From: Thermoplasmata archaeon
GTDB taxonomy: Archaea > Thermoplasmatota > Thermoplasmata > Methanomassiliicoccales > Methanomethylophilaceae
Reading direction: 5' to 3'
Assembly (NCBI GenBank): GCA_015063285.1
Contig: SUST01000006.1
Location: 1-64,000 of the forward strand
Length of the DNA: 64,000 bases
Shown one piece after another: positions 1-64,000 of this stretch (position 1 is its first letter; each line of letters begins with the position of its first letter). Under the pieces are notes generated by a model. It did no database searches. It saw nothing but the letters and a program-made list of their open reading frames with translations, and was not told where the DNA came from. The position numbers were made by a program, and so were the translations under genes.

Positions 1-324
1 CATGATTCATGCGGGGTCATCAAGGGAGAGGTCAGGAACACAGGGAAGCTCTCCAGATTCGGTTACATCACCGTGTCATCGGACGATCCCGGGTCAATTC
101 TGAAGGATGGTCCAGTCAAGGGACATGAGTTCCACTATTGGGACAGCGACAACTGCGGATCCTCCTGGAAGGCCGTGAAGACCAATGGGAAGGAGTACAC
201 ATGCATGCATGAGGAGGGGAATCTCATCGCAGGATATCCTCATCTGTACTTCTATTCGAATCCTAGTGCCGCTTATAATTTCCTTTTGAAAGTCGCGGAC
301 TACAAGAAGAAAGGAAAACCCTGA
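1..324 (+). CDS. Cobyrinate (or Ni-sirohydrochlorin) a,c-diamide synthase, C-terminal part
   Basis: The open frame enters from the window edge and ends at TGA 322-324, so only about 107 C-terminal residues are visible. The sequence has the end of a class I-like glutamine amidotransferase (GATase_3) domain of the CbiA/CobB family: FGYITV, then GHEFHYW with the family's conserved His, then AGYPHLYFYSNP near the end. These enzymes amidate the a and c side chains of a tetrapyrrole using glutamine and ATP. In methanogens two paralogs exist, one for cobalamin (CbiA) and one for coenzyme F430 (CfbB). The fragment cannot tell them apart. The family call is firm. Confidence 0.85.
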   Translation, partial: HDSCGVIKGEVRNTGKLSRFGYITVSSDDPGSILKDGPVKGHEFHYWDSDNCGSSWKAVKTNGKEYTCMHEEGNLIAGYPHLYFYSNPSAAYNFLLKVADYKKKGKP

Positions 325-363
325 GACACTGGTTATCAGATACTTCACCCGTGTGTCTCAGGG
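319..363. terminator. Inverted repeat over the diamide synthase stop codon
   Basis: A perfect 11-bp inverted repeat (319-329 and 353-363, arm CCCTGAGACAC) with a 23-nt loop includes the TGA stop. It lies between convergent genes, so it could act as a transcript-end hairpin in both directions. There is no strong T-run after it. Confidence 0.5.
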
Positions 364-433
364 AATGGGCGGATACTCTAACGGACGCAATGGTATGATC
401 AGATGCCAAGCCGCCCTCTTGGCATTTGAGCGT

Positions 434-763
434 TCAAGCAGTTTCTGTGGTAGGCATTTCGATGCTTACCCTGTTGGCAATGAAGACCATGATTGCCCAG
501 ATGGCCAAGATTATCAGAAGCATCGGTACTCCTATCTCTCCCATTTCGACAAGCATTTCTGCCGTGTCCTCAGGGTCTGACATGGCTGTCAGGAAGGGGG
601 GCCAGGGCACAATCTCTCCATGCCAGATGTGCTCTACAAGAAGTGCTAGCACACCTCCCCAAATCATTACGTTCAACCAACCAATATGATATTTCTCAGG
701 AATCTTATTCCTGAATGCTGTGGTAAAGACGCCGACTGTGGCGGCGACTAAGAAACATGCCAT
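434..763 (-). CDS. Small integral membrane protein
   Basis: A 109-residue hydrophobic protein with about three membrane segments: residues 2-20, 33-50 and a long C-terminal one near 75-97, before a polar tail. Its ATG (763-761) shares one base with the TAA stop of the preceding gene, so the two are translationally coupled and probably form one membrane complex. I recognise no family. Acidic residues (WHGE, DPEDTAEML) sit in the central loop. Confidence 0.6.
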   Translation of the reverse strand: MACFLVAATVGVFTTAFRNKIPEKYHIGWLNVMIWGGVLALLVEHIWHGEIVPWPPFLTAMSDPEDTAEMLVEMGEIGVPMLLIILAIWAIMVFIANRVSIEMPTTETA

Positions 764-1080
764 TACTGTGCCTCCTCTGTTGCATTCTTGTTTTTATTTT
801 CTGTTTTAGTGATTTTTACTCTGTCCAGGATGACTGCAATCTCCCAGATCATGAAGACTGGAATTATCATGCATAGACTGAGCATGAACGGATCTACTCC
901 AACCTCCAAGAAGTCTCCCTCAGCACCCTCTAGGAACCAACCGATCACATGATCCACGAATATCATGGCAGTGAGCGCCCAAAAAGCGAGTGCGAGATGA
1001 CCATAACGGTTCACTCCCGGTTTATTGATCCAAGCGAAGGTTGCTACTAAAGCGCAAATCGCTGCTATAACTAGCCACAT
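763..1080 (-). CDS. Small integral membrane protein
   Basis: A 105-residue protein with about three membrane segments (residues 2-20, 27-45, 65-88) and a charged C-terminal tail rich in K, N and E. It is the first gene of a two-gene unit with the 109-residue membrane protein whose ATG overlaps its stop (TAATG). Both have a similar size and aromatic-rich segments, which suggests partner subunits. No family is recognised. It points away from the ribosomal operon, with a 323-bp divergent AT-rich spacer between them. Confidence 0.6.
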   Translation of the reverse strand: MWLVIAAICALVATFAWINKPGVNRYGHLALAFWALTAMIFVDHVIGWFLEGAEGDFLEVGVDPFMLSLCMIIPVFMIWEIAVILDRVKITKTENKNKNATEEAQ

Positions 1081-1349
1081 TTTTGCTTATTCCTCCATAG
1101 TGTTACTTTTTGTAAAAAAGTATGCAATATATAAAAATTTACCAAATAATAGCATTAAAAACTGAGTGTTTTAACATGTTTATTGCACTTTTTATCCAAT
1201 AATATATAAATATATCTAATTCAACAGACAGCAAGAAAAAGGCAGATATGATGTCAAAAAATATGTCGGTATGTCGTGTCTTTCAAACGTTACTTTGATA
1301 ATCCTCTTCTTCTTCCATATATTACGCGCACGTGAACCCGTAGATATCT

Positions 1350-1358
1350 TTATATTAA
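1350..1358 (+). promoter_or_regulatory. TATA box of the ribosomal protein operon
   Basis: TTTATATTA lies about 50 bp before the L18e ATG, which predicts a start near 1380. The spacer 1081-1403 is AT-rich, with further A/T runs near 1125-1140 and 1200-1215 that could serve the divergent membrane genes. I see no coding sequence in it. Confidence 0.5.
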
Positions 1359-1403
1359 GGACCAGTATACAACGGCTTACCCAATGTCGGGAGAGTCAGA
1401 AAT

Positions 1404-1763
1404 ATGACAACAGCAAAGACAAACCCCCAGTTGGTTGCCACGATCGATAATCTGAAGGCAATCACAAGGGACAACAACGCTGCTATCTGGCGAGACATCG
1501 CGCTTAGGCTCGAGAAACCCAAGAGGAACTGGGCCGAAGCGAATCTCAGCAAAATCGAGAGGTATGCCAAGGACGGAGAGACAATCCTCGTCCCCGGTAA
1601 AGTTCTCGCAGCAGGTAGCATCAGCAAGAAGGTAACAGTAGCCGCATACAGCTTCAGCGATGCTGCCGCGAAAGCAATCGTAGCCGCTGGCGGAAAGACG
1701 CTGTCCATCGAGGATCTCGCAAAGGAGAACCCCAAGGGAACCGGTGTCAGGATCATGAGGTGA
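1404..1763 (+). CDS. rpl18e: 50S ribosomal protein L18e
   Basis: A 119-residue protein matching archaeal/eukaryotic L18e: NPQLVATIDNLK at the N-terminus, the basic WRDIALRLEKPKRNW stretch, and the VPGKVLAAGSISKKVTVAAY core. It is a large-subunit protein and the first gene of the classic archaeal cluster L18e-L13-S9-RpoN. The stop TGA is within the ribosome-binding site of the next gene (GGTGAT at 1759-1764). An ATG at 1384 is in another frame and is closed after seven codons. Confidence 0.95.
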   Translation: MTTAKTNPQLVATIDNLKAITRDNNAAIWRDIALRLEKPKRNWAEANLSKIERYAKDGETILVPGKVLAAGSISKKVTVAAYSFSDAAAKAIVAAGGKTLSIEDLAKENPKGTGVRIMR

Positions 1764-1768
1764 TTTGG

Positions 1769-2194
1769 ATGGTTACAGTTATCGACGGAAGGAACCTCAT
1801 TCACGGAAGGCTTGCAGCCATTGTCGCGAAGAGGATCATGGACGGCGAGGAGATCGTTGTCCTCAACGCAGAGGCCATTGTCATCACCGGTAAGAAGGAG
1901 AACACCTTCGCCGACTTCAAGGCAAAGGTCGACCGCGGAGACACCACCAAGAGGAAAGGACCGTTCTACCCCCGCAGGGCAGACCTCCTGTTCAAGAGGT
2001 GCGTCAGAGGAATGATCCCCTGGACATCCACCAGCGGAAGGGACGCTTACAGGAGACTCCACGTCTTCGTCGGAACACCCAAACAGTTCCAGGACGTTGA
2101 GACGGAGAGGCCTGAGGGCGCAGTCAAGAAGATCGGCGGATACTACACAACCCTGGGAGCCGTATCCAAATACCTGGGTTCAAAAGTGAGATGA
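1769..2194 (+). CDS. rpl13: 50S ribosomal protein L13
   Basis: A 141-residue L13 protein with the expected motifs: VIDGRNLIHGRLA at the N-terminus, the central KRKGPFYPRRADLLF, and VRGMIPWTS. A GTG at 1760 is in frame, but the ATG at 1769 is preferred because GGTGAT lies just before it and the family starts here. It follows L18e by 5 bp and precedes S9 by 4 bp, so the genes are co-transcribed. Confidence 0.95.
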   Translation: MVTVIDGRNLIHGRLAAIVAKRIMDGEEIVVLNAEAIVITGKKENTFADFKAKVDRGDTTKRKGPFYPRRADLLFKRCVRGMIPWTSTSGRDAYRRLHVFVGTPKQFQDVETERPEGAVKKIGGYYTTLGAVSKYLGSKVR

Positions 2195-2198
2195 TTCC

Positions 2199-2600
2199 AT
2201 GGTTGAGTGCGTAAACACAAGTGGAAAGAGAAAGACCGCGATCGCAAGGGCTGTCGTCAAGGCAGGTACCGGAAAGGTCACCATCAACAAGGTCCCTATT
2301 GAGGTCTTCACGCCTGAACTTGCAAGGCTCAAGATCGAGGAGCCCCTCGGTCTCGTTCCTGAGAAGGCAGAGAAAGTCGACATCGCTGTCGTTGTGAACG
2401 GCGGAGGAGTCATGGGACAGGCAGCAGCCGCAAGGACTGCCATCGCCAGGGGACTCGTCCAGTTCTACAAGGACGACGAGCTCGAGGCTGTCTTCAGGGC
2501 TTACGACAGGACTCTTATCATCAACGATGACAGGAGAAAGCTGCCTAAGAACCCCCAGGGACCCGGAGCACGTGCAAAGAAGCAGAAGTCCTACCGTTGA
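2199..2600 (+). CDS. rps9: 30S ribosomal protein S9
   Basis: A 133-residue S9 protein. It begins with SGKRKTAIARAVVKAGTGKV and ends with the basic tail GPGARAKKQKSYR, whose terminal arginine reaches the P-site tRNA in known ribosomes. Third gene of the cluster, with a 9-bp gap to rpoN. Nothing unusual. Confidence 0.95.
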   Translation: MVECVNTSGKRKTAIARAVVKAGTGKVTINKVPIEVFTPELARLKIEEPLGLVPEKAEKVDIAVVVNGGGVMGQAAAARTAIARGLVQFYKDDELEAVFRAYDRTLIINDDRRKLPKNPQGPGARAKKQKSYR

Positions 2601-2609
2601 AGTGATAGC

Positions 2610-2801
2610 ATGATAATACCCGTGAGATGTTTCACATGCGGAAAGGTCGTCGGCTCAGCCTACCCCGAGTACGCGAAGCGCGTGAAGGCAGGCGAGAACC
2701 CCAAGGATGTCCTGGACGACCTCGGATTCGAGAGATACTGCTGCCGCAGGATGATCGTCTCCCATGCTGATCTGATCGGCGAGATCGCGCCTCTAGGATA
2801 A
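2610..2801 (+). CDS. rpoN: DNA-directed RNA polymerase subunit N (Rpb10 homolog)
   Basis: A 63-residue protein of the usual length for the archaeal Rpb10 homolog. It has the zinc-binding pattern CFTCGK near residue 7 and the adjacent YCCRRM cysteines near residue 44, plus [10 protein letters not shown] at the N-terminus. It helps assemble the D/L/N/P platform of RNA polymerase. Last gene of the L18e-L13-S9-RpoN operon, followed by a strong hairpin. Confidence 0.95.
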
Positions 2802-2809
2802 AACTATCA

Positions 2810-2841
2810 AAACCCGTCTGGACAGTACGTCCGGGCGGGTT
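2810..2841 (+). terminator. Hairpin after the ribosomal operon
   Basis: AACCCGTCTGGAC and GTCCGGGCGGGTT form a 13-bp stem with one G-U pair around a 5- to 6-nt loop, 9 bp after the rpoN stop. An A/T-rich stretch follows before the tRNA gene. Confidence 0.65.
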
Positions 2842-2889
2842 CCTTAAACAATAAACTTTTTAATCAAAACAGATTACCCCGATTCTGTC

Positions 2890-2962
2890 GGGCCCGTGGG
2901 GTAGCTTGGTATCCTTCGTGCTTGGGGTGCACGTAACTCCAGTTCAAATCTGGGCGGGCCCA
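2890..2962 (+). tRNA. tRNA-Pro (anticodon GGG)
   Basis: A full cloverleaf can be drawn. The acceptor GGGCCCG (2890-2896) pairs with CGGGCCC (2955-2961), with discriminator A at 2962. The anticodon stem CGTGC/GCACG closes the loop TTGGGGT, giving anticodon GGG, which reads CCC and CCU proline codons. The T-loop is TTCAAAT. The CCA end is not encoded and there is no intron. Confidence 0.95.
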
Positions 2963-3061
2963 CTTCGATTTATGTCATCTGACGTAAGTTTTGCACCCAC
3001 TCAAACCTAGTCTGGATAGATACAAAATGCCCTCAAACCCCCTTAGGAAGACGGTGTTGTC

Positions 3062-3436
3062 GTGGCGTTCGACTGCGAGGCACCGGGACTGGACGGGACC
3101 TTCCTGAATCCTGAAGGGACCTGGTCATATTCGATAAATCCGTTGAACTGGAGGACCGACGGTACCGTTGCGGACAGATCGTTGAACATATGCTCACGCG
3201 TGTACGACCTCCTTGGAAATCCAAAGGAGGAGATACCCAACCATTGCGGCTGCTACATAGAACCTGGGAGAGGGGTCCTGAAGGTCACGGACGTGGAACC
3301 GGAAAATATCGAACAGCTGATCCCGGGACTTCCGAAGGAATGCTTCCATGTCCAGGACTACCAGTTCTTCTTCTACAATCTGAAGAAGAATGTCATGGAT
3401 GGGAAGGCTGCATTCTTTGGGAAAAGACGAATCTGA
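3062..3436 (+). CDS. Hypothetical cytosolic protein
   Basis: A 124-residue protein starting at GTG 3062. An in-frame stop at 3044 leaves little alternative. It has no signal peptide or membrane segment, and contains three cysteines (CEAPG, ICSRVY, HCGCYIEPGRG) and a YQFFFYNLKKN stretch. The composition is that of a normal folded protein and the frame is clean. I do not recognise a family. No clear ribosome-binding site is seen, so the start is uncertain. Confidence 0.55.
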   Translation: MAFDCEAPGLDGTFLNPEGTWSYSINPLNWRTDGTVADRSLNICSRVYDLLGNPKEEIPNHCGCYIEPGRGVLKVTDVEPENIEQLIPGLPKECFHVQDYQFFFYNLKKNVMDGKAAFFGKRRI

Positions 3437-3558
3437 TCCGAAGTGCGATTTCATTAGGTCTTTTCTGATCGGAATGTGGCTCCGACCATTATCCAAATCA
3501 ATTTGAAAAAACTGGTGTTCAGCCGGCATAAATGATGCCGACTTTACACCAAATTGGT

Positions 3559-4422
3559 TTATGCAGTTATGGTAAGTTTCACGGATGCATTATATTCAAT
3601 TTTCTGCATAGTGACCTTACCTTCTTGTTTGAGGATCGTTCCCTTGTAGACATAGACGTTGACACCGTCGTAGATCTCTTTTTCTTCAGTCTCCCCAGTG
3701 ATCGTATAGATGGTCACACTCTTTCCCTCGAAGGTGCCCGATTTCTCTGTGATTTTGCATTTTTTGTAGTCGTCAGGATCATAACCGAAGTTACCTTCTG
3801 TGTAGAAGTCTTTGACATCACAATCATCATCTTTGGTTGTCACAGAATCGAATGTGATTGTCAATTTCCCGCTGCTAGTACCTAAATGAAGAGTTGTGGT
3901 CATTGTACCAGATTCCGAGGTCATTTTCGATTCCAAGGATCCGCTGACCATAGTAACGTTCGTCCCATCATAAGTGATTGTTAGGTCGTAGACGTAATGC
4001 ATACCATACAGTGTATCATACTTACCGGTAATTGTATAGTTGTTGCCATCATGTTTTACATTGACGCCCTGAGGAATCGTATCGGAAGTATAATCGAAAC
4101 CGAACATTTCCTCGAAGGACTCAGGTGAAAATGAGTCAAGCTGATACGCATCGTACATAGGAGCTCCAATAATTTTAGTTGTTTCCGTGTAACTGACTTT
4201 TCCGTTCGAAACGGACTTCACTTCGTGAGTGGTCTCGAGCTTCATATCCCCGATTGTACCGGACAATTCCATTTTCATGCCCTTCTTTATGTTATCTGTA
4301 GAGTCCAAAAGGTCGTATTGCGAATCTTTAGAATCATTGTTGTTGTTCAAGACGAAGAATGCTGCGCATCCTCCGATGGCTACAACAGCGATGACCGCTA
4401 TGGCGATAATCTTTGCATCCAT
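3559..4422 (-). CDS. Membrane-anchored extracellular protein, beta-rich
   Basis: A 287-residue protein with one N-terminal membrane segment (residues 4-25, ending GGCAAFFVL), then an Asn/Asp/Ser-rich linker and a long soluble domain rich in T, S, K and alternating beta-type residues. Repeating phrases of the kind VSYTETTKI and VTMVSGSLESKM suggest beta strands. It is probably tethered outside the cell. The cysteine in GGC could be a lipidation site, but in this group an N-terminal membrane anchor is equally likely. The frameshifted gene immediately downstream (4808-5749) is a relative. Confidence 0.65.
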   Translation of the reverse strand: MDAKIIAIAVIAVVAIGGCAAFFVLNNNNDSKDSQYDLLDSTDNIKKGMKMELSGTIGDMKLETTHEVKSVSNGKVSYTETTKIIGAPMYDAYQLDSFSPESFEEMFGFDYTSDTIPQGVNVKHDGNNYTITGKYDTLYGMHYVYDLTITYDGTNVTMVSGSLESKMTSESGTMTTTLHLGTSSGKLTITFDSVTTKDDDCDVKDFYTEGNFGYDPDDYKKCKITEKSGTFEGKSVTIYTITGETEEKEIYDGVNVYVYKGTILKQEGKVTMQKIEYNASVKLTITA

Positions 4423-4807
4423 AATGGAAGAGTTGATTTGATTGATTTAAAAGTATTGAGTTAGTCCAGCTTTACGCATGATTTCGACATAAAAACACAT
4501 CTTAGAACAGCCAAAAAGACCGACGTTAGTGCTCACAAGGCATTGAATCTGCCTTCGACGGCCATAGTGAGGTTATCTCGTAGATCTTATCCTGAGCGAG
4601 GTTCTGAATAGATATTATGTTTGTTCATGTGGGGTCACAATAGAAACGATTCATTGTCGAAATGATATGCAGAACAATTATTATACGTAGAATCTGCCAT
4701 ACTACAGAGAGTTCTGTAGAAGCAGATTTGTTGGATTATATGAGGCCGAAAATTCCGCGATAGCGTAAAAAAGGAGAGGCAACCGTTGGGCCACCTCTTG
4801 TTGGGTT
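4423..4807. other. 385-bp spacer without a gene
   Basis: I see no intact gene here. On the minus strand, near 4530-4610, there is a short open stretch reading LAQDKIYEITSLWPSK with coding-like composition but no start and a stop upstream. It may be a remnant of a decayed gene. Confidence 0.3.
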
Positions 4808-5749
4808 TCAGAGTTTTATGAGGCTGGTGCCCTTCAGGGTCATTTCCTGAGTCTCGTCCTGTGTGGTCTTGTAGAGGACGTCATTCGAACCGAAGTAGTA
4901 TATCTGGACTACTTTGCCATCGATATCGTCGTTGTATGTCATCTGCTGGGCTGTGAGTTTCTTCTTTCCGAAGGTGGTATCGATAGTCTCGTAGTATTTT
5001 TCACCGTAGGCTACTTTGTATTGCGCTTCCATGACCTTCTTCGCATACTCGTATGAAACGAAGGCGAGGAACTGATCCTTGGTGAACTTGAGGCCTGATT
5101 CGGTCGTTATTTTGTCTCCATCGATGGATTTGATGACGAATTTTGCAGTCCTTGTCGAATCGGTCTTCACGACACTGGTTGCTGTGCATGTTTCGCCGTC
5201 GCAGTTGGAGACAGTGACAGTTTGCTCGTTGTCCTGTATAATGCTGTTCTTTGCTTTGACGAATGAGCCGTTGGTGACAACCTGCTCGTCAATAGTCTTC
5301 TTGACATCCAGGTTTGTATCTGTCAATTCCAAGGTACCGGTAGCCATAGCCGACTTAACGGTCATTTTGTAGTATACGCCTGAGGTCTGATCGATCCACA
5401 TGGCAGAATCGTTGCCTGATTCGTAGCTGTACGTATAAACGTCGCAGATGACGTCTTGTCCTTTGAACTTGATCGTTTCGGTACCGGTTTTTCAAACATG
5501 CTGGCGTCACGGTAAAGGTAGCCGGTCAGGAATTCATAGATCGGCAGGTCGTCATAGATTGTTGTCGTCGTGTCGTGCTCCGACATCTCGACTTCGATGT
5601 AACCGCCTACTTTCAAATCCGTTCTGATGCTGTCATCCCGCTGTTGCCCGAAAGTAGGAAATATGCTCCTACTCCAGCCACAGCGATGATCGCTACTATG
5701 ATAATCGCAATGTAAGTGGATTTTATGATGATTTAGTAGACCAACTCAT
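4808..5749 (-). pseudogene. Decayed membrane-anchored extracellular protein
   Basis: Joined across frames, this reads as one gene: a possible ATG at 5749, an N-terminal membrane segment (YIAIIIVAIIAVAGVGAYF, about 5655-5715), then DLKVGGYIEVEMSEHD, YLYRDASMFEK, GTETIKFKGQDVICDVYTY, and a C-terminal part ending at 4808. Frame changes are needed near 5730, near 5632 (one base short in a G-run) and near 5490. The layout resembles the intact neighbour at 3559-4422. Three breaks in one gene suggest real decay, although assembly error is possible. Confidence 0.7.
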
Positions 5750-5882
5750 TAAAAAAAGAATTTTCAAGTATGTCGGAGAATGTGCCTCATGAACCATAGC
5801 TGTGATGACATCCATCTTTTCCTTGAATGAGATGTTTCGCATCATTTGAGGTTACGGCGGATGTCTTTCTCATCGATCGACA

Positions 5883-7280
5883 TCAGATGTTGGGGATGAC
5901 GGTATAGGTCAGTACGAAATACACTAGGAAGACGACCCCGATCACCTTCATCACCGTAGGTATCTCCGATTTCTTACCTGTGAGAACCATTCCCCAAAGA
6001 TATACCATGGAGCCGAGAGCTATCCCGTCCGTTATGGATCCGGCCAATCCCATCATGAAGATCGTTGTGAATGCTGTCGCCAAGGATATGGGGTTCATCC
6101 AGTTGATGTCCTTCACGGTCCTGATCATCATGAAACCCACGATCACGAGCGCCCCGACCGTGCATGCTGACGTGACGATCGAGAAGACTGGTGTGAAGAA
6201 CAATGCCAAGAAGAACATGATGCCGACGACCACAGCCATCAGACCCGTCCTTGCACCGGCAGTTATCCCTGTTGTGGACTCGACAAAGGATGTCGTGGTG
6301 GATGTACCTGCAACCGCACCGAACACCGTGGCCAAGGAGTCCGTCATGAATACCTTCTCGTTCCCTTCGACGTTGCCCTCGTCGTCGATTACGCCTGCCG
6401 CATTTCCGGCAGCCACAAGGGTGCCGGTCGTGTCGAACACATCGACCACGAGCAATGATATCACAGAGACAATGAAAGCGGGCCACATCTTGATGTCGAA
6501 CAGTTCGAAATGTGTGAAGACATCTCCGAAGAGACCGAAATTCGGTGTGGTGACTATAGCATCCACAGTAGCCGTTCCCACTCCCGGAATCAGGCTCATG
6601 CCGTTCACGGTGGTGTCCCACCCGAACAATTGGCCTCCGATGAATCCGACGATCACGGTCAGGATCGCCCCTATCAGGACCGCGGACCAATGATTTCTGT
6701 ACCACAGGGCCAGTGTGGTCAGGATGCAGAACAGGCCAAGCAGCACGCCCGGGGATCCGAGTTCTCCAAGCGTGAGCGCGGAACCTTCCCCGTGGACGAT
6801 GATTCCCGCATTGAACAATCCAACCATGACGATGAAGAACCCTATACCCCCAGAGATGGCGAGCTTGATGATCAGCGGGATCCCGTCCATGATCTTATGC
6901 CTTATACCGGTGACCGTGAGGATGAGGAAAAGCACTCCAGATATGAACACGGCCATCAGCGCAGAGTAGTAGTCGAATCCCATCGCGCCCACTATGGTGA
7001 ATGCCACGAAGGCGTTGATCCCCATCCCGGGGGCTAAGGCCAGCGGGAATCTCGCATAGAGTCCCATGAGCAGACATGATACACATGCTGCCAGTGCCGT
7101 CGCGCCGACCAGATCTTGGAAGTCTATCCCCGTGGTGCTGGACAGGATGGATGGGTTGACCGCCAGTATGTACAGCATAGCGAGGAACGTGATTATTCCG
7201 CCTCTGATCTCCGTACGGATATCGGAGCCCCTCTCGGATATGTGGAAGAAATCATCGATTTTGGTCGACAGTTCAGACAT
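5883..7280 (-). CDS. Purine (adenine/guanine/hypoxanthine) permease, AzgA type
   Basis: A 465-residue NCS2-superfamily permease of the AzgA branch. It begins FFHISERGSDIRTEIRGGI and FLAMLYILAVNPSIL, then FPLALAPGMGINAFVAFT, and later LVVDVFDTTGTLVAAG and GTSTTTSFVESTTGI, all hallmarks of this family. About 12-14 membrane segments are expected, with proton-coupled uptake of purine bases. It stands alone, 80 bp from the next minus-strand gene. Nothing is truncated. Confidence 0.9.
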   Translation of the reverse strand: MSELSTKIDDFFHISERGSDIRTEIRGGIITFLAMLYILAVNPSILSSTTGIDFQDLVGATALAACVSCLLMGLYARFPLALAPGMGINAFVAFTIVGAMGFDYYSALMAVFISGVLFLILTVTGIRHKIMDGIPLIIKLAISGGIGFFIVMVGLFNAGIIVHGEGSALTLGELGSPGVLLGLFCILTTLALWYRNHWSAVLIGAILTVIVGFIGGQLFGWDTTVNGMSLIPGVGTATVDAIVTTPNFGLFGDVFTHFELFDIKMWPAFIVSVISLLVVDVFDTTGTLVAAGNAAGVIDDEGNVEGNEKVFMTDSLATVFGAVAGTSTTTSFVESTTGITAGARTGLMAVVVGIMFFLALFFTPVFSIVTSACTVGALVIVGFMMIRTVKDINWMNPISLATAFTTIFMMGLAGSITDGIALGSMVYLWGMVLTGKKSEIPTVMKVIGVVFLVYFVLTYTVIPNI

Positions 7281-7362
7281 GTTTCGCCTTTTGGTTAGTA
7301 TTACATTGACTTTAAGGTATTTACTTATCCTATGGATGCTTCTTCAAACCTCGAGAATTTCC

Positions 7363-7854
7363 TCATTCCAGAATAGGGAACCTCTTGACGATGCCCAATT
7401 CCTTCCATTTGCTGTGGAGCGACAGGCGCTCATACCCTCCGAGGAAGTACGTCGCCGCCAATCCCGCTATGAGGATGATGCGATGGTCTATGAGGGGATT
7501 ATCCTTCGGAGGGATGCATAACGAGTACATGATCAGAAGGAACGCGACCATGAAGACCGTAGTAAGTTTGGATGCTATCCCGAGGATCAATGTTATCCCC
7601 ATGATCAGAAGGCCGGCCATCAACAGCAGGTCGACGAACTGATTGCCTCCTATCGAGTCGTAGAAGTCCTTGAATATCCCTCCGGTCACATAGGTGACGA
7701 AGGACGACGGGGATGCCCCGTCGATCAATCCGGATCCGCTGGGCGTCTGGAACCCCAGTCCCAATAATTTGTCGAAGAACGGCCAGAGCATTATCCATCC
7801 TACCAGTATCCTGAATGCAGCCAGGCAGTATTCCCCTTTCTCTTTGTTTTCCAT
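7363..7854 (-). CDS. DoxX/DoxD-like membrane protein
   Basis: A 163-residue protein with about four membrane segments. The start is placed at the ATG at 7854 (MENKEKGEYCLAAFRILVGW); the 33 residues of upstream open frame are arginine-rich and unlike protein. The AFRILVGWIMLWPFFDKL stretch and the pattern of four helices fit the DoxX/thiosulfate:quinone oxidoreductase small-subunit-like family. Its role here is unknown, since no partner oxidoreductase is nearby. Confidence 0.65.
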   Translation of the reverse strand: MENKEKGEYCLAAFRILVGWIMLWPFFDKLLGLGFQTPSGSGLIDGASPSSFVTYVTGGIFKDFYDSIGGNQFVDLLLMAGLLIMGITLILGIASKLTTVFMVAFLLIMYSLCIPPKDNPLIDHRIILIAGLAATYFLGGYERLSLHSKWKELGIVKRFPILE

Positions 7855-7891
7855 GCCGGTGAATCCCGGTTCATGATAATTAGGATGTCTG

Positions 7892-8818
7892 TCAGCGCGT
7901 GAAGGCCATGAGGATTTTCTCGGGAAGAGTCTTCTTCTTCTCGGAATGGACATGCTCCACGCCGATGGCGCCCTCGTGGCGGGCGATGAGCCTCACGAGC
8001 TTCTCCTCGTATGCCCACTGGTCTCTGATGTGGTCGTTCATCAGATGGATGGACCACATGGTGGAGATGATCGAGAACAGACCGAATGTGAGGATCATGG
8101 GGATCACGAACTTCCACAGAGGTATCTTGGCGTCAAAGGCTTCGATCGTTCCGAGATTGGGGAAAATATCCGACATCTCCTCTGCGAACAGTTCCGTGAA
8201 CCTGTGCTGCAGAACCGTATGCTTGGCGATGTGGCGGTAGATGTAGATGCTGGTGAACGAAAGCTGGACGATCATCACGAATATCAGGATGTTGATGGTC
8301 ATCACGGCCATGTGCGGTTCCAAGTTGCGCAGGCTGATGAACAATGCCTGGAATACGCATACGGTTATCACGAACGCGAACCAGATGAGGAATCCCCTCG
8401 CTACGCGTCTGATCCTATCCAGATATATCTGGTTGCGTATCGATATCAACTCTTCGGTCCCGCGCCCGTATGATTCCATGTATGTTATCAGGGAATCCAT
8501 CCAGACGACGTCGCGTTCGTTGTGTTCGAGATACGTCTTCAGGATCAGGTAGAGGATGAACGTCCCGATGGTGTATTCCATGAGATGGGCGCCCGCGAAA
8601 TCGTCCATGTGGTCCAGTATGAAATTGGGCAGTTCAATCACATCGGTGGGGTCTGCAATGAACCTGTTGTAGACCCACAGGATGTCCAGAGTGAGAAGTA
8701 TTGCAACGACCGGAGTGACGACCATGATCAGGAGCAGTGCTCCGATGCGGATTATGGAATCCTTGTCCGAGCGTCTGACGACGCACGTTAGGAATCTGTC
8801 GGCACCCGTGTCGGTCAT
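7892..8818 (-). CDS. Multi-pass membrane protein, paralog A
   Basis: A 308-residue protein with about five membrane segments (near residues 25-48, 82-98, 142-162, 170-192, 236-256). It has the same length as, and is highly similar to, the protein at 9420-10346: shared stretches include DILWVYNRFIADPTDVIELP, SIHLMNDHIRD and HEGAIGVE. The conserved C-terminal HEGAIGVE tail is probably cytosolic. The family is not recognised. It is divergent from the 187-residue membrane gene, with a near-perfect palindrome between the two starts. Confidence 0.7.
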   Translation of the reverse strand: MTDTGADRFLTCVVRRSDKDSIIRIGALLLIMVVTPVVAILLTLDILWVYNRFIADPTDVIELPNFILDHMDDFAGAHLMEYTIGTFILYLILKTYLEHNERDVVWMDSLITYMESYGRGTEELISIRNQIYLDRIRRVARGFLIWFAFVITVCVFQALFISLRNLEPHMAVMTINILIFVMIVQLSFTSIYIYRHIAKHTVLQHRFTELFAEEMSDIFPNLGTIEAFDAKIPLWKFVIPMILTFGLFSIISTMWSIHLMNDHIRDQWAYEEKLVRLIARHEGAIGVEHVHSEKKKTLPEKILMAFTR

Positions 8819-8820
8819 AA

Positions 8821-8842
8821 AACAGCAATTATAATTACTGTT
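8821..8842. promoter_or_regulatory. 22-bp near-perfect palindrome between divergent genes
   Basis: AACAG and CTGTT arms flank an A/T core; the 22 bp match their reverse complement except at one symmetric pair. The site abuts the minus-strand start (8818) and lies 24 bp before the plus-strand start (8867). It could be an operator or include the TATA element for one gene. Confidence 0.4.
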
Positions 8843-8866
8843 AATACAGTTTCCGTTCGCGCTCTT

Positions 8867-9430
8867 ATGTTCTCAATTTGGAAGGATAGGAAAAAAATGA
8901 GGACCGACCTCAGAAGTATGCCCAGGGTTCTGATAATCGGAGAACTGTTGCTGGCCTTCGTCCTTCTGCGTTATCTGATGAACTTCACAAGCATGGTATC
9001 TCCTACCGAGGGGGATTGGATCCAAGTCTGGGCCAATCTTCAGTCCATCATCGTCTCCTTGGTCATGGCGGTCCTGACCGTGTACTCCATCGTGGGGATC
9101 CCCTCTGCCAAGCCCCAGTCGTGGCGCAGTGTCGTCCGCTCGGCGATCCTCTTGAACATCATCAACTGGTTTTACATCTTCCTGGAAAGGAGGGACCTCC
9201 TAATCTCAGGAGTGGTGTTCGATGCCAGGCTTGTCGCCCTCCTGATGGTCGCGGTCGTGGCGATCATGTTGCTCCCGACGGTCAGGAAATTCTATACGCC
9301 TCCGATGATGGATACACCCCCAATGAGGGTCTGGGTGCGCTACATCTTCAACATTCCCATGGATGTGGCCGACTCTTTCAAATTCAGATATCCGGAGAAG
9401 AACGAATCAGAAGAGAAGCTCAACGAGTGA
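8867..9430 (+). CDS. Multi-pass membrane protein
   Basis: A 187-residue protein with about four membrane segments (residues 20-42, 58-78, 92-110, 125-143) and a charged C-terminal tail ending EKNESEEKLNE. It sits between the two 308-residue paralogs, divergent from the first and overlapping the 3' end of the second by 11 bp. That arrangement suggests a shared function, but I recognise no family. Confidence 0.6.
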   Translation: MFSIWKDRKKMRTDLRSMPRVLIIGELLLAFVLLRYLMNFTSMVSPTEGDWIQVWANLQSIIVSLVMAVLTVYSIVGIPSAKPQSWRSVVRSAILLNIINWFYIFLERRDLLISGVVFDARLVALLMVAVVAIMLLPTVRKFYTPPMMDTPPMRVWVRYIFNIPMDVADSFKFRYPEKNESEEKLNE

Positions 9431-10346
9431 AGACCATCCATGCCTTCTCTATGAATGTCTTCGGTTTGTCGGAGAATACCTTCTCGACGCCGATGGCGCC
9501 CTCGTGTGCCGCCATCGATCTCAGTAGCATCTCCTCGTACTCCCACTCGTCCCTTATATGGTCGTTCATCAGATGGATGGACCACAACGCGGAGATGATC
9601 GAGTAGAATCCAAGTGTGACCGCCATCAGGACCAGGAACTGCCACAGTTTGGCCTGATGCTCGAGCTCACCGACCGTCTCCAGTTTCGGAAATTCGTCCG
9701 ACATCTGCTCCTTGAACGATTCCGCGAACTCATGCTGCAATTTGGTGTGCCTGTAAATGTGGATGTAGATGTAGATGCTCGTGAACGACAGCTGCAGGAT
9801 CGTCACGAGGATCAGGATGTTGATCACCATCACCGCCAGATCGGGCTGCATGTCCCTCAGGCTGATGAACAGTGCCTGCATCATGCAGAGGAAGAGCACG
9901 ATGATGAACCAAATCAGGAACCCCTTGGTCACGTTTCTCGTCCTGGTCACATCCGCTTCGTTGCGAATGCGCCTCATGACCGAAGTGTCGCGCCCGTAGG
10001 AGTCGACGTATTCTATCAGGGATTCCATCCATTCGTGGTCGCGCTTACAGTGGTTGAGATATGTATTGAAGACCAGGTACAGTATGAACGTTCCTATGGT
10101 GTACTCCATAAGATGGGCACCCACGAAATCGTCCATGTGCTCGATTATGAAGTTCGGGAGTTCGATGACATCAGTGGGGTCTGCGATGAACCTGTTGTAG
10201 ACCCATAGGATGTCTAGAGTGAGGAGTATGGCGAACACCGGGACTACGATCATGATCAGTATTAATGCGCCAATGCGGATAATGGAATCACGTTCAGAAC
10301 GCCTCACTACACATGTTAGAAAACGATCCATCCCCGGTCTGTCCAT
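9420..10346 (-). CDS. Multi-pass membrane protein, paralog B
   Basis: A 308-residue paralog of the protein at 7892-8818, with the same layout of about five membrane segments and the conserved stretches FLTCVVRRS, VYNRFIADPTDVIELP, LQLSFTSIYIY and AHEGAIGVEKV. The differences concentrate in the soluble loops, so the duplicates are both under constraint. It overlaps the intervening plus-strand gene tail-to-tail. No family is recognised. Confidence 0.7.
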   Translation of the reverse strand: MDRPGMDRFLTCVVRRSERDSIIRIGALILIMIVVPVFAILLTLDILWVYNRFIADPTDVIELPNFIIEHMDDFVGAHLMEYTIGTFILYLVFNTYLNHCKRDHEWMESLIEYVDSYGRDTSVMRRIRNEADVTRTRNVTKGFLIWFIIVLFLCMMQALFISLRDMQPDLAVMVINILILVTILQLSFTSIYIYIHIYRHTKLQHEFAESFKEQMSDEFPKLETVGELEHQAKLWQFLVLMAVTLGFYSIISALWSIHLMNDHIRDEWEYEEMLLRSMAAHEGAIGVEKVFSDKPKTFIEKAWMVFTR

Positions 10347-10386
10347 GGATGAGGATGAAGGTGCTTTTAGAAAATCGTTTGGATGA

Positions 10387-10590
10387 TTAAACTTTCAGCT
10401 CTTTCTCCAGAACAGGAGCGGCACGGTCCATAGCTATCAGGGATTCAGTCGGCGCCGTATTGCTCCTTGACAGGTTCTGCGAATATGCGGGGGTAGTGGT
10501 CCTGAGCGGATTTAGAATTCTTTGAAGGACTCTGCTGTAGAAGACGTAACCGAGCACAAGCGCGATTGCCCCTACAGCTAACATCAACAT
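10387..10590 (-). CDS. Small membrane protein, resembles the N-terminus of CstA-type permeases
   Basis: A 67-residue frame with one membrane segment (residues 2-17), then YVFYSRVLQRIL and TTTPAYS. The order helix, GYxFYSR, TPAY is like the first 40 residues of the carbon starvation protein CstA, but the remaining 500 residues of such a permease are absent and neither other frame continues it. It may be a remnant or an independent small protein. The start is an ATG at 10590. Confidence 0.35.
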   Translation of the reverse strand: MLMLAVGAIALVLGYVFYSRVLQRILNPLRTTTPAYSQNLSRSNTAPTESLIAMDRAAPVLEKELKV

Positions 10591-10631
10591 AGGGCGGAAA
10601 AACTTAATCTAATATATAAACGGTTAATAGG

Positions 10632-10649
10632 GGCGCGGTCGCCCGCGCC
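10632..10649 (-). terminator. Hairpin after asd
   Basis: A 7-bp GC-rich stem (GGCGCGG/CCGCGCC) with a 4-nt loop lies 9 bp beyond the asd stop on the minus strand. It is followed by A/T-rich sequence. Confidence 0.5.
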
Positions 10650-10657
10650 TCCTAACA

Positions 10658-11743
10658 TCAGCGTTTCGTGATCAGACCTTTGGCGGTCAGAAATTCGGCG
10701 CAGAGGACTGCTCCTCCGGCGGCTCCGCGCAGGGTGTTGTGGGAGAGCCCTACGAACTTCCAATCGTAGATGGAATCGGGTCTGAGCCTTCCGACGGTGA
10801 CACCCATCCCGTGCTCGTAGTTGACGTCCATCAGGACCTGGGGCCTGTTGTCCTCCTCAAGGTACTTGATGAACTGTTTCGGAGCATTGGGCAGGTTGAG
10901 GTCCTGGGGCTCTCCCTTGAACTTCTCCATGGCCTCGATGAGCTGTTCCTTGGTCGCAGGCTTCTTAAGCTTGACGAAGACCGATGCGGTGTGTCCATAC
11001 AGTACAGGCACACGAATGCATTGGCTGGTGATCTTTGGGGTGGTCGCGGGGACGATCTCTCCGTTCTCCACCTTACCCCAGATACGCATGGGCTCCCTTT
11101 CGCTCTTCTCCTCCTCTCCGGAGATGAAGGGGATGATGTTGCCGACCATCTCGGGCCAGGAATCGAAGTTCTTTCCGGCCCCAGATATGGCCTGGTAGGT
11201 GCTGACGACGACCTCGTACGGCTCGAACTCCTTCCATGCCTCCAACACAGGGGTGTAGCTCTGGATGGAGCAGTTGGGTTTCACCACGATGAATCCGCGC
11301 TTGGTGCCGAGACGCTTCTTCTGGGCTTCGATGACCTCCACGTGATGGGGGTTGATCTCGGGAAGGATCATGGGGACGTCGGGGGTCCATCTGTGGGCAC
11401 TGTTGTTGGATACGACGGGGATCTCGCGTTTGGCGTAGTCCTCCTCGATCTTCTTGATCTCCTCCTTGGACATCGCAACGGCACTGAACACGAAGTCGAC
11501 CTTGCTGCAGATGTCGTCGATGTCGGCTACATTCTGGACTATCATGCCTTTGACGTTCTCGGGGAGGGGGGTCTCGATGCTCCAGCGTCCGCCAAGAGCC
11601 TCTTCATAAGTCTTTCCTGCGGAGCGCTCGCTTGCAGCCAGAACAACGATCTCATACCAGGGGTGGTCCGCCAGAAGGGATACGAATCTCTGTCCCACCA
11701 TACCGGTTGCCCCCAGAATACCTACCTTGAGTTTCTCAGACAT
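10658..11743 (-). CDS. asd: Aspartate-semialdehyde dehydrogenase
   Basis: A 361-residue enzyme of the archaeal/fungal Asd group. The NADP-binding loop GILGATGMVGQRF is at residues 8-20, the catalytic cysteine is in VVKPNCSIQSY near residue 157, and a conserved substrate-binding region reads STYQAISGAG. It reduces aspartyl phosphate to aspartate semialdehyde, the branch point to lysine, threonine and methionine. It is full length with its own promoter (TATA at 11788-11797), and no other amino-acid genes are adjacent. Confidence 0.95.
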   Translation of the reverse strand: MSEKLKVGILGATGMVGQRFVSLLADHPWYEIVVLAASERSAGKTYEEALGGRWSIETPLPENVKGMIVQNVADIDDICSKVDFVFSAVAMSKEEIKKIEEDYAKREIPVVSNNSAHRWTPDVPMILPEINPHHVEVIEAQKKRLGTKRGFIVVKPNCSIQSYTPVLEAWKEFEPYEVVVSTYQAISGAGKNFDSWPEMVGNIIPFISGEEEKSEREPMRIWGKVENGEIVPATTPKITSQCIRVPVLYGHTASVFVKLKKPATKEQLIEAMEKFKGEPQDLNLPNAPKQFIKYLEEDNRPQVLMDVNYEHGMGVTVGRLRPDSIYDWKFVGLSHNTLRGAAGGAVLCAEFLTAKGLITKR

Positions 11744-11787
11744 GGTTATCAGCCCATAGATTGAATTGTAATCTGGGGTAACAGGCT

Positions 11788-11797
11788 GATTATATAA
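11788..11797 (-). promoter_or_regulatory. TATA box of asd
   Basis: An ATTATATAAT element lies about 45-54 bp before the asd ATG on the minus strand, predicting a short leader. Confidence 0.45.
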
Positions 11798-11803
11798 TTA
11801 ATT

Positions 11804-11820
11804 GGGGGACGGAGTCCCCC
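11804..11820 (-). terminator. Hairpin after the 119-residue membrane gene
   Basis: A perfect 7-bp stem GGGGGAC/GTCCCCC with a 3-nt loop, 9 bp after the minus-strand stop at 11829 and followed by an A/T-rich run. Confidence 0.55.
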
Positions 11821-11828
11821 TAGAAGAA

Positions 11829-12188
11829 TCAATTCGATTTCTTGCGCACTGCGATCGTTATCAGGTAAAGGACGACGATTGCGATTGCGAAGACCGCTGT
11901 GAATATGAGGTTATCAGCGTACTGGTAGACGATGATGGCCCCTCCCACTGCGATCAGGATGAATCCGTAGAGCGTGGCTGCTCCCGAATCGGATGTTCCG
12001 TAACGGTCGGGTTCGCTGCTCCTGAGGAATGCAGATAGCAGCTCGTAGACACCGAACACCAGTATCGGCAGACCGATAGCAGGTAACCAGAGTCCCGTGA
12101 AGTAGTAGTACAGCAGTCCGATGACAACTGCAATCAGAACGACCGCTGCCGTGATCGCTCCCCAATTTCTGTCGCCTCCTTCGCTCAT
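11829..12188 (-). CDS. Small multi-pass membrane protein
   Basis: A 119-residue protein with about four membrane segments (roughly residues 10-30, 36-54, 72-90, 93-112) and a KKSN tail. The ATG at 12188 is chosen over the one at 12203, because GGAGGAA sits at the right distance before it and would otherwise be inside the coding region. No family is recognised. It is a single gene with a hairpin after the stop. Confidence 0.65.
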   Translation of the reverse strand: MSEGGDRNWGAITAAVVLIAVVIGLLYYYFTGLWLPAIGLPILVFGVYELLSAFLRSSEPDRYGTSDSGAATLYGFILIAVGGAIIVYQYADNLIFTAVFAIAIVVLYLITIAVRKKSN

Positions 12189-12263
12189 TGTGTGTTCCTC
12201 CATATGGATTTTGCAAGATGCGAATGGCAGTGCTGATATTTACACAATGGCGCTTGGGAAGGC

Positions 12264-14036
12264 TCACTGTTCTTCGGTCTTCTGCTCTTCTTCCTTGTGC
12301 TCATAGGGCAGGTCGGGAAGTGCGGGACCCTTCTTCTTGAAGATCATCTTCCAGAGGTGATACATCACCAGCACGATGAGCACCAATATCGCAACGACCA
12401 CGTGGTAGATCGTACCGAGGTTGTTCGGAACGACGATGATTATCAGGATGTCGAGAGCACCTGCGAGGATCATGGGGTTGATGAACTCATAGAACTTGCT
12501 CTCGTTCTCGCTCAGATTCATGGATTCGGCTGCTTTCCTCTTTCCGACGTCCATGATGTACAGGACCAGACGAAGGTTCGATATGAGCCCTTTGCAGGGT
12601 ATCAGCAGAATGAGGAAGTTCACTGCAACTATGCCTGTTCTCCACCACACCTCTTGGCCTCCGAAGTGTGTGACCAGCCATTCTGTCAGGAAATCATATG
12701 AGAAGAAGAACAGGACCTCTATGATAATTATCAGGAATGCGTCGAAGTAGATGTTGGCGAGACCCTTGGAGAAAGCTTCCTTCGTTCCTGTTGCGACATT
12801 CTCGAGACTCGTGTAGACGTTGTCCCTGATCGCTGTGAGCTTGTGCCCTATGCCCTTGATAGGTGCGGGCGTATGCTTCTCCAATCCAGTGAATGTCCTG
12901 TCCGCATATCTTGTGAATATCGGCAATGTGATCATCGAGACCAATGCGGCACCGATGACCGATGAATAGAAGTTGATGTCGACGACTCCGTTGTCCAGAG
13001 CCTGCTTCGAGATGATGAACGCAAATTCTCCCATGGCGCATAGGCTGATCGCGGAAAGGAATCCGATACGGTTGTCCCCGTTGCCGATCCAGTAACCGAG
13101 ATAGACTGTGGCGCTCTTGCATACCGCGAATACGGCGAAGATGATGAAGATAAGGCCTATGTTGTCGGCGAGACTGCTGAGCGTGACCTCCATTCCCACC
13201 GAGATGAAGAACATCGCCATGAACAGGCTCTTCAGAGGTTCTACGAAGTGCTCGACAGCATCCTTCGGACGGGATGTTCCCACGATTATTCCCATCAGGA
13301 ATGCCCCGATAGCGACGGACAGGCCCATCTTTGTTCCTGCGTAGCACAGTGTGAACAATCCGCCGAGACAAAGAAGGGAAATCAGTTCGTCGTTGGATCT
13401 CTTGTACATCCAATCTATGACGCGGGGGACGATGAGCAGTCCTGCGGTGAAACAAGCGATCATGAAGATCGCAATCTGAATGATGAGAAGGGCCAGGTCA
13501 TCTGCGCTCATCTCGCTTCCGACGAGCATAGGCGTCAGCATGGACAGCATGATGACCTGTCCGATGTCCTCCATGATTGTAATGAGGACGAGCGTCTCGA
13601 TGTTCTCCTTATCCAATGTCCCCTGTGATTTCAGTACGGCCATCACGACGGCTGTACTGGAACCGGAGATGATACATCCCAAACAGATACTCTGGAGCAT
13701 ATTGAATCCTAGGAATGTACCGGCCAGTATTCCGCCTATGACCATCAGGGGCAATTGGACGAGTGCAACGACGATTGCGAATCTTCCCTGTTTCTTCAGT
13801 TTACGAAGGTCGATCTCCATACCGATGGAGAACATCAGCATGATCAAACCGAGCTCCGAGAAGACTTCCACGACATTCATACCGCTCTCGTCGATACTCA
13901 GATAGTTCGCGATGATGATACCTGCCGCCAGGAATCCGATCAGCGGCGGGAACTTCAGTCTGCTCATGACTATCGATAAGAAAGCGGCCAGAAGGACCAG
14001 GGTTGCCATTGACGCTATGAGCACGACTTCATCCAT
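12264..14036 (-). CDS. CPA2-family monovalent cation:proton antiporter with extra C-terminal membrane domain
   Basis: A 590-residue protein; the ATG at 14036 (MDEVVLIASM) is favoured over an upstream arginine-rich extension. Residues 1-385 form a Na+/H+ exchanger (KefB-like) domain with FPPLIGFLAAGIII, GCIISGSSTAVVMAVLKSQG and VGMEVTLSS. Instead of the usual cytosolic TrkA-N/RCK domain, residues about 400-560 hold a linker and about four more membrane segments, then an acidic tail (KEEEQKTEEQ). A paralog with the same layout lies at 19011-20864. It probably exchanges K+ or Na+ for protons. Confidence 0.85.
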   Translation of the reverse strand: MDEVVLIASMATLVLLAAFLSIVMSRLKFPPLIGFLAAGIIIANYLSIDESGMNVVEVFSELGLIMLMFSIGMEIDLRKLKKQGRFAIVVALVQLPLMVIGGILAGTFLGFNMLQSICLGCIISGSSTAVVMAVLKSQGTLDKENIETLVLITIMEDIGQVIMLSMLTPMLVGSEMSADDLALLIIQIAIFMIACFTAGLLIVPRVIDWMYKRSNDELISLLCLGGLFTLCYAGTKMGLSVAIGAFLMGIIVGTSRPKDAVEHFVEPLKSLFMAMFFISVGMEVTLSSLADNIGLIFIIFAVFAVCKSATVYLGYWIGNGDNRIGFLSAISLCAMGEFAFIISKQALDNGVVDINFYSSVIGAALVSMITLPIFTRYADRTFTGLEKHTPAPIKGIGHKLTAIRDNVYTSLENVATGTKEAFSKGLANIYFDAFLIIIIEVLFFFSYDFLTEWLVTHFGGQEVWWRTGIVAVNFLILLIPCKGLISNLRLVLYIMDVGKRKAAESMNLSENESKFYEFINPMILAGALDILIIIVVPNNLGTIYHVVVAILVLIVLVMYHLWKMIFKKKGPALPDLPYEHKEEEQKTEEQ

Positions 14037-14275
14037 TTTATGCGTACCTCGGATTAGGGTGAGTTGTCGTAACGGCCCTTTTATTATATACTTTCGCACG
14101 ACTGAACGATGCATGTTTTTGGTTTTTTCACTTCATTCGGACATGTTTTTCGGTTTTTAGGTTGGATGAATAATATAACCATGTTCAGACTTAACATCCC
14201 TTGGTTGTTTTCTGAAAAATCGATACTGGTACATATCAAAAAAAATGGTAAGAAATGCTTGATTTTTAGGAAAAC

Positions 14276-14285
14276 ACTATATATA
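14276..14285 (+). promoter_or_regulatory. TATA box of the 199-residue membrane gene
   Basis: The TATATATAG element is about 25 bp before the ATG at 14306, so the transcript is predicted to be leaderless or nearly so. The spacer 14037-14305 otherwise shows only a pair of short direct repeats (CATGTTTTT-type) near 14111 and 14141. Confidence 0.55.
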
Positions 14286-14305
14286 GACTATGCGATTTCG
14301 AAGGC

Positions 14306-14905
14306 ATGGCATTCTTTAGCGCTAAAAACGCGGGATTGGCATTCATGATTGTGGCAGTGCTGTCCATCATCTCAGCAATTGCCCTCATCGTCATGTCAAT
14401 CATGGACGTGGATGTGGAGTCCATCAAGGCCCACGAGTTAACATATTTCATCATTCTTGCAATCGGAGAGGTCATCTGTGCATGCCTGTACTTCACATAC
14501 GGACAGAAAGTCAGGAGTGGAGCAATTGACAAGAAGATCGATATTCTCGCCAACTATGTCAAGATCGTAGGAATCACAACAATCATCGGCGGACTCTTCT
14601 CTGCTGTTGCAGTGATCGTTGAGGGCGGAGATCTCGGATCTGCTCTTGTCGGAGCAATAATCGCAATCGTCCTCGGTCTTATCATCTTGTTCATCGCGAG
14701 CAAGATCAACGATGGAAAGCAGACCACCGGAGACAAGCTCATTTGGATCATTCTCCTCGTTGTGTTTGTCATCTGTCTGCTCTGGGCAATCCTGGAGATC
14801 ATCGCAATCATCACCATCATCAGCGGTATCTGCGACCTGATCATCTTCTCCTTCATGATCCTCCTCCTCATTGACGAAGACGTTAAGAAAGAGATGGGAA
14901 TCTGA
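14306..14905 (+). CDS. Multi-pass membrane protein
   Basis: A 199-residue protein with about five membrane segments: residues 8-30, 45-62, 88-104, 112-132 and a long one near 145-190. Very hydrophobic isoleucine-rich helices alternate with short polar loops such as KINDGKQTTGDK. It ends with the acidic tail DEDVKKEMGI. A strong TATA box 25 bp upstream and a UUCG-type terminator show a single-gene unit, probably well expressed. The family is not recognised. Confidence 0.7.
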   Translation: MAFFSAKNAGLAFMIVAVLSIISAIALIVMSIMDVDVESIKAHELTYFIILAIGEVICACLYFTYGQKVRSGAIDKKIDILANYVKIVGITTIIGGLFSAVAVIVEGGDLGSALVGAIIAIVLGLIILFIASKINDGKQTTGDKLIWIILLVVFVICLLWAILEIIAIITIISGICDLIIFSFMILLLIDEDVKKEMGI

Positions 14906-14931
14906 TTCTGTAAGACCAGATAAACTTTTCA

Positions 14932-14960
14932 AGGGGCTTCGGCCCCTATACCTTTCTTTT
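14932..14960 (+). terminator. UUCG-tetraloop terminator
   Basis: The perfect stem AGGGGC/GCCCCT closes a TTCG loop (14932-14947), and a pyrimidine-rich run CCTTTCTTTTCC follows. It ends the 199-residue membrane gene's transcript. Confidence 0.75.
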
Positions 14961-15064
14961 CCACTTTCGGACTTATTTTCGGGATGCTGGATTGCTCTCT
15001 TGTGCAAAGTTGTTCGGTCACCCCCCTGTGAGATTCTTAAACTGTTGCGGATGTAAGGCATTCC

Positions 15065-15586
15065 GTGACGCATAACGATGACATGAGAAGGCTGATGTCC
15101 AGAGCATTGGTGGAATTGGACCGCAGTTTCGGAAGGTACGACTCGGGCAGGGTGATATCGGGTAACAAGGTCCCGTCCTACAAGGATGTCATCGACAAGG
15201 AGGATCCGCTCAGGCTGACGCAGAGAGTCCTGGTGAACCCTGTGATGGAGTACCTCGGATACGCATCCATGTTCTCGGAGGATGTTTTCAGCGGTAAGGT
15301 CCCCGGTGTATCATTGGCGACCGTATCGATGAATTCGGTACTGTCATCTGCATCGTCCAGGGTGTTCTCGGCCATGAATGCGGACCATGCATCCCTTGGG
15401 ATCGCCACCGATGGGTTCCGTTGGGCTTTGGCCGTCAGGAGGGGGTGTGTGAACAGGATCTGTGCAATGTCCGATCTGCGGCCCTATTACATCGAGATAC
15501 TCGACAGGGATAGGTTCCGCGAGGCCTATACGGAGGATGACAGAGCGCTGTCGGAGTTTCTACAAACCTTTACTAAAAACCGCTAA
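15065..15586 (+). CDS. Hypothetical protein with weak resemblance to type I restriction HsdR N-terminal domains
   Basis: A 173-residue cytosolic protein; the start is GTG 15065 or ATG 15083. The pattern RLTQRVLVNPVMEYLGY followed by a later GIATDGFRWALA and DLRPYY is like the N-terminal fold of HsdR-type proteins, but the catalytic PD-(D/E)xK residues are not obvious and no helicase domain follows. It stands alone without partner genes, so a nuclease role is not supported. It may be a repurposed domain. Confidence 0.5.
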   Translation: MTHNDDMRRLMSRALVELDRSFGRYDSGRVISGNKVPSYKDVIDKEDPLRLTQRVLVNPVMEYLGYASMFSEDVFSGKVPGVSLATVSMNSVLSSASSRVFSAMNADHASLGIATDGFRWALAVRRGCVNRICAMSDLRPYYIEILDRDRFREAYTEDDRALSEFLQTFTKNR

Positions 15587-15618
15587 GCTTTATCATCTGT
15601 TGCTCTTTTCCTTCAAAT

Positions 15619-16725
15619 ATGACGGGAAAGGCCATCGCACTCCTTCTGTTGGCAGCTATCGTAGCGGTAGCAGCCGTTGCAGTGGTGGCCATGTCGTCTG
15701 ATGATGGGCCCGATCCGGTCGTAGATCCGGACGATCCCGTCTCAGATCCCCTTCCCAAGGGGATTTCCTTCGATGAGAAGACCGGTGTTCTGAAATCCAA
15801 GAGCGAGGTCACATGGAATGTCATCGACGAGCTGAAGGAGTTCTATAAGTTCGACAGAGGGAAGAGCACCCCACAGAGAGTCCTCGAACCCGTCACAAGC
15901 AAGAGCATAACACTTTCACCCGGACTGTATACGATCACGGTCGGAGAGGATACCTTCCAGCTGGTCGTGGATGGAACGCATACGAACACTGCATCATGGA
16001 AGTACTACTTCAACGGGGAGACATATGATGTGTCCGTGACATACGACATCAGCATATCGGAGCTCGCCAAGATAACCGTTGAGAACTGTGAGTACAACAG
16101 CAGTCTCAAACCTTCTCAGGCACATCCCTTCAAAGAGCTTCCCCAACAGGTATATGTCGGAGACACCGCGCGTTCGATAGTGAAGCAGCTGGAAACAAGG
16201 TTCGTCCAGATCGGAGGCGATATGGCCGACAGGCAGTCGTATGCCGATTTCCTTGTATCCTTTGCACAGTTGGGAATCAAATATCCCGATAGAGTCGACG
16301 ACTCCACAGACAAGCTGGTCTGGGGACAGAGCGAATACTGGGCAAACAGCCTCGAGACGATGTTCTTTATGAAAGGGGACTGCGAGGATTCGGCGGCGGT
16401 CGCATGTTCTATCTTCAAAGCAGCAGGATACGATACCGCGATGGTCGGAATACCTGGACATGTGGCGGCAGGAGTCGTATTGACCGATTTCAGGGAAGTC
16501 ACGCCTCAGGAGATTTCGAAGTACAACAAGTTCTACACCAGTTTCAAATTGGGAGCGTCAGCATCAGTGGTCGAGACGGATCCGCAGGATGTCATATACT
16601 ACGGAGTGGACACAACCTGGGGGCAGCTTCCCGTCGGGTACATGCTCGGAGGATCCGTAGATACGATCAACAAATCCACCATGTGGTGGGGAATGGCAGG
16701 ATTCTATCCCGTTTCCTCAAACTGA
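15619..16725 (+). CDS. Secreted or anchored transglutaminase-like protein
   Basis: A 368-residue protein with an N-terminal membrane segment (residues 4-25) and a D/P-rich linker, so it is exported. The C-terminal half is a transglutaminase-like cysteine protease fold: catalytic Cys in MKGDCEDSAAV (near residue 255), His in IPGHVAAGV (near 281) and Asp in YYGVDTTWGQLP (near 330). Such domains act as peptidases or transamidases on surface proteins. The gene overlaps the convergent MBL-fold gene by 9 bp. Confidence 0.8.
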   Translation: MTGKAIALLLLAAIVAVAAVAVVAMSSDDGPDPVVDPDDPVSDPLPKGISFDEKTGVLKSKSEVTWNVIDELKEFYKFDRGKSTPQRVLEPVTSKSITLSPGLYTITVGEDTFQLVVDGTHTNTASWKYYFNGETYDVSVTYDISISELAKITVENCEYNSSLKPSQAHPFKELPQQVYVGDTARSIVKQLETRFVQIGGDMADRQSYADFLVSFAQLGIKYPDRVDDSTDKLVWGQSEYWANSLETMFFMKGDCEDSAAVACSIFKAAGYDTAMVGIPGHVAAGVVLTDFREVTPQEISKYNKFYTSFKLGASASVVETDPQDVIYYGVDTTWGQLPVGYMLGGSVDTINKSTMWWGMAGFYPVSSN

Positions 16726-17550
16726 CGACGGCGGGATCCATTCATCGTCGAACGTTTCCGCCTCTGAGAATTTCAATTCGTCACCGACATTCAACACCAT
16801 CAGGTCATGGCCAGCAATGGTCCTGATCCCTGTTGCTTCCTGTGCTAATGCGGCTTCCTTATCCGGTCCTCTGCGGATTATCACGACCCCGAGATGGATG
16901 AAGATGGCGATCTCGGGTTTCACGATGTCTATGAACTTTATCGCATCGTCTGTGCATAGATGATACTTGATGCGGTTGCCCATGGGGGTGGTGACTGGAA
17001 GGATGAGCACGCGCGTACCGACGTATTGTTCAGCGATCTCCTCGGTGAATTCGGTGTCGCTAACGTATGAAACGAGACCTCCGCTGGTGTGGAAGACGAA
17101 TCCTACATTGGTGGGATCGCTGTGCTTCGCATATTTGATGTCCACCTGCATGCCGTCGATATCTAGGACGTCGCCGGGCCGGAATACCTGATAGCCGTCA
17201 ACGATGCCGAGATGGTATTTTGATATGCAAGGGCCGAGTCCCCCTTCGCCTTCCAGAACCGTGGGGGAGCCGTAGATGCGTCCTCCTCTTTTCCATCCTC
17301 CGCGGGACATTCCCTCGGCCACCGATTCCGCATCGGAATAATGGTCGGGATGGCAGTGGGAGACGATCATCGATGTGGTGTTGTTCACATCGTAATGGAT
17401 CCGATGCATCTGCACGAGAGCCCCGGGCCCCGGGTCCACGTTCAGCATCTTCCCGTCATGCTCTATGAGCATCCCTCCGGTGGACCGGACCTGATACATG
17501 GTGGTGTGCCTGCCTCCACCTGTGCCGAGGAATGTGATGCGGAACGACAT
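16717..17550 (-). CDS. Metallo-beta-lactamase fold hydrolase
   Basis: A 277-residue protein starting at ATG 17550 (MSFRITFLGTGGGRH). It carries the metal motif SHCHPDHYSD near residue 80, an aspartate in SDTEF near 178 and a late histidine in IFIHLGV. The layout fits the RNase Z/PhnP-like branch of MBL-fold enzymes, acting on nucleic acids or phosphodiesters, but the substrate cannot be told. It is convergent with the transglutaminase gene. Confidence 0.8.
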   Translation of the reverse strand: MSFRITFLGTGGGRHTTMYQVRSTGGMLIEHDGKMLNVDPGPGALVQMHRIHYDVNNTTSMIVSHCHPDHYSDAESVAEGMSRGGWKRGGRIYGSPTVLEGEGGLGPCISKYHLGIVDGYQVFRPGDVLDIDGMQVDIKYAKHSDPTNVGFVFHTSGGLVSYVSDTEFTEEIAEQYVGTRVLILPVTTPMGNRIKYHLCTDDAIKFIDIVKPEIAIFIHLGVVIIRRGPDKEAALAQEATGIRTIAGHDLMVLNVGDELKFSEAETFDDEWIPPSSV

Positions 17551-17657
17551 GATATGCCCCAGAACTATACATCGGTGTAGTCTGTGCATCAATATATCCG
17601 TTCCTAATCGGGGGACTTTCCAAATGATTTTGGTATACCGTAGGGAGTATAGTTACA

Positions 17658-17665
17658 TTTTATAT
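17658..17665 (+). promoter_or_regulatory. TATA box of the deaminase gene
   Basis: TTTATATC is placed so that transcription would start near 17685, just upstream of the ATG at 17689. This argues against the ATG at 17677. Confidence 0.55.
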
Positions 17666-17688
17666 CGCACGTAAAGATGCGGAGAAAC

Positions 17689-18978
17689 ATGATAACAGCG
17701 ATTCGTAACGCATGGATCGTCACACAGGACGCATCCAGGAGGATCATCAAAGGAGATGTGGTGATCGACGGCGAGAAGATCGTATCCGTCGGTCCGGAGT
17801 ACAACGGTACAGCGGACAGGGAGATCGATGCCACCGGCGACATCGTCATGCCCGGTATGATCAACACCCACACCCATGTGGCCATGTCCGTCATGAAGGG
17901 CGTCGTCGACGACCTCACGTTCCCCGATTTCCTTGACAAGGTCTTTAAGATCGATTCCGACAGGACAGATGACGATCTTGACATCGGAACGAAGATCGGA
18001 TGCATGGAGATGATCCGCAGCGGTACGACCACTTTCATGGACCTCTATTATTCTGAGGATGTCATCGCCAAAGCTACTCAGCAGGCGGGCATCAGGGGAG
18101 TCCTCTGCTGGTGTTGTCTCGATGAGGACAAGACCACGCAGAAAGGCAACCCCGTACAGAACTGCAAGAACTTCTACTCCAAGTTCAAGAACGAGAGGAA
18201 GATCGTCCCCGGAGTCGGTCTCCAGGGAGTGTACGTCTGCAACGAGGAGACATGCGTCAGTGCGGCTCAGTTCGCAGAGGAGGTCAACGCACCTCTGAAC
18301 TTCCATCTCTCCGAGACTAGAGGGGAAGTTGCGGACCACAAGAAGAAGACCGGAATGAGGCCCGCGGAATGGCTGTCCGAGATCGGAGCTCTCAACTCTC
18401 ACATGGTCGCAGCGCACTCCGCATGGCTGACCAAGAGGGAGGTCATGCTCATGGGCAAGGCGGGCATGTCCATCTCATCATGTCCTGTATCCAACATGAA
18501 GCTCGCTACCGGAGGCGTTGCACCCATCCCAGAGTTCATGGAGGCAGGTGTCAACGTATCTTTCGGAACAGACGGCAACACCACCAACAACACTCTCGAC
18601 ATGTTCGCGGAGATGAAGTCACTCGGACTCCTCCAGAAGTCCAGCAGATGGGATCCCGTCGTATGCAGCGCGCAGCAGCTCCTCGATTTCGCAACCATCA
18701 ACGGAGCTAAAGCGGTCGGAATGCAGGACAAGATCGGTTCCATAGAGGTCGGGAAGTACGCCGACCTGATCATCCTCGACGGAAAGGCTCCCAACATGAG
18801 GCCCCTCCTCCCGGACAACATGATCGCGAACATCGTCTATTCCGGAAACGGGCTCAACACCAAGACAGTCTTCTGCCAGGGGGACATGGTCATGCAGGAC
18901 GGTAACATCCTGACCCTGGACAAGGACAGGATCCTCGACCAGTCAGAGGACATCTGGAAGACCCTCTGTCTAAGATGA
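17689..18978 (+). CDS. dadD: MTA/SAH/5'-deoxyadenosine deaminase (amidohydrolase)
   Basis: A 429-residue amidohydrolase of the TRZ/ATZ family. Metal ligands are visible: HTH in NTHTHVAMS (near residue 62), His in HLSETRGEVADH (near 205), His in AAHSAWL and Asp in GTDGNTTNN. In methanogens the enzyme deaminates adenosyl by-products (S-adenosylhomocysteine, methylthioadenosine, 5'-deoxyadenosine) and so recycles SAM products. The start is ATG 17689, with GGAG five bases before it and a TATA box that excludes 17677. It is a single gene with a clear terminator. Confidence 0.85.
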   Translation: MITAIRNAWIVTQDASRRIIKGDVVIDGEKIVSVGPEYNGTADREIDATGDIVMPGMINTHTHVAMSVMKGVVDDLTFPDFLDKVFKIDSDRTDDDLDIGTKIGCMEMIRSGTTTFMDLYYSEDVIAKATQQAGIRGVLCWCCLDEDKTTQKGNPVQNCKNFYSKFKNERKIVPGVGLQGVYVCNEETCVSAAQFAEEVNAPLNFHLSETRGEVADHKKKTGMRPAEWLSEIGALNSHMVAAHSAWLTKREVMLMGKAGMSISSCPVSNMKLATGGVAPIPEFMEAGVNVSFGTDGNTTNNTLDMFAEMKSLGLLQKSSRWDPVVCSAQQLLDFATINGAKAVGMQDKIGSIEVGKYADLIILDGKAPNMRPLLPDNMIANIVYSGNGLNTKTVFCQGDMVMQDGNILTLDKDRILDQSEDIWKTLCLR

Positions 18979-18986
18979 ACAAAACT

Positions 18987-19010
18987 CCGGGAGCACTCCC
19001 GGGTCTTTTA
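18987..19010 (+). terminator. Terminator of the deaminase gene
   Basis: The perfect stem CCGGGA/TCCCGG with loop GCAC (18987-19002) is followed by TCTTTTA. It also lies directly at the end of the convergent antiporter gene. Confidence 0.7.
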
Positions 19011-20864
19011 TCAATACCTTTTGTCGCCGGAATCTATTGCTACCGACTTCTGACTCTGACTTTCCTCTTCAATCTTCTTGGCGTATTTGGAATCCAGCAG
19101 TTTTCTGAATGAATCCTCGTCCATATAGTCCGGCCCATCCTCTTCGAAGGGGATCAGGTCCGTTCTCTTGGTGACGGTCCTTCTGTTGACGTACAGCAAT
19201 ATCAGCAGCGCAACGACTAGTACGACGATGTGTTCCCAGATGCTCAATCCGTTGGGGACCACGATCAGGATGACGATCGCTATCATGAGCGCGATAAGCC
19301 ATGTGTTGGAGATCAGGAATCTGTCCAGGATGCTGTATTCCCTTCTGCTCCGCTGTCTGTTGGTTTGGATATCGGCCAGGATCATGATGTCTTTGACCGT
19401 GTCGACCAAACGGAACGTGGGGATGTAAAGCACGACCATGTTCAGTATGAGGAGCAGGAAGCTCCAGAGCCATTCGTCCCCTCCGAAGTATGCGATACCC
19501 CATTCCCTGAGCGGAGGCGTGATCAGGATGAAGATGAGTTCGACCGCGACCATACCGATCATGCTGAGGTATGCGCGGGTCATGGATCCGCTAACCTCTT
19601 TCCTGGTCTTCCTGGAGCTGAGGGCAATCCTCTCGTAGAACGTGACTTTCACATTGTCGATCGCCTTGAAGGTGCGCAGCAATGCACCCGGCATCTTTGA
19701 TACGGTCTTGTCCCATCTCTCCGCTGCATCTTTGGACAGGATAGGGAGCGTGATCATGGAAAGAAGCGCGGCACCGACTATGGATGTGTAGATGTCCTCG
19801 GAGAAAACGTTGTAATCGAGGGCCTGTTTGGCGATGATGAATGCGAACTCTCCCATGGCGACGAAACTGATGGCGCTCGCAAAGCTTTCGCGGGACGTCT
19901 CGTTGGCCAGCCAGTATCCGGAGAACACGGCCAGGGTCTTCAGCACGATGAACATGATGAGGAATATGAGGGTCAGACCTAGGTTGTCTACTAGTGTGCC
20001 CAGACCTATCTCCATTCCGACGGAGATGAAGAACATCGCCATGAAGATGCTCTTCATGGGTTCTATGTCGTGAAGGATCTCCTTGTTCCTACGGCTGGGA
20101 GCGATCATCATACCCATCAGGAACGCTCCGATAGCGACGGACAGCCCCACATAGCTTGCCAGCAGAGCCATTCCGAACGCCAGTCCTACCGCGAATATGA
20201 CAAGAATCTCAGAAGTGACGTTATCGGACACCCAGTTGATGATGCGCGGCATGAATCTCAGACCGACGACTATACTGACGACCATGAAGGCCAGGATGCT
20301 CATGATAAGGGCTGCCAATCCGCCCGCATCCAATTCGGAACCGGCCATCATGGGAGTGATCATCGACAGGATGACGACCTGCGCTATGTCCTCCATGATG
20401 ATGATCAGGATGAGCGTGTCGACGCGGTCCTTATCCAAGCGGTTCTGCATCTTCAGGACGCCTAGCACCACAGCGGTGCTCGAACCTGCGATGACCGCTC
20501 CAAGACAGATGCTCTGGATGGAATCCAGTCCGAGAAGTCCGCCCACGATCGTACCTCCGAGGACCATGAAAGGTATCTCGACCAGTGCGACTCTCATCGC
20601 GAAGATTCCCTGTTTGCGTATCTTCTTCAGATTGATCTCCATACCGATGCAGAACATCAGCAGGATCAGACCCATGTTGGAGAGGATCTCGACCACTGCA
20701 TCGGATTCCTCCGAGACATTCCAGATATTGGCCACTATGATTCCTGTGACGAGGTATCCAATCAGGGATGGCATCTTGATCTTGTTGAAAATGATGGAAC
20801 ATACCGCGGCCAGGAGCAGAAAAACTGCTATACTGGTCATTAACATGATCTCATCCAAGTGCAT
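19011..20864 (-). CDS. CPA2-family monovalent cation:proton antiporter, second copy
   Basis: A 617-residue paralog of the antiporter at 12264-14036, with the same domain order: exchanger domain (MPSLIGYLVTGIIVANI, GAVIAGSSTAVVLGVLKMQN, VGLSVAIGAFLMGMMIAP), then a basic linker, about four additional membrane segments and a charged tail, without a TrkA-N domain. The start is taken at ATG 20864; a GTG at 20879 is in frame, but the TATA box near 20895 predicts transcription starting close to 20870. Two such genes suggest distinct ions or conditions. Confidence 0.85.
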   Translation of the reverse strand: MHLDEIMLMTSIAVFLLLAAVCSIIFNKIKMPSLIGYLVTGIIVANIWNVSEESDAVVEILSNMGLILLMFCIGMEINLKKIRKQGIFAMRVALVEIPFMVLGGTIVGGLLGLDSIQSICLGAVIAGSSTAVVLGVLKMQNRLDKDRVDTLILIIIMEDIAQVVILSMITPMMAGSELDAGGLAALIMSILAFMVVSIVVGLRFMPRIINWVSDNVTSEILVIFAVGLAFGMALLASYVGLSVAIGAFLMGMMIAPSRRNKEILHDIEPMKSIFMAMFFISVGMEIGLGTLVDNLGLTLIFLIMFIVLKTLAVFSGYWLANETSRESFASAISFVAMGEFAFIIAKQALDYNVFSEDIYTSIVGAALLSMITLPILSKDAAERWDKTVSKMPGALLRTFKAIDNVKVTFYERIALSSRKTRKEVSGSMTRAYLSMIGMVAVELIFILITPPLREWGIAYFGGDEWLWSFLLLILNMVVLYIPTFRLVDTVKDIMILADIQTNRQRSRREYSILDRFLISNTWLIALMIAIVILIVVPNGLSIWEHIVVLVVALLILLYVNRRTVTKRTDLIPFEEDGPDYMDEDSFRKLLDSKYAKKIEEESQSQKSVAIDSGDKRY

Positions 20865-20891
20865 CCCCTCTTTGTTCACGCAGGTGTGCGC

Positions 20892-20906
20892 TTATATATC
20901 TTATAT
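20892..20906 (-). promoter_or_regulatory. TATA box of the second antiporter gene
   Basis: An A/T stretch containing TTATATATC on the plus strand (TATA-like on the minus strand) lies about 30 bp before ATG 20864, consistent with a leaderless or short-leader transcript. Confidence 0.45.
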
Positions 20907-21139
20907 GTAAGGATGCCACGTAACTTACTATTTCCGGGAGAATTAAGGGGTGTAATTGTTGTTCGAGACCATCGGACAGGAGCGTGGAAACAACACCTTT
21001 CTGCCCGATTGACGCGTTCATCTCAAAAACCCCGAAAAATGTACGCGTTGACACGATAAAATATTGAGCACCAGTGCCACCGTGTTTGGAAGATGCGTCG
21101 CCATGAAACGGTTATATCGTAAAGCGGTATTGACAATCG

Positions 21140-21997
21140 ATGAAGATCATACCGCGCATGTCGAAAAGGATGATGGGGTTAGTTTTCAACACCAGATACA
21201 GACTCGCGGCGTTCACCAGGAAATCGAAGACGTTCAACAGGATCGTCGGTAAGATGTTCTTCGAAGGCGACGATATGATAGTCGTACCCAAGGACAAAGT
21301 GGCGACAAGAACGATCGATGCGAACATCGAGATAGATGACGCGGGCGAATCAACGGTCCTGCCGAGCGATGTGGTGAAGAATCTCATCAACCGCGCAGAT
21401 GACATCTTCATCATGAACTTCTGCATCTGCAGGAAATCTAACAAGTGTGAGGATTACCCCGTTGATCACGGCTGTGTGTTCATGGGCAAAGGGGTGTACA
21501 AGATCCCTCCGGAGTTTGGCCATCTGGCCACTCCTGAAGAGGCCTGTGCATACATAGACGAATGCGGGGAACAGGGTCTGGTCCACATCATCGGGAGGAA
21601 CAAGCTCGACAGCATATGGCTGAGCACCGGTGACAAGAAGGATCTGATGACGATCTGCAACTGCTGTCCGTGCTGCTGTCTTTGGAACATGACCCGCAAC
21701 ATCTCGGACGAGATAGGGAGTCTTTTCAAACGCATGGAAGGCGTGACGGTCAAACTTGACGACGGCAAGTGTGTCCAGTGCGGTTCATGCAGCGAGATAT
21801 GCTTCACGAAGGCGGTAAAGGTCGCCGACGGAAGATTCGAGATAGATCAGAACCTCTGCAGAGGCTGTGGAAGATGTGCAGAACAGTGTCCGGCAGATGC
21901 CATCACCGTGGTCTATGATGAAGGTGCTATTGACGGTATCGCTGACAGGATCGGATCCCTCGTCAGACTGAACGACAGGGATCAGGTAGCGGATTGA
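21140..21997 (+). CDS. 4Fe-4S cluster (ferredoxin-type) protein
   Basis: A 285-residue protein. Two classical 4Fe-4S motifs near the C-terminus read CVQCGSCSEIC and CRGCGRCAEQCP. A central cysteine-rich region (FCICRKSNKC, and NCCPCCCLW) resembles the family of ferredoxins that carry an extra N-terminal domain in anaerobes. The partner enzyme is unknown. TTATATC at about 21113-21119 would start transcription at the ATG, giving a leaderless message. The flavodoxin gene is convergent. Confidence 0.8.
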   Translation: MKIIPRMSKRMMGLVFNTRYRLAAFTRKSKTFNRIVGKMFFEGDDMIVVPKDKVATRTIDANIEIDDAGESTVLPSDVVKNLINRADDIFIMNFCICRKSNKCEDYPVDHGCVFMGKGVYKIPPEFGHLATPEEACAYIDECGEQGLVHIIGRNKLDSIWLSTGDKKDLMTICNCCPCCCLWNMTRNISDEIGSLFKRMEGVTVKLDDGKCVQCGSCSEICFTKAVKVADGRFEIDQNLCRGCGRCAEQCPADAITVVYDEGAIDGIADRIGSLVRLNDRDQVAD

Positions 21998-22032
21998 GAG
22001 AAGAAGGGGGCCTTTCGGCATCCCTTGGAAAT

Positions 22033-22425
22033 TCAGAATGTGGCGATGAAATCGTCAATTGGTTTGGGATTCTCCTTGACGAGCTTCTTACCTTTGTTGA
22101 AGAAGACGTGGTTGGAGATACCGACCTCAGATGCAAGTGCGTCGCATTGCTTCTGGCCTTTGTCGTCGTTGTACATACAGCAGACGAAGAATGCAGATTT
22201 CTTCTGAGAGATGACATCCTTGTTCTTCTGGACGTAGCTGACCAGTTCCTTGGGGATGCCTCCTGCCCAGACCCTTCCGCCGATTACGACGGTGTCATAG
22301 GATGCGAGGTCCTTTGAATCTGCATCGGAGACGCTCACTGCCTCTCCGCCGGTCTTGCTGGCGATGTATTCGGCGACGGCCTTGGTGTTGCCGCCGGTTG
22401 ACGCGTAAACGATGATTGTGCTCAT
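22033..22425 (-). CDS. Short flavodoxin
   Basis: A 130-residue flavodoxin-fold protein with the FMN phosphate loop YASTGGNTKAVAEYI at residues 7-21 and the second loop VIGGRVWAGGIP near residue 48. It is a small electron carrier, possibly exchanging electrons with the neighbouring convergent Fe-S protein. It is complete and within the normal length range for short flavodoxins. Confidence 0.85.
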   Translation of the reverse strand: MSTIIVYASTGGNTKAVAEYIASKTGGEAVSVSDADSKDLASYDTVVIGGRVWAGGIPKELVSYVQKNKDVISQKKSAFFVCCMYNDDKGQKQCDALASEVGISNHVFFNKGKKLVKENPKPIDDFIATF

Positions 22426-22539
22426 GGAAAATCGCAGTTCGTTGTTGTATTTTAGGATATCCTATATGGTTACGAATTGTCCGCGATATCTGGCGATATG
22501 AGTTGATTCTGCCAACCTGATGCCGAAAACTGCGGGGCT

Positions 22540-23430
22540 TCAGCAGAAGAGATTCTTCTTGGTGATGATGTAGGGGTAGATGAAGAAGGACCAGATCATC
22601 ATAAACGCTCCACCCAGACCGATGCCCCAATCCGGGAACGAAATCATGAAAACCAACAGGATAAGTGCACCTATGGTCATTCCGACAAAGAATCTGAGGG
22701 CGTGCTCTTTGATACCTGTCTGCGGCACCTCATATCTCAGGTAGAGACGGTCCATGGTCCTGCCTATGAGCATCCCGTAGAGGAATCCTGCATACAATGC
22801 AATCCTGTCCGCATCGGCACCCCAGCATACCAAGCTTATGATAAACAGTGCTGTGAAGAAGATGACGTAGGCCGCGTTTACGAAGAGATATGTGCGGTCA
22901 TCCTCGTATGCGTATTCCATTGATTTCCATGCCACTACAATGGCAATGAGGCCAACAGCTATGCCCGATAATATGTCCAAGGGCGTGTGGACGCACAGCA
23001 CCAGTCTCCCCACGGTTATCAGCACCATTACGGCAATCAGAACGGTCTTGAACAGACGGTTCCTGACGAATGAGGCCGCAGGCAGGAATGTGGAGATTGC
23101 GCTTGCAGCATGCCCGCTCGGTAGGGATAGTCCGTGAGCATTGACGCCATCGACCTTGATGATGCTCGGGTCCAGATCCCAAGGTCTTGGCTGATTGAAT
23201 CCGTATTTGGAGACGACGGCGAACACCATCGCGGGAACGAACGATAGCGCCAGTATCTCTCCCTGCTTTTTGTTGATGCACCAGTAGAACAGAAGGGCCA
23301 GGGCTACAGGTACGGCCAGGTAGACGATCCTCGAGGACATCGCAGCGAAGAGATCCTCCAGGAATGGAAATTCCAGCCTGATGTCCTGAAGTGCATGAAG
23401 AAGCTCTACCCCTGTCCACATCGGGACCAT
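22540..23430 (-). CDS. PAP2-family membrane phosphatase
   Basis: A 296-residue protein with about eight membrane segments. The three phosphatase motifs are present: KYGFNQPRP (near residue 69), LPSGHAAS (near 102) and GRLVLCVHTPLDI (near 140), giving the catalytic histidines. It probably removes phosphate from a polyprenyl or phospholipid pyrophosphate at the membrane. The C-terminal third adds extra helices of unknown function. The gene stands alone. Confidence 0.85.
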   Translation of the reverse strand: MVPMWTGVELLHALQDIRLEFPFLEDLFAAMSSRIVYLAVPVALALLFYWCINKKQGEILALSFVPAMVFAVVSKYGFNQPRPWDLDPSIIKVDGVNAHGLSLPSGHAASAISTFLPAASFVRNRLFKTVLIAVMVLITVGRLVLCVHTPLDILSGIAVGLIAIVVAWKSMEYAYEDDRTYLFVNAAYVIFFTALFIISLVCWGADADRIALYAGFLYGMLIGRTMDRLYLRYEVPQTGIKEHALRFFVGMTIGALILLVFMISFPDWGIGLGGAFMMIWSFFIYPYIITKKNLFC

Positions 23431-23622
23431 AAATGCTTGTTATGGTTTTATGGATATTGCACAGATTCTTCCTTTACCGATTCTATATTGTTATTATTAT
23501 GGAGTAAAAAACCAACAAGAAACGATTGATTATAGGTCTGTTTAAACACCCATCCATTTGGATGAAATCTGGCTATAATTGGATAATAAATCCAGTTAAA
23601 TACATGGAGAATTCAACCAACT

Positions 23623-23643
23623 TATTAATATGAAATATTGATA
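23623..23643. promoter_or_regulatory. Palindrome upstream of the cobalt transporter operon
   Basis: TATTAATAT and ATATTGATA are inverted repeats with one mismatch and a 3-bp spacer (GAA), 94 bp before the likely cbiM start. The 306-bp spacer 23431-23736 is AT-rich and holds no gene. A metal-responsive repressor site is a reasonable guess. Confidence 0.35.
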
Positions 23644-23736
23644 CATCATCGTAATCGGATAGTTAAACAAACTAAATTCGATACGGTGCCCGAGGAATAC
23701 AGGTCCGGAGGCATCTACCATTGGATGGTGAAAAAA

Positions 23737-24423
23737 ATGCACATAATGGAAGGATATTTAGATCCCATTTGGTGTGTAGTTTGGTTCGCGGTAATGGCGC
23801 CCTTCTTCATCGTCGGAGTAATCAAGCTCCGCAAGATCCTGAGGGACCACCCCGAGCAGAAGATGACAGTAGCTCTCTCTGGAGCATTCATCTTCCTGCT
23901 TTCCTCGCTCAAGTTGCCCTCGGTAACTGGATCATGCTCACACCCCACAGGAACAGGAATTGCAGTCGTATTCTACGGAGTCGGTGTTTGTGCCGTTCTC
24001 TCCACTATCGTTCTCGTTTTCCAGGCACTCTTGCTCGCACACGGTGGATTCACAACACTCGGTGCAAACTGCGTGTCCATGGGAATCATCGGACCTTTGA
24101 TCGGTCTGGTCTTCTGGAAGATCCTCAGGGGAGCAAACGCACCTGTCTTCGTCAGCATGTTTGTCGCAGCATTCTTGGCTGACCTCATGACATATGTCGT
24201 AACTGCATTCCAGATGTCTCTGAACCTTATGACCTCAGTTGGAGCAGACTTCATGGACACACTCGTCGAGATGCTCTCCATCTACGCGGTCACCCAGATT
24301 CCCCTCGCAATCGTTGAGGGAATCGTCCTCGGAATGTTCGCACACTACCTGGCAACCTCCAGGGCAGACATCTTCGAGATCGCTGACAACAACAAGCTGA
24401 ACCCCTTCTCCACGGAGGCATGA
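23737..24423 (+). CDS. cbiM: Cobalt ECF transporter, substrate-binding subunit CbiM
   Basis: A 228-residue membrane protein beginning MHIMEGYL, the conserved metal-binding N-terminus in which the His at position 2 coordinates cobalt. The start is therefore ATG 23737, and the 33 in-frame residues upstream are not family-like. LPSVTGSCSHPTGTG is the second signature of CbiM. About six or seven membrane segments are expected. It forms the S unit with CbiN. It is the first gene of cbiM-N-Q-O-O and overlaps cbiN by the ATGA at 24420. Confidence 0.92.
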   Translation: MHIMEGYLDPIWCVVWFAVMAPFFIVGVIKLRKILRDHPEQKMTVALSGAFIFLLSSLKLPSVTGSCSHPTGTGIAVVFYGVGVCAVLSTIVLVFQALLLAHGGFTTLGANCVSMGIIGPLIGLVFWKILRGANAPVFVSMFVAAFLADLMTYVVTAFQMSLNLMTSVGADFMDTLVEMLSIYAVTQIPLAIVEGIVLGMFAHYLATSRADIFEIADNNKLNPFSTEA

Positions 24424-24719
24424 AAATGGCAAATGACAAGATGCTCTACATCGCAGGATTCGCAGTTGTCGCAATCATCGTCGTCGGAATCCTTGCATTC
24501 ATCCCCGGAGACTTCGGCGGATCCGATGATTCCGGAGGAGAGGCTGCAGAAGACCACGGTTACGAGCCTTGGCTGACAGACTGGATCGATGCAATCTACG
24601 GAGAACTCCCTGGAGAGATCGAGTCCATGCTGTTCGCAGTACAGGCAGCTATTGGAGCAGTCCTTATCGGCTACTTCATTGGATTCAGTCGTTCCAAGAA
24701 GAAAGTAGAGATGGAATGA
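24420..24719 (+). CDS. cbiN: Cobalt transporter accessory subunit CbiN
   Basis: A 99-residue protein with two membrane segments (residues about 9-27 and 70-88) separated by an acidic extracellular loop (GGSDDSGGEAAEDHGYEPW), the standard CbiN layout. CbiN makes CbiM competent for cobalt entry. Its presence argues for cobalt rather than nickel. The ATG at 24420 overlaps the cbiM stop; an ATG at 24426 is also possible. Confidence 0.88.
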   Translation: MKMANDKMLYIAGFAVVAIIVVGILAFIPGDFGGSDDSGGEAAEDHGYEPWLTDWIDAIYGELPGEIESMLFAVQAAIGAVLIGYFIGFSRSKKKVEME

Positions 24720-24743
24720 TCTCAATAATCCGAGAGTGGCCGA

Positions 24744-25574
24744 GTGTCTGAACAAGTAGAGATGGACGAGCTGGCTTACAGCTCGCGTATGGTAAACTGG
24801 GCCCCTCTCGGAAAACTCCTTTTTGTTCTATCCCTTTTGATTATCGGGATAGTAACAAACAGTATTCTGGTGCCCATGATCACATTTTCGATAGGCATGA
24901 TTATGATGGCCTATTCGACAAACCTTAAGGTACCTTTATTGATTTTCTTGGCAATCGGAGAAGCGATTCTGATCATGGTCCTGGGAAGCGGTATGATATC
25001 GATCCTGGGAGACCATTCTCAGCCTGCCCTTTGGCAGGATCAGATCCTCTGGTTCAACATCTACATGACGGAACAGAGTTTCAACCAGGCCTGGTTGATC
25101 TTCTTCCGTGCTATTGCCGGTGTCACACTCATGCTATCTTTCGCATGTTCGACACCTATCCCTTATCTTTCATTCGCAATCAAGAGTCTCCGCTGCCCCA
25201 ACGAGATCACCGAACTCATCGTTCTGATCTACAGGTATGCATTCCTCCTTCTGGAGAGATTCCTTGTCATGATCGATGCGGCACAGTGCCGTCTCGGGTA
25301 CAACGGCCCGATGACCGCTATGAAATCATACGGCGGGGCGATGGCAGGGACATTCATCTTCTCGATGGAATTGGCAGAGAAGTCCGAGGCCGCTTTGGCG
25401 TGCAGGAACTACAACGGAACCTTCCCAATATTCCGCGAGCCCAAGAAGCTCTCGATTAAATGGGTGGTCATCTCCGTCGGCGCGGTCGTCGCATTGTACT
25501 TCATCGGGGAGTACTCCAGCGATTGGGTCAACATGGCGCAGCTGTTCGCACCTCTCTTCGGGTGGGACATATGA
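24744..25574 (+). CDS. cbiQ: Energy-coupling membrane subunit CbiQ
   Basis: A 276-residue T-component of an ECF transporter with about five or six membrane segments. The cytoplasmic coupling region shows AQCRLGYNG and a later EAALACRNYNG motif, the Ala-Arg-Gly-type helices that contact the two ATPases. The start is GTG 24744; ATG 24762 is an alternative. It overlaps cbiO (ATGA at 25571). Confidence 0.88.
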   Translation: MSEQVEMDELAYSSRMVNWAPLGKLLFVLSLLIIGIVTNSILVPMITFSIGMIMMAYSTNLKVPLLIFLAIGEAILIMVLGSGMISILGDHSQPALWQDQILWFNIYMTEQSFNQAWLIFFRAIAGVTLMLSFACSTPIPYLSFAIKSLRCPNEITELIVLIYRYAFLLLERFLVMIDAAQCRLGYNGPMTAMKSYGGAMAGTFIFSMELAEKSEAALACRNYNGTFPIFREPKKLSIKWVVISVGAVVALYFIGEYSSDWVNMAQLFAPLFGWDI

Positions 25575-26701
25575 GCGAGATATTCAGATTGGAGGACGTG
25601 ACGTTCGCTCATCCTAACAGCACAAGGAACGTCCTCAATAACATGAGTCTCAGCATCGAAGAGGGTTCCCGCAATGCTATCCTGGGGGCCAACGGTGCAG
25701 GTAAGACAACGTTCTTCTACACTCTGACAGGCGTCTACAAGCCTCAGAGCGGTACTGTTTACAATCATGGTGAGCCCGTCGAATACACCAGGGAAGGGCT
25801 CCTTAATCTGAGGTCCGAAGTGGCTGTCATCCTGCAGAATCCGGATGAGCAGATATTCTGTTCACTGGTCGAGGAGGATGTAGCGTTCGGGCCACTCAAC
25901 CTCGGTCTTGACAGAGATGAGGTCGGGGAAAGGGTCGCAAAGGCCCTCAGGGATGTCAGGATGACTCCTTACGCAAGGCGTCCTCTGCAGCAGCTGTCCG
26001 GAGGACAGAGGAAGAGGGTCGCTATCGCAGGTGCCCTTGCGATGCATCCCAAGATAATGATCATGGACGAGCCTACAGCGGGTCTCGACCCCCAGGCATC
26101 CATGGAGGTCATGGAATTGGCCGAGAAGCTCCACCTGCAGGGTGTCACGGTTCTGATATCCACTCACGACATCGATATCGTGTACAAGTGGGCGGACACC
26201 TCAGATATAATCTACAATGGCAAGTTCGAATACAGCGGGGCTGTGGAGGAGTTCTACAGTGATTCCGAGCGCGTATACAGATGCGGTCTGCTGACGCCAT
26301 CAGTGTTCAACATGAACAGGGACATCTGCGCCATAGACGGATTGTCCGTTTCTCCGTATCCGCGCAACAGCTGCGAGTTCACGGCCAAGTTCGGTCAGCC
26401 GAATAAGTCGGGCAGACTGGTCTGTGTACCGGTCGAAGAAGAGACCGCAGTGGGAAGATACGAGGACGTCATGAAGGATCTCAGCAATGTATCCTCGGGA
26501 GTCTACGGCTCTGACGCCAGGTATGCTCTGACAGAGAAACATGTCGATTACCGCTTCGATGCCATCGACACATGTTTCACGGAAGCGGTCGAAGGCAAGG
26601 ACTCCGTCCTGTTCTACGATTCGATCTACGCTCCAACGGTCCAAGCACAGTGCGATAGGCTGAAAGAATTCGGTTTCGAAGTTGATATGGAGGTGATCTG
26701 A
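25571..26701 (+). CDS. cbiO: Cobalt ECF transporter ATPase 1, with C-terminal extension
   Basis: A 376-residue ATPase starting at ATG 25571 (MSEIFRLEDVTF). Walker A is GANGAGKTTFFYTL (near residue 40), the Q-loop LQNPDEQIF, the signature LSGGQRKRVAIAGALAM, and Walker B IMIMDEPTAGLDPQA. A typical CbiO ends near residue 275, but this protein has about 100 more, including GVYGSDARYALTEKHVDYRF and GKDSVLFYDSIYAP. The second ATPase carries a related extension. It overlaps cbiO2 by one base. Confidence 0.88.
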   Translation: MSEIFRLEDVTFAHPNSTRNVLNNMSLSIEEGSRNAILGANGAGKTTFFYTLTGVYKPQSGTVYNHGEPVEYTREGLLNLRSEVAVILQNPDEQIFCSLVEEDVAFGPLNLGLDRDEVGERVAKALRDVRMTPYARRPLQQLSGGQRKRVAIAGALAMHPKIMIMDEPTAGLDPQASMEVMELAEKLHLQGVTVLISTHDIDIVYKWADTSDIIYNGKFEYSGAVEEFYSDSERVYRCGLLTPSVFNMNRDICAIDGLSVSPYPRNSCEFTAKFGQPNKSGRLVCVPVEEETAVGRYEDVMKDLSNVSSGVYGSDARYALTEKHVDYRFDAIDTCFTEAVEGKDSVLFYDSIYAPTVQAQCDRLKEFGFEVDMEVI

Positions 26702-27843
26702 TGGGAACACTCTTAGAGGCAGATAAGGTCACTTACTCCTACAGCAGGAAGGGACCGAAGGTCCTGGATGAGCTGTGCATGAAGATCGAGGAAGGTAAGA
26801 AGACAGCGATTATGGGATGCAACGGTGCTGGTAAGTCCACACTGTTCAGCGTATTGAACGCGCTCTACAAGCCTGACCATGGCAAAGTCCTTTTCAGGGA
26901 TAAGCCTCTGACATACAGGCATAAGGACATCATCAAGATGCGTTCCGAGGTGTCTATCCTATTCCAGAATCCGAACGATATGATGTTCAAACCTTATGTC
27001 GAGCAGGATGTGGCCTATGGGCCCGAGAACATGAGGCTCCCGAAGGAGGAAGTGGAGGAGAGGGTCCAGGAGGCACTCTTCGCCGTCGGAATGGAGGAGT
27101 ACCGCAAGTCTCCGATCATGAAGCTGTCCTACGGACAGAGGAAGAGAGTCACGCTCGCCGGAGTCCTAGCGATGAGGCCTAGTGTCATCATTATGGATGA
27201 GCCTACCGCAGGATTGGATCCCCAGATGGCCTATGAGGTCATGGAGATCGCTGAGCAGATGCATTCGTCCGGTGTCACTGTCATCATGTCTTCGCACGAT
27301 ACCGATTTGACATACTCGTGGGCGGATGAGCTTCGTGTCCTTTACGGCGGTAAGTGCGCATACAGCGGAGAGCCTGAACCGTTCTATTCGGATTACGAGA
27401 GTGTTCAGAAGGCAGGATTGCTTCTGCCCACGGTATTCATGATGAACCGTACCCTGGCAAGTCTAGGAAAGATGGATCTGGAACCATATCCGAAGGCACA
27501 ATCCCAGTTGGCACTCAAGACAGCACAGCACAAGGATGTCAACCTCGGTGCCTTGCATGTCATCAGGGCCGAGAGGGAAACCGATCTCAATGCGATAATC
27601 GAGGAATACGACCTCGGTAAGATGCCCAAAGGTGTGTATGGAATGAGCGCCAGATTCGCGGTCAGGAACACAGCACTGGATGTGGACTTCCTGTACAACG
27701 GTCCTGAGAATTGTACCATGAAGTGTCTGGACGGACAGGATTCCGTCCTGATCTGTGATCCCATGATGCTCGATAAGGCTGTATCCTCAGCCACGTTCAT
27801 CAATGAGAACGGGTTCGGCAAGATCAATATCGATGTCATCTGA
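26701..27843 (+). CDS. cbiO2: Cobalt ECF transporter ATPase 2, with C-terminal extension
   Basis: A 380-residue ATPase paralogous to the first, with Walker A GCNGAGKSTLFSVL, signature LSYGQRKRVTLAG (Tyr in place of the usual second-position Gly) and Walker B IIMDEPTAGLDPQM. The C-terminal extension is parallel to the first: KGVYGMSARFAVRN, then GQDSVLICDPMML. ECF transporters use two ATPases, so CbiO1/CbiO2 are probably a heterodimer. Last gene of the operon, followed by an inverted repeat. Confidence 0.88.
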   Translation: MGTLLEADKVTYSYSRKGPKVLDELCMKIEEGKKTAIMGCNGAGKSTLFSVLNALYKPDHGKVLFRDKPLTYRHKDIIKMRSEVSILFQNPNDMMFKPYVEQDVAYGPENMRLPKEEVEERVQEALFAVGMEEYRKSPIMKLSYGQRKRVTLAGVLAMRPSVIIMDEPTAGLDPQMAYEVMEIAEQMHSSGVTVIMSSHDTDLTYSWADELRVLYGGKCAYSGEPEPFYSDYESVQKAGLLLPTVFMMNRTLASLGKMDLEPYPKAQSQLALKTAQHKDVNLGALHVIRAERETDLNAIIEEYDLGKMPKGVYGMSARFAVRNTALDVDFLYNGPENCTMKCLDGQDSVLICDPMMLDKAVSSATFINENGFGKINIDVI

Positions 27844-28002
27844 ATAATAACACGACCTGAATAATAAAGCTATATTCGTGTTACTAGTGGAATTCCTTAG
27901 TAACACGAATTGATTATTTTTAGCATACTTTACCAATAATCCAGATATGATGTTACCAGAGTAGCAAGATTCCATAATTGGTGTTACTTTTGGTCATCAT
28001 GA
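27844..28002. promoter_or_regulatory. Cluster of GTGTTAC half-sites with a perfect 13-bp inverted repeat
   Basis: Between cbiO2 and the metal ATPase gene there is a perfect 13-bp inverted repeat (27874-27886 and 27898-27910; arm ATTCGTGTTACTA; 11-bp spacer). Three further related half-sites are seen: TAACACGA at 27848, ATGTTACC at 27950 and GTGTTAC at 27981. The arrangement suggests binding by a metal regulator controlling the downstream ATPase. The repeat followed by A/T-rich sequence could also end the cbi transcript. Confidence 0.5.
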
Positions 28003-28045
28003 TGCATACCCTATTAATCCTACCAATCGATGTAAATGATTCGAT

Positions 28046-30181
28046 ATGATGGATGCAGGCGAAGGTATTCTGAGTGATAACGTAAAACGCATCGTGTTAC
28101 TGCTCATAGCGGTAATCTCGGTAGTCACATTCCTAATGAGAGATGACCCGGTCAGCGAATATCTGCCTTGGGCAGTCTATGTACTGTGCGGGCTGCTCGC
28201 ACTTTGGTATATTCTGACCGGAGTAGCTGAGAAGGAGGAGATTGATCCCAACACGATGGTCGCTCTGATGCTGATCTACGTTATGTTCAACGGCCATTAT
28301 CTCGTCGTAGGTCTTGTCCCGATCATTCTGCTCGTTCTCGATTTCATCAAAGATGAAGTGAAGAAAGGGTTGCTGGTCCTGATAATCGCAGGCATATCAT
28401 TGATTCTGTCCCTCACCATCCCAGAAGCATTCCACGCCGATCCTGCATGGATCGCGATCGTGATATGCGGAGCACCCATCATATGGGATGCCGTAACCGG
28501 GCTGATCCTCCACCATGACATCAAAGCTGATGTCCTGGTCGCGATAGCGATCATCGCCGCCCTGTATCTAGGCGAATGGTTCGCTGCCGGAGAAGTCGCT
28601 CTGATCATGGAGATCGGAGGATTCCTCGAGGATTACTCGGCTGCAAAGGCCAACAAAGGAATCGAAGCCCTTCAGGACATGTCCCCCAAGACCGGAAGGG
28701 TTGTAGATGGAGATACCGAGCGCGAGGTACCTGTCGAGGAAATCCAGGTCGGGTCTATCGTGAGGGTACGTCCGGGAGAGGCCGTGCCTGTGGACGGAAA
28801 GGTCGTTTCGGGAGAGACATCGATCGACCAATCCGTCATCACAGGCGAATCCCTCCCTGTGGACAAGCTTGTTGGCGATACGGTTTTCAGCGGAACGATC
28901 AACCAGATGGGGTCCTTCGACATGGAGGTCACCAAGAATGCAGAGGATTCCTCGTTCCAGAGGATGGTCGGAATGGTCTCCTCCGTGGATGCGGACAAGA
29001 CGCGTATGGTCAAGGTAGCGGACAAGTGGGCCACATGGCTGGTCGCCACCGTCATGGTGCTGGCGGTTGCCACATACTTCCTCACGGAAGACATCTATCG
29101 TGCCGTGACAGTATGTATCGTGTTCTGTCCCTGTGCATTCATCCTTGCGACCCCCACAGCTGTCGTAGCGACCATCGGTAACCTTGCAAAGCGCGGTGTG
29201 CTCGTCAGGGACGGAGACTCCCTGGAGAGGATGTCGCAGATCGATACTATAGCCTTCGATAAGACAGGCACCATAACGGAAGGAAGACCGAAGATCCAAG
29301 AGGTTTCATCAGTCAATGACAGGTTCGAGTTCGTATCACTCATCGCTTCGGCAGAATCTGCTTCAGAGCATCCTCTGGCCAAAGCATTCGTGTCCTTTGC
29401 AGACAAAGAAGGTGTCGAGCATGTAAAGGCTGATTCCTTCTCCATGTCCGTAGGCCGCGGTATCTCCGCAAAGGTAAGCGGAAAGGATGTCATGATAGGC
29501 AATTCAAAGATGATGGAGGAGAAGGGTATTTCGATTCCGGCAGAAGCCGCGGAACGCACCGCAAACTTGTATGCAGAGGGATGCACCGTCGTCTATGTAT
29601 CGATCAATGGTAATTACGAAGGATTCGTAGCATTCTCGGATTCCATCCGTCAGACTTCCAAGGACACCGTATCCGAATTGTCCTCTCTAGGGGTGAACAG
29701 CATCCTCCTAACAGGTGACAACAGCCGTGCAGCATCGCATATGGCTGCGGAGGCAGGGATCAAGGATATCGTCTCTGACTGTACTCCTGAGGTCAAGGTC
29801 TCGTCAATAGAGGAGAGACAGGGTTCCGGTGGCAAGGTCTGTATGGTAGGAGACGGAGTGAACGATGCCCCGGCCCTCAGGAAGGCCTGGGTCGGTATCG
29901 CGATGGGATCCACAGGAACGGATATAGCCGCAGATGCTTCGGATATGGTCCTGGTCAAGGACGGTCTCGAGTCGCTTCCGCATCTGGTATCGATCTCCAG
30001 AAAGATGATGGGTAAGGTCAAGTTCAACATCACGTTCTCCCTGTGCTGGAATTGCTTGGCCGTAGCACTGTCTATGCTTGCGGTACTGGGGCCTGTGACC
30101 GGTGCCCTGGTGCATAACGTCGGTTCGGTGGCAGTGGTTGTGAACTCGGCACTGCTCCTCATGTACGGAAGAAAGAAATAA
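28046..30181 (+). CDS. P1B-type heavy-metal-transporting ATPase
   Basis: A 711-residue pump. Motifs in order: TGES near residue 264, the metal-binding membrane motif CPC near 360 (FCPCAFILATP), DKTGT near 404, SEHPLAK near 453, GDGVNDAPAL near 601, and HNVGSVAVVVNSALL near the end. The N-terminus has membrane helices but no HMA/CxxC metal-binding domain. CPC is found in copper and zinc/cadmium pumps, so the metal is unsure. It lies beyond the cobalt importer, separated by the GTGTTAC site cluster, which suggests metal-regulated efflux. Confidence 0.88.
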   Translation: MMDAGEGILSDNVKRIVLLLIAVISVVTFLMRDDPVSEYLPWAVYVLCGLLALWYILTGVAEKEEIDPNTMVALMLIYVMFNGHYLVVGLVPIILLVLDFIKDEVKKGLLVLIIAGISLILSLTIPEAFHADPAWIAIVICGAPIIWDAVTGLILHHDIKADVLVAIAIIAALYLGEWFAAGEVALIMEIGGFLEDYSAAKANKGIEALQDMSPKTGRVVDGDTEREVPVEEIQVGSIVRVRPGEAVPVDGKVVSGETSIDQSVITGESLPVDKLVGDTVFSGTINQMGSFDMEVTKNAEDSSFQRMVGMVSSVDADKTRMVKVADKWATWLVATVMVLAVATYFLTEDIYRAVTVCIVFCPCAFILATPTAVVATIGNLAKRGVLVRDGDSLERMSQIDTIAFDKTGTITEGRPKIQEVSSVNDRFEFVSLIASAESASEHPLAKAFVSFADKEGVEHVKADSFSMSVGRGISAKVSGKDVMIGNSKMMEEKGISIPAEAAERTANLYAEGCTVVYVSINGNYEGFVAFSDSIRQTSKDTVSELSSLGVNSILLTGDNSRAASHMAAEAGIKDIVSDCTPEVKVSSIEERQGSGGKVCMVGDGVNDAPALRKAWVGIAMGSTGTDIAADASDMVLVKDGLESLPHLVSISRKMMGKVKFNITFSLCWNCLAVALSMLAVLGPVTGALVHNVGSVAVVVNSALLLMYGRKK

Positions 30182-30191
30182 ACAACAATTG

Positions 30192-30220
30192 GCGGGGGAG
30201 ACCCCGCTCTAGTTTTTTTT
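30192..30220 (+). terminator. Terminator of the metal ATPase gene
   Basis: The stem GCGGGG/CCCCGC with loop GAGA (30192-30207) is followed five bases later by eight T residues (30213-30220), a strong intrinsic-type terminator. Confidence 0.8.
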
Positions 30221-30374
30221 AATTGTATTTCCATTTTTCAATAATAATTAAATTAATAATGAGAGAAATAAATATAATATTTGTAGAAATTAATTATTAA
30301 AAAATAATAAAAAATATTAATTTAAGAATAATAAATACAAAAATAATATAAATATACACGATAGTTGATCGTTT

Positions 30375-31769
30375 ATGAGAAGGATGCAGGAATCTCTAGT
30401 TTTAGAAGCGAAATCCACTAAAGGAGGGTTACCCAAAAGTCTATGGGAGACTTATTCTGCATTCTGCAATACGAACGGCGGGAGGATAATTCTCGGCGCA
30501 ATCGAGGATAAGGCGACTCACAAGATTTCCATCGAAGGGCTTGAAGATCCGAACAAGATGCTAAAACAGTTTTGGGATATCGTCAATGATAGCAGCAAGG
30601 TGAGTTATTGCTGTCTGAAGGATAGCGATGTACAAGTTTTGGAGTCGAACGGGAAGTGTTACATCGTCATAAACGTCCCCCAAGTACCTCGTGAATTCAG
30701 GCCTGTGTACATCAATGGCAATGTGAACAGCGGCACATTCAAACGCAATCATGAAGGAGACTATCACTGCACAAAATATGAGATAGGGAGTATGATCTCC
30801 GAATCGTCAGATAAATCGCCGGATAGTACCACCATCGATGCCGATTGGGAAGCAGTCATCAGTCAAGATACAATTAGGAGGTATTTGGATGCGCTAAGAT
30901 CATTCAGACCAAATCACCCTCTGCTGAATACTGATACCGAGCAATTTCTCATAGAAACGGGTGCTGCCTTGAAGATGGGAGGCGTACTCAAACTGACGAT
31001 GGCTGGATTACTGATGTTCGGAAGGAACATGAGCATAGTCCTGGAATGTCCTGATTATTTCTTGGACTATCGCGAAGTGTCATCATCCGCACGTTGGGAT
31101 TATAGGTTATTCTCAGGTTCAGGCGACTGGAGCGGTAACATTTTCGATTTCCTGAATGAGGTTGAGGGGAGATTGATCAAACACTTTGGATCTAGATTCG
31201 AAATGGCGTCCATGAACCAGACGATGCCCAAATCCTATGGTCTTTCTAGAGAGGCGGTTGTCAACGCCGTTGTCCATGCCGACTACAGAGGGAGGTGCGG
31301 AATATCCATTGTCCTAGAGGGAGATCACTTAGAGATCACGAATCCAGGTAACATGAGGGTTCCGTTTTCCAAGGCCATACGCGGAGGTACATCTGACCCT
31401 CGTAATTCAATCATCGTACGGATGCTCATGCTGATAGGGTATGTGGAGCGTACGGGGTATGGTATCAGGGCGATGAGCGATGCAAATGATTCAGGCTTGC
31501 TGTATGATTTCATGATGGCGGAGGAGAACGATCCTCCTTTGGTCAGAACGTTATTGGGCTTCACAAAGTCCAAGGAGGATGGAACGGTCACCGATGCTGA
31601 TATAATCATGTCCATGATGGAGAACGATTCCAAAGTTACCATAGCTAAGATCAGGGAAATCACCGGCATGTCTGCCACCAAGATATCTATTGAGATCGAG
31701 CATCTGAAAAGGAAGGGGATGATCGAGCGCGTAGGGGGGACCAGAGGCGAATGGGTAGTGCACAGATGA
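30375..31769 (+). CDS. AlbA_2 (Schlafen-like) and HATPase-domain protein, putative regulator
   Basis: A 464-residue protein starting at ATG 30375. Residues about 8-120 form an AlbA_2/Schlafen-type domain (LVLEAKSTKGGLPKSLWETYSAFCNTNGG). Residues about 285-390 form the RecG-like HATPase_c_4 domain, with REAVVNAVVHADYRG and VERTGYGIRAM. The last 60 residues look like a winged helix (ITGMSATKISIEIEHLKRKG). Such proteins are widespread, mobile and often poorly characterised. The 150 bp before the start are almost purely A/T, unlike neighbours, which suggests recent acquisition. Confidence 0.8.
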   Translation: MRRMQESLVLEAKSTKGGLPKSLWETYSAFCNTNGGRIILGAIEDKATHKISIEGLEDPNKMLKQFWDIVNDSSKVSYCCLKDSDVQVLESNGKCYIVINVPQVPREFRPVYINGNVNSGTFKRNHEGDYHCTKYEIGSMISESSDKSPDSTTIDADWEAVISQDTIRRYLDALRSFRPNHPLLNTDTEQFLIETGAALKMGGVLKLTMAGLLMFGRNMSIVLECPDYFLDYREVSSSARWDYRLFSGSGDWSGNIFDFLNEVEGRLIKHFGSRFEMASMNQTMPKSYGLSREAVVNAVVHADYRGRCGISIVLEGDHLEITNPGNMRVPFSKAIRGGTSDPRNSIIVRMLMLIGYVERTGYGIRAMSDANDSGLLYDFMMAEENDPPLVRTLLGFTKSKEDGTVTDADIIMSMMENDSKVTIAKIREITGMSATKISIEIEHLKRKGMIERVGGTRGEWVVHR

Positions 31770-31786
31770 TCGGCAGCAGGATCTGA

Positions 31787-32236
31787 TCAGAGGCTCCTGA
31801 GAGATTCAGGAAGCTTCCTGTCCGCGGGCAGTTCCGATATGAGATCCGCTATTGTCGTTCTGGACAGGTCTTCGAGCATAGCGTCCATCGCTGATGTGAA
31901 ATGGGAATCCAGCAGACTGTGGATCTCCTTCCCTATAGGGCACTGGAGATTGGCAGGGTACATGTTGAATGTCTCTTCAACGGATTCCTCCTGAGTAGCG
32001 ATGAAGACATCCTTCAGTGTGATCCGGTCGGCCGGTTTCGCAAGAACGGTTCTGGCATTCCCTTTGCCGGGATTCAGAAGCCCGGCTTTGGATAGTTTGC
32101 TGAAGACCTTTCTGACTATCACTGGATTGCAGCCTATGCTCCTGGATACCGTCTCGCTAGTGACCTTATCCTCATTGAAGTAGGCGTAGATCAGCAGAGT
32201 ATGGATGCCTACGGTGAATTCGGAGTCTACGTGCAT
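31787..32236 (-). CDS. Rrf2-family transcriptional regulator
   Basis: A 149-residue winged-helix regulator starting at ATG 32236 (MHVDSEFTVGIHTLL), 2 bp after the upstream gene's stop. The helix-turn-helix reads VTSETVSRSIGCNPVIVRKVFSKL and the wing GLLNPGKGNAR. Only one cysteine occurs in the region where Fe-S members carry three (NLQCPIG), so it is of the cluster-free, YwnA-like type. The neighbours are a DUF1638-like and a B12-fold protein, which it may control. Confidence 0.8.
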   Translation of the reverse strand: MHVDSEFTVGIHTLLIYAYFNEDKVTSETVSRSIGCNPVIVRKVFSKLSKAGLLNPGKGNARTVLAKPADRITLKDVFIATQEESVEETFNMYPANLQCPIGKEIHSLLDSHFTSAMDAMLEDLSRTTIADLISELPADRKLPESLRSL

Positions 32237-32238
32237 GG

Positions 32239-33090
32239 TCAAGCTTGAAGGAAGGATTTGCACTTGCTGTAGATGTCATCGGTCGGCTGGAGATCCACCC
32301 ATCCGGCCTCAGCCTCTTTGATCTTGAGATGTGTCCTCTCGGATACCTTCTGAAGATCTTTCTCGAAGTTCTCCCTGTCTCCGATGCCGGTGTCCAGCTT
32401 GAGGATGTATTCGTAATTGCCCAGCTGAAGGAGCCATCTCAGATATCCGTCGCGGCCAGGTTCTATCCCCAGGACCTCTCTCATCTCGGGAGTGAGGCTG
32501 GCCTCTGTGGCCGCAGATTCCGCCTGGTCAGCTTCCATGAAGTCGTCGAAGTTCGTAGCCATCGCTGGGAAGACATACAGGTGTCCCGTGTATTTCTGTT
32601 GCATCTGATTGTATTTGGGGCCTCCAGCGATGTTTATTCCGACGCAGTCGTGGCAGAGGTATCCGTTCTTGTCGCAGAACACCGCACCGGGTTTGAAATG
32701 CTTCTCCTCGCACCATTTGGGAATGTTCCATTCGTAGTTGCCGCAGGTCCCTAGATAGAAGCCTATGCCGTCCACGAAGGGCTGCATCTCGGTCGTTATC
32801 TCCTCGACAGTGGACTTGAGGACCTCCGGTCTCGAGTGAAGGCCCAGGTCCGTCATGTAGATCAGTAGTGTGAACTTATCCTTGGGCAGATCGTAATTGC
32901 GCGACAGTATATCGTTCCAGAATACCAGTTCGTATTTCATGCCGGCTTCTTCCAGTTTCCTTCTGATGGAACCGTTGTTCTTGTTCTGGACGACTATGAT
33001 ATTCTTCTCTTCGTCATCCTTCTTGAGACTGTAGATCAGATTATCGTCGACCATAGGACAGACAATCAGGCCCAGGACTCCGTGTGTCAT
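32239..33090 (-). CDS. DUF1638-like protein
   Basis: A 283-residue cytosolic protein. The central section (FYLGTCGNYEWNIPKW, GYLCHDCVGINIAGG, GHLYVFPAM) and the later YILKLDTGIGDRENFEKDL parallel the DUF1638 protein at 53426-54037 (VLFLDTGIGNEDEYRELSE). Conserved cysteines (CGNYEW, FCDKNGYLCHDC) could bind metal or a thiol. DUF1638 proteins are common beside corrinoid-dependent methyltransferases in methanogens; their function is unknown. It is 2 bp from the Rrf2 gene and 38 bp after the B12-fold gene. Confidence 0.55.
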   Translation of the reverse strand: MTHGVLGLIVCPMVDDNLIYSLKKDDEEKNIIVVQNKNNGSIRRKLEEAGMKYELVFWNDILSRNYDLPKDKFTLLIYMTDLGLHSRPEVLKSTVEEITTEMQPFVDGIGFYLGTCGNYEWNIPKWCEEKHFKPGAVFCDKNGYLCHDCVGINIAGGPKYNQMQQKYTGHLYVFPAMATNFDDFMEADQAESAATEASLTPEMREVLGIEPGRDGYLRWLLQLGNYEYILKLDTGIGDRENFEKDLQKVSERTHLKIKEAEAGWVDLQPTDDIYSKCKSFLQA

Positions 33091-33128
33091 AAAAATTGTT
33101 ACAAACTAAAAGGATAAAAAGATGTTGC

Positions 33129-33659
33129 TCAGGCAGATGATCTCCTGCGGACCTCTTCCTTGATCAGTCTGACGGATCTGCTTGCTGAATTGGAGTAGAT
33201 GTCGCATTCCGCCTTCTCCGCTATCTTGTCCGATATGGCGGCACCGCCGATGTTGAGCACTATGCGTTCCCTGATCCCTGCTTCTTTCAGCATCTCGGAG
33301 ATGTCCAAGGCCTCCGGGCAGTCATAGGTGGTCTGTACCGACATGCATAGTACCGTGACCTCAGGATCCATGCATTCCTCTACGATATCCTTCAGTTCGG
33401 CATCACGGTCTACCACAATCACAGAGAACCCCTGCATGGTCAGGAGAGCGGCCATGAGGTCCCTTCCTTCGCTGTGCCTCCCGAAACATGTCACCACGGC
33501 TTTTCCCAGAGAAGGGTCGCAGATTATCACATCGCCCTCCTCGCGGAGACGGTTCACAGAACGTATGAATTCCAAAAGAGGGATCCTCCCTGATTCGAAT
33601 CCTTCGAGCAGCTCGTTCACTCTGTGGTCCGACTCCATGATATCATCATAGAAAGACAT
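33129..33659 (-). CDS. B12-binding-fold protein with degenerate cobalamin motif
   Basis: A 176-residue protein with a helical N-terminal part (residues 1-50) and a Rossmann-like C-terminal domain, the layout of methyltransferase corrinoid proteins (about 210 residues). The canonical cobalt-ligand motif GDxHxxG is altered: it reads FGRHSEGRDLMAALL, so the His and Gly remain but the Asp is gone. Later elements SVQTTYD and NIGGAAIS match the fold. It may be a sensor or a corrinoid carrier with altered base-off chemistry. It is first in a unit with the DUF1638-like and Rrf2 genes. Confidence 0.65.
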   Translation of the reverse strand: MSFYDDIMESDHRVNELLEGFESGRIPLLEFIRSVNRLREEGDVIICDPSLGKAVVTCFGRHSEGRDLMAALLTMQGFSVIVVDRDAELKDIVEECMDPEVTVLCMSVQTTYDCPEALDISEMLKEAGIRERIVLNIGGAAISDKIAEKAECDIYSNSASRSVRLIKEEVRRRSSA

Positions 33660-33737
33660 GGCGAGAATATATCGTTTGATGCATTCACTGACAATTCTGA
33701 AAAAAATCCTTAATAATTCCCAATAGGTTTCGGATGT

Positions 33738-34559
33738 ATGAGCGGAGTCTGTGATGCGGACCAGTCATATGATGCTACATCAGATGACCCTGTAGACGAA
33801 TTCTCCGTTCAGTTCAGAGTGATGCTCGATAAACTGACCACCGTGCGCGCTCTGGGATTCATCCTTGTGTCGCTGGCGCTCACATTCATGATGTATCTGC
33901 TTACATACCTGCTAACAGAGTTCATCTCTAGCAGAGGATATCTTGTCCATGTCTCCGTAAGCACGATCCTCATGGAGCTCATACCGCTTCTGACAACAAT
34001 CGGCGCAGCGTATGTAGCAACAGAGAAGGAAGGCCTTTTGAAGATATCAGGCAAACATGCCGTTGCAGGAAGATATCTGGGGGCGGTCGCGGTCTCATCC
34101 ATCCTCATGATTCCGGTGTATGTGATGATAGTCGTCGCTCAGATCATGCATGGTACGGGAGATCTGGCCGCGTCTATGCAGTCATTCGCTCTAGCTGTGG
34201 TCTTTGCAGCGATAGTAATCGCAGTGGCCATGATTATAAACACCCGCTCGGAGCATGCCGTAGCGCTGACAATCCTGTCTGTGTTCATAGTTGTTCCCTT
34301 GGTAATATACATCCTCGGACCTGCGACGGGCCTGGTGGACTATGAGGCCATGTGTTCAGTAATACCGGTGCCCGATATGATAGCCGCAGTGAATGCCAGC
34401 GGTCACGGCGGGCTGACAACACTCAGCATAATGTCTGTAGTGAAGGCGTCATCCGGGCTCCCTTTGGATCCTCTGGCAAGCTTCATATTATTCCTCGGAT
34501 GGGCTGTATTGATGTATTCGATACTTGTCTTGGTTATCGACAGGAGGCAGTCCGAATGA
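33738..34559 (+). CDS. ABC-2-type membrane permease-like protein
   Basis: A 273-residue protein with an acidic N-terminus and six predicted membrane segments (near residues 35-57, 72-92, 118-140, 150-165, 175-195 and 245-265), the topology of ABC-2 permeases. No ATPase is adjacent, so the transport function is unproved. It may be leaderless: CTTAATAATTCC lies about 25 bp upstream. Its last codons overlap the start of the next gene (ATGA at 34556). Confidence 0.6.
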   Translation: MSGVCDADQSYDATSDDPVDEFSVQFRVMLDKLTTVRALGFILVSLALTFMMYLLTYLLTEFISSRGYLVHVSVSTILMELIPLLTTIGAAYVATEKEGLLKISGKHAVAGRYLGAVAVSSILMIPVYVMIVVAQIMHGTGDLAASMQSFALAVVFAAIVIAVAMIINTRSEHAVALTILSVFIVVPLVIYILGPATGLVDYEAMCSVIPVPDMIAAVNASGHGGLTTLSIMSVVKASSGLPLDPLASFILFLGWAVLMYSILVLVIDRRQSE

Positions 34560-35797
34560 AGAAGGCGGCAATAGCAGTACTCATTATCGCTGTGCTTCTG
34601 GCCACAACAGCCGCGCCCATGGTGGATGCCGATTCATCATCATCTTCTTCGGAGTCCAAGAGCGATATCATCGACGTCGTGATCAGGGCAATCGCTGATA
34701 CATCGGCTGTTATTGAGCTTACGGATGATTCGGACGAGAACAGGAAGATACTGATGGAAAGACTGAATGAGATCATCAAACCCATACTGCCTTCATTCAC
34801 GATGGATGAGAGGAATTTCGAGGCCCTGGCAAGCATCCTTGCCGGTTTTGCTACATCAAAGCTTGTCGCATCGCATTTTCTGCCTCAAGGAAAACCCGAA
34901 TTCTCGAAAGGACATCTGAGCGCCGGATTTGATCTTCCGCAACCTTTGAGGGATGCACTCAAGATCGAAGACAGGAAAGAGGGGTCTGACAGTCAGTACG
35001 GAGAGCTCGGAGTAGCTCTCTCAGATTCCATTTCAGTCAATGCTACCACATTCAAAGATATCGGCCATGTCGGAGGGATGTCCTGGGCAGGATCGTTCCT
35101 AAATGACTATGGGGGCGTCATCTTCAGACTCCTTAAGGTGGATGATACAAGCATCCTATACGGAAAGGATCTTGAGAACCCGATCCAGAAGGGTTCGGTG
35201 TATCACGTAGATACAACTCTCAATGTCTACATCTACATCGGTATGAATGCCTATTATGATGAAAAAGAGGATATATTGGACGTTAGGATGATATTCAAAG
35301 GAAAAGGTTCGATCCAAGAGGATATGGAACTGATTAGTGGTTCCGGACCTAAGAATATTAGCACCACCACCACAGCTAGGGAGATCCTACTCGATATCAA
35401 TCTGACCATGATCAATCCCGGCAGTCCAGATAAGACGCTATATCTCGGTTTGAATGATTTCGATCTCGATTTCTATTATGGGATGAGCATCGATGGCGTT
35501 GAAGACAGTACCGAGATAAAGGGCAGCGGATTGGCAGCGGTCTTCAATGGTATCCTCATAAGACTGATTGGAGATGATGTTATCGATAAACAGAGGAAGC
35601 TGGATTATGACCAGTCGCTCATCAACATGGCTTCTGAAGGAAGAAGCAAGGATATGAACAAGCTTATAGAGGAAGCTAAGGAAAACACCTATTTCGAGGA
35701 TGAATCCGACAGTACGTTTACAATTGTGACCGGTATCGTTCTGGCGTTAATCGGGGTAGCGATACTTTTCGTGCCCAGATATATCAAGCGCTCATGA
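34556..35797 (+). CDS. Exported, C-terminally anchored protein
   Basis: A 413-residue protein starting at ATG 34556, overlapping the preceding permease gene. It has an N-terminal signal-type segment (residues 4-22, ending PMVDA), a Ser-rich stretch, a large soluble domain, and a C-terminal membrane anchor TIVTGIVLALIGVAILFVP with a basic end (RYIKRS). It is coupled to the ABC-2-like gene, which suggests a membrane complex. No family is recognised. Its tail overlaps the convergent MntP gene by 14 bp. Confidence 0.65.
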   Translation: MKKAAIAVLIIAVLLATTAAPMVDADSSSSSSESKSDIIDVVIRAIADTSAVIELTDDSDENRKILMERLNEIIKPILPSFTMDERNFEALASILAGFATSKLVASHFLPQGKPEFSKGHLSAGFDLPQPLRDALKIEDRKEGSDSQYGELGVALSDSISVNATTFKDIGHVGGMSWAGSFLNDYGGVIFRLLKVDDTSILYGKDLENPIQKGSVYHVDTTLNVYIYIGMNAYYDEKEDILDVRMIFKGKGSIQEDMELISGSGPKNISTTTTAREILLDINLTMINPGSPDKTLYLGLNDFDLDFYYGMSIDGVEDSTEIKGSGLAAVFNGILIRLIGDDVIDKQRKLDYDQSLINMASEGRSKDMNKLIEEAKENTYFEDESDSTFTIVTGIVLALIGVAILFVPRYIKRS

Positions 35798-36365
35798 AAT
35801 GAGCGATACCGAATTCCTCTAGAAGCGCCAATATTCCGATAAATAACAGAAGGCAGCCTCCGGCAATTGTGGCGGCTTTCCCGTATCTTATACCGAACTT
35901 TCCGCCGAGGAACAGTCCGGCAGCACTTACGCATCCGGCGATTACTCCGAGCGCGATGATGCCTTCTATGACATCTGTCGCACTTGCTGAAATGAAAACT
36001 CCCGCAGCGAGCGCATCCAGACTTGTCGCTATCGCCAGAGGGAACATGGTCCTGACCGTGAGGTCCTTCGACAGTTTGCCATCATCCTCATTATCTTGGA
36101 GGCCTTCCCTGATGAACATGATTCCAAGGATGAGCATCACCAGGAACATAACCCAATTGTCATATATGTCAATGAATTCGTGGAAAGTTGTTCCTGCCAG
36201 CCACCCTATCAGAGGCATAATGGCATGGAACGCGCCGAACCATATGCTGACAGTTAGAACAGCTCTTTTATCGATTTTCTTCAGAGCTAGTCCTTTTCCA
36301 AGCGATACGACGAAAGCATCTGCTGAGATCGCTACGCACATCAGAAGCGTAGCCCAAGTGATCAT
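35784..36365 (-). CDS. mntP: Manganese exporter MntP
   Basis: A 193-residue protein with six membrane segments. The two MntP signatures are visible: ISADAFVVSLGKGL near residue 13 and ATSLDALAAGVFIS near residue 113, each with the Asp proposed to bind Mn2+. It is the last gene of the surface-polysaccharide/LRR operon, its ATG overlapping the stop of the Wzt-like gene (36362-36365). Its presence there may be incidental. Confidence 0.85.
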   Translation of the reverse strand: MITWATLLMCVAISADAFVVSLGKGLALKKIDKRAVLTVSIWFGAFHAIMPLIGWLAGTTFHEFIDIYDNWVMFLVMLILGIMFIREGLQDNEDDGKLSKDLTVRTMFPLAIATSLDALAAGVFISASATDVIEGIIALGVIAGCVSAAGLFLGGKFGIRYGKAATIAGGCLLLFIGILALLEEFGIAHFMSA

Positions 36366-38383
36366 TTCTTGACCTCTTTATTCCTCGGACGGTTACCCTT
36401 AGTTTTCTTTTCAGATTGTCTGCGATCGGTACGGGCTTTCCACTGTCTGACGGTATCTTTGGCATCTTTGTTTCCGCGTTCGGCAGCCATCACCATGTAT
36501 CTGTGATACAGGTCCATGTTCTGTTCGACGCCCTTTCCGTCCTTGTACAGTAAGGCCATCTTGTACATGGCTCCGGCATCGCCATATTCCACAGCACTCC
36601 TGATGAGATCGAGCGACTCCTGCGGGAATTGTTCGGACTCATTCTTCGATTCGATCATCTCGGCCAGCTTCACACGGGGCGAACCTCCTGCAACGGATGC
36701 TTTCCTCATGAGTTCCATGGCGGCCTTCTCGTTCTTCTTGAATCCCTTTCCGGACTGGTATTTGAGGGCCAGAGTGGTCATGGACGGAGGCTGGTTGCTG
36801 CGTGACATGGCCTTCAGCATGTCGTTGGACAAGGCAATGTCCCCTTTGCGGGCCCTCAGTGTATCCATTGCTTTCTTGCGGGAATCGTTAACCATTGTGC
36901 TGGAGTATCTGGCGAACCATTGTTTGGCCAGATCTTCGTTCTTCTCCACCCCTTGTCCGGAGGCATACATCAGTCCTACCTGATACTGGGATCTGGCGTT
37001 GCCCACCGATGCTGACATCAGATACCATCTGAATGCCTGTTCATAGTCCTTTTTCTGGTATTTTCCGTCATAGAACAGGTCGCCCAGCATGTACATTGCC
37101 TTGTTGTTCCCATTCTCAGCCGCTTTGGTGAGGTATGAGATACATTTGTCAAGGTTCCTTTCACCGTTACTACCGTCGCGGTACATCTGTCCAAGGAGCA
37201 GATCCGCGTCGGTCCATCCCATTTCCGAGGCCCTTGTCAGGTATTCTTTGGCCTCTTCATAATCCTCAGCAGACAGGGCAGATCTGAGCATGAGTTCGCC
37301 GTAATTGCAATAATCATAGGGGTAGCCGGAGGAGCAGAGGTCCTTCAGGATGGAGCGCAACTCCCTGATCTCATCCATCGTCTCTCCCTGGAGTGTGGCG
37401 TATTTCCTTCTGGCTTCGATGCTGCCGTTCTCAGCCGCTCTTTGATAGAGGTCCATAGCCTCTTCCGTCTTTCCCTCAGACATCTTTATGTCGGCAAGAT
37501 CGTTGAGCGCCATTGGGTGATCCCTCAATGCAGCCTCATTCAGCCAGTGCAACCACTCATCCTTGTTCTTCTCAACACCTACGCCGTCCCTGTAGAAGAT
37601 GGCGATCCTGTATTGTGCGGAGGATGAGCCGTCGTTCGCAAGGCCCAGGGTCTCTTCGAACGAGTCGTTGATGGAACGCGAGTATTCGTCGACGACATCA
37701 TCTGCCGGACCATCCATCTTTATCATGTGGTCCGAGATCCAAACCGCACGGCTGCATGTGCGTTTGATGGTGTTCATACTGTGGGATGTGAAAAGGACGG
37801 TCTTGCCGCTGCGGACAAGGTCCTTCAGATGCTCCGATGCTTTGGAGGCGAATGCAGCATCTCCGGTGCTCAGTGCCTCATCGATCAGGAATATGTCCGC
37901 ATCGACGTTGACCATGACGGAGAATGCGAGACGGGACCTCATACCTGACGAGTACGTCCTGACAGGATTGTCGATGAACACTCCGAGGTCCGTATATTCG
38001 ATTATCTTGTCCAGATGTTCCATGACCTCTTCCCTGGGGATGCCGTACAATTCGCTCCTGAGGATGATGTTGTCCCTTCCGGAAAGGTCCGCGTGGAATC
38101 CCATGCTCAGCTCGAGAATGCTGGCGACCTTGCCTTTGACCTCTACCGTCCCCTCGTCGGGTTCCAGGATGCCTGAGACCATCTTCAGGAATGTACTCTT
38201 TCCGCATCCGTTGCGTCCGAGGATACCGACGATATCGCCTCTTTTGATATCCAGGTCGATTCCGTCGAAGATCGGGTACTGTATCTTCTTCTTGAACAGG
38301 AATCTGCTGTCGTTAAGGTTGGGATCGATGATCGTATAGGACTTCTTCAGCCCTCTGATCCTGATGACAATATCGTCCTCCAT
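36362..38383 (-). CDS. Wzt/TagH-like polysaccharide export ATPase fused to Sel1 repeats
   Basis: A 673-residue fusion. Residues 1-245 are an ABC ATPase of the polysaccharide/teichoic-acid exporter type: Walker A GRNGCGKSTFLKM, signature YSSGMRSRLAFS, Walker B IFLIDEALSTGD. Residues about 255-655 carry roughly ten Sel1-type helical repeats (AMYMLGDLFYDGK, AMYKMALLYKDGKGVEQN). Wzt proteins normally carry a C-terminal sugar-binding domain; here a protein-interaction solenoid replaces it. The ATG at 38383 shares a base with the permease stop. Confidence 0.85.
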   Translation of the reverse strand: MEDDIVIRIRGLKKSYTIIDPNLNDSRFLFKKKIQYPIFDGIDLDIKRGDIVGILGRNGCGKSTFLKMVSGILEPDEGTVEVKGKVASILELSMGFHADLSGRDNIILRSELYGIPREEVMEHLDKIIEYTDLGVFIDNPVRTYSSGMRSRLAFSVMVNVDADIFLIDEALSTGDAAFASKASEHLKDLVRSGKTVLFTSHSMNTIKRTCSRAVWISDHMIKMDGPADDVVDEYSRSINDSFEETLGLANDGSSSAQYRIAIFYRDGVGVEKNKDEWLHWLNEAALRDHPMALNDLADIKMSEGKTEEAMDLYQRAAENGSIEARRKYATLQGETMDEIRELRSILKDLCSSGYPYDYCNYGELMLRSALSAEDYEEAKEYLTRASEMGWTDADLLLGQMYRDGSNGERNLDKCISYLTKAAENGNNKAMYMLGDLFYDGKYQKKDYEQAFRWYLMSASVGNARSQYQVGLMYASGQGVEKNEDLAKQWFARYSSTMVNDSRKKAMDTLRARKGDIALSNDMLKAMSRSNQPPSMTTLALKYQSGKGFKKNEKAAMELMRKASVAGGSPRVKLAEMIESKNESEQFPQESLDLIRSAVEYGDAGAMYKMALLYKDGKGVEQNMDLYHRYMVMAAERGNKDAKDTVRQWKARTDRRQSEKKTKGNRPRNKEVKK

Positions 38384-39177
38384 CAGAGCACCTCCGGGAA
38401 CTTCTTCTCATATGTGAAGAACACGAACGCTCCGAGCAGGTACATCCCTGCCGCCAATATCAGGCTCATCAGGAGATACTCCGTGTGCGGGAAGATTCCA
38501 TAGTACAGGATGTCATGGAAAGTTTCCACATAATAAGTGAACGGATTATACCACACGATCGTTCCCAGAAGGCCCTTGGCCTCGCTGGCCAGGAAGAATG
38601 TGGGGGTTATCCAAATGACCAATCTCATCACTATGCTCATGATGTATCCCACGTCCTTGATGAAGACTGTGATCGTCGATACCAGATACGAGCTTCCCAA
38701 TGAAAATACGAACATCAGGAACAATTCGACAGGGAGCATGGCCATACCGAACCAGTTGACATACTGTCCTGAAAGCAGGATCACGATGATTATGACCATG
38801 TAAGCGAAGACCACGCTCAGGAACTCTGTGATGACCGTTGAGAAGACGATGATCTCTCTGGGGATCTTCATTTTCGTGACGTAGCTAGCATTCGCTGTGA
38901 TGGCTCTTCCCCTCAGACAGCTGGAGATGAAATAGACGGGGAATATTCCTGCACTCAAGTAGATCCAGAAATCTTCCATGGCACGCGGTCTGATGTAAGT
39001 GAACGTTATCGTCAGCACGACGATCATCAGGACGGGCAGAAGCAGATGCCATACGAATCCGACGTATGTGCTCTTGTAACGTCCGGCAGTGTTCCTTCTG
39101 ATCATCGCCAGCAGGATCGTCTTGTTTGCACGGACGTCTCTGACGGACTGTGCTAATCTGGTAAAGATGTTGATCAT
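38383..39177 (-). CDS. Wzm/TagG-like polysaccharide export permease
   Basis: A 264-residue ABC-2 permease with six membrane segments. RNTAGRYKSTYVGFVWHLLLP at the N-terminus and the later WITPTFF, with the periplasmic YYVETFHDILYYG, are typical of the Wzm/TagG group, which exports lipid-linked polysaccharide. The gene overlaps the LRR gene upstream (ATGA at 39174-39177) and the ATPase downstream, so all three are made together. Confidence 0.85.
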   Translation of the reverse strand: MINIFTRLAQSVRDVRANKTILLAMIRRNTAGRYKSTYVGFVWHLLLPVLMIVVLTITFTYIRPRAMEDFWIYLSAGIFPVYFISSCLRGRAITANASYVTKMKIPREIIVFSTVITEFLSVVFAYMVIIIVILLSGQYVNWFGMAMLPVELFLMFVFSLGSSYLVSTITVFIKDVGYIMSIVMRLVIWITPTFFLASEAKGLLGTIVWYNPFTYYVETFHDILYYGIFPHTEYLLMSLILAAGMYLLGAFVFFTYEKKFPEVL

Positions 39178-40742
39178 TCTCGCACACCTCTGAACATTCT
39201 GACGATGAATAGTACGACAAGTATGCAGACCAGTACTCCGAGCAGATTCTCGTAGGGGTACGGGCGCTCTCCCAAGATGTGTATGTCCAATGTTGTGTTA
39301 TCGCCATTCACATTTTCGGGGATGAAAAGGTCTTTGGGAACCGTCAGATTAAGGATGACGGGATCCTCTTCAGTTCCGATATCTAACGAGTATGAATTCA
39401 GAATCACGTCGGGGCTGTAGATTATGAATTCGGTAAGATTACAGGATTTGCAAAACGCAGTATAACCCACATCAACCCTGGAATTTTCAGGTATTGTGAC
39501 TTTCTTAAGATTCTTGCAATCGTTGAATGCCGAAAGACCAATGGATGTTACGGAGCTCGGAACGACAAGCTCTTCCAGGCCTGTTCCTTTGAACGCCAGT
39601 AATCCGATCACCGTTATTTGTTCACCGAAAGTAATATTGGTCAAAGATTCGCATCCATTGAATGCGGCGTATTCAACGACCGAGACATTACTCAGATCGA
39701 TTTCTTCAAGGGACCGACAGTTTTCGAACGCATCTTCGTTTATGACGGCCATGGTCTTGGGCAGGACTATCTTCTTCAAATTGGAGCATCCGGAGAATGC
39801 CATGGGTTCTATTTCCGTGACATTTTCATCCATGTATAGTTCGGTCCTCTCACTGGCTGCTGGATAGGCTATCAGTTTTTTGTTGTGGGATACATCGTAC
39901 AGGATTCCCTCTTCCTCCTGATATTTGTAATTGTCAGATGTTATACTCTTTAGGTTGGGGCAATCGCTGAAAACCCTCTCGCCCATCGAATACAGTCCCG
40001 AAGGTATGTTGATCCGTTCTATGCCCGATTCCGCGAATACGCAGTCGCCCATCAGTTTCAGATCATCAGGCAGTTTGAGGTTGGTTAGTTTCTTGCATCC
40101 TTCGAACACTGAGGAGTCCAGAATGCTCACGGAGCTCGGCAACTCGTTAGCAATTCCAATGCCGTTGATCGATTCCAGATTCTCGCAGCAAGCGAACGCT
40201 TCGAATCTGATTTCTTTGAGTCCCACAGGCATAACCACGGCGACGAGATTTGTTCTGCAAAACGCACCTGTGTCGATCGTCGTTACATCTTTGGGAATGA
40301 CATAAGCGCTGCCCTCTTTGCATGCAGGATATGCTATAAGCGTGCGCATATCCTTGGTAAAAATGACTCCGTCCACGCTGCAATAGTTCTTGTTATTCTC
40401 ATCCACGGAGATGTAATACAAATCCGATGATGTGAACACCCAGACATCGATGAATTCCACCGTCGCGGGGATATGTACGGTCCTAACAGGTTCTTTAAAC
40501 GTCGCATAGATCGATACGATGGTATACTCCTTGTCATCGTGCATCACGGTAGACGGTACGATCATATCTTCCGTAGTGGAATCTTCCAAAACTGTGATTA
40601 TCGAGACAGTTGTGGAGGTTTCGACTGAGTATTCGAAATCCCCGTCCTCGAAGTAATCGTACCCGTCGACAGAACTAAACGCAAGCGGGAATAGGATGAT
40701 AGAAGCGGTCAATATCAACAGGACGGAGAGACGAATTCCCAT
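39174..40742 (-). CDS. BspA-type leucine-rich-repeat surface protein
   Basis: A 522-residue exported protein: N-terminal signal (residues 5-25), then about twelve LRR_5/BspA repeats with phrases such as AFSGCSNLKKIVLPKTM, AFENCRSLEEIDLSN and AFNDCKNLKKVTIPENS, and a C-terminal membrane segment (NLLGVLVCILVVLFIVRM) with a basic end. BspA repeats mediate adhesion in gut microbes. It is the first gene of a four-gene overlapping operon with the Wzm- and Wzt-like proteins. Confidence 0.9.
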   Translation of the reverse strand: MGIRLSVLLILTASIILFPLAFSSVDGYDYFEDGDFEYSVETSTTVSIITVLEDSTTEDMIVPSTVMHDDKEYTIVSIYATFKEPVRTVHIPATVEFIDVWVFTSSDLYYISVDENNKNYCSVDGVIFTKDMRTLIAYPACKEGSAYVIPKDVTTIDTGAFCRTNLVAVVMPVGLKEIRFEAFACCENLESINGIGIANELPSSVSILDSSVFEGCKKLTNLKLPDDLKLMGDCVFAESGIERINIPSGLYSMGERVFSDCPNLKSITSDNYKYQEEEGILYDVSHNKKLIAYPAASERTELYMDENVTEIEPMAFSGCSNLKKIVLPKTMAVINEDAFENCRSLEEIDLSNVSVVEYAAFNGCESLTNITFGEQITVIGLLAFKGTGLEELVVPSSVTSIGLSAFNDCKNLKKVTIPENSRVDVGYTAFCKSCNLTEFIIYSPDVILNSYSLDIGTEEDPVILNLTVPKDLFIPENVNGDNTTLDIHILGERPYPYENLLGVLVCILVVLFIVRMFRGVRE

Positions 40743-40817
40743 GCGGTCGTGTAGAGCGTTTTGATTAGTAAAAGTTTGTTTTTTTTAGGTGATATGCGGA
40801 AAGTCAAGAACCTTTTC

Positions 40818-41993
40818 TCAGAACGATCCCTTAGGTATCTTACCGGCTGTGACCAGCCTTCCGTGAAGGAAATAGTATAGGATAAGGGAGAACGTCGCAA
40901 CGGCGGCCATGGCCATGTAGCTGTCGCGGTAGCCCATATCATCTATCAGCATTCCGATTACTATCGGGCCGATCACATAGGCCAGGTCCACGAAGATATT
41001 GAATGTGGAGATGGCGACCGCCACCCTGTCCCTTTTGGTGAGTTTGATCACCACTGCGTTGCCGATGGACAGCATTAGGGCCACATTGACACCCATCATT
41101 GCTCCTGATAGAAGGAGCAGCCATCCGTTGTCGGTGGTCGCGAAGATGGCCATTCCCAGAATGAAGAGGAGGAACGATGGTATCATGAGAGCATTCTCCC
41201 CCCGGGTGTCATACATCTTTCCGAGGAACATCCTGGATACCAATGTGCTGACCGACAGTGCAACGAAGAAGAATGTGGCGAATTCCGCAAGACCTATCTC
41301 GTTCCCGTAGGACGATATAAACGAGAGGACGCCCGAATACGAGAAGAAGAACACCAGCGCGACGACCGAGATGGGGATGGCGCTGCGCTCCACTAATCCC
41401 TTGGGCCTGTCATGACGTTCTGCGACCGGCACGTCTTTTGTCAGGAAAAGCGAGCACAGGAATCCCATAAGGCTCATCGCGAATCCCAGCAGGAACACGT
41501 CTGTGAACACTCCGTCCTCGGAAAGCATCATGCAGGCCATCGGACCCAATGCCGAGCCTATGCTGACGCTCATCATGAAGTATCCCATGCCCTCACCCAT
41601 CCTTTCGGACGGTATTGTCAGTGAAACCTTGGTGTTCACCGCGGTTCCCATGGCGCCATAGGCCATTCCGTGCACCAATCTGAGGATGCACATCGAAGCC
41701 ACATCCCACGCTGCCAGATACATTATGGAAAGGATGCTGCTGACCAAAAGGGATGCGACCACGGTCATCCTTAGACCTAATCTGTCGATGATCCTGTGGG
41801 AGAACAATCTGGCGATCAGGTCGCCGACTATGAAGATGCTCACCGCTATCGCTGCTATCATGCTGTCCGTCTGGAATTCGTCCCTGACGTATGCGGTCAT
41901 CCCGGTATACGTCATGAAGAACATCATGATGTAGAAGAATGCGATCATCGAGCAGATGACGAAATCTCTGCTGAGGAGCGGTCTTTTCTCCAT
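40818..41993 (-). CDS. Major facilitator superfamily transporter
   Basis: A 391-residue protein with twelve predicted membrane segments, including GDLIARLFSHRIIDRLGLR, the conserved motif between helices 2 and 3. A GTG at 42020 would add nine residues, but ATG 41993 (MEKRPLLSRDF) directly precedes the first helix and is preferred. The mid-protein loop is basic. It is probably a drug or metabolite exporter; the substrate is not apparent. It stands alone between the LRR operon and a DUF3795 gene. Confidence 0.85.
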   Translation of the reverse strand: MEKRPLLSRDFVICSMIAFFYIMMFFMTYTGMTAYVRDEFQTDSMIAAIAVSIFIVGDLIARLFSHRIIDRLGLRMTVVASLLVSSILSIMYLAAWDVASMCILRLVHGMAYGAMGTAVNTKVSLTIPSERMGEGMGYFMMSVSIGSALGPMACMMLSEDGVFTDVFLLGFAMSLMGFLCSLFLTKDVPVAERHDRPKGLVERSAIPISVVALVFFFSYSGVLSFISSYGNEIGLAEFATFFFVALSVSTLVSRMFLGKMYDTRGENALMIPSFLLFILGMAIFATTDNGWLLLLSGAMMGVNVALMLSIGNAVVIKLTKRDRVAVAISTFNIFVDLAYVIGPIVIGMLIDDMGYRDSYMAMAAVATFSLILYYFLHGRLVTAGKIPKGSF

Positions 41994-42115
41994 GGTCTTC
42001 AAGTCCCTGACGAAGTCCACGGTTGAAATAGATGATGTAGGCTATTCCGGAGAACTGGTTCAAAACAAGGCGGAATAAGACACATATTATCAACAAACAC
42101 ATTCATTCCAGGTGC

Positions 42116-42460
42116 ATGAATAGATTCATCGCATACTGTGGATTGGATTGCGAGAAGTGCGAGGCACGCATCGCTACCCTGAATGACGATGACGATCTGC
42201 GCAGAAAGGTTTCTAAGGAATGGTCGGAACTGAATCAGGTGGAGATCACTCCAGATATGATCAACTGTACCGGATGCCGCATGGAAGGGGCCAAGACCGT
42301 TTACTGCGGCACCCTTTGCCCGATAAGGAAATGCGCCGTCTCTAAGGGATACGAGACGTGCGGATCCTGTCCAGAGTTGGAGACTTGCGGCAAGGTATCG
42401 ATGATCATCGGCAACAACAAGGATGCTCTGAGCAATCTGAGGCAGCAGGGCCCGGCCTGA
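42116..42460 (+). CDS. DUF3795 cysteine-rich protein
   Basis: A 114-residue protein with the family hallmark FIAYCGLDCEKCEAR at the start, then NCTGCRMEG, YCGTLCPIRKC and TCGSCPELETC. The many paired cysteines suggest a metal or Fe-S site. DUF3795 proteins are common in anaerobic archaea and have no known function. It is 123 bp upstream of the MFS gene's start (divergent) and has its own start 12 bp after an A/T-rich stretch. Confidence 0.8.
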   Translation: MNRFIAYCGLDCEKCEARIATLNDDDDLRRKVSKEWSELNQVEITPDMINCTGCRMEGAKTVYCGTLCPIRKCAVSKGYETCGSCPELETCGKVSMIIGNNKDALSNLRQQGPA

Positions 42461-42463
42461 TGA

Positions 42464-42670
42464 TCACCTTCTTGTCTTCTCTGCCAGTTCCTTTGTACGT
42501 TCGGACATTCTGGCCAGTTCGTCATGGTCCATCTCGTGTAGCATCTCCAGTATTGCCAGGAAATTGAGTACTTCTTCGTTTCCCTTAGCCTTCACTACCT
42601 CTACGTAGAATCCCGCGATGATCCCGATGAATTTGGAATCAGGTCGTGTCCTCTCTAGGTGGTTTTTGTC
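42464..42670 (-). pseudogene. Small protein gene, start lost or frameshifted
   Basis: The minus strand is open for about 65 codons with coding-like sequence: FIGIIAGFYVEVVKAKG, then EEVLNFLAILEMLHEMDHDE and ERTKELAEKTRR, ending at TGA 42464. No in-frame ATG, GTG or TTG starts it before a stop. An ATG near 42672 is out of frame after five codons, so a one-base deletion may have broken it. Alternatively it uses a rare start. A perfect palindrome lies just upstream. Confidence 0.4.
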
Positions 42671-42682
42671 ATTGATAAATTA

Positions 42683-42696
42683 TTAGGAATTCCTAA
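42683..42696. promoter_or_regulatory. 14-bp perfect palindrome
   Basis: TTAGGAATTCCTAA is identical to its reverse complement and sits between the broken minus-strand gene and the methyltransferase gene (start 42728). The TTAGG/CCTAA arms are like sites of MarR-type repressors. The regulator is unknown. Confidence 0.4.
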
Positions 42697-42727
42697 ATTA
42701 TTTTAATCTAAAGTAATATGACCTTGC

Positions 42728-43546
42728 ATGAAAGAGAAAGTCTCAATCGAGAAAGGGAGCGTCCAGGAAACTCTGATGCTTCCTTTGTTCGGGAGATACA
42801 AGGCAAATCAGAGGTACCCTCGTCTGTTCAGGGACACGACGGCAAAAACGATCATCGATCGCATAGACTACGATATCGAGCAGGCGGATATGGGCAAGGG
42901 ACCACAGTTGGTCTACGGTATGAGACAGGACATCACCGAGAGGGTGGCCAGAAAGTTCCTCAATGAACATCCGGATGCACTGATCATCAACATAGGTTGC
43001 GGTCTGGACACGATTTTCGACCACATAGACAACGGAAGATGCCGTTTTGCGAATGTGGACTTTCCTGAGGTAATAGAATTCAGAACCAGATTATTCGACC
43101 GCAAAGAGAGGACAGTGAACATAGGTATGGACGCCAATGATCATAATTGGATGGATTACGTCGGATACAACGAAGGGGACAGCGTCTTCATTATGAGCTG
43201 CGGCGTATTGTTCTATTTCCAAAGGGAAGATGTACAGAGGCTCATAGATGCGATCGGAAAGAGGTTCCCGGGCGCCGTGATGTGCTTCGACTATGAGAAC
43301 GCAAAAATGCTGGCCCGCTCTAACAGAGCTGTCAGGAAGACAGGCAACAAGGGAGCATACATGCCATTCAGCATGGAGGACGGCAAGAAGGAGATCAAGG
43401 AATTTTCCGATACAGTGGAATCCGTGACGGTTCTTGATCGCCTTCCAGAGGATTACAACTGCATCCCGCTGTTCTTCAAGTGGTATTTCAAAAGGTGTCT
43501 CAGGACGGGGTCAATGACTTTCGCAGAAGTGAAGTTCAAAGGCTGA
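42728..43546 (+). CDS. SAM-dependent methyltransferase, leucine carboxyl methyltransferase family
   Basis: A 272-residue enzyme resembling the LCM/TcmP family (O-methyltransferases acting on carboxylates or polyketides). The SAM site is IINIGCGLDTIFDHID near residue 86, followed by NVDFPEVIEFRTRLF, and the FDRKERTVNIGMDAND stretch is typical. The start is ATG 42728. It precedes a set of other small-molecule enzymes, but the substrate cannot be inferred. Confidence 0.75.
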   Translation: MKEKVSIEKGSVQETLMLPLFGRYKANQRYPRLFRDTTAKTIIDRIDYDIEQADMGKGPQLVYGMRQDITERVARKFLNEHPDALIINIGCGLDTIFDHIDNGRCRFANVDFPEVIEFRTRLFDRKERTVNIGMDANDHNWMDYVGYNEGDSVFIMSCGVLFYFQREDVQRLIDAIGKRFPGAVMCFDYENAKMLARSNRAVRKTGNKGAYMPFSMEDGKKEIKEFSDTVESVTVLDRLPEDYNCIPLFFKWYFKRCLRTGSMTFAEVKFKG

Positions 43547-43653
43547 ACGGTTGAATTAGGATAAGGAAACTGATTGAAATAACGCAGACATTATATTGTT
43601 CGGTTTGATTAGTGTCATCTAAGCACTCTGGCAACCCATCTGAGGGAATCGTG

Positions 43654-44193
43654 ATGAACAAATCAATACCGAACATCATCTCATTTTCGAGGATAATCCT
43701 ATCCTTATCGATGCTCCTGTTCGAACCTCTCACTCTGGAGTTCTTCATTGTGATCTGCCTATGCGGAATAACGGACTTCTTGGACGGATATCTCGCCAGA
43801 AAGTACAATCTGGTAAGCGAGTTCGGAAGTCATTTGGACAGTTTGGGAGATTTCGCCTTCATAGTATCGTTGGTGGTCAGTTTCCTGTTGTACTACGAAC
43901 TCAAGCCATGGATGATAGCGTGGATCATCATCCTTGCAGCGATCCGTCTCTTGGCCATGATAATCGGCTACGTCAGATACAAGAAGTTCACATCCGTCCA
44001 TTCATACATCAACAAGACCGCAGGATTCATCGTATACTTCCTGCCGTTCATGGTGTTGTTGTTGGGATTCGATCTGACGTTCATCCTGTTCTGTGCGCTC
44101 TATACCATTTCCGGTATCGAGTACGTCATCATCAACGCCTACAGCAAGGAATACAGGACGGATTTCACATGCATTCTGATCGAGCATCCATGA
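43654..44193 (+). CDS. CDP-alcohol phosphatidyltransferase
   Basis: A 179-residue membrane enzyme starting at ATG 43654 after GAGGG. The catalytic motif reads DFLDGYLARKYNLVSEFGS followed by HLDSLGD, matching DGx2ARx8Gx3Dx3D. It transfers a phosphoalcohol to CDP-activated lipid or another CDP-alcohol in phospholipid synthesis. About five or six membrane segments are present. The upstream in-frame 14 codons are not family-like. Confidence 0.85.
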   Translation: MNKSIPNIISFSRIILSLSMLLFEPLTLEFFIVICLCGITDFLDGYLARKYNLVSEFGSHLDSLGDFAFIVSLVVSFLLYYELKPWMIAWIIILAAIRLLAMIIGYVRYKKFTSVHSYINKTAGFIVYFLPFMVLLLGFDLTFILFCALYTISGIEYVIINAYSKEYRTDFTCILIEHP

Positions 44194-44263
44194 CGATCGG
44201 GTGAGCCAATCGGATATCGATCTCTGACAACAATTAATGTAATCGAATATCCTTAGACTTGAT

Positions 44264-44851
44264 ATGGCAGACGGAACACCGGACCAGGAATTGAACGCAT
44301 TGTTGGAAAGACTCAATGCCGGTCAGACGATAGGTCCCGACGGCAATGGTATGAGTGTTCTCAGGAAATATGCGAGAGAAGCACAGATGGTCACTGCCAG
44401 GATCAATACGGGATTCCATGAGGATAAGGAGCTCCGGGAGATGGTGTCCGAGCTCATTGGCAAGGATGTTCCCGATGATTTCTGTCTATTCCCTCCCATA
44501 TATGCGGACTTCGGTAAGAACATCACGATCGGCAAAAGCGTGTTCATCAACTCAGGATGCTGTTTCCAGGACCAAGGAGGAATCAGGATAGGGGACGGTT
44601 GCTTCATCGGACACCAGGTGGTATTCGCTACCATAGACCACGATCTAGATCCGAATAGAAGGGCAGAGAATCATGTGGCCCCGATAGTCCTTGGGAAGAA
44701 TGTATGGGTCGGTTCCCACGCGACCATCCTGAAAGGTGTGACCATCGGGGACGGTTCTGTGGTTGCTGCAGGCGCGGTCGTGACGAAGGATGTTCCCCCG
44801 ATGACAGTGGTCGGAGGGGTGCCGGCCCGTGTGATTCGCAAGATCGAGTGA
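44264..44851 (+). CDS. Hexapeptide-repeat O-acetyltransferase (maltose/galactoside type)
   Basis: A 195-residue left-handed beta-helix acetyltransferase. Hexapeptide repeats run from about residue 85 (ITIGKSVFINSGCCFQD) to 180 (VTIGDGSVVAAGAVVTKD). The active-site His is in FATIDHDLD, and the end VVGGVPARVIRKIE is typical of LacA/Maa/NodL proteins. It acetylates a sugar or similar acceptor using acetyl-CoA. It is convergent with the PhzF gene, 3 bp apart. Confidence 0.9.
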   Translation: MADGTPDQELNALLERLNAGQTIGPDGNGMSVLRKYAREAQMVTARINTGFHEDKELREMVSELIGKDVPDDFCLFPPIYADFGKNITIGKSVFINSGCCFQDQGGIRIGDGCFIGHQVVFATIDHDLDPNRRAENHVAPIVLGKNVWVGSHATILKGVTIGDGSVVAAGAVVTKDVPPMTVVGGVPARVIRKIE

Positions 44852-44854
44852 TGC

Positions 44855-45649
44855 TCAGAACAGGATCGAGTCATCTACTTCGAAAGTGGCGAACAGAATC
44901 GCTTTGCCGCTCAGTTTAACCCTGTCTCCTATAATTTCAACGGTGAGCGTGCCTCCACGTTCTGATACCTGGCGTGCGACCATACGGTTCTTTCCAAGTT
45001 TCTTGCTCCAGAAATCGACCAGGCTGCAGTGCATAGAACCGCATACCGGGTCCTCATCCACATTCAATTTGGGCCAGAATGCTCTGGAGACGAAATCGAA
45101 TCCATCATATCCGGGGGCTGTGACGAAAAGGCCGAGTCCATCCTTGAGTTCTTTCACTTTTCCCATATCAGGATCGAGGTCGATGACATCCTTTGCAGTC
45201 TTTAGCAGCAATATGGGGTCCCTGTAACCTATTGCTGCTTCTTCTATGTCGCACCCAATTGCATCGACGAAGTCCTCGGTGACATCTATAGGCTGGGTCT
45301 TGATAAGCGGGAAATCCATTGAATAGCAATCTCCTTCTCTGGTGACCCTCAGGATACCGCTCTTGGTGCTGAATTCTATCTGGGATGCATCAGGTTCGAT
45401 ATAGTTCAGAATTACAAATCCCGTCGCCAGGGTCGCGTGCCCGCATAGGTCGATCTCCCCGCCGGGGGTGAACCATCTAAGTTCATATCTCCCATCGCTT
45501 CCGACCGCGAAGGCCGTCTCAGAGAGGTTGTTCTCTATAGCTAGCTTCTGCATGACGTCGTCGCTCAGAGCTTTTTTCGAAACGCAAACAGCAGCAGGGT
45601 TTCCCGAGAACGGACGGTCAGTGAATGCATCGACTTGATACATCTTCAT
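44855..45649 (-). CDS. PhzF-family isomerase/epimerase-like protein
   Basis: A 264-residue protein starting at ATG 45649 (or 45643). Signatures are YQVDAFTDRPFSGNPAAV, then NNLSETAFAV with the catalytic Glu, LRWFTPGGEIDLCGHATLA, and DPVCGSMHC near residue 205. PhzF catalyses an isomerisation in phenazine synthesis, but most relatives have unknown small-molecule substrates. The upstream frame (residues before the Met) is not family-like. Confidence 0.88.
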   Translation of the reverse strand: MKMYQVDAFTDRPFSGNPAAVCVSKKALSDDVMQKLAIENNLSETAFAVGSDGRYELRWFTPGGEIDLCGHATLATGFVILNYIEPDASQIEFSTKSGILRVTREGDCYSMDFPLIKTQPIDVTEDFVDAIGCDIEEAAIGYRDPILLLKTAKDVIDLDPDMGKVKELKDGLGLFVTAPGYDGFDFVSRAFWPKLNVDEDPVCGSMHCSLVDFWSKKLGKNRMVARQVSERGGTLTVEIIGDRVKLSGKAILFATFEVDDSILF

Positions 45650-45773
45650 GCTTCTTGGATTACATTTTCCATATTTTACAGGGATGCATATTCTAGTTCG
45701 AAAAACATTCGAAGATGGATTAACTGACTGTAGCAAGGGAATCGATATAATTGATAGATGAGATTTCTTCCTG

Positions 45774-46082
45774 ATGAACAGGTCTTACACAGTACTGTTG
45801 GCAATCACGGCAGTATTCACATTAGTGGTAGCTGCCCTGGTTCTGATAGTTCCGGACCACACAGGTGAGTTGAGAACGGATCTGGAGGTCGGGGACGACG
45901 TCATGACCATTGAACTGGACATGTCTGAGGTGCCGTACATCTCCTCAGCGGGACTGAGGGTCATACTGAACGCGGACGAGATCATGCAGGACAGGAACGG
46001 GATCAAGCTGATAGGCGTCAACAACGACGTCCGTGCGATCCTTGAGATGACCGGATTCTACGATACATTGGACATAGAATGA
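45774..46082 (+). CDS. Membrane-anchored truncated STAS-domain protein
   Basis: A 102-residue protein with an N-terminal membrane segment (residues 7-28), then the second half of a STAS (anti-sigma antagonist-like) domain: MTIELDMSEVPYISSAGLRVIL, in which the phospho-acceptor Ser motif DxS...SSxG is intact, and NGIKLIGVNNDVRAILEMTG. The first beta strands of STAS appear missing or replaced by the membrane segment. No kinase or phosphatase of the SpoIIAB/E type is seen nearby. Its last bases overlap the phosphopantetheinyl transferase start (ATGA). Confidence 0.7.
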   Translation: MNRSYTVLLAITAVFTLVVAALVLIVPDHTGELRTDLEVGDDVMTIELDMSEVPYISSAGLRVILNADEIMQDRNGIKLIGVNNDVRAILEMTGFYDTLDIE

Positions 46083-46756
46083 TTCACTGTTTCATCACGG
46101 ACTGCACCCCTCTTGAAGACCAACAGACGTATGACAGGGCATATGCGCTCCTGTCGGACGAAAGGAAGGGCAAGGCCGATTTCTACAGATTCCCCAAGGA
46201 CAAGATGCTCAGTATCACCGCTGGATTGTTCATCAGATTGGTGGAACGGTCCTATGGGAAGGTGACCGCCGATGAGAACGGTAAGCTCCATGTAAAAGGG
46301 GTGGAATTCAATCTTTCTCATTCAGGACATTACGTAGCTTTTGCTGTATCGGATTCACCTGTCGGTATCGATATCGAATCTGTCGGTCGCAATATGGACA
46401 TAGCCCGCAGAGTGATGACCGAAGAAGAATACGAAGATTACATCGATAAGGTGGAAGAGAAGGATCGCGAGGACGTCTTCATCAGGATGTGGACTGCCAA
46501 AGAGAGCTATATGAAGGCCTTGGGCCTAGGATTCAGATTGGCGCCGGAGACATTCAGAGTCCTTTACGGATACGAGCTTAGATCTCCGGATGGAACCATG
46601 AGGATACAGGAACTCGATGCGCCGGAGAACTATCAAGTTTCAGTATGTTCAGAGGATGGGGAATCTTCGATCAGAACCTTGGAGGTCGGGGATCTGATCA
46701 ATGCCGATTCCTTGAAAGGGATTATAGGCAACGGTTCAACCGTTACACAGATGTGA
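46079..46756 (+). CDS. 4'-Phosphopantetheinyl transferase, Sfp type
   Basis: A 225-residue enzyme with the conserved Sfp-type sequences: FNLSHSGHYVAFAVSD near residue 80, VGIDIESVGR with the Mg2+-binding Asp/Glu near 98, and WTAKESYMKALG near 141. It would move phosphopantetheine from CoA to a carrier-protein serine. No carrier protein, NRPS or PKS gene occurs in this window, so its partner is elsewhere or unknown. Such enzymes are uncommon in archaea. It is coupled to the STAS gene by a 4-bp overlap. Confidence 0.85.
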   Translation: MIHCFITDCTPLEDQQTYDRAYALLSDERKGKADFYRFPKDKMLSITAGLFIRLVERSYGKVTADENGKLHVKGVEFNLSHSGHYVAFAVSDSPVGIDIESVGRNMDIARRVMTEEEYEDYIDKVEEKDREDVFIRMWTAKESYMKALGLGFRLAPETFRVLYGYELRSPDGTMRIQELDAPENYQVSVCSEDGESSIRTLEVGDLINADSLKGIIGNGSTVTQM

Positions 46757-46882
46757 CGAAGGTAGTCGACCATTTGTTATCGATTATCAAAAAGCGAGAA
46801 AAACAAATGCTGAATATGCGGCCGTTACGGTCCTCATCATTATATATTGTTTAAGAGAGTGCGTATTGGATTATCAATCCAA

Positions 46883-48385
46883 GTGGCATCTGTGGAAAAG
46901 AGAGCGTTGGCTGTGATAGTGATAGCCGTTGTTATACTATCGACAGCGGTCTACATGTCGCTGAGCGGCGAAGATCATGAGAAAGGAAACAAGGATTATC
47001 TAGCTGATGCTCTGCGGGCGATGTATGAAAATGACAGCGATTATCCTGCTCGTCTACTCATCCTGGGCAATGCCGATCTAGATGACGACCTCGATGAAGA
47101 TGATCTGGAGATCGTCAATCACATCGCAAGTTTGAGTTCATATGATTATGTTGATAATTTCATGTGCGATGCCAATTATGACGGAGTCATAGATGACGGC
47201 GATGTGGAACGCTTGGAGCAGATGATCGCCAAGGATTCGAACGGCCTATACACATACAATGATGTTGCCTATTATGTGGACTGCGATTTCGTGGTATCTA
47301 AATACCACATGGATTGGCCGCTCCATACATCGAACATCCTCACGCAGACTCTCCAGATGTTGATGATCCTGGATGTGGATTCAATCATCGCACTCGACGA
47401 CAGGTGTGCCAATTCAGAAGTCAGTATAACCCCTGATAACGGGACATACTGGAAGGAGTTTGCAGGAGTTTTGGATTACTCTGAACTGGGGAGTACGGGG
47501 TCATATAGGCATATCAGTGCCGAGCAGTATCTGCAGGTCGCGAAGGAGTATGGTGACGGTTATCTCACGGCAGTGATGAATTCCAGGTATGCAAGGAACA
47601 CCGGATATCTCGAGGAGCAGCTTGAGAATTGTACAGTTCAGCTGGTCCGTATACAGTCTTGGGAGAGGGGTGCCGTCTGCAATGGAATGCTCACGCTCGG
47701 ATATCTCTTCCACAAGTATGACAGGGCATCGGAATGGGTTTCCTGGCATGACGGTTACTATAACGCGATAATGGAGAAGGTCGCAGCATTGACCGATGAG
47801 GAGAGGAAGGCAGTGGTCATCGCAGTGCTGAGCGATACCGACAACGTTTCCATGGACACCTTCGATATGCTCGGTGTAACATCCGGCGAGTATCAGAGCC
47901 TCAAGAAGATGGGCATAATAGATGTGACTCACGAGTATCTCGAGAGTATCGGTGCACCTGCTACGAGTTGGTCCGTTTCTGTTAATAAGGAGACTCTGGC
48001 GGAGATTTACAGGATATATCATTTCGACTTTTTCATCGGCACTTTTTCGGGACCATACAACATCGGCCCCATAAATCCGGACAGACCGGATGCGGATGTC
48101 ATCTACAATCAGACGAAGCAATACCTGGACAAATACTGCGGAAAGGATGCAGTCACACTTCAGACATTCGGATGGGTCTACGCCACCGGACCCCATGAAT
48201 TGGCCTACATAGCGGGTCTCGCGAATGTGCTTTACGGATGGACGGAGTTCGATGTCAAGAAGATCGTCAACGAAAGCCTTCAATGGATGGGGATATACGA
48301 TGAGGACGGGTCCATGGGGGAGTATTTCTACAACTATGAGAGCCTGGAGGATTCCCTCTATTGGCCAAGGATCATGGTGATATGA
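46883..48385 (+). CDS. Periplasmic-binding-type protein (iron/corrinoid uptake) with dockerin-like repeats
   Basis: About 500 residues. The start is unsure: the TATA-like ATTATATATTG at 46838-46848 makes upstream TTG 46847 unlikely, and GTG 46883 or 46892 precede the N-terminal membrane segment. Residues about 60-115 hold two Ca-binding, dockerin-like loops (NADLDDDLDEDDLEIVNH and DANYDGVIDDGDVERLEQ). The rest resembles BtuF/FecB-type binding proteins (ASEWVSWHDGYYNAIMEKV). It is followed by BtuC/BtuD-like genes, so it is the extracellular receptor for a corrinoid or siderophore. Confidence 0.75.
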   Translation: MASVEKRALAVIVIAVVILSTAVYMSLSGEDHEKGNKDYLADALRAMYENDSDYPARLLILGNADLDDDLDEDDLEIVNHIASLSSYDYVDNFMCDANYDGVIDDGDVERLEQMIAKDSNGLYTYNDVAYYVDCDFVVSKYHMDWPLHTSNILTQTLQMLMILDVDSIIALDDRCANSEVSITPDNGTYWKEFAGVLDYSELGSTGSYRHISAEQYLQVAKEYGDGYLTAVMNSRYARNTGYLEEQLENCTVQLVRIQSWERGAVCNGMLTLGYLFHKYDRASEWVSWHDGYYNAIMEKVAALTDEERKAVVIAVLSDTDNVSMDTFDMLGVTSGEYQSLKKMGIIDVTHEYLESIGAPATSWSVSVNKETLAEIYRIYHFDFFIGTFSGPYNIGPINPDRPDADVIYNQTKQYLDKYCGKDAVTLQTFGWVYATGPHELAYIAGLANVLYGWTEFDVKKIVNESLQWMGIYDEDGSMGEYFYNYESLEDSLYWPRIMVI

Positions 48386-48870
48386 TGGGCGACGAATCAT
48401 TGGGATCGAAAGGTTCCGCACTTCTGATGTGCGTGGTCCTGATAGCAGGATCGATGGTGATGTTCGCCCTTTACCAAGGTATGTCCAGTATGCACCCTGA
48501 CCCCCATGAGGGGATTCAGAATCTTGCGGTCACCGGAACGCTGATGGGTGAGGAATGCTCTGGAGAATGCACCATCGAGTATGTTCCCGAGACCGGGATG
48601 TACCGTTTGTATCAGGGCAAATCGACCATCACTTCTGTCAGTTGCAGCAAAGACATAGAATTCGGTATTGTTTTCGGCAGCGACGATCTGCCCGTCAAGA
48701 GCTCATACAAATGCATAGGCAAGGAACTGATCGGCGATATCGAAACAACTGTCTGGACTCATTCGGAGGACAGAACGGATTATACATTTTACATAGGCGA
48801 CCTCTGCAGGATGCTGCGTATGGTCGTCATCAACGAGGATTTCAGCATAACGGGGGATCTGAAGGGATGA
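48382..48870 (+). CDS. Membrane-anchored accessory protein in the BtuCD-type operon
   Basis: A 162-residue protein with one N-terminal membrane segment (near residues 10-30) and an extracellular domain with four cysteines (CSGEC, VSCSKD, YKCIG, GDLCRM), possibly disulphide-bonded. The start ATG 48382 overlaps the binding-protein stop with GGTGAT before it; ATG 48385 is equally possible. No family is recognised. Its position between the receptor and permease suggests a role in docking or assembly of the transporter. Confidence 0.6.
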   Translation: MMGDESLGSKGSALLMCVVLIAGSMVMFALYQGMSSMHPDPHEGIQNLAVTGTLMGEECSGECTIEYVPETGMYRLYQGKSTITSVSCSKDIEFGIVFGSDDLPVKSSYKCIGKELIGDIETTVWTHSEDRTDYTFYIGDLCRMLRMVVINEDFSITGDLKG

Positions 48871-48883
48871 GGGAGGCGGCCGA

Positions 48884-50029
48884 ATGAAGATAAAGTACAA
48901 GAGCAAGATAGCCAACCTGGGCCTGAAGCTGCGTCTGTCCGAGAGTTCATCCAAGGTTGTGAAGAAGCAATCGGATGGTGCAGTGACCAATCAGGACATC
49001 ATCAGACAATACAGCGCATACAAGTATGCCAAGTTCATGATGCTGTTGGTCGTGGCCGTACTGTGTCTGATAACATTCGGTATCGACATCGGTCTCGGAG
49101 CGTATTCCCTGAGTTTCATCGACGTATATGCAGCCATCTTCGAGAGGCTGATGGATTGGGACCAGGTCATGTCCACTGACATGATGGTTGTTTGGGAGCT
49201 TAGGATGCCCCGTGTCATAATGGGCCTATTGGCTGGAATGGGACTGGCAATAGCTGGAGCCGCTATGCAGAGCATGATGAAGAACCCGTTGGCCGATCCA
49301 TACACCACAGGAATATCCTCAGGAGCTGCTCTAGGTGCCACCATAGCCATCACCTTGGGGATTGCCATCATAGGAGGCAGCTTCGGAACGGTCATCAACG
49401 CATTCGTGTTCGCACTTCTGCCCGCGGCGTTCATCATTCTCATATCCCTTTACAAGAAACCGTCCCCAGCCATGATAATCCTGTCAGGTATATCCCTGAT
49501 GTACATCTTCAACGCGGTGCAGTCTTATCTCATGCTGGTCGCAGATCCGGACGCTGCCGCCAGCGTCATAGCGTGGACCATCGGGTCCCTGAATTCGGCC
49601 AGTTGGGAGACCGTTCCATATGTGTTCCTCATGACCTTGCTCGGAGGCATCGTACTGTTGTATATGGCGAGGGTGCTCAACACAATGAATGCCGGAGATT
49701 CATATTCGAAGAGCATAGGTGTGGATGTCAACAAGGCGCGCATAATAACGCTTGTCACCGTTTCGCTGCTCGCAGCCGGAATAGTATCGTTCACGGGAGT
49801 CATAGGGTTCATCGGACTGGTCGGACCGCACATAGCCCGTATCTTTGTCGGTTCAGATAACAAGATACTTATCCCGGCGGCCGGGCTCATGGGTGCAGGT
49901 TTGATGCTATTAGCTGACTGTGTCGTGCAGATTGTTCTTCCCACGCTGCCCATCGGAATCATCACGTCGATCATCGGAGGACCTGTGTTCATGATCCTAT
50001 TGCTCAGACAGAAGAAGGAGGTGTGGTGA
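48884..50029 (+). CDS. ABC transporter permease, BtuC/FecCD type
   Basis: A 381-residue permease with ten predicted membrane segments. GMGLAIAGAAMQSMMKNPLADPYTTGIS is the conserved region, and FIGLVGPHIARIFVG is the late coupling motif. The N-terminal 45 residues before the first helix are basic and longer than usual. GGGAGG gives a clear ribosome-binding site before ATG 48884. The stop overlaps the ATPase start. The substrate is vitamin B12/corrinoid or a ferric siderophore. Confidence 0.9.
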   Translation: MKIKYKSKIANLGLKLRLSESSSKVVKKQSDGAVTNQDIIRQYSAYKYAKFMMLLVVAVLCLITFGIDIGLGAYSLSFIDVYAAIFERLMDWDQVMSTDMMVVWELRMPRVIMGLLAGMGLAIAGAAMQSMMKNPLADPYTTGISSGAALGATIAITLGIAIIGGSFGTVINAFVFALLPAAFIILISLYKKPSPAMIILSGISLMYIFNAVQSYLMLVADPDAAASVIAWTIGSLNSASWETVPYVFLMTLLGGIVLLYMARVLNTMNAGDSYSKSIGVDVNKARIITLVTVSLLAAGIVSFTGVIGFIGLVGPHIARIFVGSDNKILIPAAGLMGAGLMLLADCVVQIVLPTLPIGIITSIIGGPVFMILLLRQKKEVW

Positions 50030-50880
50030 TGTCATTGAAGATTGAGGCTCAGGATCTAGGGGTATCTTATGGTGACAACTTGATATGGGAGCATATCAAC
50101 CTGACCATCGATCAGCCTGGTCTGATCAGTATCTTGGGGCCGAACGGAGTCGGTAAATCGACATTCATGTACACGATAAACAAGATCCTGGAGCCGACCT
50201 CAGGCCGTGTCTTGCTTGACGGAAAGGATGTCATGGAGCTTTCCTACAAGGATATAGCGAAAAGGGTCGCGTATGTCCCTCAGGCATCCGGAGAGACTTT
50301 CGCCATGACTGTCATGGATACCGTACTGATGGGAAGGTATCCCCATTCAGGATATACCGTGACCAAAGAGGATATGGAAATCGCCGCAGACAGTCTTCAG
50401 AAGATGCATATGGGCGAGTTCGCGATGAGGAACTTCAACGAACTCTCAGCCGGACAGCACCAGAGGGTCATGATCGCAAGAGGGCTTGCGCAGATGCCCG
50501 ATCTCCTTATGCTCGATGAACCTACTTCCAATCTAGACATCTATCATCAACTGTACACGATGAAGTTATTGCGCGACCTGGCGCATGAGAGGAACATAAC
50601 GGTTCTCGTGATTTGTCATGATCTAAATGTTGCTGCGAAATTCTCCGATCGCGTTATCATGTTCTGTAAGGGAAAGGTCTACTCGGACGGACCGGCTGAC
50701 GAGACACTCACCGCAGACACGATCAAAGATGTTTACGGAGTCACCTCTGACATCATAACGGTGGATGAGCATCCGTATGTCATCTATCATTCGGACGATA
50801 TCGATACAGGAATGGCGCCATCGCAGAAGACTACCACTGTGCCGAAGGGCGAGAAGGGCAACGATGATGTGGAGAACTGA
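50029..50880 (+). CDS. ABC transporter ATPase, BtuD/FecE type
   Basis: A 283-residue ATPase starting at ATG 50029 (after GGAGGTG; GTG 50023 in frame). Walker A is GPNGVGKSTFMYT near residue 37, the signature LSAGQHQRVMIARGLA near 137, and Walker B LLMLDEPTSNLD. The stretch after, including VICHDLNVAAKFSD, is typical of BtuD/FecE. It completes the importer with the binding protein and permease. About 40 extra C-terminal residues are polar. In a corrinoid-dependent methanogen, corrinoid import is the most likely use. Confidence 0.88.
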   Translation: MSLKIEAQDLGVSYGDNLIWEHINLTIDQPGLISILGPNGVGKSTFMYTINKILEPTSGRVLLDGKDVMELSYKDIAKRVAYVPQASGETFAMTVMDTVLMGRYPHSGYTVTKEDMEIAADSLQKMHMGEFAMRNFNELSAGQHQRVMIARGLAQMPDLLMLDEPTSNLDIYHQLYTMKLLRDLAHERNITVLVICHDLNVAAKFSDRVIMFCKGKVYSDGPADETLTADTIKDVYGVTSDIITVDEHPYVIYHSDDIDTGMAPSQKTTTVPKGEKGNDDVEN

Positions 50881-51216
50881 ATACCGATAATAGAAGATCG
50901 TGTCCCTCATAGCCCCTATTCTCTTGTTTCATTACACTAGTAGTCGACAGTAGCTGGGATGAGGATTAGATTAATGCCGTTTATGGTAGATGCTACAGAC
51001 AAATATCAACACATATCGAGACGATAGGAATAATCATTCATAATTGACTGTTTATTGGATCATTTATGATGGTCTTTATGAACTGAACCAGTATCAATAT
51101 AAAGTCAGGTTAAAATATGCTTATGTCGTACTCAGTTAAGAACAAGCAGGGGCATCAATACTATCAGGCTTGCTGTAATCTTTAACTTTGTTTAGAGACA
51201 GAATGATGGTGATGGA
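50881..51216. other. 336-bp spacer between the importer and the sensor gene
   Basis: AT-rich, with TATA-like stretches near 51094 (CAATATAAAG) and 51112 (TTAAAATATG). A 20-codon frame from ATG 51124 (reading MSYSVKNKQGHQYYQACC) is too short to call a gene and could be the remnant of one. Nothing else is seen. Confidence 0.35.
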
Positions 51217-53067
51217 GTGTATTACGCGGCGATAATAAGTGATGCAAAGATTACTATCAGTCTGACTGAGAAATTCTTACATCATTTCAACAAGGACATC
51301 AAATCCGTAGTCGTCGGCGATGTTAACCAATTGATGAGCTTGATTAACGCTGCAGAGCTTATTGATGTTATCATCATAGAGCAGACTGAAACGCTAAGGT
51401 TTGTGGAAATCATGAAGGCGTTGAATCGTTTCAACGTGGATTTGCCCCTTATTCTGATGTCCAAAGAATGCGATCCTGAGCTGATGTCTTCTGCAGTGAA
51501 TGAGCATGTGGACAATTATCTTTGTATTGCCGACAAAGAACCTGCGGACTACTACAAGGAACTCGTGGATCTGATAATCTTCGCCGTTGAGAGATACCGT
51601 GTCAAGAGACAGCACATGCTGGACACTAAGAGATATTCCTCATTGGTCGAATTGGCGAAGCAGGATCAATATGATTTCCAAGCGATCATCAATTATGCTC
51701 TTGAGAATGCCATGTATCTGACGGACAGTAAGATAGGATACGTTGCTTTTGTGAATATCCCGGAGAACAAGCTGACGATGCTGGCTTGGTCCCAGTCAGC
51801 GATGAATGAATGCCGTGTGCAGAATAAGCAGATGGATTTCAAACTGAATGAAGCAGGCCTGTGGGCAGCACCGGTCCGTACAGGCAAAACTGTGATCATT
51901 GATGACTATAAGACGACGAATCATGTCATGAAACACGGAGCACCGATGGGCCATGTGGAGATGAAGACCCTGATGATGGTCCCGATCAAGTTGAATGGAG
52001 AGATCATCGGTACAGTGGGTGTCGGGAACAAGGCAAGGGAATACAACACGTCCGATGAGTACAATGTCCAGCAGCTGTTCCAAGAGGCTTTCAAGATACA
52101 GCAGTCCGTCATCACCAAGAACAGGTACGAGAGCGAGCTGGCGATCTACAGGAAGATACTTGATAGGAGTCCGTTCGGCGTAATGTATGTGACGCGTGAA
52201 GGTTTCAAAGCAATCTATAACAATAACGCTGCATCAATTCTAGGTTTGAAACCTACCACAGAAATGGTGGACCTTTCTAAGAATAGGGGGGAGATCGTCG
52301 ATTACATAATCGCGCGTATCGCCAATTATACTGATTTGGATGACGGTATTGTTTTCGATGTCGGGAATGTGAAATGGTCACTCACTATCAATAAATTCAG
52401 TGAGGAAGGCCTCGACGGCTACGGTGTGATCTTCACTGAGGTGACCAACATCTTGGAGTACAAGAGCAAGATCAGCAGTGATGAGGCCACTTTGAGATTG
52501 ATGCAGGGTCTGGTCAGTAACGAATTGATGTCTGTGGTGGCGATTCTGAAAACCATCAAGGATTCTGATGAGAAGTTCGTGACCATCAAGTACAAACTGG
52601 AGGATATTTCGAGATTCTTGAAATCGGTGACTATGATGGACTTCAGCAATCTGTCATGGGTAGATTTGGACGAGGTCATCGACAAAGGATTCGACGATTA
52701 TATCGGTTCGTCATTGGACATCAAAATCAAATTGGCAAGCATCAAGGTGTTCGCCAGTAATTCTTTGTCCCGCGTATTCTACGAATACAGACACATGGTC
52801 TCCAACAGATGCATAAACATCACTTCCATAGAGGTAAAGTTCAGCGTTGAGGACGGGAATCTTAAACTGACCCTCATGGACGACGGTGTGCATCCGTTAT
52901 CCTATGGGAATAATCAATCAGGAATGTTCTATCTCGACCCGTTACCAACGGTCCTGATCACTCAGATTTGCAAGGGCAACGGTATGGATGTAAAATGGAT
53001 TCCGAAGGGACATAGTTATGTGGCTGAGATCACGATACCGCCTGAGAGATACAAGATCGGTTCGTGA
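51217..53067 (+). CDS. Cytosolic sensor-like protein (pseudo-receiver, GAF, PAS, degenerate kinase)
   Basis: A 616-residue protein starting at GTG 51217. Residues 1-115 have a receiver-like fold, but the phospho-acceptor Asp position reads VIIIEQTE. A GAF-type domain spans about 155-295 (GYVAFVNIPENKLTMLAWS, MVPIKLNGEIIGTVGVGN), and a PAS-like domain about 310-410 (LDRSPFGVMYVTREG). The C-terminal part resembles a histidine kinase with no clear acceptor His and a weak ATP-binding end (DDGVHPLSYGNNQSG). Such sensors in methanogens control methyltransferase operons; this gene converges on one. Confidence 0.65.
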   Translation: MYYAAIISDAKITISLTEKFLHHFNKDIKSVVVGDVNQLMSLINAAELIDVIIIEQTETLRFVEIMKALNRFNVDLPLILMSKECDPELMSSAVNEHVDNYLCIADKEPADYYKELVDLIIFAVERYRVKRQHMLDTKRYSSLVELAKQDQYDFQAIINYALENAMYLTDSKIGYVAFVNIPENKLTMLAWSQSAMNECRVQNKQMDFKLNEAGLWAAPVRTGKTVIIDDYKTTNHVMKHGAPMGHVEMKTLMMVPIKLNGEIIGTVGVGNKAREYNTSDEYNVQQLFQEAFKIQQSVITKNRYESELAIYRKILDRSPFGVMYVTREGFKAIYNNNAASILGLKPTTEMVDLSKNRGEIVDYIIARIANYTDLDDGIVFDVGNVKWSLTINKFSEEGLDGYGVIFTEVTNILEYKSKISSDEATLRLMQGLVSNELMSVVAILKTIKDSDEKFVTIKYKLEDISRFLKSVTMMDFSNLSWVDLDEVIDKGFDDYIGSSLDIKIKLASIKVFASNSLSRVFYEYRHMVSNRCINITSIEVKFSVEDGNLKLTLMDDGVHPLSYGNNQSGMFYLDPLPTVLITQICKGNGMDVKWIPKGHSYVAEITIPPERYKIGS

Positions 53068-53082
53068 TTCAGCCTTATCGGT

Positions 53083-53412
53083 TTATTGACCATCCAGGAC
53101 GATCTCGTTGTTGTGTGCGAGGTTGCATAGGTTAGGAGATAGAAGCCCTATCTCGAGCCATGCGGCATCGAATACCGCATTAGGAACCAGACACGGCAAG
53201 GACAGCGTCGCTCTAACTTCGGGATCCACCACTTTGCTTCCAGCAAATGTAGTAACATCATCCATGGTTATCACGGTAAGTTTCTTCGCATATTCCTTGA
53301 CATGAGGACAGTTGGATGTTATTATCACATCCAGATTCCCTTCATCATTCAGTTTCACCTCGACTACATGCTGCTTCGAGCATGTATTCATGTTCACTAC
53401 TACTTTGGCCAT
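53083..53412 (-). CDS. DUF6951-like cysteine-containing protein
   Basis: A 109-residue protein starting at ATG 53412 with GGAAGGAA before it. It has conserved cysteines in NTCSKQHVVEV, ITSNCPHV and SLPCLVPNAVFDAAWLEIGL, matching the small DUF6951-type proteins seen in methyltransferase operons of methanogens and acetogens. The function is unknown; thiol or metal binding is plausible. It is the last gene of the six-gene methyltransferase operon, 13 bp after the DUF1638 gene. Confidence 0.6.
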   Translation of the reverse strand: MAKVVVNMNTCSKQHVVEVKLNDEGNLDVIITSNCPHVKEYAKKLTVITMDDVTTFAGSKVVDPEVRATLSLPCLVPNAVFDAAWLEIGLLSPNLCNLAHNNEIVLDGQ

Positions 53413-53425
53413 TTTCCTTCCTTCT

Positions 53426-54037
53426 TTACACACTTGCTAATCCTTTCGCTTCAGTAAGCGCTTTTTTGATCCTATCTATATCGCATTTTCTGCAATCATG
53501 TTTTAGATTGAGTTCATTAGCAAATTTCTCTGAGAGCTCGCGATATTCATCCTCGTTGCCGATCCCTGTGTCCAGGAAAAGTACCCTTTGATAAGAATCG
53601 AAGATGATGTCGAAGAAGAATTCAGGTTCGAAGTCCTCAAGCATATCTAGGTGCAACTCTTTAATCAGTCCCTGTGTGCCTTCCAGGGCCCATCCGGGTG
53701 TATTGAACCATGTTCCTGTGCAGTCTTTCTTCTCCGCTTTGTATTCATCAGGGCCAAGTATCGCTTCGATGCAGTCACAACCTTTCAGCATCACAGATGG
53801 TATGGGAATCTCATCGGTTATTCTCTCCAAGGAGTTGCAAACCGCATATCCTAGGAAGAGGACGTCCACCTTTCCTTCGAATTCTTTTGCTTCCTCGAGT
53901 ATGACCTCCTTCATATGCGGGGGGTCTTCGTGCAGTGCGAATTCGAGATACTTCTTCATCACGATGTCCTCATCGCCGGCTGTAAGGTATTCCAATTCCG
54001 GCTTCAGAATGTCGCATGCGAGAATGCCTATCCTCAT
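53426..54037 (-). CDS. DUF1638 protein
   Basis: A 203-residue protein; ATG 54037 is favoured with AGGTGA upstream, while GTG 54046 overlaps the HyuA-like stop. The family pattern is visible: MRIGILACDILKPEL, then VLFLGYAVCNSLERI, KGCDCIEAILG, TWFNTPGWA and FLDTGIGNEDEY. The C-terminus has a second cysteine pair (CRKCDIDR). DUF1638 proteins are found beside corrinoid methyltransferases in Methanosarcina, with unknown biochemistry. The similar protein at 32239-33090 lies in another corrinoid-linked cassette. Confidence 0.75.
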   Translation of the reverse strand: MRIGILACDILKPELEYLTAGDEDIVMKKYLEFALHEDPPHMKEVILEEAKEFEGKVDVLFLGYAVCNSLERITDEIPIPSVMLKGCDCIEAILGPDEYKAEKKDCTGTWFNTPGWALEGTQGLIKELHLDMLEDFEPEFFFDIIFDSYQRVLFLDTGIGNEDEYRELSEKFANELNLKHDCRKCDIDRIKKALTEAKGLASV

Positions 54038-54042
54038 CACAT

Positions 54043-56043
54043 TCACCTGAATTGCTTGGGCTTACCCGCAGCCCTTATCGTCATGTGGATTTCGACCAGA
54101 GGATTGTCCTCTCCGTAATCCTTCGAGTTACCGTACTTGAACGTGCTGCGATCAGTTTCAACGCTGATTGAAATGTCTTCAGCACCGCTTCTGTCTATGG
54201 CGTCCTGAACATATCTGCGTCCGTCTTCTTCGGCATGCTTGAGGGCTTCCTCCATGGAATCGTATTTTACATTGCCCATCTTGGAGAATACCTCTACTTT
54301 GCTCTCGGTAGCACCGATTGTTTCCGGTTTTATCAGAATCTCCAGGACTTCGGAGATGGAGGAAGTAATGGCGCCGATTGCATTTCCTACTCCGGAGTAT
54401 TCGTGGATGAGAACAGGGGTATTGAACGCCTCTCCCACCCATTTGATGTATACTCCTGACGGGGCACCGATGCCTATGATCGGTTGTTTTATCGTAATGC
54501 TGCAGCTGTAGTCATTGTTACCTTCATGGAAGACTGCTTTCTTGAGCATATTTTGAGCCACATCGCTGATGGTGTGCCCCCCTTCCTCATGGTAGATGAC
54601 CTTCATCAGTTCCAAGCATAGTTTGTATTTTATGCGGTCCTTCGCTTCCTTGATGAAGGATTCGGTGTTCGATCCCATTCTGTCTGCAAGATAGTTTACT
54701 GCGGCCAGAGAAGCTTCTGCATCGAATTCGGAATATGTGCCCTCAGCATGGAGGATATCTGTAGGCGTTACACCTATCCTTTGTATGTAACCGAGGGATT
54801 CGAGTTTGTATATGTTGAAGTTCATGGGATGTATTCCCAGAATCTCGCCTGCCTCGTTCAGGCTGTACGGATGATCTTTAAGAAGCTCCAGCAGACTCAT
54901 GTCTGTTGGTGTGATAATACGGCCTTCCTCAGGTATCCTGAGGGTGCGGAACATCTCGCAATCGAGTATGATGTTGTCCTCGCCTAACGCAGGTGGGGAA
55001 GGCCTTGATGCGATATTCGTTAATCTTCTGTAGTAATCGTGAACAAATTCCCACTCGGTGCTGGCAAGACACACAGGCATTACTCTCAGAGATGAAAGTA
55101 TCATATTCGGGCCGTTCACCAATATACGGCTGTCCCCTCCAATACCAGAAGTCTCGATGTCAGCAGCCATCACCCTCGTGCGTTTTCCACCGATGATCGC
55201 ACCTTCGGGGTCAAGGCGCGGTCTTCCGTTACGAAGGATTCCGATGTCTGTCGTAGTTCCTCCCATATCCATAACGATGGCGTTCTTTTGTCCGGTCAGC
55301 ACCATAGCTCCTATAAGACTCGCAGCTGGTCCGGATATGATTGTTTCCACTGGACGTTCTTTTGCGATGTCCTCGCCCATCATGGATCCGTCTCCGCGTA
55401 CTATCATCAGAGGGGCATGAATGGACAGCTCTTCCATGACTTTCTTAACTGATTTGATGAGGTCGTCGATGATCGGGATGAGGCGCGCATTCATTATGGA
55501 TGTGGACGTCCTCTCGTTAAAGCCGAGTCCGGAAGATAATTCATGTCCGCATATCACAGGCACATTCAGAATGGACTTGGCCAAAGCCTTGATTTTGTTC
55601 TCGTGGTCAGGATTGCGGACTGACAGGAAACTGTTGATTGACAGTCCATCTACCTTCCCTTTGATCTCTTCCAGGAATTTTGTAGCGGCATCGATGTCAA
55701 GCGGTTTCGCCTCATTTCCATGCAGGTCATGGCCTCCAGAAATCACTATGGAAAAGTCAGACCTAACTGAATTGTCGTAATCATTGCCGATGCATATGAG
55801 TCCTACTCTGCATCCTTTTCCCTCCACTACTGAGTTGGTTGCTAGAGTAGATGAGAGGGATACGACGCCAATCTTTGGTAGATACTCTTGTGGGATTTTC
55901 ATCATTACATTGCGCAATCCGATACTCAAATCCTCTCTAGTTGTGTGAGACTTAGTGCAGTAAAGGACATCGTTATTGTCCAAATTAATTATGGCTGCAT
56001 CTGTGTATGTGCCCCCGGTATCGAGGCCTAATCCCAGTGTCAT
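54043..56043 (-). CDS. HyuA-type hydantoinase/oxoprolinase-family ASKHA ATPase
   Basis: A 666-residue protein of the HyuA family. The phosphate-binding loops are LGLDTGGTYTDAAII at residues 4-18 and VMDMGGTTTDIGIL near 255. VSLSSTLATNSVVEGKG and RPVETIISGPAASLIGA are typical. The partner HyuB subunit is absent. HyuA shares the ASKHA fold with RACo-type ATPases that reductively reactivate corrinoid proteins, so in this operon it may drive such activation; this is inference. It overlaps the DUF1638 gene and lies 91 bp after the zinc-ribbon gene. Confidence 0.8.
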   Translation of the reverse strand: MTLGLGLDTGGTYTDAAIINLDNNDVLYCTKSHTTREDLSIGLRNVMMKIPQEYLPKIGVVSLSSTLATNSVVEGKGCRVGLICIGNDYDNSVRSDFSIVISGGHDLHGNEAKPLDIDAATKFLEEIKGKVDGLSINSFLSVRNPDHENKIKALAKSILNVPVICGHELSSGLGFNERTSTSIMNARLIPIIDDLIKSVKKVMEELSIHAPLMIVRGDGSMMGEDIAKERPVETIISGPAASLIGAMVLTGQKNAIVMDMGGTTTDIGILRNGRPRLDPEGAIIGGKRTRVMAADIETSGIGGDSRILVNGPNMILSSLRVMPVCLASTEWEFVHDYYRRLTNIASRPSPPALGEDNIILDCEMFRTLRIPEEGRIITPTDMSLLELLKDHPYSLNEAGEILGIHPMNFNIYKLESLGYIQRIGVTPTDILHAEGTYSEFDAEASLAAVNYLADRMGSNTESFIKEAKDRIKYKLCLELMKVIYHEEGGHTISDVAQNMLKKAVFHEGNNDYSCSITIKQPIIGIGAPSGVYIKWVGEAFNTPVLIHEYSGVGNAIGAITSSISEVLEILIKPETIGATESKVEVFSKMGNVKYDSMEEALKHAEEDGRRYVQDAIDRSGAEDISISVETDRSTFKYGNSKDYGEDNPLVEIHMTIRAAGKPKQFR

Positions 56044-56099
56044 GATTCTTGAATCCCGTCCTAGTGATGTCGGTGTTAAGAGGTTGTAAGAAGGTGTGG

Positions 56100-56121
56100 A
56101 GAATAGGGGTCGCCCTATTCT
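56100..56121. terminator. Intercistronic hairpin between zinc-ribbon and HyuA-type genes
   Basis: The perfect 9-bp stem AGAATAGGG/CCCTATTCT with a 4-nt loop (GTCG) lies in the 90-bp gap between the two minus-strand genes. It may end part of the transcripts or protect a 3' end, lowering hyuA expression relative to the methyltransferase genes. Confidence 0.55.
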
Positions 56122-56133
56122 GGTATTGATTAT

Positions 56134-56454
56134 TCATTTGTTGAATGATGATATGCCACGATCCGTGCCACGGTTGTACATGAAATTACTCATGTGGTCT
56201 GACAGTATCCTTTGCTGATCTTTGTTATGGATGTCAGTCGAGTTCAGTATAGGGAATTCGTAATCGCATTTGTTGCAACGTACTTTGTTGCAACCGCGAA
56301 CGGCTTCCGAGCATCCTTGGCAAGCGAATGCCCTGGCGTAAACCAGTGAGAAATTGAATCCGCATCTGGGGCACGTAAGGGTTTTGCGTACCGATGCGGT
56401 CTCAGTATCTTTGAAGCCATGGTCGTTCATGGCTTTGAAGAACGTAGTAGTCAT
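56134..56454 (-). CDS. Zinc-ribbon protein
   Basis: A 106-residue protein starting at ATG 56454 with GAGTGAT upstream; GTG 56463 is in frame. It contains CPRCGFNF near residue 30, CQGCSEAVRGC near 47, and CNKCDYEFPI near 60, forming one or two zinc-binding ribbons. The C-terminal tail is basic and polar. It is the third gene of the methyltransferase operon; no function is known. It might be a regulator or a metal donor to the URO-D-type enzyme, which needs zinc. Confidence 0.7.
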   Translation of the reverse strand: MTTTFFKAMNDHGFKDTETASVRKTLTCPRCGFNFSLVYARAFACQGCSEAVRGCNKVRCNKCDYEFPILNSTDIHNKDQQRILSDHMSNFMYNRGTDRGISSFNK

Positions 56455-56471
56455 GGGAATCACTCAATTGT

Positions 56472-56543
56472 GGATTCCACCGCCCTGCTGGAAGAAAAAC
56501 AAGGGGCAGGAGCAGGATGGTGGAATCCCCGCCCGAAGGCGGG
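56472..56543. promoter_or_regulatory. Long intercistronic stem-loop and adjoining UUCG hairpin
   Basis: An 18-bp inverted repeat (56472-56489 with 56511-56528, one wobble and one mismatch) with a 21-nt loop is followed immediately by a perfect 6-bp GC stem (CCCGCC/GGCGGG, 56528-56543). Read on the transcribed strand, the latter has a UUCG loop. Both lie in the 101-bp gap between the methyltransferase and zinc-ribbon genes and could stabilise or terminate the upstream message. Confidence 0.65.
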
Positions 56544-56555
56544 TTAGAATGTTTC

Positions 56556-57650
56556 TCAGAATGCTCCGTACTTGTGGGTCGCGTCCATAACTCCCTGGAC
56601 AACTTCCCACTTGGTCTCAAGGTCCGGAGGGACCTCACATCCGGATGCGATGCACACGTGCGAGTTGAGCCCTGCTTTGCACATTGCGGTCTTACAGTCC
56701 TGGCAGAGTTCCTTGGTCACCTGTACAGCCTCATCGTAAGTGCCTCTCATGAAGAGCTGGGGGTCGATTGTTCCCATGATTGTACACTTCTCGCCGTATC
56801 CTCTCTCGATGACGCTTGCCATCGTAGGGGACTCAGGGATCTGAGGGTAATATGCCATAGAGTATCCGTCAACACCGAACAGTTTGATCTGGGTGTCGAG
56901 GTGAGGCATATCAGCACAGTTGTGGATTGCGAGACCGATTCCTGCCTTCCTGGTTGCTTCGTTGGTCCTCTTGGCGTATTTCTCTCCCTCGAATTCCATG
57001 TATTCAGGGTCTCCGAGACAGGAGTAGTTACCCCAAAGGTAATCCCAACACATTGCTTCTACGCCGGTCTGTGCGATCTCTGTTACTGCTTCGCAACAGA
57101 ACTGTGTCGTGGATTCTAGTGCCTTGTGGACTGCATCGGGATCAGTGTACATGTCCATCATGACCTGCTCCGCTCCTCCTGCTTGGGTGAGAGTTAGGAG
57201 AGGTCCCTCGAGGAATGACATGAGGAATGATTTTCCTTTCAGTTCCTTTGCAGCAAGTTTGTTCATCTCAATGAGGTGTCCCGTACGGCCCTTATGGCAG
57301 TCGGGGTGTGTCTCAGCGATCTTCTCGTAATCTTCTGCCGTGTGGACGATGTGACCATCGACGAATGGAGTGTTCTCAGCATCCATCCTTACGTTCGCGC
57401 CGTAGTCATGAGCTGTGACGGAAAGGTCCTCTAGCAGAACAGAGTATGGGAATTTGTACTGCTTGAATCCCTCGACGAATGAATCCGCACATACCTTCGC
57501 ATCAGTTGCCCAAGTCTTGTAGGTAACTGGCTGGTTGGGGAGAAGCCTTCTCTGAAGTCCGCAGACAAGAGGGTATGCGGGAAGCTCATCGACAGGCTCG
57601 TTCATGAGGGTTGCTACTGCTCTCTCATAGGGTGTCATAGGTGCGACCAT
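56556..57650 (-). CDS. URO-D-family methylcobamide methyltransferase (MtbA/MtaA/MtsA type)
   Basis: A 364-residue TIM-barrel of the uroporphyrinogen decarboxylase family. The zinc site of methylcobamide:CoM methyltransferases is visible as HNC (IHNCADMPH, near residue 243) and a later Cys (ASGCEVPPD near residue 330). It moves the methyl group from the corrinoid protein to coenzyme M, or in MtsA-like members also takes it from the substrate. The ATG at 57650 has GGGGTGA ahead. It lies 5 bp after the corrinoid gene. No substrate-specific MtbB/MttB-like gene accompanies it. Confidence 0.88.
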   Translation of the reverse strand: MVAPMTPYERAVATLMNEPVDELPAYPLVCGLQRRLLPNQPVTYKTWATDAKVCADSFVEGFKQYKFPYSVLLEDLSVTAHDYGANVRMDAENTPFVDGHIVHTAEDYEKIAETHPDCHKGRTGHLIEMNKLAAKELKGKSFLMSFLEGPLLTLTQAGGAEQVMMDMYTDPDAVHKALESTTQFCCEAVTEIAQTGVEAMCWDYLWGNYSCLGDPEYMEFEGEKYAKRTNEATRKAGIGLAIHNCADMPHLDTQIKLFGVDGYSMAYYPQIPESPTMASVIERGYGEKCTIMGTIDPQLFMRGTYDEAVQVTKELCQDCKTAMCKAGLNSHVCIASGCEVPPDLETKWEVVQGVMDATHKYGAF

Positions 57651-57655
57651 TCAAA

Positions 57656-58288
57656 TCACCCCTTGAGGTATGCAACGCAGTCCTGAGCGTTGATGTCACG
57701 GTGGTCTGCTCCAATGGTCTCGGCAAACTGAGGTGAAGTCGGTGGTCCGCCAATTGTGACAATGCATCCTTCTTTGAGGCCGGATTCCTTCATGAGATCC
57801 ATGGTTGATTTCATTCCATCCATGGTGGGGGTCATGAGCGTTGAGAGACAGAGAATCTCGAGCTTCTCCTCTTTCACCTTGTCTACGATCAGACTAGGTG
57901 CGATATCCTTACCCATGTCAGTGACGAGGAATCCTCCTGCCGTCAACATGGTCTTAACGATGTTTTTACCGATGTCATGGACGTCTCCTTCCATGACTGC
58001 TGTGCCTGCTCTCTTTGCGTTGTCCAAAGCCCCTGCGGGAATTGCAGGAATAAGAATGTCCAATCCTGCATACAGTACCTTGGAAGCTACCAGGACCTGA
58101 GGAAGGAACATCTTGTGTTCTGCGAATTTGTCTCCAACAATAGACATTCCTTTAACGAGTCCTTCATTTATTGCTTCTACGGGGTCGAGACCTTCGTCGA
58201 GCGCTTGTTGCGCTAACGGTGCAGCGTCCTTGATCTTCAAGTTCACTACAGAGTCGGCTAAGGCCTGATAGATTTCCTCCTTGCTCAT
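57656..58288 (-). CDS. Corrinoid protein of a methyltransferase system (MtbC/MttC type)
   Basis: A 210-residue corrinoid protein. Residues 1-85 form the helical cap (EAINEGLVKGMSIVGDKF, MFLPQVLVASK). GDVHDIGKNIVKTMLTAGGF at about 102-121 contains the cobalt-ligand His, and LSTLMT and TIGGPPTS complete the B12 fold. It carries the methyl group to the URO-D partner encoded 5 bp downstream. AAGGAG precedes its ATG. It is the first gene of the operon, with a 600-bp AT-rich upstream region. Confidence 0.92.
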   Translation of the reverse strand: MSKEEIYQALADSVVNLKIKDAAPLAQQALDEGLDPVEAINEGLVKGMSIVGDKFAEHKMFLPQVLVASKVLYAGLDILIPAIPAGALDNAKRAGTAVMEGDVHDIGKNIVKTMLTAGGFLVTDMGKDIAPSLIVDKVKEEKLEILCLSTLMTPTMDGMKSTMDLMKESGLKEGCIVTIGGPPTSPQFAETIGADHRDINAQDCVAYLKG

Positions 58289-58860
58289 TTTTTACTCCTT
58301 CTAACCGAAATTGGTTGAGTGAAAAAAGGTCATCCATGAGTATAAAATAGTTATTGTTCAGACATAAGATTTTTGTTAATTTTTGTTTTAGCTACTAATT
58401 TTTTGGTTAATTAGTATTTAAAGAACACATAAATATGGTTAAAAAATACCAATTAATTATAGTATTAGAGTTGTAAAAAATCACTCTAAAAAATTAAGAC
58501 TTAAAATCTAATATTAAAATATAATGTAATAATACATCCAATGTTGACAACTCAATAAAACTTTTAATCAGAGAAATAAAGCGTAATCACTACGAGGAGA
58601 ATAGTGAAAAATGGACGTCTATAAAGTAGTATTAAATCTATTATTATAAAAGACCAAAAGATGGATTATCTAATTACTTCTGTCAAAAGAGTAGCATACC
58701 TTTTATGATGGTGATAGCTGTCATTCTTTTCTGAGTTTTAGTTTGAAAGAAAGGTATGGCGCAACAATAGGATTTAAGAAGATGGTTAACTGAACAATAG
58801 TTTCAACACCCTCATTGGAAGATAACTGGAGAAAAGAATCGTATTAGAATTCGGAGGGTT
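58289..58860. promoter_or_regulatory. AT-rich leader region of the methyltransferase operon
   Basis: About 570 bp without a gene and strikingly A/T-rich. A TATA-like element (CTATTTTATA on the minus strand, 58341-58350) would start transcription near 58316, giving a leader of about 28 nt. Many other A/T runs near 58380-58530 may be regulator sites or upstream elements. No clear inverted repeats are seen. Confidence 0.45.
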
Positions 58861-58882
58861 CGGGCCGTTGTGCGGCCCTCCC
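58861..58882 (-). terminator. Hairpin after the second LRR surface gene
   Basis: A GGGCCG/CGGCCC stem with a 5-nt loop, extendable by a GAGGG/CCCTC outer stem, lies 15 bp beyond the minus-strand stop at 58897. Confidence 0.6.
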
Positions 58883-58896
58883 CCTCATAAATCGTT

Positions 58897-60759
58897 TCAA
58901 CCTTTGCGTGCAACGGCTGCGATGAAAATAGCCGTTACAGCAAGAACGATCACTGTGGCGATTGTCTTCGGAGTGTCGTCAGCAGGAGAGTCATCCTCGC
59001 CGTCCATGCCGTCGTCTCCGCCGACATCGGTGACATCTCCCACCTGGTATGTAGCCAAAAGGAACACGTTGCCGTATCTGTCCTCCACCGAGTTCCAGCC
59101 GCAGAACGTGAGTCCGAATTTGTTCACAGGGTCTTCTCCCTCATACGAAGGCCATTCGTTCAGGGGTACTCCTGTGGTCTTCTGAAGTATTGTACCGTCG
59201 TAGTTCATCCACGTGTAGGTGAGCGTTTCCGGTTTCGGATCCGGGATCTTGTACACGCTGCCCTTCTCCGGCGCTCCAATGGAAGTCCATGTGTATCCGC
59301 CGATGGCACCCGCAGTCACTGGTTCAACCTTTGTCGTCTTATCGCTTTCGTAGAACGTCATCGAGGTGAATGAGCCCATGTACTTTGAGGCTATTTGCGG
59401 GTCGTTGATCGCAGGTGCGTTGAATGTTTCCAGGTTTGCGCATAGGAAGGTAAAGAAACCGAGGTCGACATCAGTCCCTTCGATAGAGATGTATTTCAGG
59501 GTTTCGGATGTGAATGCCATCGTGTCTATGGATTTGACGGAAGCCGGTATGACCACTGACGTCAGGCTGTTCGAGCTGAATGCACACGCGCCTATGGATT
59601 TGACGGAATCGGGGATATTGACGTATTCTAACGGAGTACCGGCGAAGGCATGACCCTCTATCGATTCAATGGAAGCGGGCAGGACTATCGTTTTCAACGA
59701 TTTACATTCTCTAAACAAGCATCCCGGAATCTCTTTGAAGTTATCGGGGATATATGCATATTCGAGAGATGTACAATTTTCAAAAGCGCTGCTTCCTAAC
59801 GATTCCAGACCTTCAGGGAGTATGACGCATTTCAAAGATTCGCATCCTTTGAAGGCACCATTTCCTATGGACTTTATGTTGTCCAGCTTTATTTCGGTGA
59901 TTCCGCTGCTGTCGAATGACCACTCTTCAATCTCCGTGACGGAATCAGGGAGAACGACTGTCTTCAGATCACTGCAGCTTGAGAATGTTCTCGAAGCAAT
60001 CTTCGTGACGCCATCCGGTATCACTATCGACTTTATACCTGAGTTCGAGAACGTTCCGTTCAAAGCCCTTATCGAGCTTGGAAGTTCGATCTCTGGGATG
60101 GGTGCGCCGTAGAACACATCTAGTCCAAGTTCCTTTATGCCGTTCGGCAGTTTGACGGAAGTCAATTGGGTGCAGTCCTTGAAGATCTCGTCTCCCATCT
60201 TGGTGACAGTGTCTGGGATGACTATGGATTTGAGTTCGGTTCTTTCGAATGCGCTGTTTCCGATACTGGTCAGGGTGCTGGGAAGCACAACTTCAGAGAA
60301 TCTCAAGCAGAAGAATGCGAAGGATCCGATATGGGTCACGCCTTCCTCTATGATCAGCTTATTGCATCCGTAGTACGGGGAAGCCCATGCGGCCCTATCT
60401 ATCCACGGGGTGGTGGAGCAATCGGTGTGGTCTACATGGTGATAGTCCTCCATGGGGCCATTTCCGCTGACCTTTAGGATACCATCGCCTATCTGGACCA
60501 ATCCTGCAGAGTCTTTCTGCATCCATTGGCTATCATACGTGACCACACAATTTCCTGAATTCCAGGTAGTGTGGATTATTCCTGTATCCCCGTCGTGTAT
60601 TCCTATATCCCCGTCGTGTATTACAGCATCCGTTGATTCCGCTCCGACCGCGACGATATATGTACCGCACAGCATGAACGCAGCAGCCATCAGCACCAGG
60701 GCCAGCTTCTTCGAATTCGCGGAGTTAGATGTCTTTCCGACATTTCCTGTCTTTCTCAT
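58897..60759 (-). CDS. Large BspA-type leucine-rich-repeat surface protein
   Basis: A 620-residue exported protein. The signal-type segment spans residues 18-40. A tandem repeat IHDGD(I/T)G follows near residues 47-60. From about residue 130 to 450 there are about fourteen BspA/LRR_5 repeats (AFERTELKSIVIPDTV, AFENCTSLEYAYIPDN). A separate C-terminal domain (YTWMNYDGTILQKTTG, TFCGWNS) precedes an acidic linker (GGDDGMDGEDDSPADD) and a final membrane anchor. It probably faces the host or other cells. GGTGATTGA precedes the ATG. Confidence 0.9.
   Translation of the reverse strand: MRKTGNVGKTSNSANSKKLALVLMAAAFMLCGTYIVAVGAESTDAVIHDGDIGIHDGDTGIIHTTWNSGNCVVTYDSQWMQKDSAGLVQIGDGILKVSGNGPMEDYHHVDHTDCSTTPWIDRAAWASPYYGCNKLIIEEGVTHIGSFAFFCLRFSEVVLPSTLTSIGNSAFERTELKSIVIPDTVTKMGDEIFKDCTQLTSVKLPNGIKELGLDVFYGAPIPEIELPSSIRALNGTFSNSGIKSIVIPDGVTKIASRTFSSCSDLKTVVLPDSVTEIEEWSFDSSGITEIKLDNIKSIGNGAFKGCESLKCVILPEGLESLGSSAFENCTSLEYAYIPDNFKEIPGCLFRECKSLKTIVLPASIESIEGHAFAGTPLEYVNIPDSVKSIGACAFSSNSLTSVVIPASVKSIDTMAFTSETLKYISIEGTDVDLGFFTFLCANLETFNAPAINDPQIASKYMGSFTSMTFYESDKTTKVEPVTAGAIGGYTWTSIGAPEKGSVYKIPDPKPETLTYTWMNYDGTILQKTTGVPLNEWPSYEGEDPVNKFGLTFCGWNSVEDRYGNVFLLATYQVGDVTDVGGDDGMDGEDDSPADDTPKTIATVIVLAVTAIFIAAVARKG
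60580..60621. repeat. 21-bp tandem repeat (two copies) in the LRR gene
   Basis: Units 60580-60600 and 60601-60621 differ at one base and encode the heptad IHDGD(I/T)G twice. Such a repeat can change copy number by slippage. Confidence 0.7.
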
Positions 60760-61022
60760 TCAATCACCATTTCAATGGTCCGACCGGATAGCGGTCAAAT
60801 CTGATTACAGAAACTGACAGATATAATGTATTAAGATATTATCATCAGATTATCAATACAAGTATAAAGCAAGGCCTTGACAGCAGAGCGATGTCTCCGA
60901 ATTCTGGAGGATGATGAGGGTTACGATTCAGAGAAATGGGTTCGAAAAGCGGTCGCGGTCGATGATTGTCCTGCAGCCGCTGTGGTGTTAGATTATTAAA
61001 GATAGTTCTCTTTCGCACATTC

Positions 61023-62552
61023 ATGTCGGGAGAAATTCTAACTTACGAGAATATCGACCCGCAGGTTCGTAAAAAGATCATGTATGGAATCGCACTCGCT
61101 ATGCTTGTAGCGTGCTTCGACGGTTCCATAACGGCAACATGCGGTCCTGAGATCGGTAACTCGTTCAACAATACAAGCCTTCTACCGTGGCTTACGATGG
61201 GCTATCTGCTCTTCGAGACCATCATGATCCCGATCTCAGGTAAGCTCTCCGATCTCTACGGAAGAAAGAAGCTGCTGATGATCGGACTCATATTCTTCCT
61301 TCTGAGTTCCATCGTTGCTACCATCGGTATCAGCATGGAGATCATGGTCTGCGCCCGTGCCATCCAAGGTATGGCCGGAGGTATCATAATTCCAGTTTCC
61401 GCCGCTGTCATTGCGGACCTGTATGCCCCTGAGGAGAGGGGGAAGATGCAGGGTGCCCTCGGTGCACTGTTTGGTATCGGATTGGGTATCGGCCCTCTGA
61501 TCGGAGGAGCGCTCGCAACCATGAGCATCGCAGGCATCCCTGGATGGCATTTCGCATTCGCGATCAACATCCCCATCCTTCTGGCAACAATTATAATGTG
61601 TAAGGAGGAGTTCCCAATGCCTGCCAATCTGCAGGCTAAGCCTGAGATAGACTTCAAAGGAATCGGTCTGATCACCTTGCTTCTGATCGTCTTCATCATC
61701 TACTTCCAGATGTTCGGAACGGCATTCGATGTCGTCAGTATTGAGTCGCTCGTGATGATCTTCGTCATGGTCGGACTCATCATCCTTCTCAGCAGAGTAG
61801 AATCCAAGGCCGCCGAACCCATCATCGCACCCCATGTGCTGAAGAACCCCACCGTCAGGTCGGCATCCTTGTTGCTGTTCCTGCTCGGATTCTCGATGAT
61901 CGGTGACGAACTGTTCACATCGATGTTCCTGCAGAAGGTCGAAGGATACAGCGCCATCAACGCCGGACTTTTCATGCTGTGCATGATCATCGGTATGGCC
62001 ATCACTTCAGCCATCGCTGGAAGCAAGGTCGAGAAGACAGGATATAAACCTTGGATCTTCGCAGGACCGGTCCTGATGGCCCTCGGAATGATGGGAATGT
62101 CTTTCATCACCGAATTCTCCGTACCTCAGTTGGCGATTTCGGAGTTCGTATTCGGTCTCGGCGTTGGATGTCTCATGGCATCGCTGATGGCCTGTGTGCA
62201 GAACAGCTGTGTGGATTCCGAAGTGGGAATGACCACCTCTGTCGTATCACTGTTCAGGAACATCGGTTCGACTATCGGTTCGAGCGTGTACACGATGTTG
62301 GTTGCCGTTGGTGTCAGTTACTACTCCATACAGGAGGGGATTACCCAATGGGCGAACGAAGGGGTAGGTATCTTGGAGCATCTGGGCGGATTGTTCGACG
62401 AACAAATCAAGTTCGTCTTCACCAATTCCGTAGCGGATGCTTTCGCCGTCGGTACCATAATCCTTATCGCGGCTGCAATAATCGGATATCGTTTCAAGAT
62501 CGTCCACATGAGCAAGACCAAGGAGATCATCGATATCGAGAGCAAGGAATGA
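61023..62552 (+). CDS. Fourteen-TM MFS drug/metabolite exporter (EmrB/QacA type)
   Basis: A 509-residue transporter; ATG 61023 (MSGEILTYENID) is preferred, since the 19 upstream residues are Cys/Arg-rich. Features of DHA2/EmrB-type exporters: ACFDGSITATCGPEIG near helix 1, GKLSDLYGRKKLLMIG between helices 2 and 3, RAIQGMAGGIIIPVSAAVI, and GIGLGIGPLIGGAL (motif C). About fourteen membrane segments are expected. The substrate is unknown; it may export toxic compounds met in the gut. Confidence 0.88.
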   Translation: MSGEILTYENIDPQVRKKIMYGIALAMLVACFDGSITATCGPEIGNSFNNTSLLPWLTMGYLLFETIMIPISGKLSDLYGRKKLLMIGLIFFLLSSIVATIGISMEIMVCARAIQGMAGGIIIPVSAAVIADLYAPEERGKMQGALGALFGIGLGIGPLIGGALATMSIAGIPGWHFAFAINIPILLATIIMCKEEFPMPANLQAKPEIDFKGIGLITLLLIVFIIYFQMFGTAFDVVSIESLVMIFVMVGLIILLSRVESKAAEPIIAPHVLKNPTVRSASLLLFLLGFSMIGDELFTSMFLQKVEGYSAINAGLFMLCMIIGMAITSAIAGSKVEKTGYKPWIFAGPVLMALGMMGMSFITEFSVPQLAISEFVFGLGVGCLMASLMACVQNSCVDSEVGMTTSVVSLFRNIGSTIGSSVYTMLVAVGVSYYSIQEGITQWANEGVGILEHLGGLFDEQIKFVFTNSVADAFAVGTIILIAAAIIGYRFKIVHMSKTKEIIDIESKE

Positions 62553-62563
62553 ACATTTCATCA

Positions 62564-62585
62564 GCCCTTCGGGGCCTAAACCCTT
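62564..62585 (+). terminator. Weak terminator after the MFS gene
   Basis: A short stem GCCC/GGGC with a TTCG loop (62564-62575) is followed by TAAACCC and a pyrimidine run. It is weaker than the other terminators here. Confidence 0.45.
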
Positions 62586-62699
62586 TCATTTCTGCCTAAA
62601 CTTTAATCTAAGAGGACTCCGGCGATGGACTGTCGGCAAGAGGGAACACAACACTGTCTTGTTCAGAAACTAGATGAGAAGATGGTCTCCGCTCTGATT

Positions 62700-62885
62700 T
62701 CATGGAGATCTAGCATAGGCTGTGTGACTGAGCTCAGAACCTCTCCCCGTAGGTGAACCCCCTAGCCATTTATCCAGGGTCTTTCCGTATATCATATCTC
62801 TTATCTTTCTCTCGACCATCGAGTTTACCTTTTCGACCAGGAATCCGAGCAAATATGCGGCCTTGTCCAAATCCCTGTACATCAT
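62700..62885 (-). CDS. Small protein coupled to the Pr6Pr-like gene
   Basis: A 61-residue protein starting at ATG 62885, which overlaps the TGA (62884-62882) of the upstream membrane gene. It is cationic, with FLVEKVNSMVERKIRDMIYG in its centre and no membrane segment. The same frame is open far upstream (to 63608), but the residues between about 62886 and 63118 are an out-of-frame reading of the membrane gene and not real protein. The family is unknown. Confidence 0.5.
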   Translation of the reverse strand: MMYRDLDKAAYLLGFLVEKVNSMVERKIRDMIYGKTLDKWLGGSPTGRGSELSHTAYARSP

Positions 62886-63542
62886 CCGGATGCCTGACGG
62901 AGGTTGGGATTGGTCCTTCTCACTATTTTCGTGTAGACATAAGATACGACAAACCCCGTGACGAACACCCCTATGCCGACCAGCAATGTTGTGAGCACAG
63001 ATTGCGAATGGATCCTCAGGAACGGATACGGGGCCAAATCGTCGTTGCCGGCTATGATCAGGAACACCACTATGAACACCATATAGAGCAGCATCGGAAT
63101 GGTCGACAGTATGGCCTCCTTTCTTGCCCATGGCCTCCATGTCGGAGAGATACAGGAAATCCACGATTGCTAGAATGGGGTTGATCAGATGCGCCATCAG
63201 CGAGCCCTCCGGGTTCAGCAATATGGTCCATCCCTGGTACGGAACCAGAACGAAGGCCACTACAACCAATGTGATCGTTAGCATCATAACGGCAGCCAGC
63301 TTCAGTACCAACAGGAAGTGGGGACTCTTGATCCCTTTATGGATGCAGTAAAGCGTCCCGACGGAGACAATGGCTGCCAGATAGTTGGACCAATTGGTTA
63401 AGAATAGGTAAACGTCTTGCGATGCTGCATAATCGACAACATCGACAATACAGAACATGACGTTCACAATCATGTACAGAACGAGTACGATAATGGTAAC
63501 ATTGATTGCTATGGAGTACCTCACAATCCTTGCATCGGCCAT
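62882..63542 (-). pseudogene. Pr6Pr-like membrane protein, one frameshift
   Basis: Two frames join at about 63118 into one protein with six or seven membrane segments. The first part is MADARIVRYSIAINVTIIVLV ... LINPILAIVDFLYLSDMEAMGKK; after an extra G in the run AAAGGAGG the frame continues as EAILSTIPMLLYMVFIVVFL and ends with VGIGVFVTGFVVSYVYTKIV at 62882. The layout (NPxxxxxDFL, then Y...YPFLRI) is like the Pr6Pr family. Start at ATG 63542; 63608 is possible. A sequencing error would restore it. Confidence 0.65.
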
Positions 63543-63859
63543 ATTGGGCCATCTGATTTTGCCTATAAAGAATGAGAGCAGATATAGTTTTGAAAAACCA
63601 ACCTTCATACGCCTGACAGCGGTCTCCTTTAATTCATTCGATTATGGATGAGAGGTATCCCTGACCAGTAAGTTGCCAAATTTGAAGATGCTGGATAAGG
63701 ATGGTCCCCCTCCCTGATTTGAGAGATGAAACTCTCTACCTTTATGGGCAGATAGCAAGAATTGCTATCATCACCTATCCGATGTATTCGGAATAATTTG
63801 TAAGAAATCGATAGATGGTTACCGATACATCCGTATATGGTAATCTGCATATCTGTATC

Positions 63860-64000
63860 ATGGAGGATACCAAAGAAGCGATGGAGGAACTCACTTTCAT
63901 CTTGTTGTACCTGACATGTTTCAAGGAGAAATACGGTGGATACAGCAGTTGGAAGGGGTATGATTTCCCGACGCTGGACCGGTTGGAAGAGAAGGGTCTG
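63860..64000 (+). CDS. DUF6429 protein, N-terminal part
   Basis: The gene begins at ATG 63860 and runs off the window; 47 residues are visible. LTFILLYLTCFKE and WKGYDFPTLDRLEEKGL match the start of the DUF6429 family of small cytosolic proteins of unknown function. No in-frame stop occurs before the edge. Confidence 0.75.
   Translation, partial: MEDTKEAMEELTFILLYLTCFKEKYGGYSSWKGYDFPTLDRLEEKGL

Follow-up and report, generated by a model that had tools for sequence, protein, structure and literature searches.

A conserved corrinoid methyl-transfer cassette of Methanomassiliicoccales with a divergent URO-D-superfamily methyltransferase and linked HyuA-type and DUF1638 proteins

Methanomassiliicoccales, methyl-reducing methanogens often found in wetlands and in the guts of animals, make methane in amounts set by the range of substrates that they use. 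A genome of this order (assembly GCA_015063285.1) carries, in a 64,000-nucleotide stretch of contig SUST01000006.1 that was analyzed here and is called the window, a cluster in which a corrinoid protein is encoded next to a URO-D-superfamily methyltransferase, and none of the substrate methyltransferases MtaB, MtmB, MtbB and MttB is found inside it. This arrangement raises the question of which protein charges the corrinoid protein, from which kind of methyl donor, and what the remaining genes contribute. The original prediction described six genes on one strand, encoding a corrinoid protein, a URO-D enzyme, a zinc-ribbon protein, a HyuA-type ATPase, a DUF1638 protein and a DUF6951-like protein. 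Gene coordinates and Pfam matches bear out both the layout and the identities: six ORFs occupy positions 53083-58288, all on the minus strand (Table 1). With intergenic gaps of 5, 92, 90, -4 and -8 bases, the spacing is operon-like.

Table 1. Genes of the cassette and the convergent neighboring gene, in window coordinates.
Feature	Length (aa)	Coordinates	Strand	Basis	Proposed role
Corrinoid protein, MtmC/MtbC-like	210	57656..58288	-	PF02607 and PF02310; GDVHDIG intact; TIGR02370 below cut-off; tree	
Divergent URO-D-superfamily methyltransferase	364	56556..57650	-	PF01208, 129.5 bits; triad H243/C245/C338; separate clade	Proposed S/Se-methyl donor:corrinoid methyltransferase
Zinc-ribbon-like protein	109	56134..56463	-	Conserved Cys; near family URO-D at 54/60 loci	
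HyuA-type ASKHA protein	666	54043..56043	-	Pfam, motifs, fold	Proposed ATP-dependent corrinoid maintenance factor
DUF1638 protein	206	53426..54046	-	PF07796, 109 bits; distribution; PMC5764234	Proposed corrinoid maintenance partner
DUF6951 protein	116	53083..53433	-	PF22263, 55 bits; conserved C18, C42, C81; near cassette at 10/47 loci	
GAF-domain protein, convergent to cassette	616	51217..53067	+	Pfam GAF_2; relatives adjoin cassette at 15/47 loci	Probable sensor/regulator of cassette

The corrinoid protein has the architecture of an MtxC protein, with a cap domain and a B12-binding domain (B12-binding_2 and B12-binding), and its DxHxxG motif is present as the intact GDVHDIG that had been predicted. 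It scores 175.7 bits against the NCBIfam model TIGR02370, for which the cut-off is 215.3. In the zinc-ribbon-like protein, seven cysteines are invariant in 73/73 homologues and His90 is kept in 99%, and its Pfam matches are all sub-threshold. The DUF1638 protein has four invariant residues in its homologue alignment (C11, H39, C70 and C92).

A partner encoded elsewhere in the genome would give a simple answer to the question. The assembly, a 1.79 Mb draft that is 96.7% complete, was searched for MtaB, MtmB, MtbB, MttB and HyuB. It encodes two MtaB, two MtmB (amber-codon) and one MttB (amber-codon), and MtbB was not found in this whole-genome search. Each of the five genes directly adjoins its own corrinoid gene, so no orphan among them is left to serve the cassette, and a partner of this kind at a distant locus is ruled out. 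The absence of a dedicated MtxB for the cassette, which the original prediction had reported from the cluster, therefore holds for the genome as a whole, as far as a 97% complete draft can show; the MtxB gene elsewhere that was named as grounds for abandoning that prediction was looked for, and all five candidates are already paired. The genome also encodes five URO-D enzymes besides that of the cassette, and three RamA proteins, all on contigs other than the one that carries the cassette.

The cassette is not peculiar to this genome. A two-motif scan across 84,980 named species genomes detected its URO-D family at 71 loci, labelled nearly all as Methanomassiliicoccales or Thermoplasmata; a single short contig labelled Clostridiales may be a binning error. 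The family is found almost only in Methanomassiliicoccales, and profile scores in 200 genomes of the class set its members (above 430 bits) well apart from the next URO-D (79 bits). It is present in many, not all, genomes of the order, being missing from several near-complete ones and duplicated in others. The gene-neighborhood search that the original prediction had proposed recovers the cassette at 72 loci, order-wide, with a conserved order of corrinoid protein, URO-D, (CobW GTPase, His-rich protein), zinc ribbon, HyuA and (DUF1638), where brackets mark the variable members. The corrinoid gene lies directly upstream of the family URO-D at 56/61 loci, HyuA lies nearby at 46/51 and CobW at 35/57, and DUF1638 accompanies only 17/48 cassette copies. 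RamA is near the cassette at 1/47 loci, and MtaB was not found within 7 kb at any of 47. These counts treat loci as independent, though many are related, and corrinoid and URO-D genes were called with profile guidance; the recurrence of the arrangement is far beyond chance.

In the window copy, the CobW and His-rich genes are absent from the operon. A related CobW GTPase is encoded beside RamA elsewhere in the genome, and the genome search found no homologue of the His-rich protein. Some copies of the cassette have neighboring genes for cobalt uptake (CbiQ/CbiM), or for CobN together with chelatase ATPases. Among open-licence papers on DUF1638, or on hydantoinase with Methanomassiliicoccales, no earlier mention of the cassette was found.

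The URO-D enzyme is the natural candidate for the substrate step. Its zinc site, noted in the original prediction as HNC...C, is confirmed as H243-x-C245 with C338; these residues coincide in the alignment with those that bind zinc in M. mazei MtaA, reproduce the His-x-Cys...Cys pattern of MtsA and MtaA, and are present in every family member. In overall sequence the enzyme is divergent. NCBIfam MtaA/CmuA-type models give it 33-71 bits, versus 124-441 for the other five URO-D enzymes of the genome, and it falls below the curated cut-offs of TIGR01463 (60.8 vs 235.4 bits) and NF004889 (70.6 vs 244 bits). Against solved structures, the family profile matches MtaA best (E 8e-9), and CdmB, a solved substrate:corrinoid methyltransferase (MT1), gives no significant match. 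Given these low scores and the CdmB result, the enzyme represents a branch of its own, somewhat nearer MtaA than CdmB by sequence.

Phylogenetic analysis supports this placement. In a tree of sequences other than authentic MtsA, OdmB and MtoB, the cassette family forms a single clade (100/100) at the end of a long stem, and a separate MtaA-type clade (90/97) unites M. mazei MtaA with four of the genome's five other URO-D enzymes, to the exclusion of the cassette enzyme. Placing the family as sister to HNC-motif URO-D enzymes of RamA/HyuA clusters gives p-AU 0.337. The original prediction had likened the enzyme to MtsA and proposed a phylogeny as a check; the tree sets it outside the MtaA/MtsA-type clade, which speaks against the likeness, although the AU test gives just a weak rejection of a position within it (p-AU 0.041) and authentic MtsA is not among the sequences compared.

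The premise that a substrate methyltransferase must be MtaB, MtmB, MtbB or MttB also fails. OdmB, VdmB, MtvB, MtoB and CdmB are all MT1 enzymes of the URO-D superfamily (PMC13222342, PMC8630106), and since URO-D enzymes can be substrate methyltransferases, the need for one of the four classical types does not hold. The statement that the operon has no dedicated substrate methyltransferase is not supported in that form. The two options that accompanied it, a URO-D enzyme performing both methyl transfers or HyuA/DUF1638 proteins taking part in activation, fare unevenly: a substrate step by the URO-D enzyme is supported as possible, but the choice was incomplete because this enzyme can itself be the MT1. 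Within the superfamily, a His-Cys-Cys zinc site marks S- and Se-methyltransferases, whereas O-type enzymes have a carboxylate or missing ligands (PMC10418091). The triad thus predicts a soft sulfur or selenium ligand, that is, a methylthiol-type donor, CoM, or both. Most likely, the methyl groups that the URO-D enzyme loads onto the corrinoid protein come from an S- or Se-methyl compound, a substrate class and direction that we infer.

These observations suggest a scheme that we hold with about even confidence, in which the URO-D enzyme moves an S- or Se-linked methyl group to the corrinoid protein for onward transfer to CoM, and HyuA and DUF1638 maintain the corrinoid protein. The corrinoid protein in its Co(I) state would accept the methyl group from a methylated sulfur or selenium compound held at the URO-D zinc site, with the URO-D enzyme acting as the substrate methyltransferase. 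The methyl group would then pass to coenzyme M, either through the same enzyme, as in MtsA, or through an MtaA-type URO-D acting in trans. The best candidate for the second route is the C15 enzyme of the same genome: it is MtaA-type, and the corrinoid protein with which it is paired nests inside the cassette corrinoid clade (100/99). HyuA, operating without HyuB, would together with DUF1638 and the Cys-rich ribbon (in relatives also the CobW GTPase and the His-rich protein) maintain the corrinoid protein through ATP-driven Co(II) reactivation or cofactor loading or exchange.

The first of the two routes, taken strictly, is a sub-case of this scheme in which a bifunctional, MtsA-like URO-D would alone demethylate a methylthiol and methylate CoM. 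MtsA provides the precedent (Tallant 2001, as described in PMC10418091), the His-Cys-Cys triad is present, and most copies of the cassette have the corrinoid and URO-D genes with no second methyltransferase in the operon. We consider it possible but on the whole unlikely, given the position outside the MtaA/MtsA-type clade, the presence in the genome of an MtaA-type enzyme that could act in trans and whose corrinoid protein is related, and the pairing of HNC URO-D with MtaA-type URO-D in sister-type clusters. At two loci (L087 and L095), an HNC-motif URO-D directly precedes an MtaA-type URO-D, with HyuA, a corrinoid gene and RamA nearby, a tandem that resembles an MT1/MT2 pair; at another (L147), a single operon encodes both the family URO-D and an HNC-type URO-D. 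Such arrangements suggest a division of labor in which one URO-D would act as MT1 and the MtaA-type enzyme as MT2, the CoM methylase.

The HyuA protein matches Hydant_A_N (PF05378) and Hydantoinase_A (PF01968), and its phosphate and adenosine motifs (DTGGT, DMGGTTTD and GIGAP) are intact and invariant in up to 95 homologues. Its structural model (pLDDT 87.5) resembles subunits of hydantoinase (NMHase), caprolactamase and acetone carboxylase at TM about 0.6, and RACo only remotely (TM 0.19). A Pfam search gave no match to PF14574, PF17651 or Fer and no recognized Fe-S domain, whereas RamA of the same genome matches this set with 198 bits. Homology to RACo/RamA is ruled out by both domain content and fold. 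A classical hydantoinase/5-oxoprolinase (HyuAB) is likewise rejected: the ASKHA fold is present, and HyuB (PF02538) was not found anywhere in the genome in a search that gave positives in control genomes, which extends the predicted lack of HyuB from the cluster to the whole genome.

The original prediction had proposed HyuA as a corrinoid-reactivating ATPase on the strength of the fold shared with RACo. Since HyuA is far from RACo by fold and has no RACo domain, the shared ASKHA fold alone says little, and that argument is set aside; a HyuA that acts on corrinoid would be a distinct ASKHA type. The role itself draws support from outside. A HyuA-type protein is part of a glycine-betaine methyltransferase cluster, all proteins of which are more abundant on glycine betaine (PMC9768040), and genetic evidence from Phaeobacter inhibens shows that DUF1638, which is encoded there beside a RamA-like activase, is required to make methionine by the B12-dependent route (PMC5764234). 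SPO2162, a DUF1638 protein of R. pomeroyi, is induced on N-osmolytes (PMC12478193). HyuA is also found near other corrinoid-protein types, and at HyuA loci without the cassette URO-D a corrinoid gene lies within 5 kb in 6/18 full-flank cases, where the roughly 10 B12-domain genes of a 1.79 Mb genome would predict about 7%. Bacterial HyuA homologues on plasmids are mostly beside unrelated genes; those of Mesorhizobium amorphae and Azoarcus are near an MttB-family gene and betaine genes.

DUF1638 is present in 47/48 genomes of the order, but in just 2 of about 200 genomes from the rest of the class; of 14 control genomes, Methanosarcina acetivorans is the only carrier. Its confident model (pLDDT 90) has no match below E 1e-3 in a fold search, and solved structures contain no similar sequence; a resemblance to glutamate racemase (TM 0.43) is too weak to be informative. 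The window protein has no match on plasmids. HyuA and DUF1638 together probably provide ATP-dependent corrinoid maintenance, for HyuA on contextual evidence. More tentative, and held with less than even confidence, is the wider proposal that HyuA, DUF1638 and the seven-Cys ribbon make up an ATP-dependent machinery for corrinoid reactivation or cofactor exchange that is of a class distinct from RamA/RACo and serves S/Se-methyl transfer across Methanomassiliicoccales. The genome has three RamA genes and could in principle do without a second reactivase.

HyuA and DUF1638 could instead process the substrate: an amide, lactam or carboxylate would be activated or opened by HyuA at the expense of ATP, and the methyl donor would thereby be freed. 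The enzymes with the nearest folds to HyuA do act on small molecules. They operate together with partner subunits, though, and the genome has no HyuB; the association of HyuA with other corrinoid-protein types and the tracking of corrinoid methyl transfer by DUF1638 in unrelated bacteria (PMC5764234) also make this reading unlikely. It is improbable that the URO-D enzyme is solely an MT2, methylating CoM from a corrinoid protein charged by an MtxB elsewhere. MtaA is its best solved match, with CdmB not significant, but every MtxB gene already adjoins a corrinoid protein, MtaB was not found within 7 kb of the cassette at 47 loci, and five other MtaA-type URO-D enzymes are available. Equally little weight falls on an anabolic role, in which methyl-corrinoid would feed methionine synthesis or, as in M. 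voltae, methyl-selenium would yield selenide. In its favor are the link of DUF1638 with methionine formation in P. inhibens (PMC5764234) and the use of dimethyl-selenide by way of type 1 mlp clusters (PMC10418091). Methanomassiliicoccales, however, reportedly rely on MesB to make methionine (PMC7857596), and the patchy, sometimes duplicated occurrence of the family is what an optional catabolic trait would show. O-demethylation of methoxy compounds is highly improbable: archaea do have URO-D superfamily MT1 enzymes of the MtoB/MtvB type (PMC8630106), but the cassette enzyme has a His-Cys-Cys zinc triad and is not significantly similar to CdmB, the relative of MtoB whose structure is solved.

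Under the favored scheme of S- or Se-methyl transfer, this conserved and previously unstudied cassette points to a substrate of Methanomassiliicoccales beyond those tested. If HyuA and DUF1638 do reactivate corrinoid proteins, DUF1638 would gain a molecular role and a second kind of ATP-driven activase would stand beside RamA/RACo.

Among known systems, the methylthiol:CoM pair MtsA/MtsB likewise consists of a corrinoid protein and one His-Cys-Cys zinc URO-D with no MtxB. It stands alone, whereas the cassette URO-D lies outside the MtaA/MtsA-type clade and has linked HyuA, DUF1638 and zinc-ribbon genes. The mlp gene clusters (MGCs) share a His-Cys-Cys zinc URO-D, a corrinoid protein, an ATP-driven helper, the lack of MtxB and proposed S/Se-methyl substrates. 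Their Mlps number two or three and are accompanied by an activase of the Ram/RACE kind, where the cassette has one URO-D of another branch with HyuA/DUF1638; the type 1 set of Mlp2, Mlp3, corrinoid protein and Ram/RACE is not seen in the cassette, with its one URO-D and no RamA. The Mtv, Mto and Cdm systems use a URO-D as substrate:corrinoid methyltransferase, as proposed here, but their MT2 is a protein of its own (MtvA/MtoA/CdmA), their activase is of the RACE type, their zinc ligands differ or zinc is absent, and CdmB is not significantly similar to the cassette enzyme. Glycine-betaine clusters with 'HydA' (strain DCMF, Sporomusa, Frackibacter; PMC9768040) place a HyuA-type protein in a corrinoid methyltransferase cluster, a likeness at the level of protein type, and their MT1 belongs to the MttB superfamily, not URO-D. 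The split methionine synthase of P. inhibens (PMC5764234) has DUF1638 beside a corrinoid protein, as in the cassette, and depends on it, but its ATPase is of the RACo/RamA type (DUF4445), whereas that of the cassette is of the HyuA type.

Besides the six-gene cassette, the window holds another corrinoid/DUF1638 pair: after a short B12-binding protein (176 aa) come a DUF1638 protein of a long type (283 aa) and an Rrf2-type regulator. This long type of DUF1638 protein is found across Methanomassiliicoccales, including where the cassette is absent. The importer genes lie just past the GAF regulator that is convergent to the cassette, and possibly serve uptake of corrinoid or siderophore. The two BspA-type proteins are probably surface proteins of a gut archaeon.

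Features in the window and at loci on other contigs
Location	Strand	Feature
Window 31787-33659	-	Corrinoid/DUF1638 pair with Rrf2-type regulator
Window 39174-40742	-	BspA-type leucine-rich-repeat protein
Window 48884-50880	+	FecCD/ABC importer genes
Window 58897-60759	-	BspA-type leucine-rich-repeat protein
L047:1600-5155		C10 cluster
L049:8704-10376		C15 corrinoid + URO-D pair
L077:7548-8075		Protein with no Pfam match

The protein at locus L077, like its relatives, matches no Pfam family. Many copies carry an N-terminal tail rich in His and Asp, several His and one Cys are conserved, and a CobW-type GTPase gene usually adjoins. The two proteins are a candidate chaperone pair for cobalt or zinc. 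At four further loci (L087, L090, L095 and L096), a corrinoid protein and one or two URO-D enzymes are clustered with RamA, HyuA, a CobW GTPase and a His-rich protein; L087 additionally has a radical SAM protein.

Contig C15 of the source genome encodes a second corrinoid and URO-D pair without a classical substrate methyltransferase (MtaB/MtmB/MtbB/MttB), with an MFS transporter and an HTH_10 regulator as neighbours. The corrinoid protein of this pair falls inside the cassette's corrinoid clade, and the URO-D enzyme is MtaA-type. Contig C10 combines an MtaA/CmuA-type URO-D enzyme, an MtaC-like corrinoid protein and RamA, again with no such methyltransferase; this cluster is possibly the conventional mtsAB-like system.
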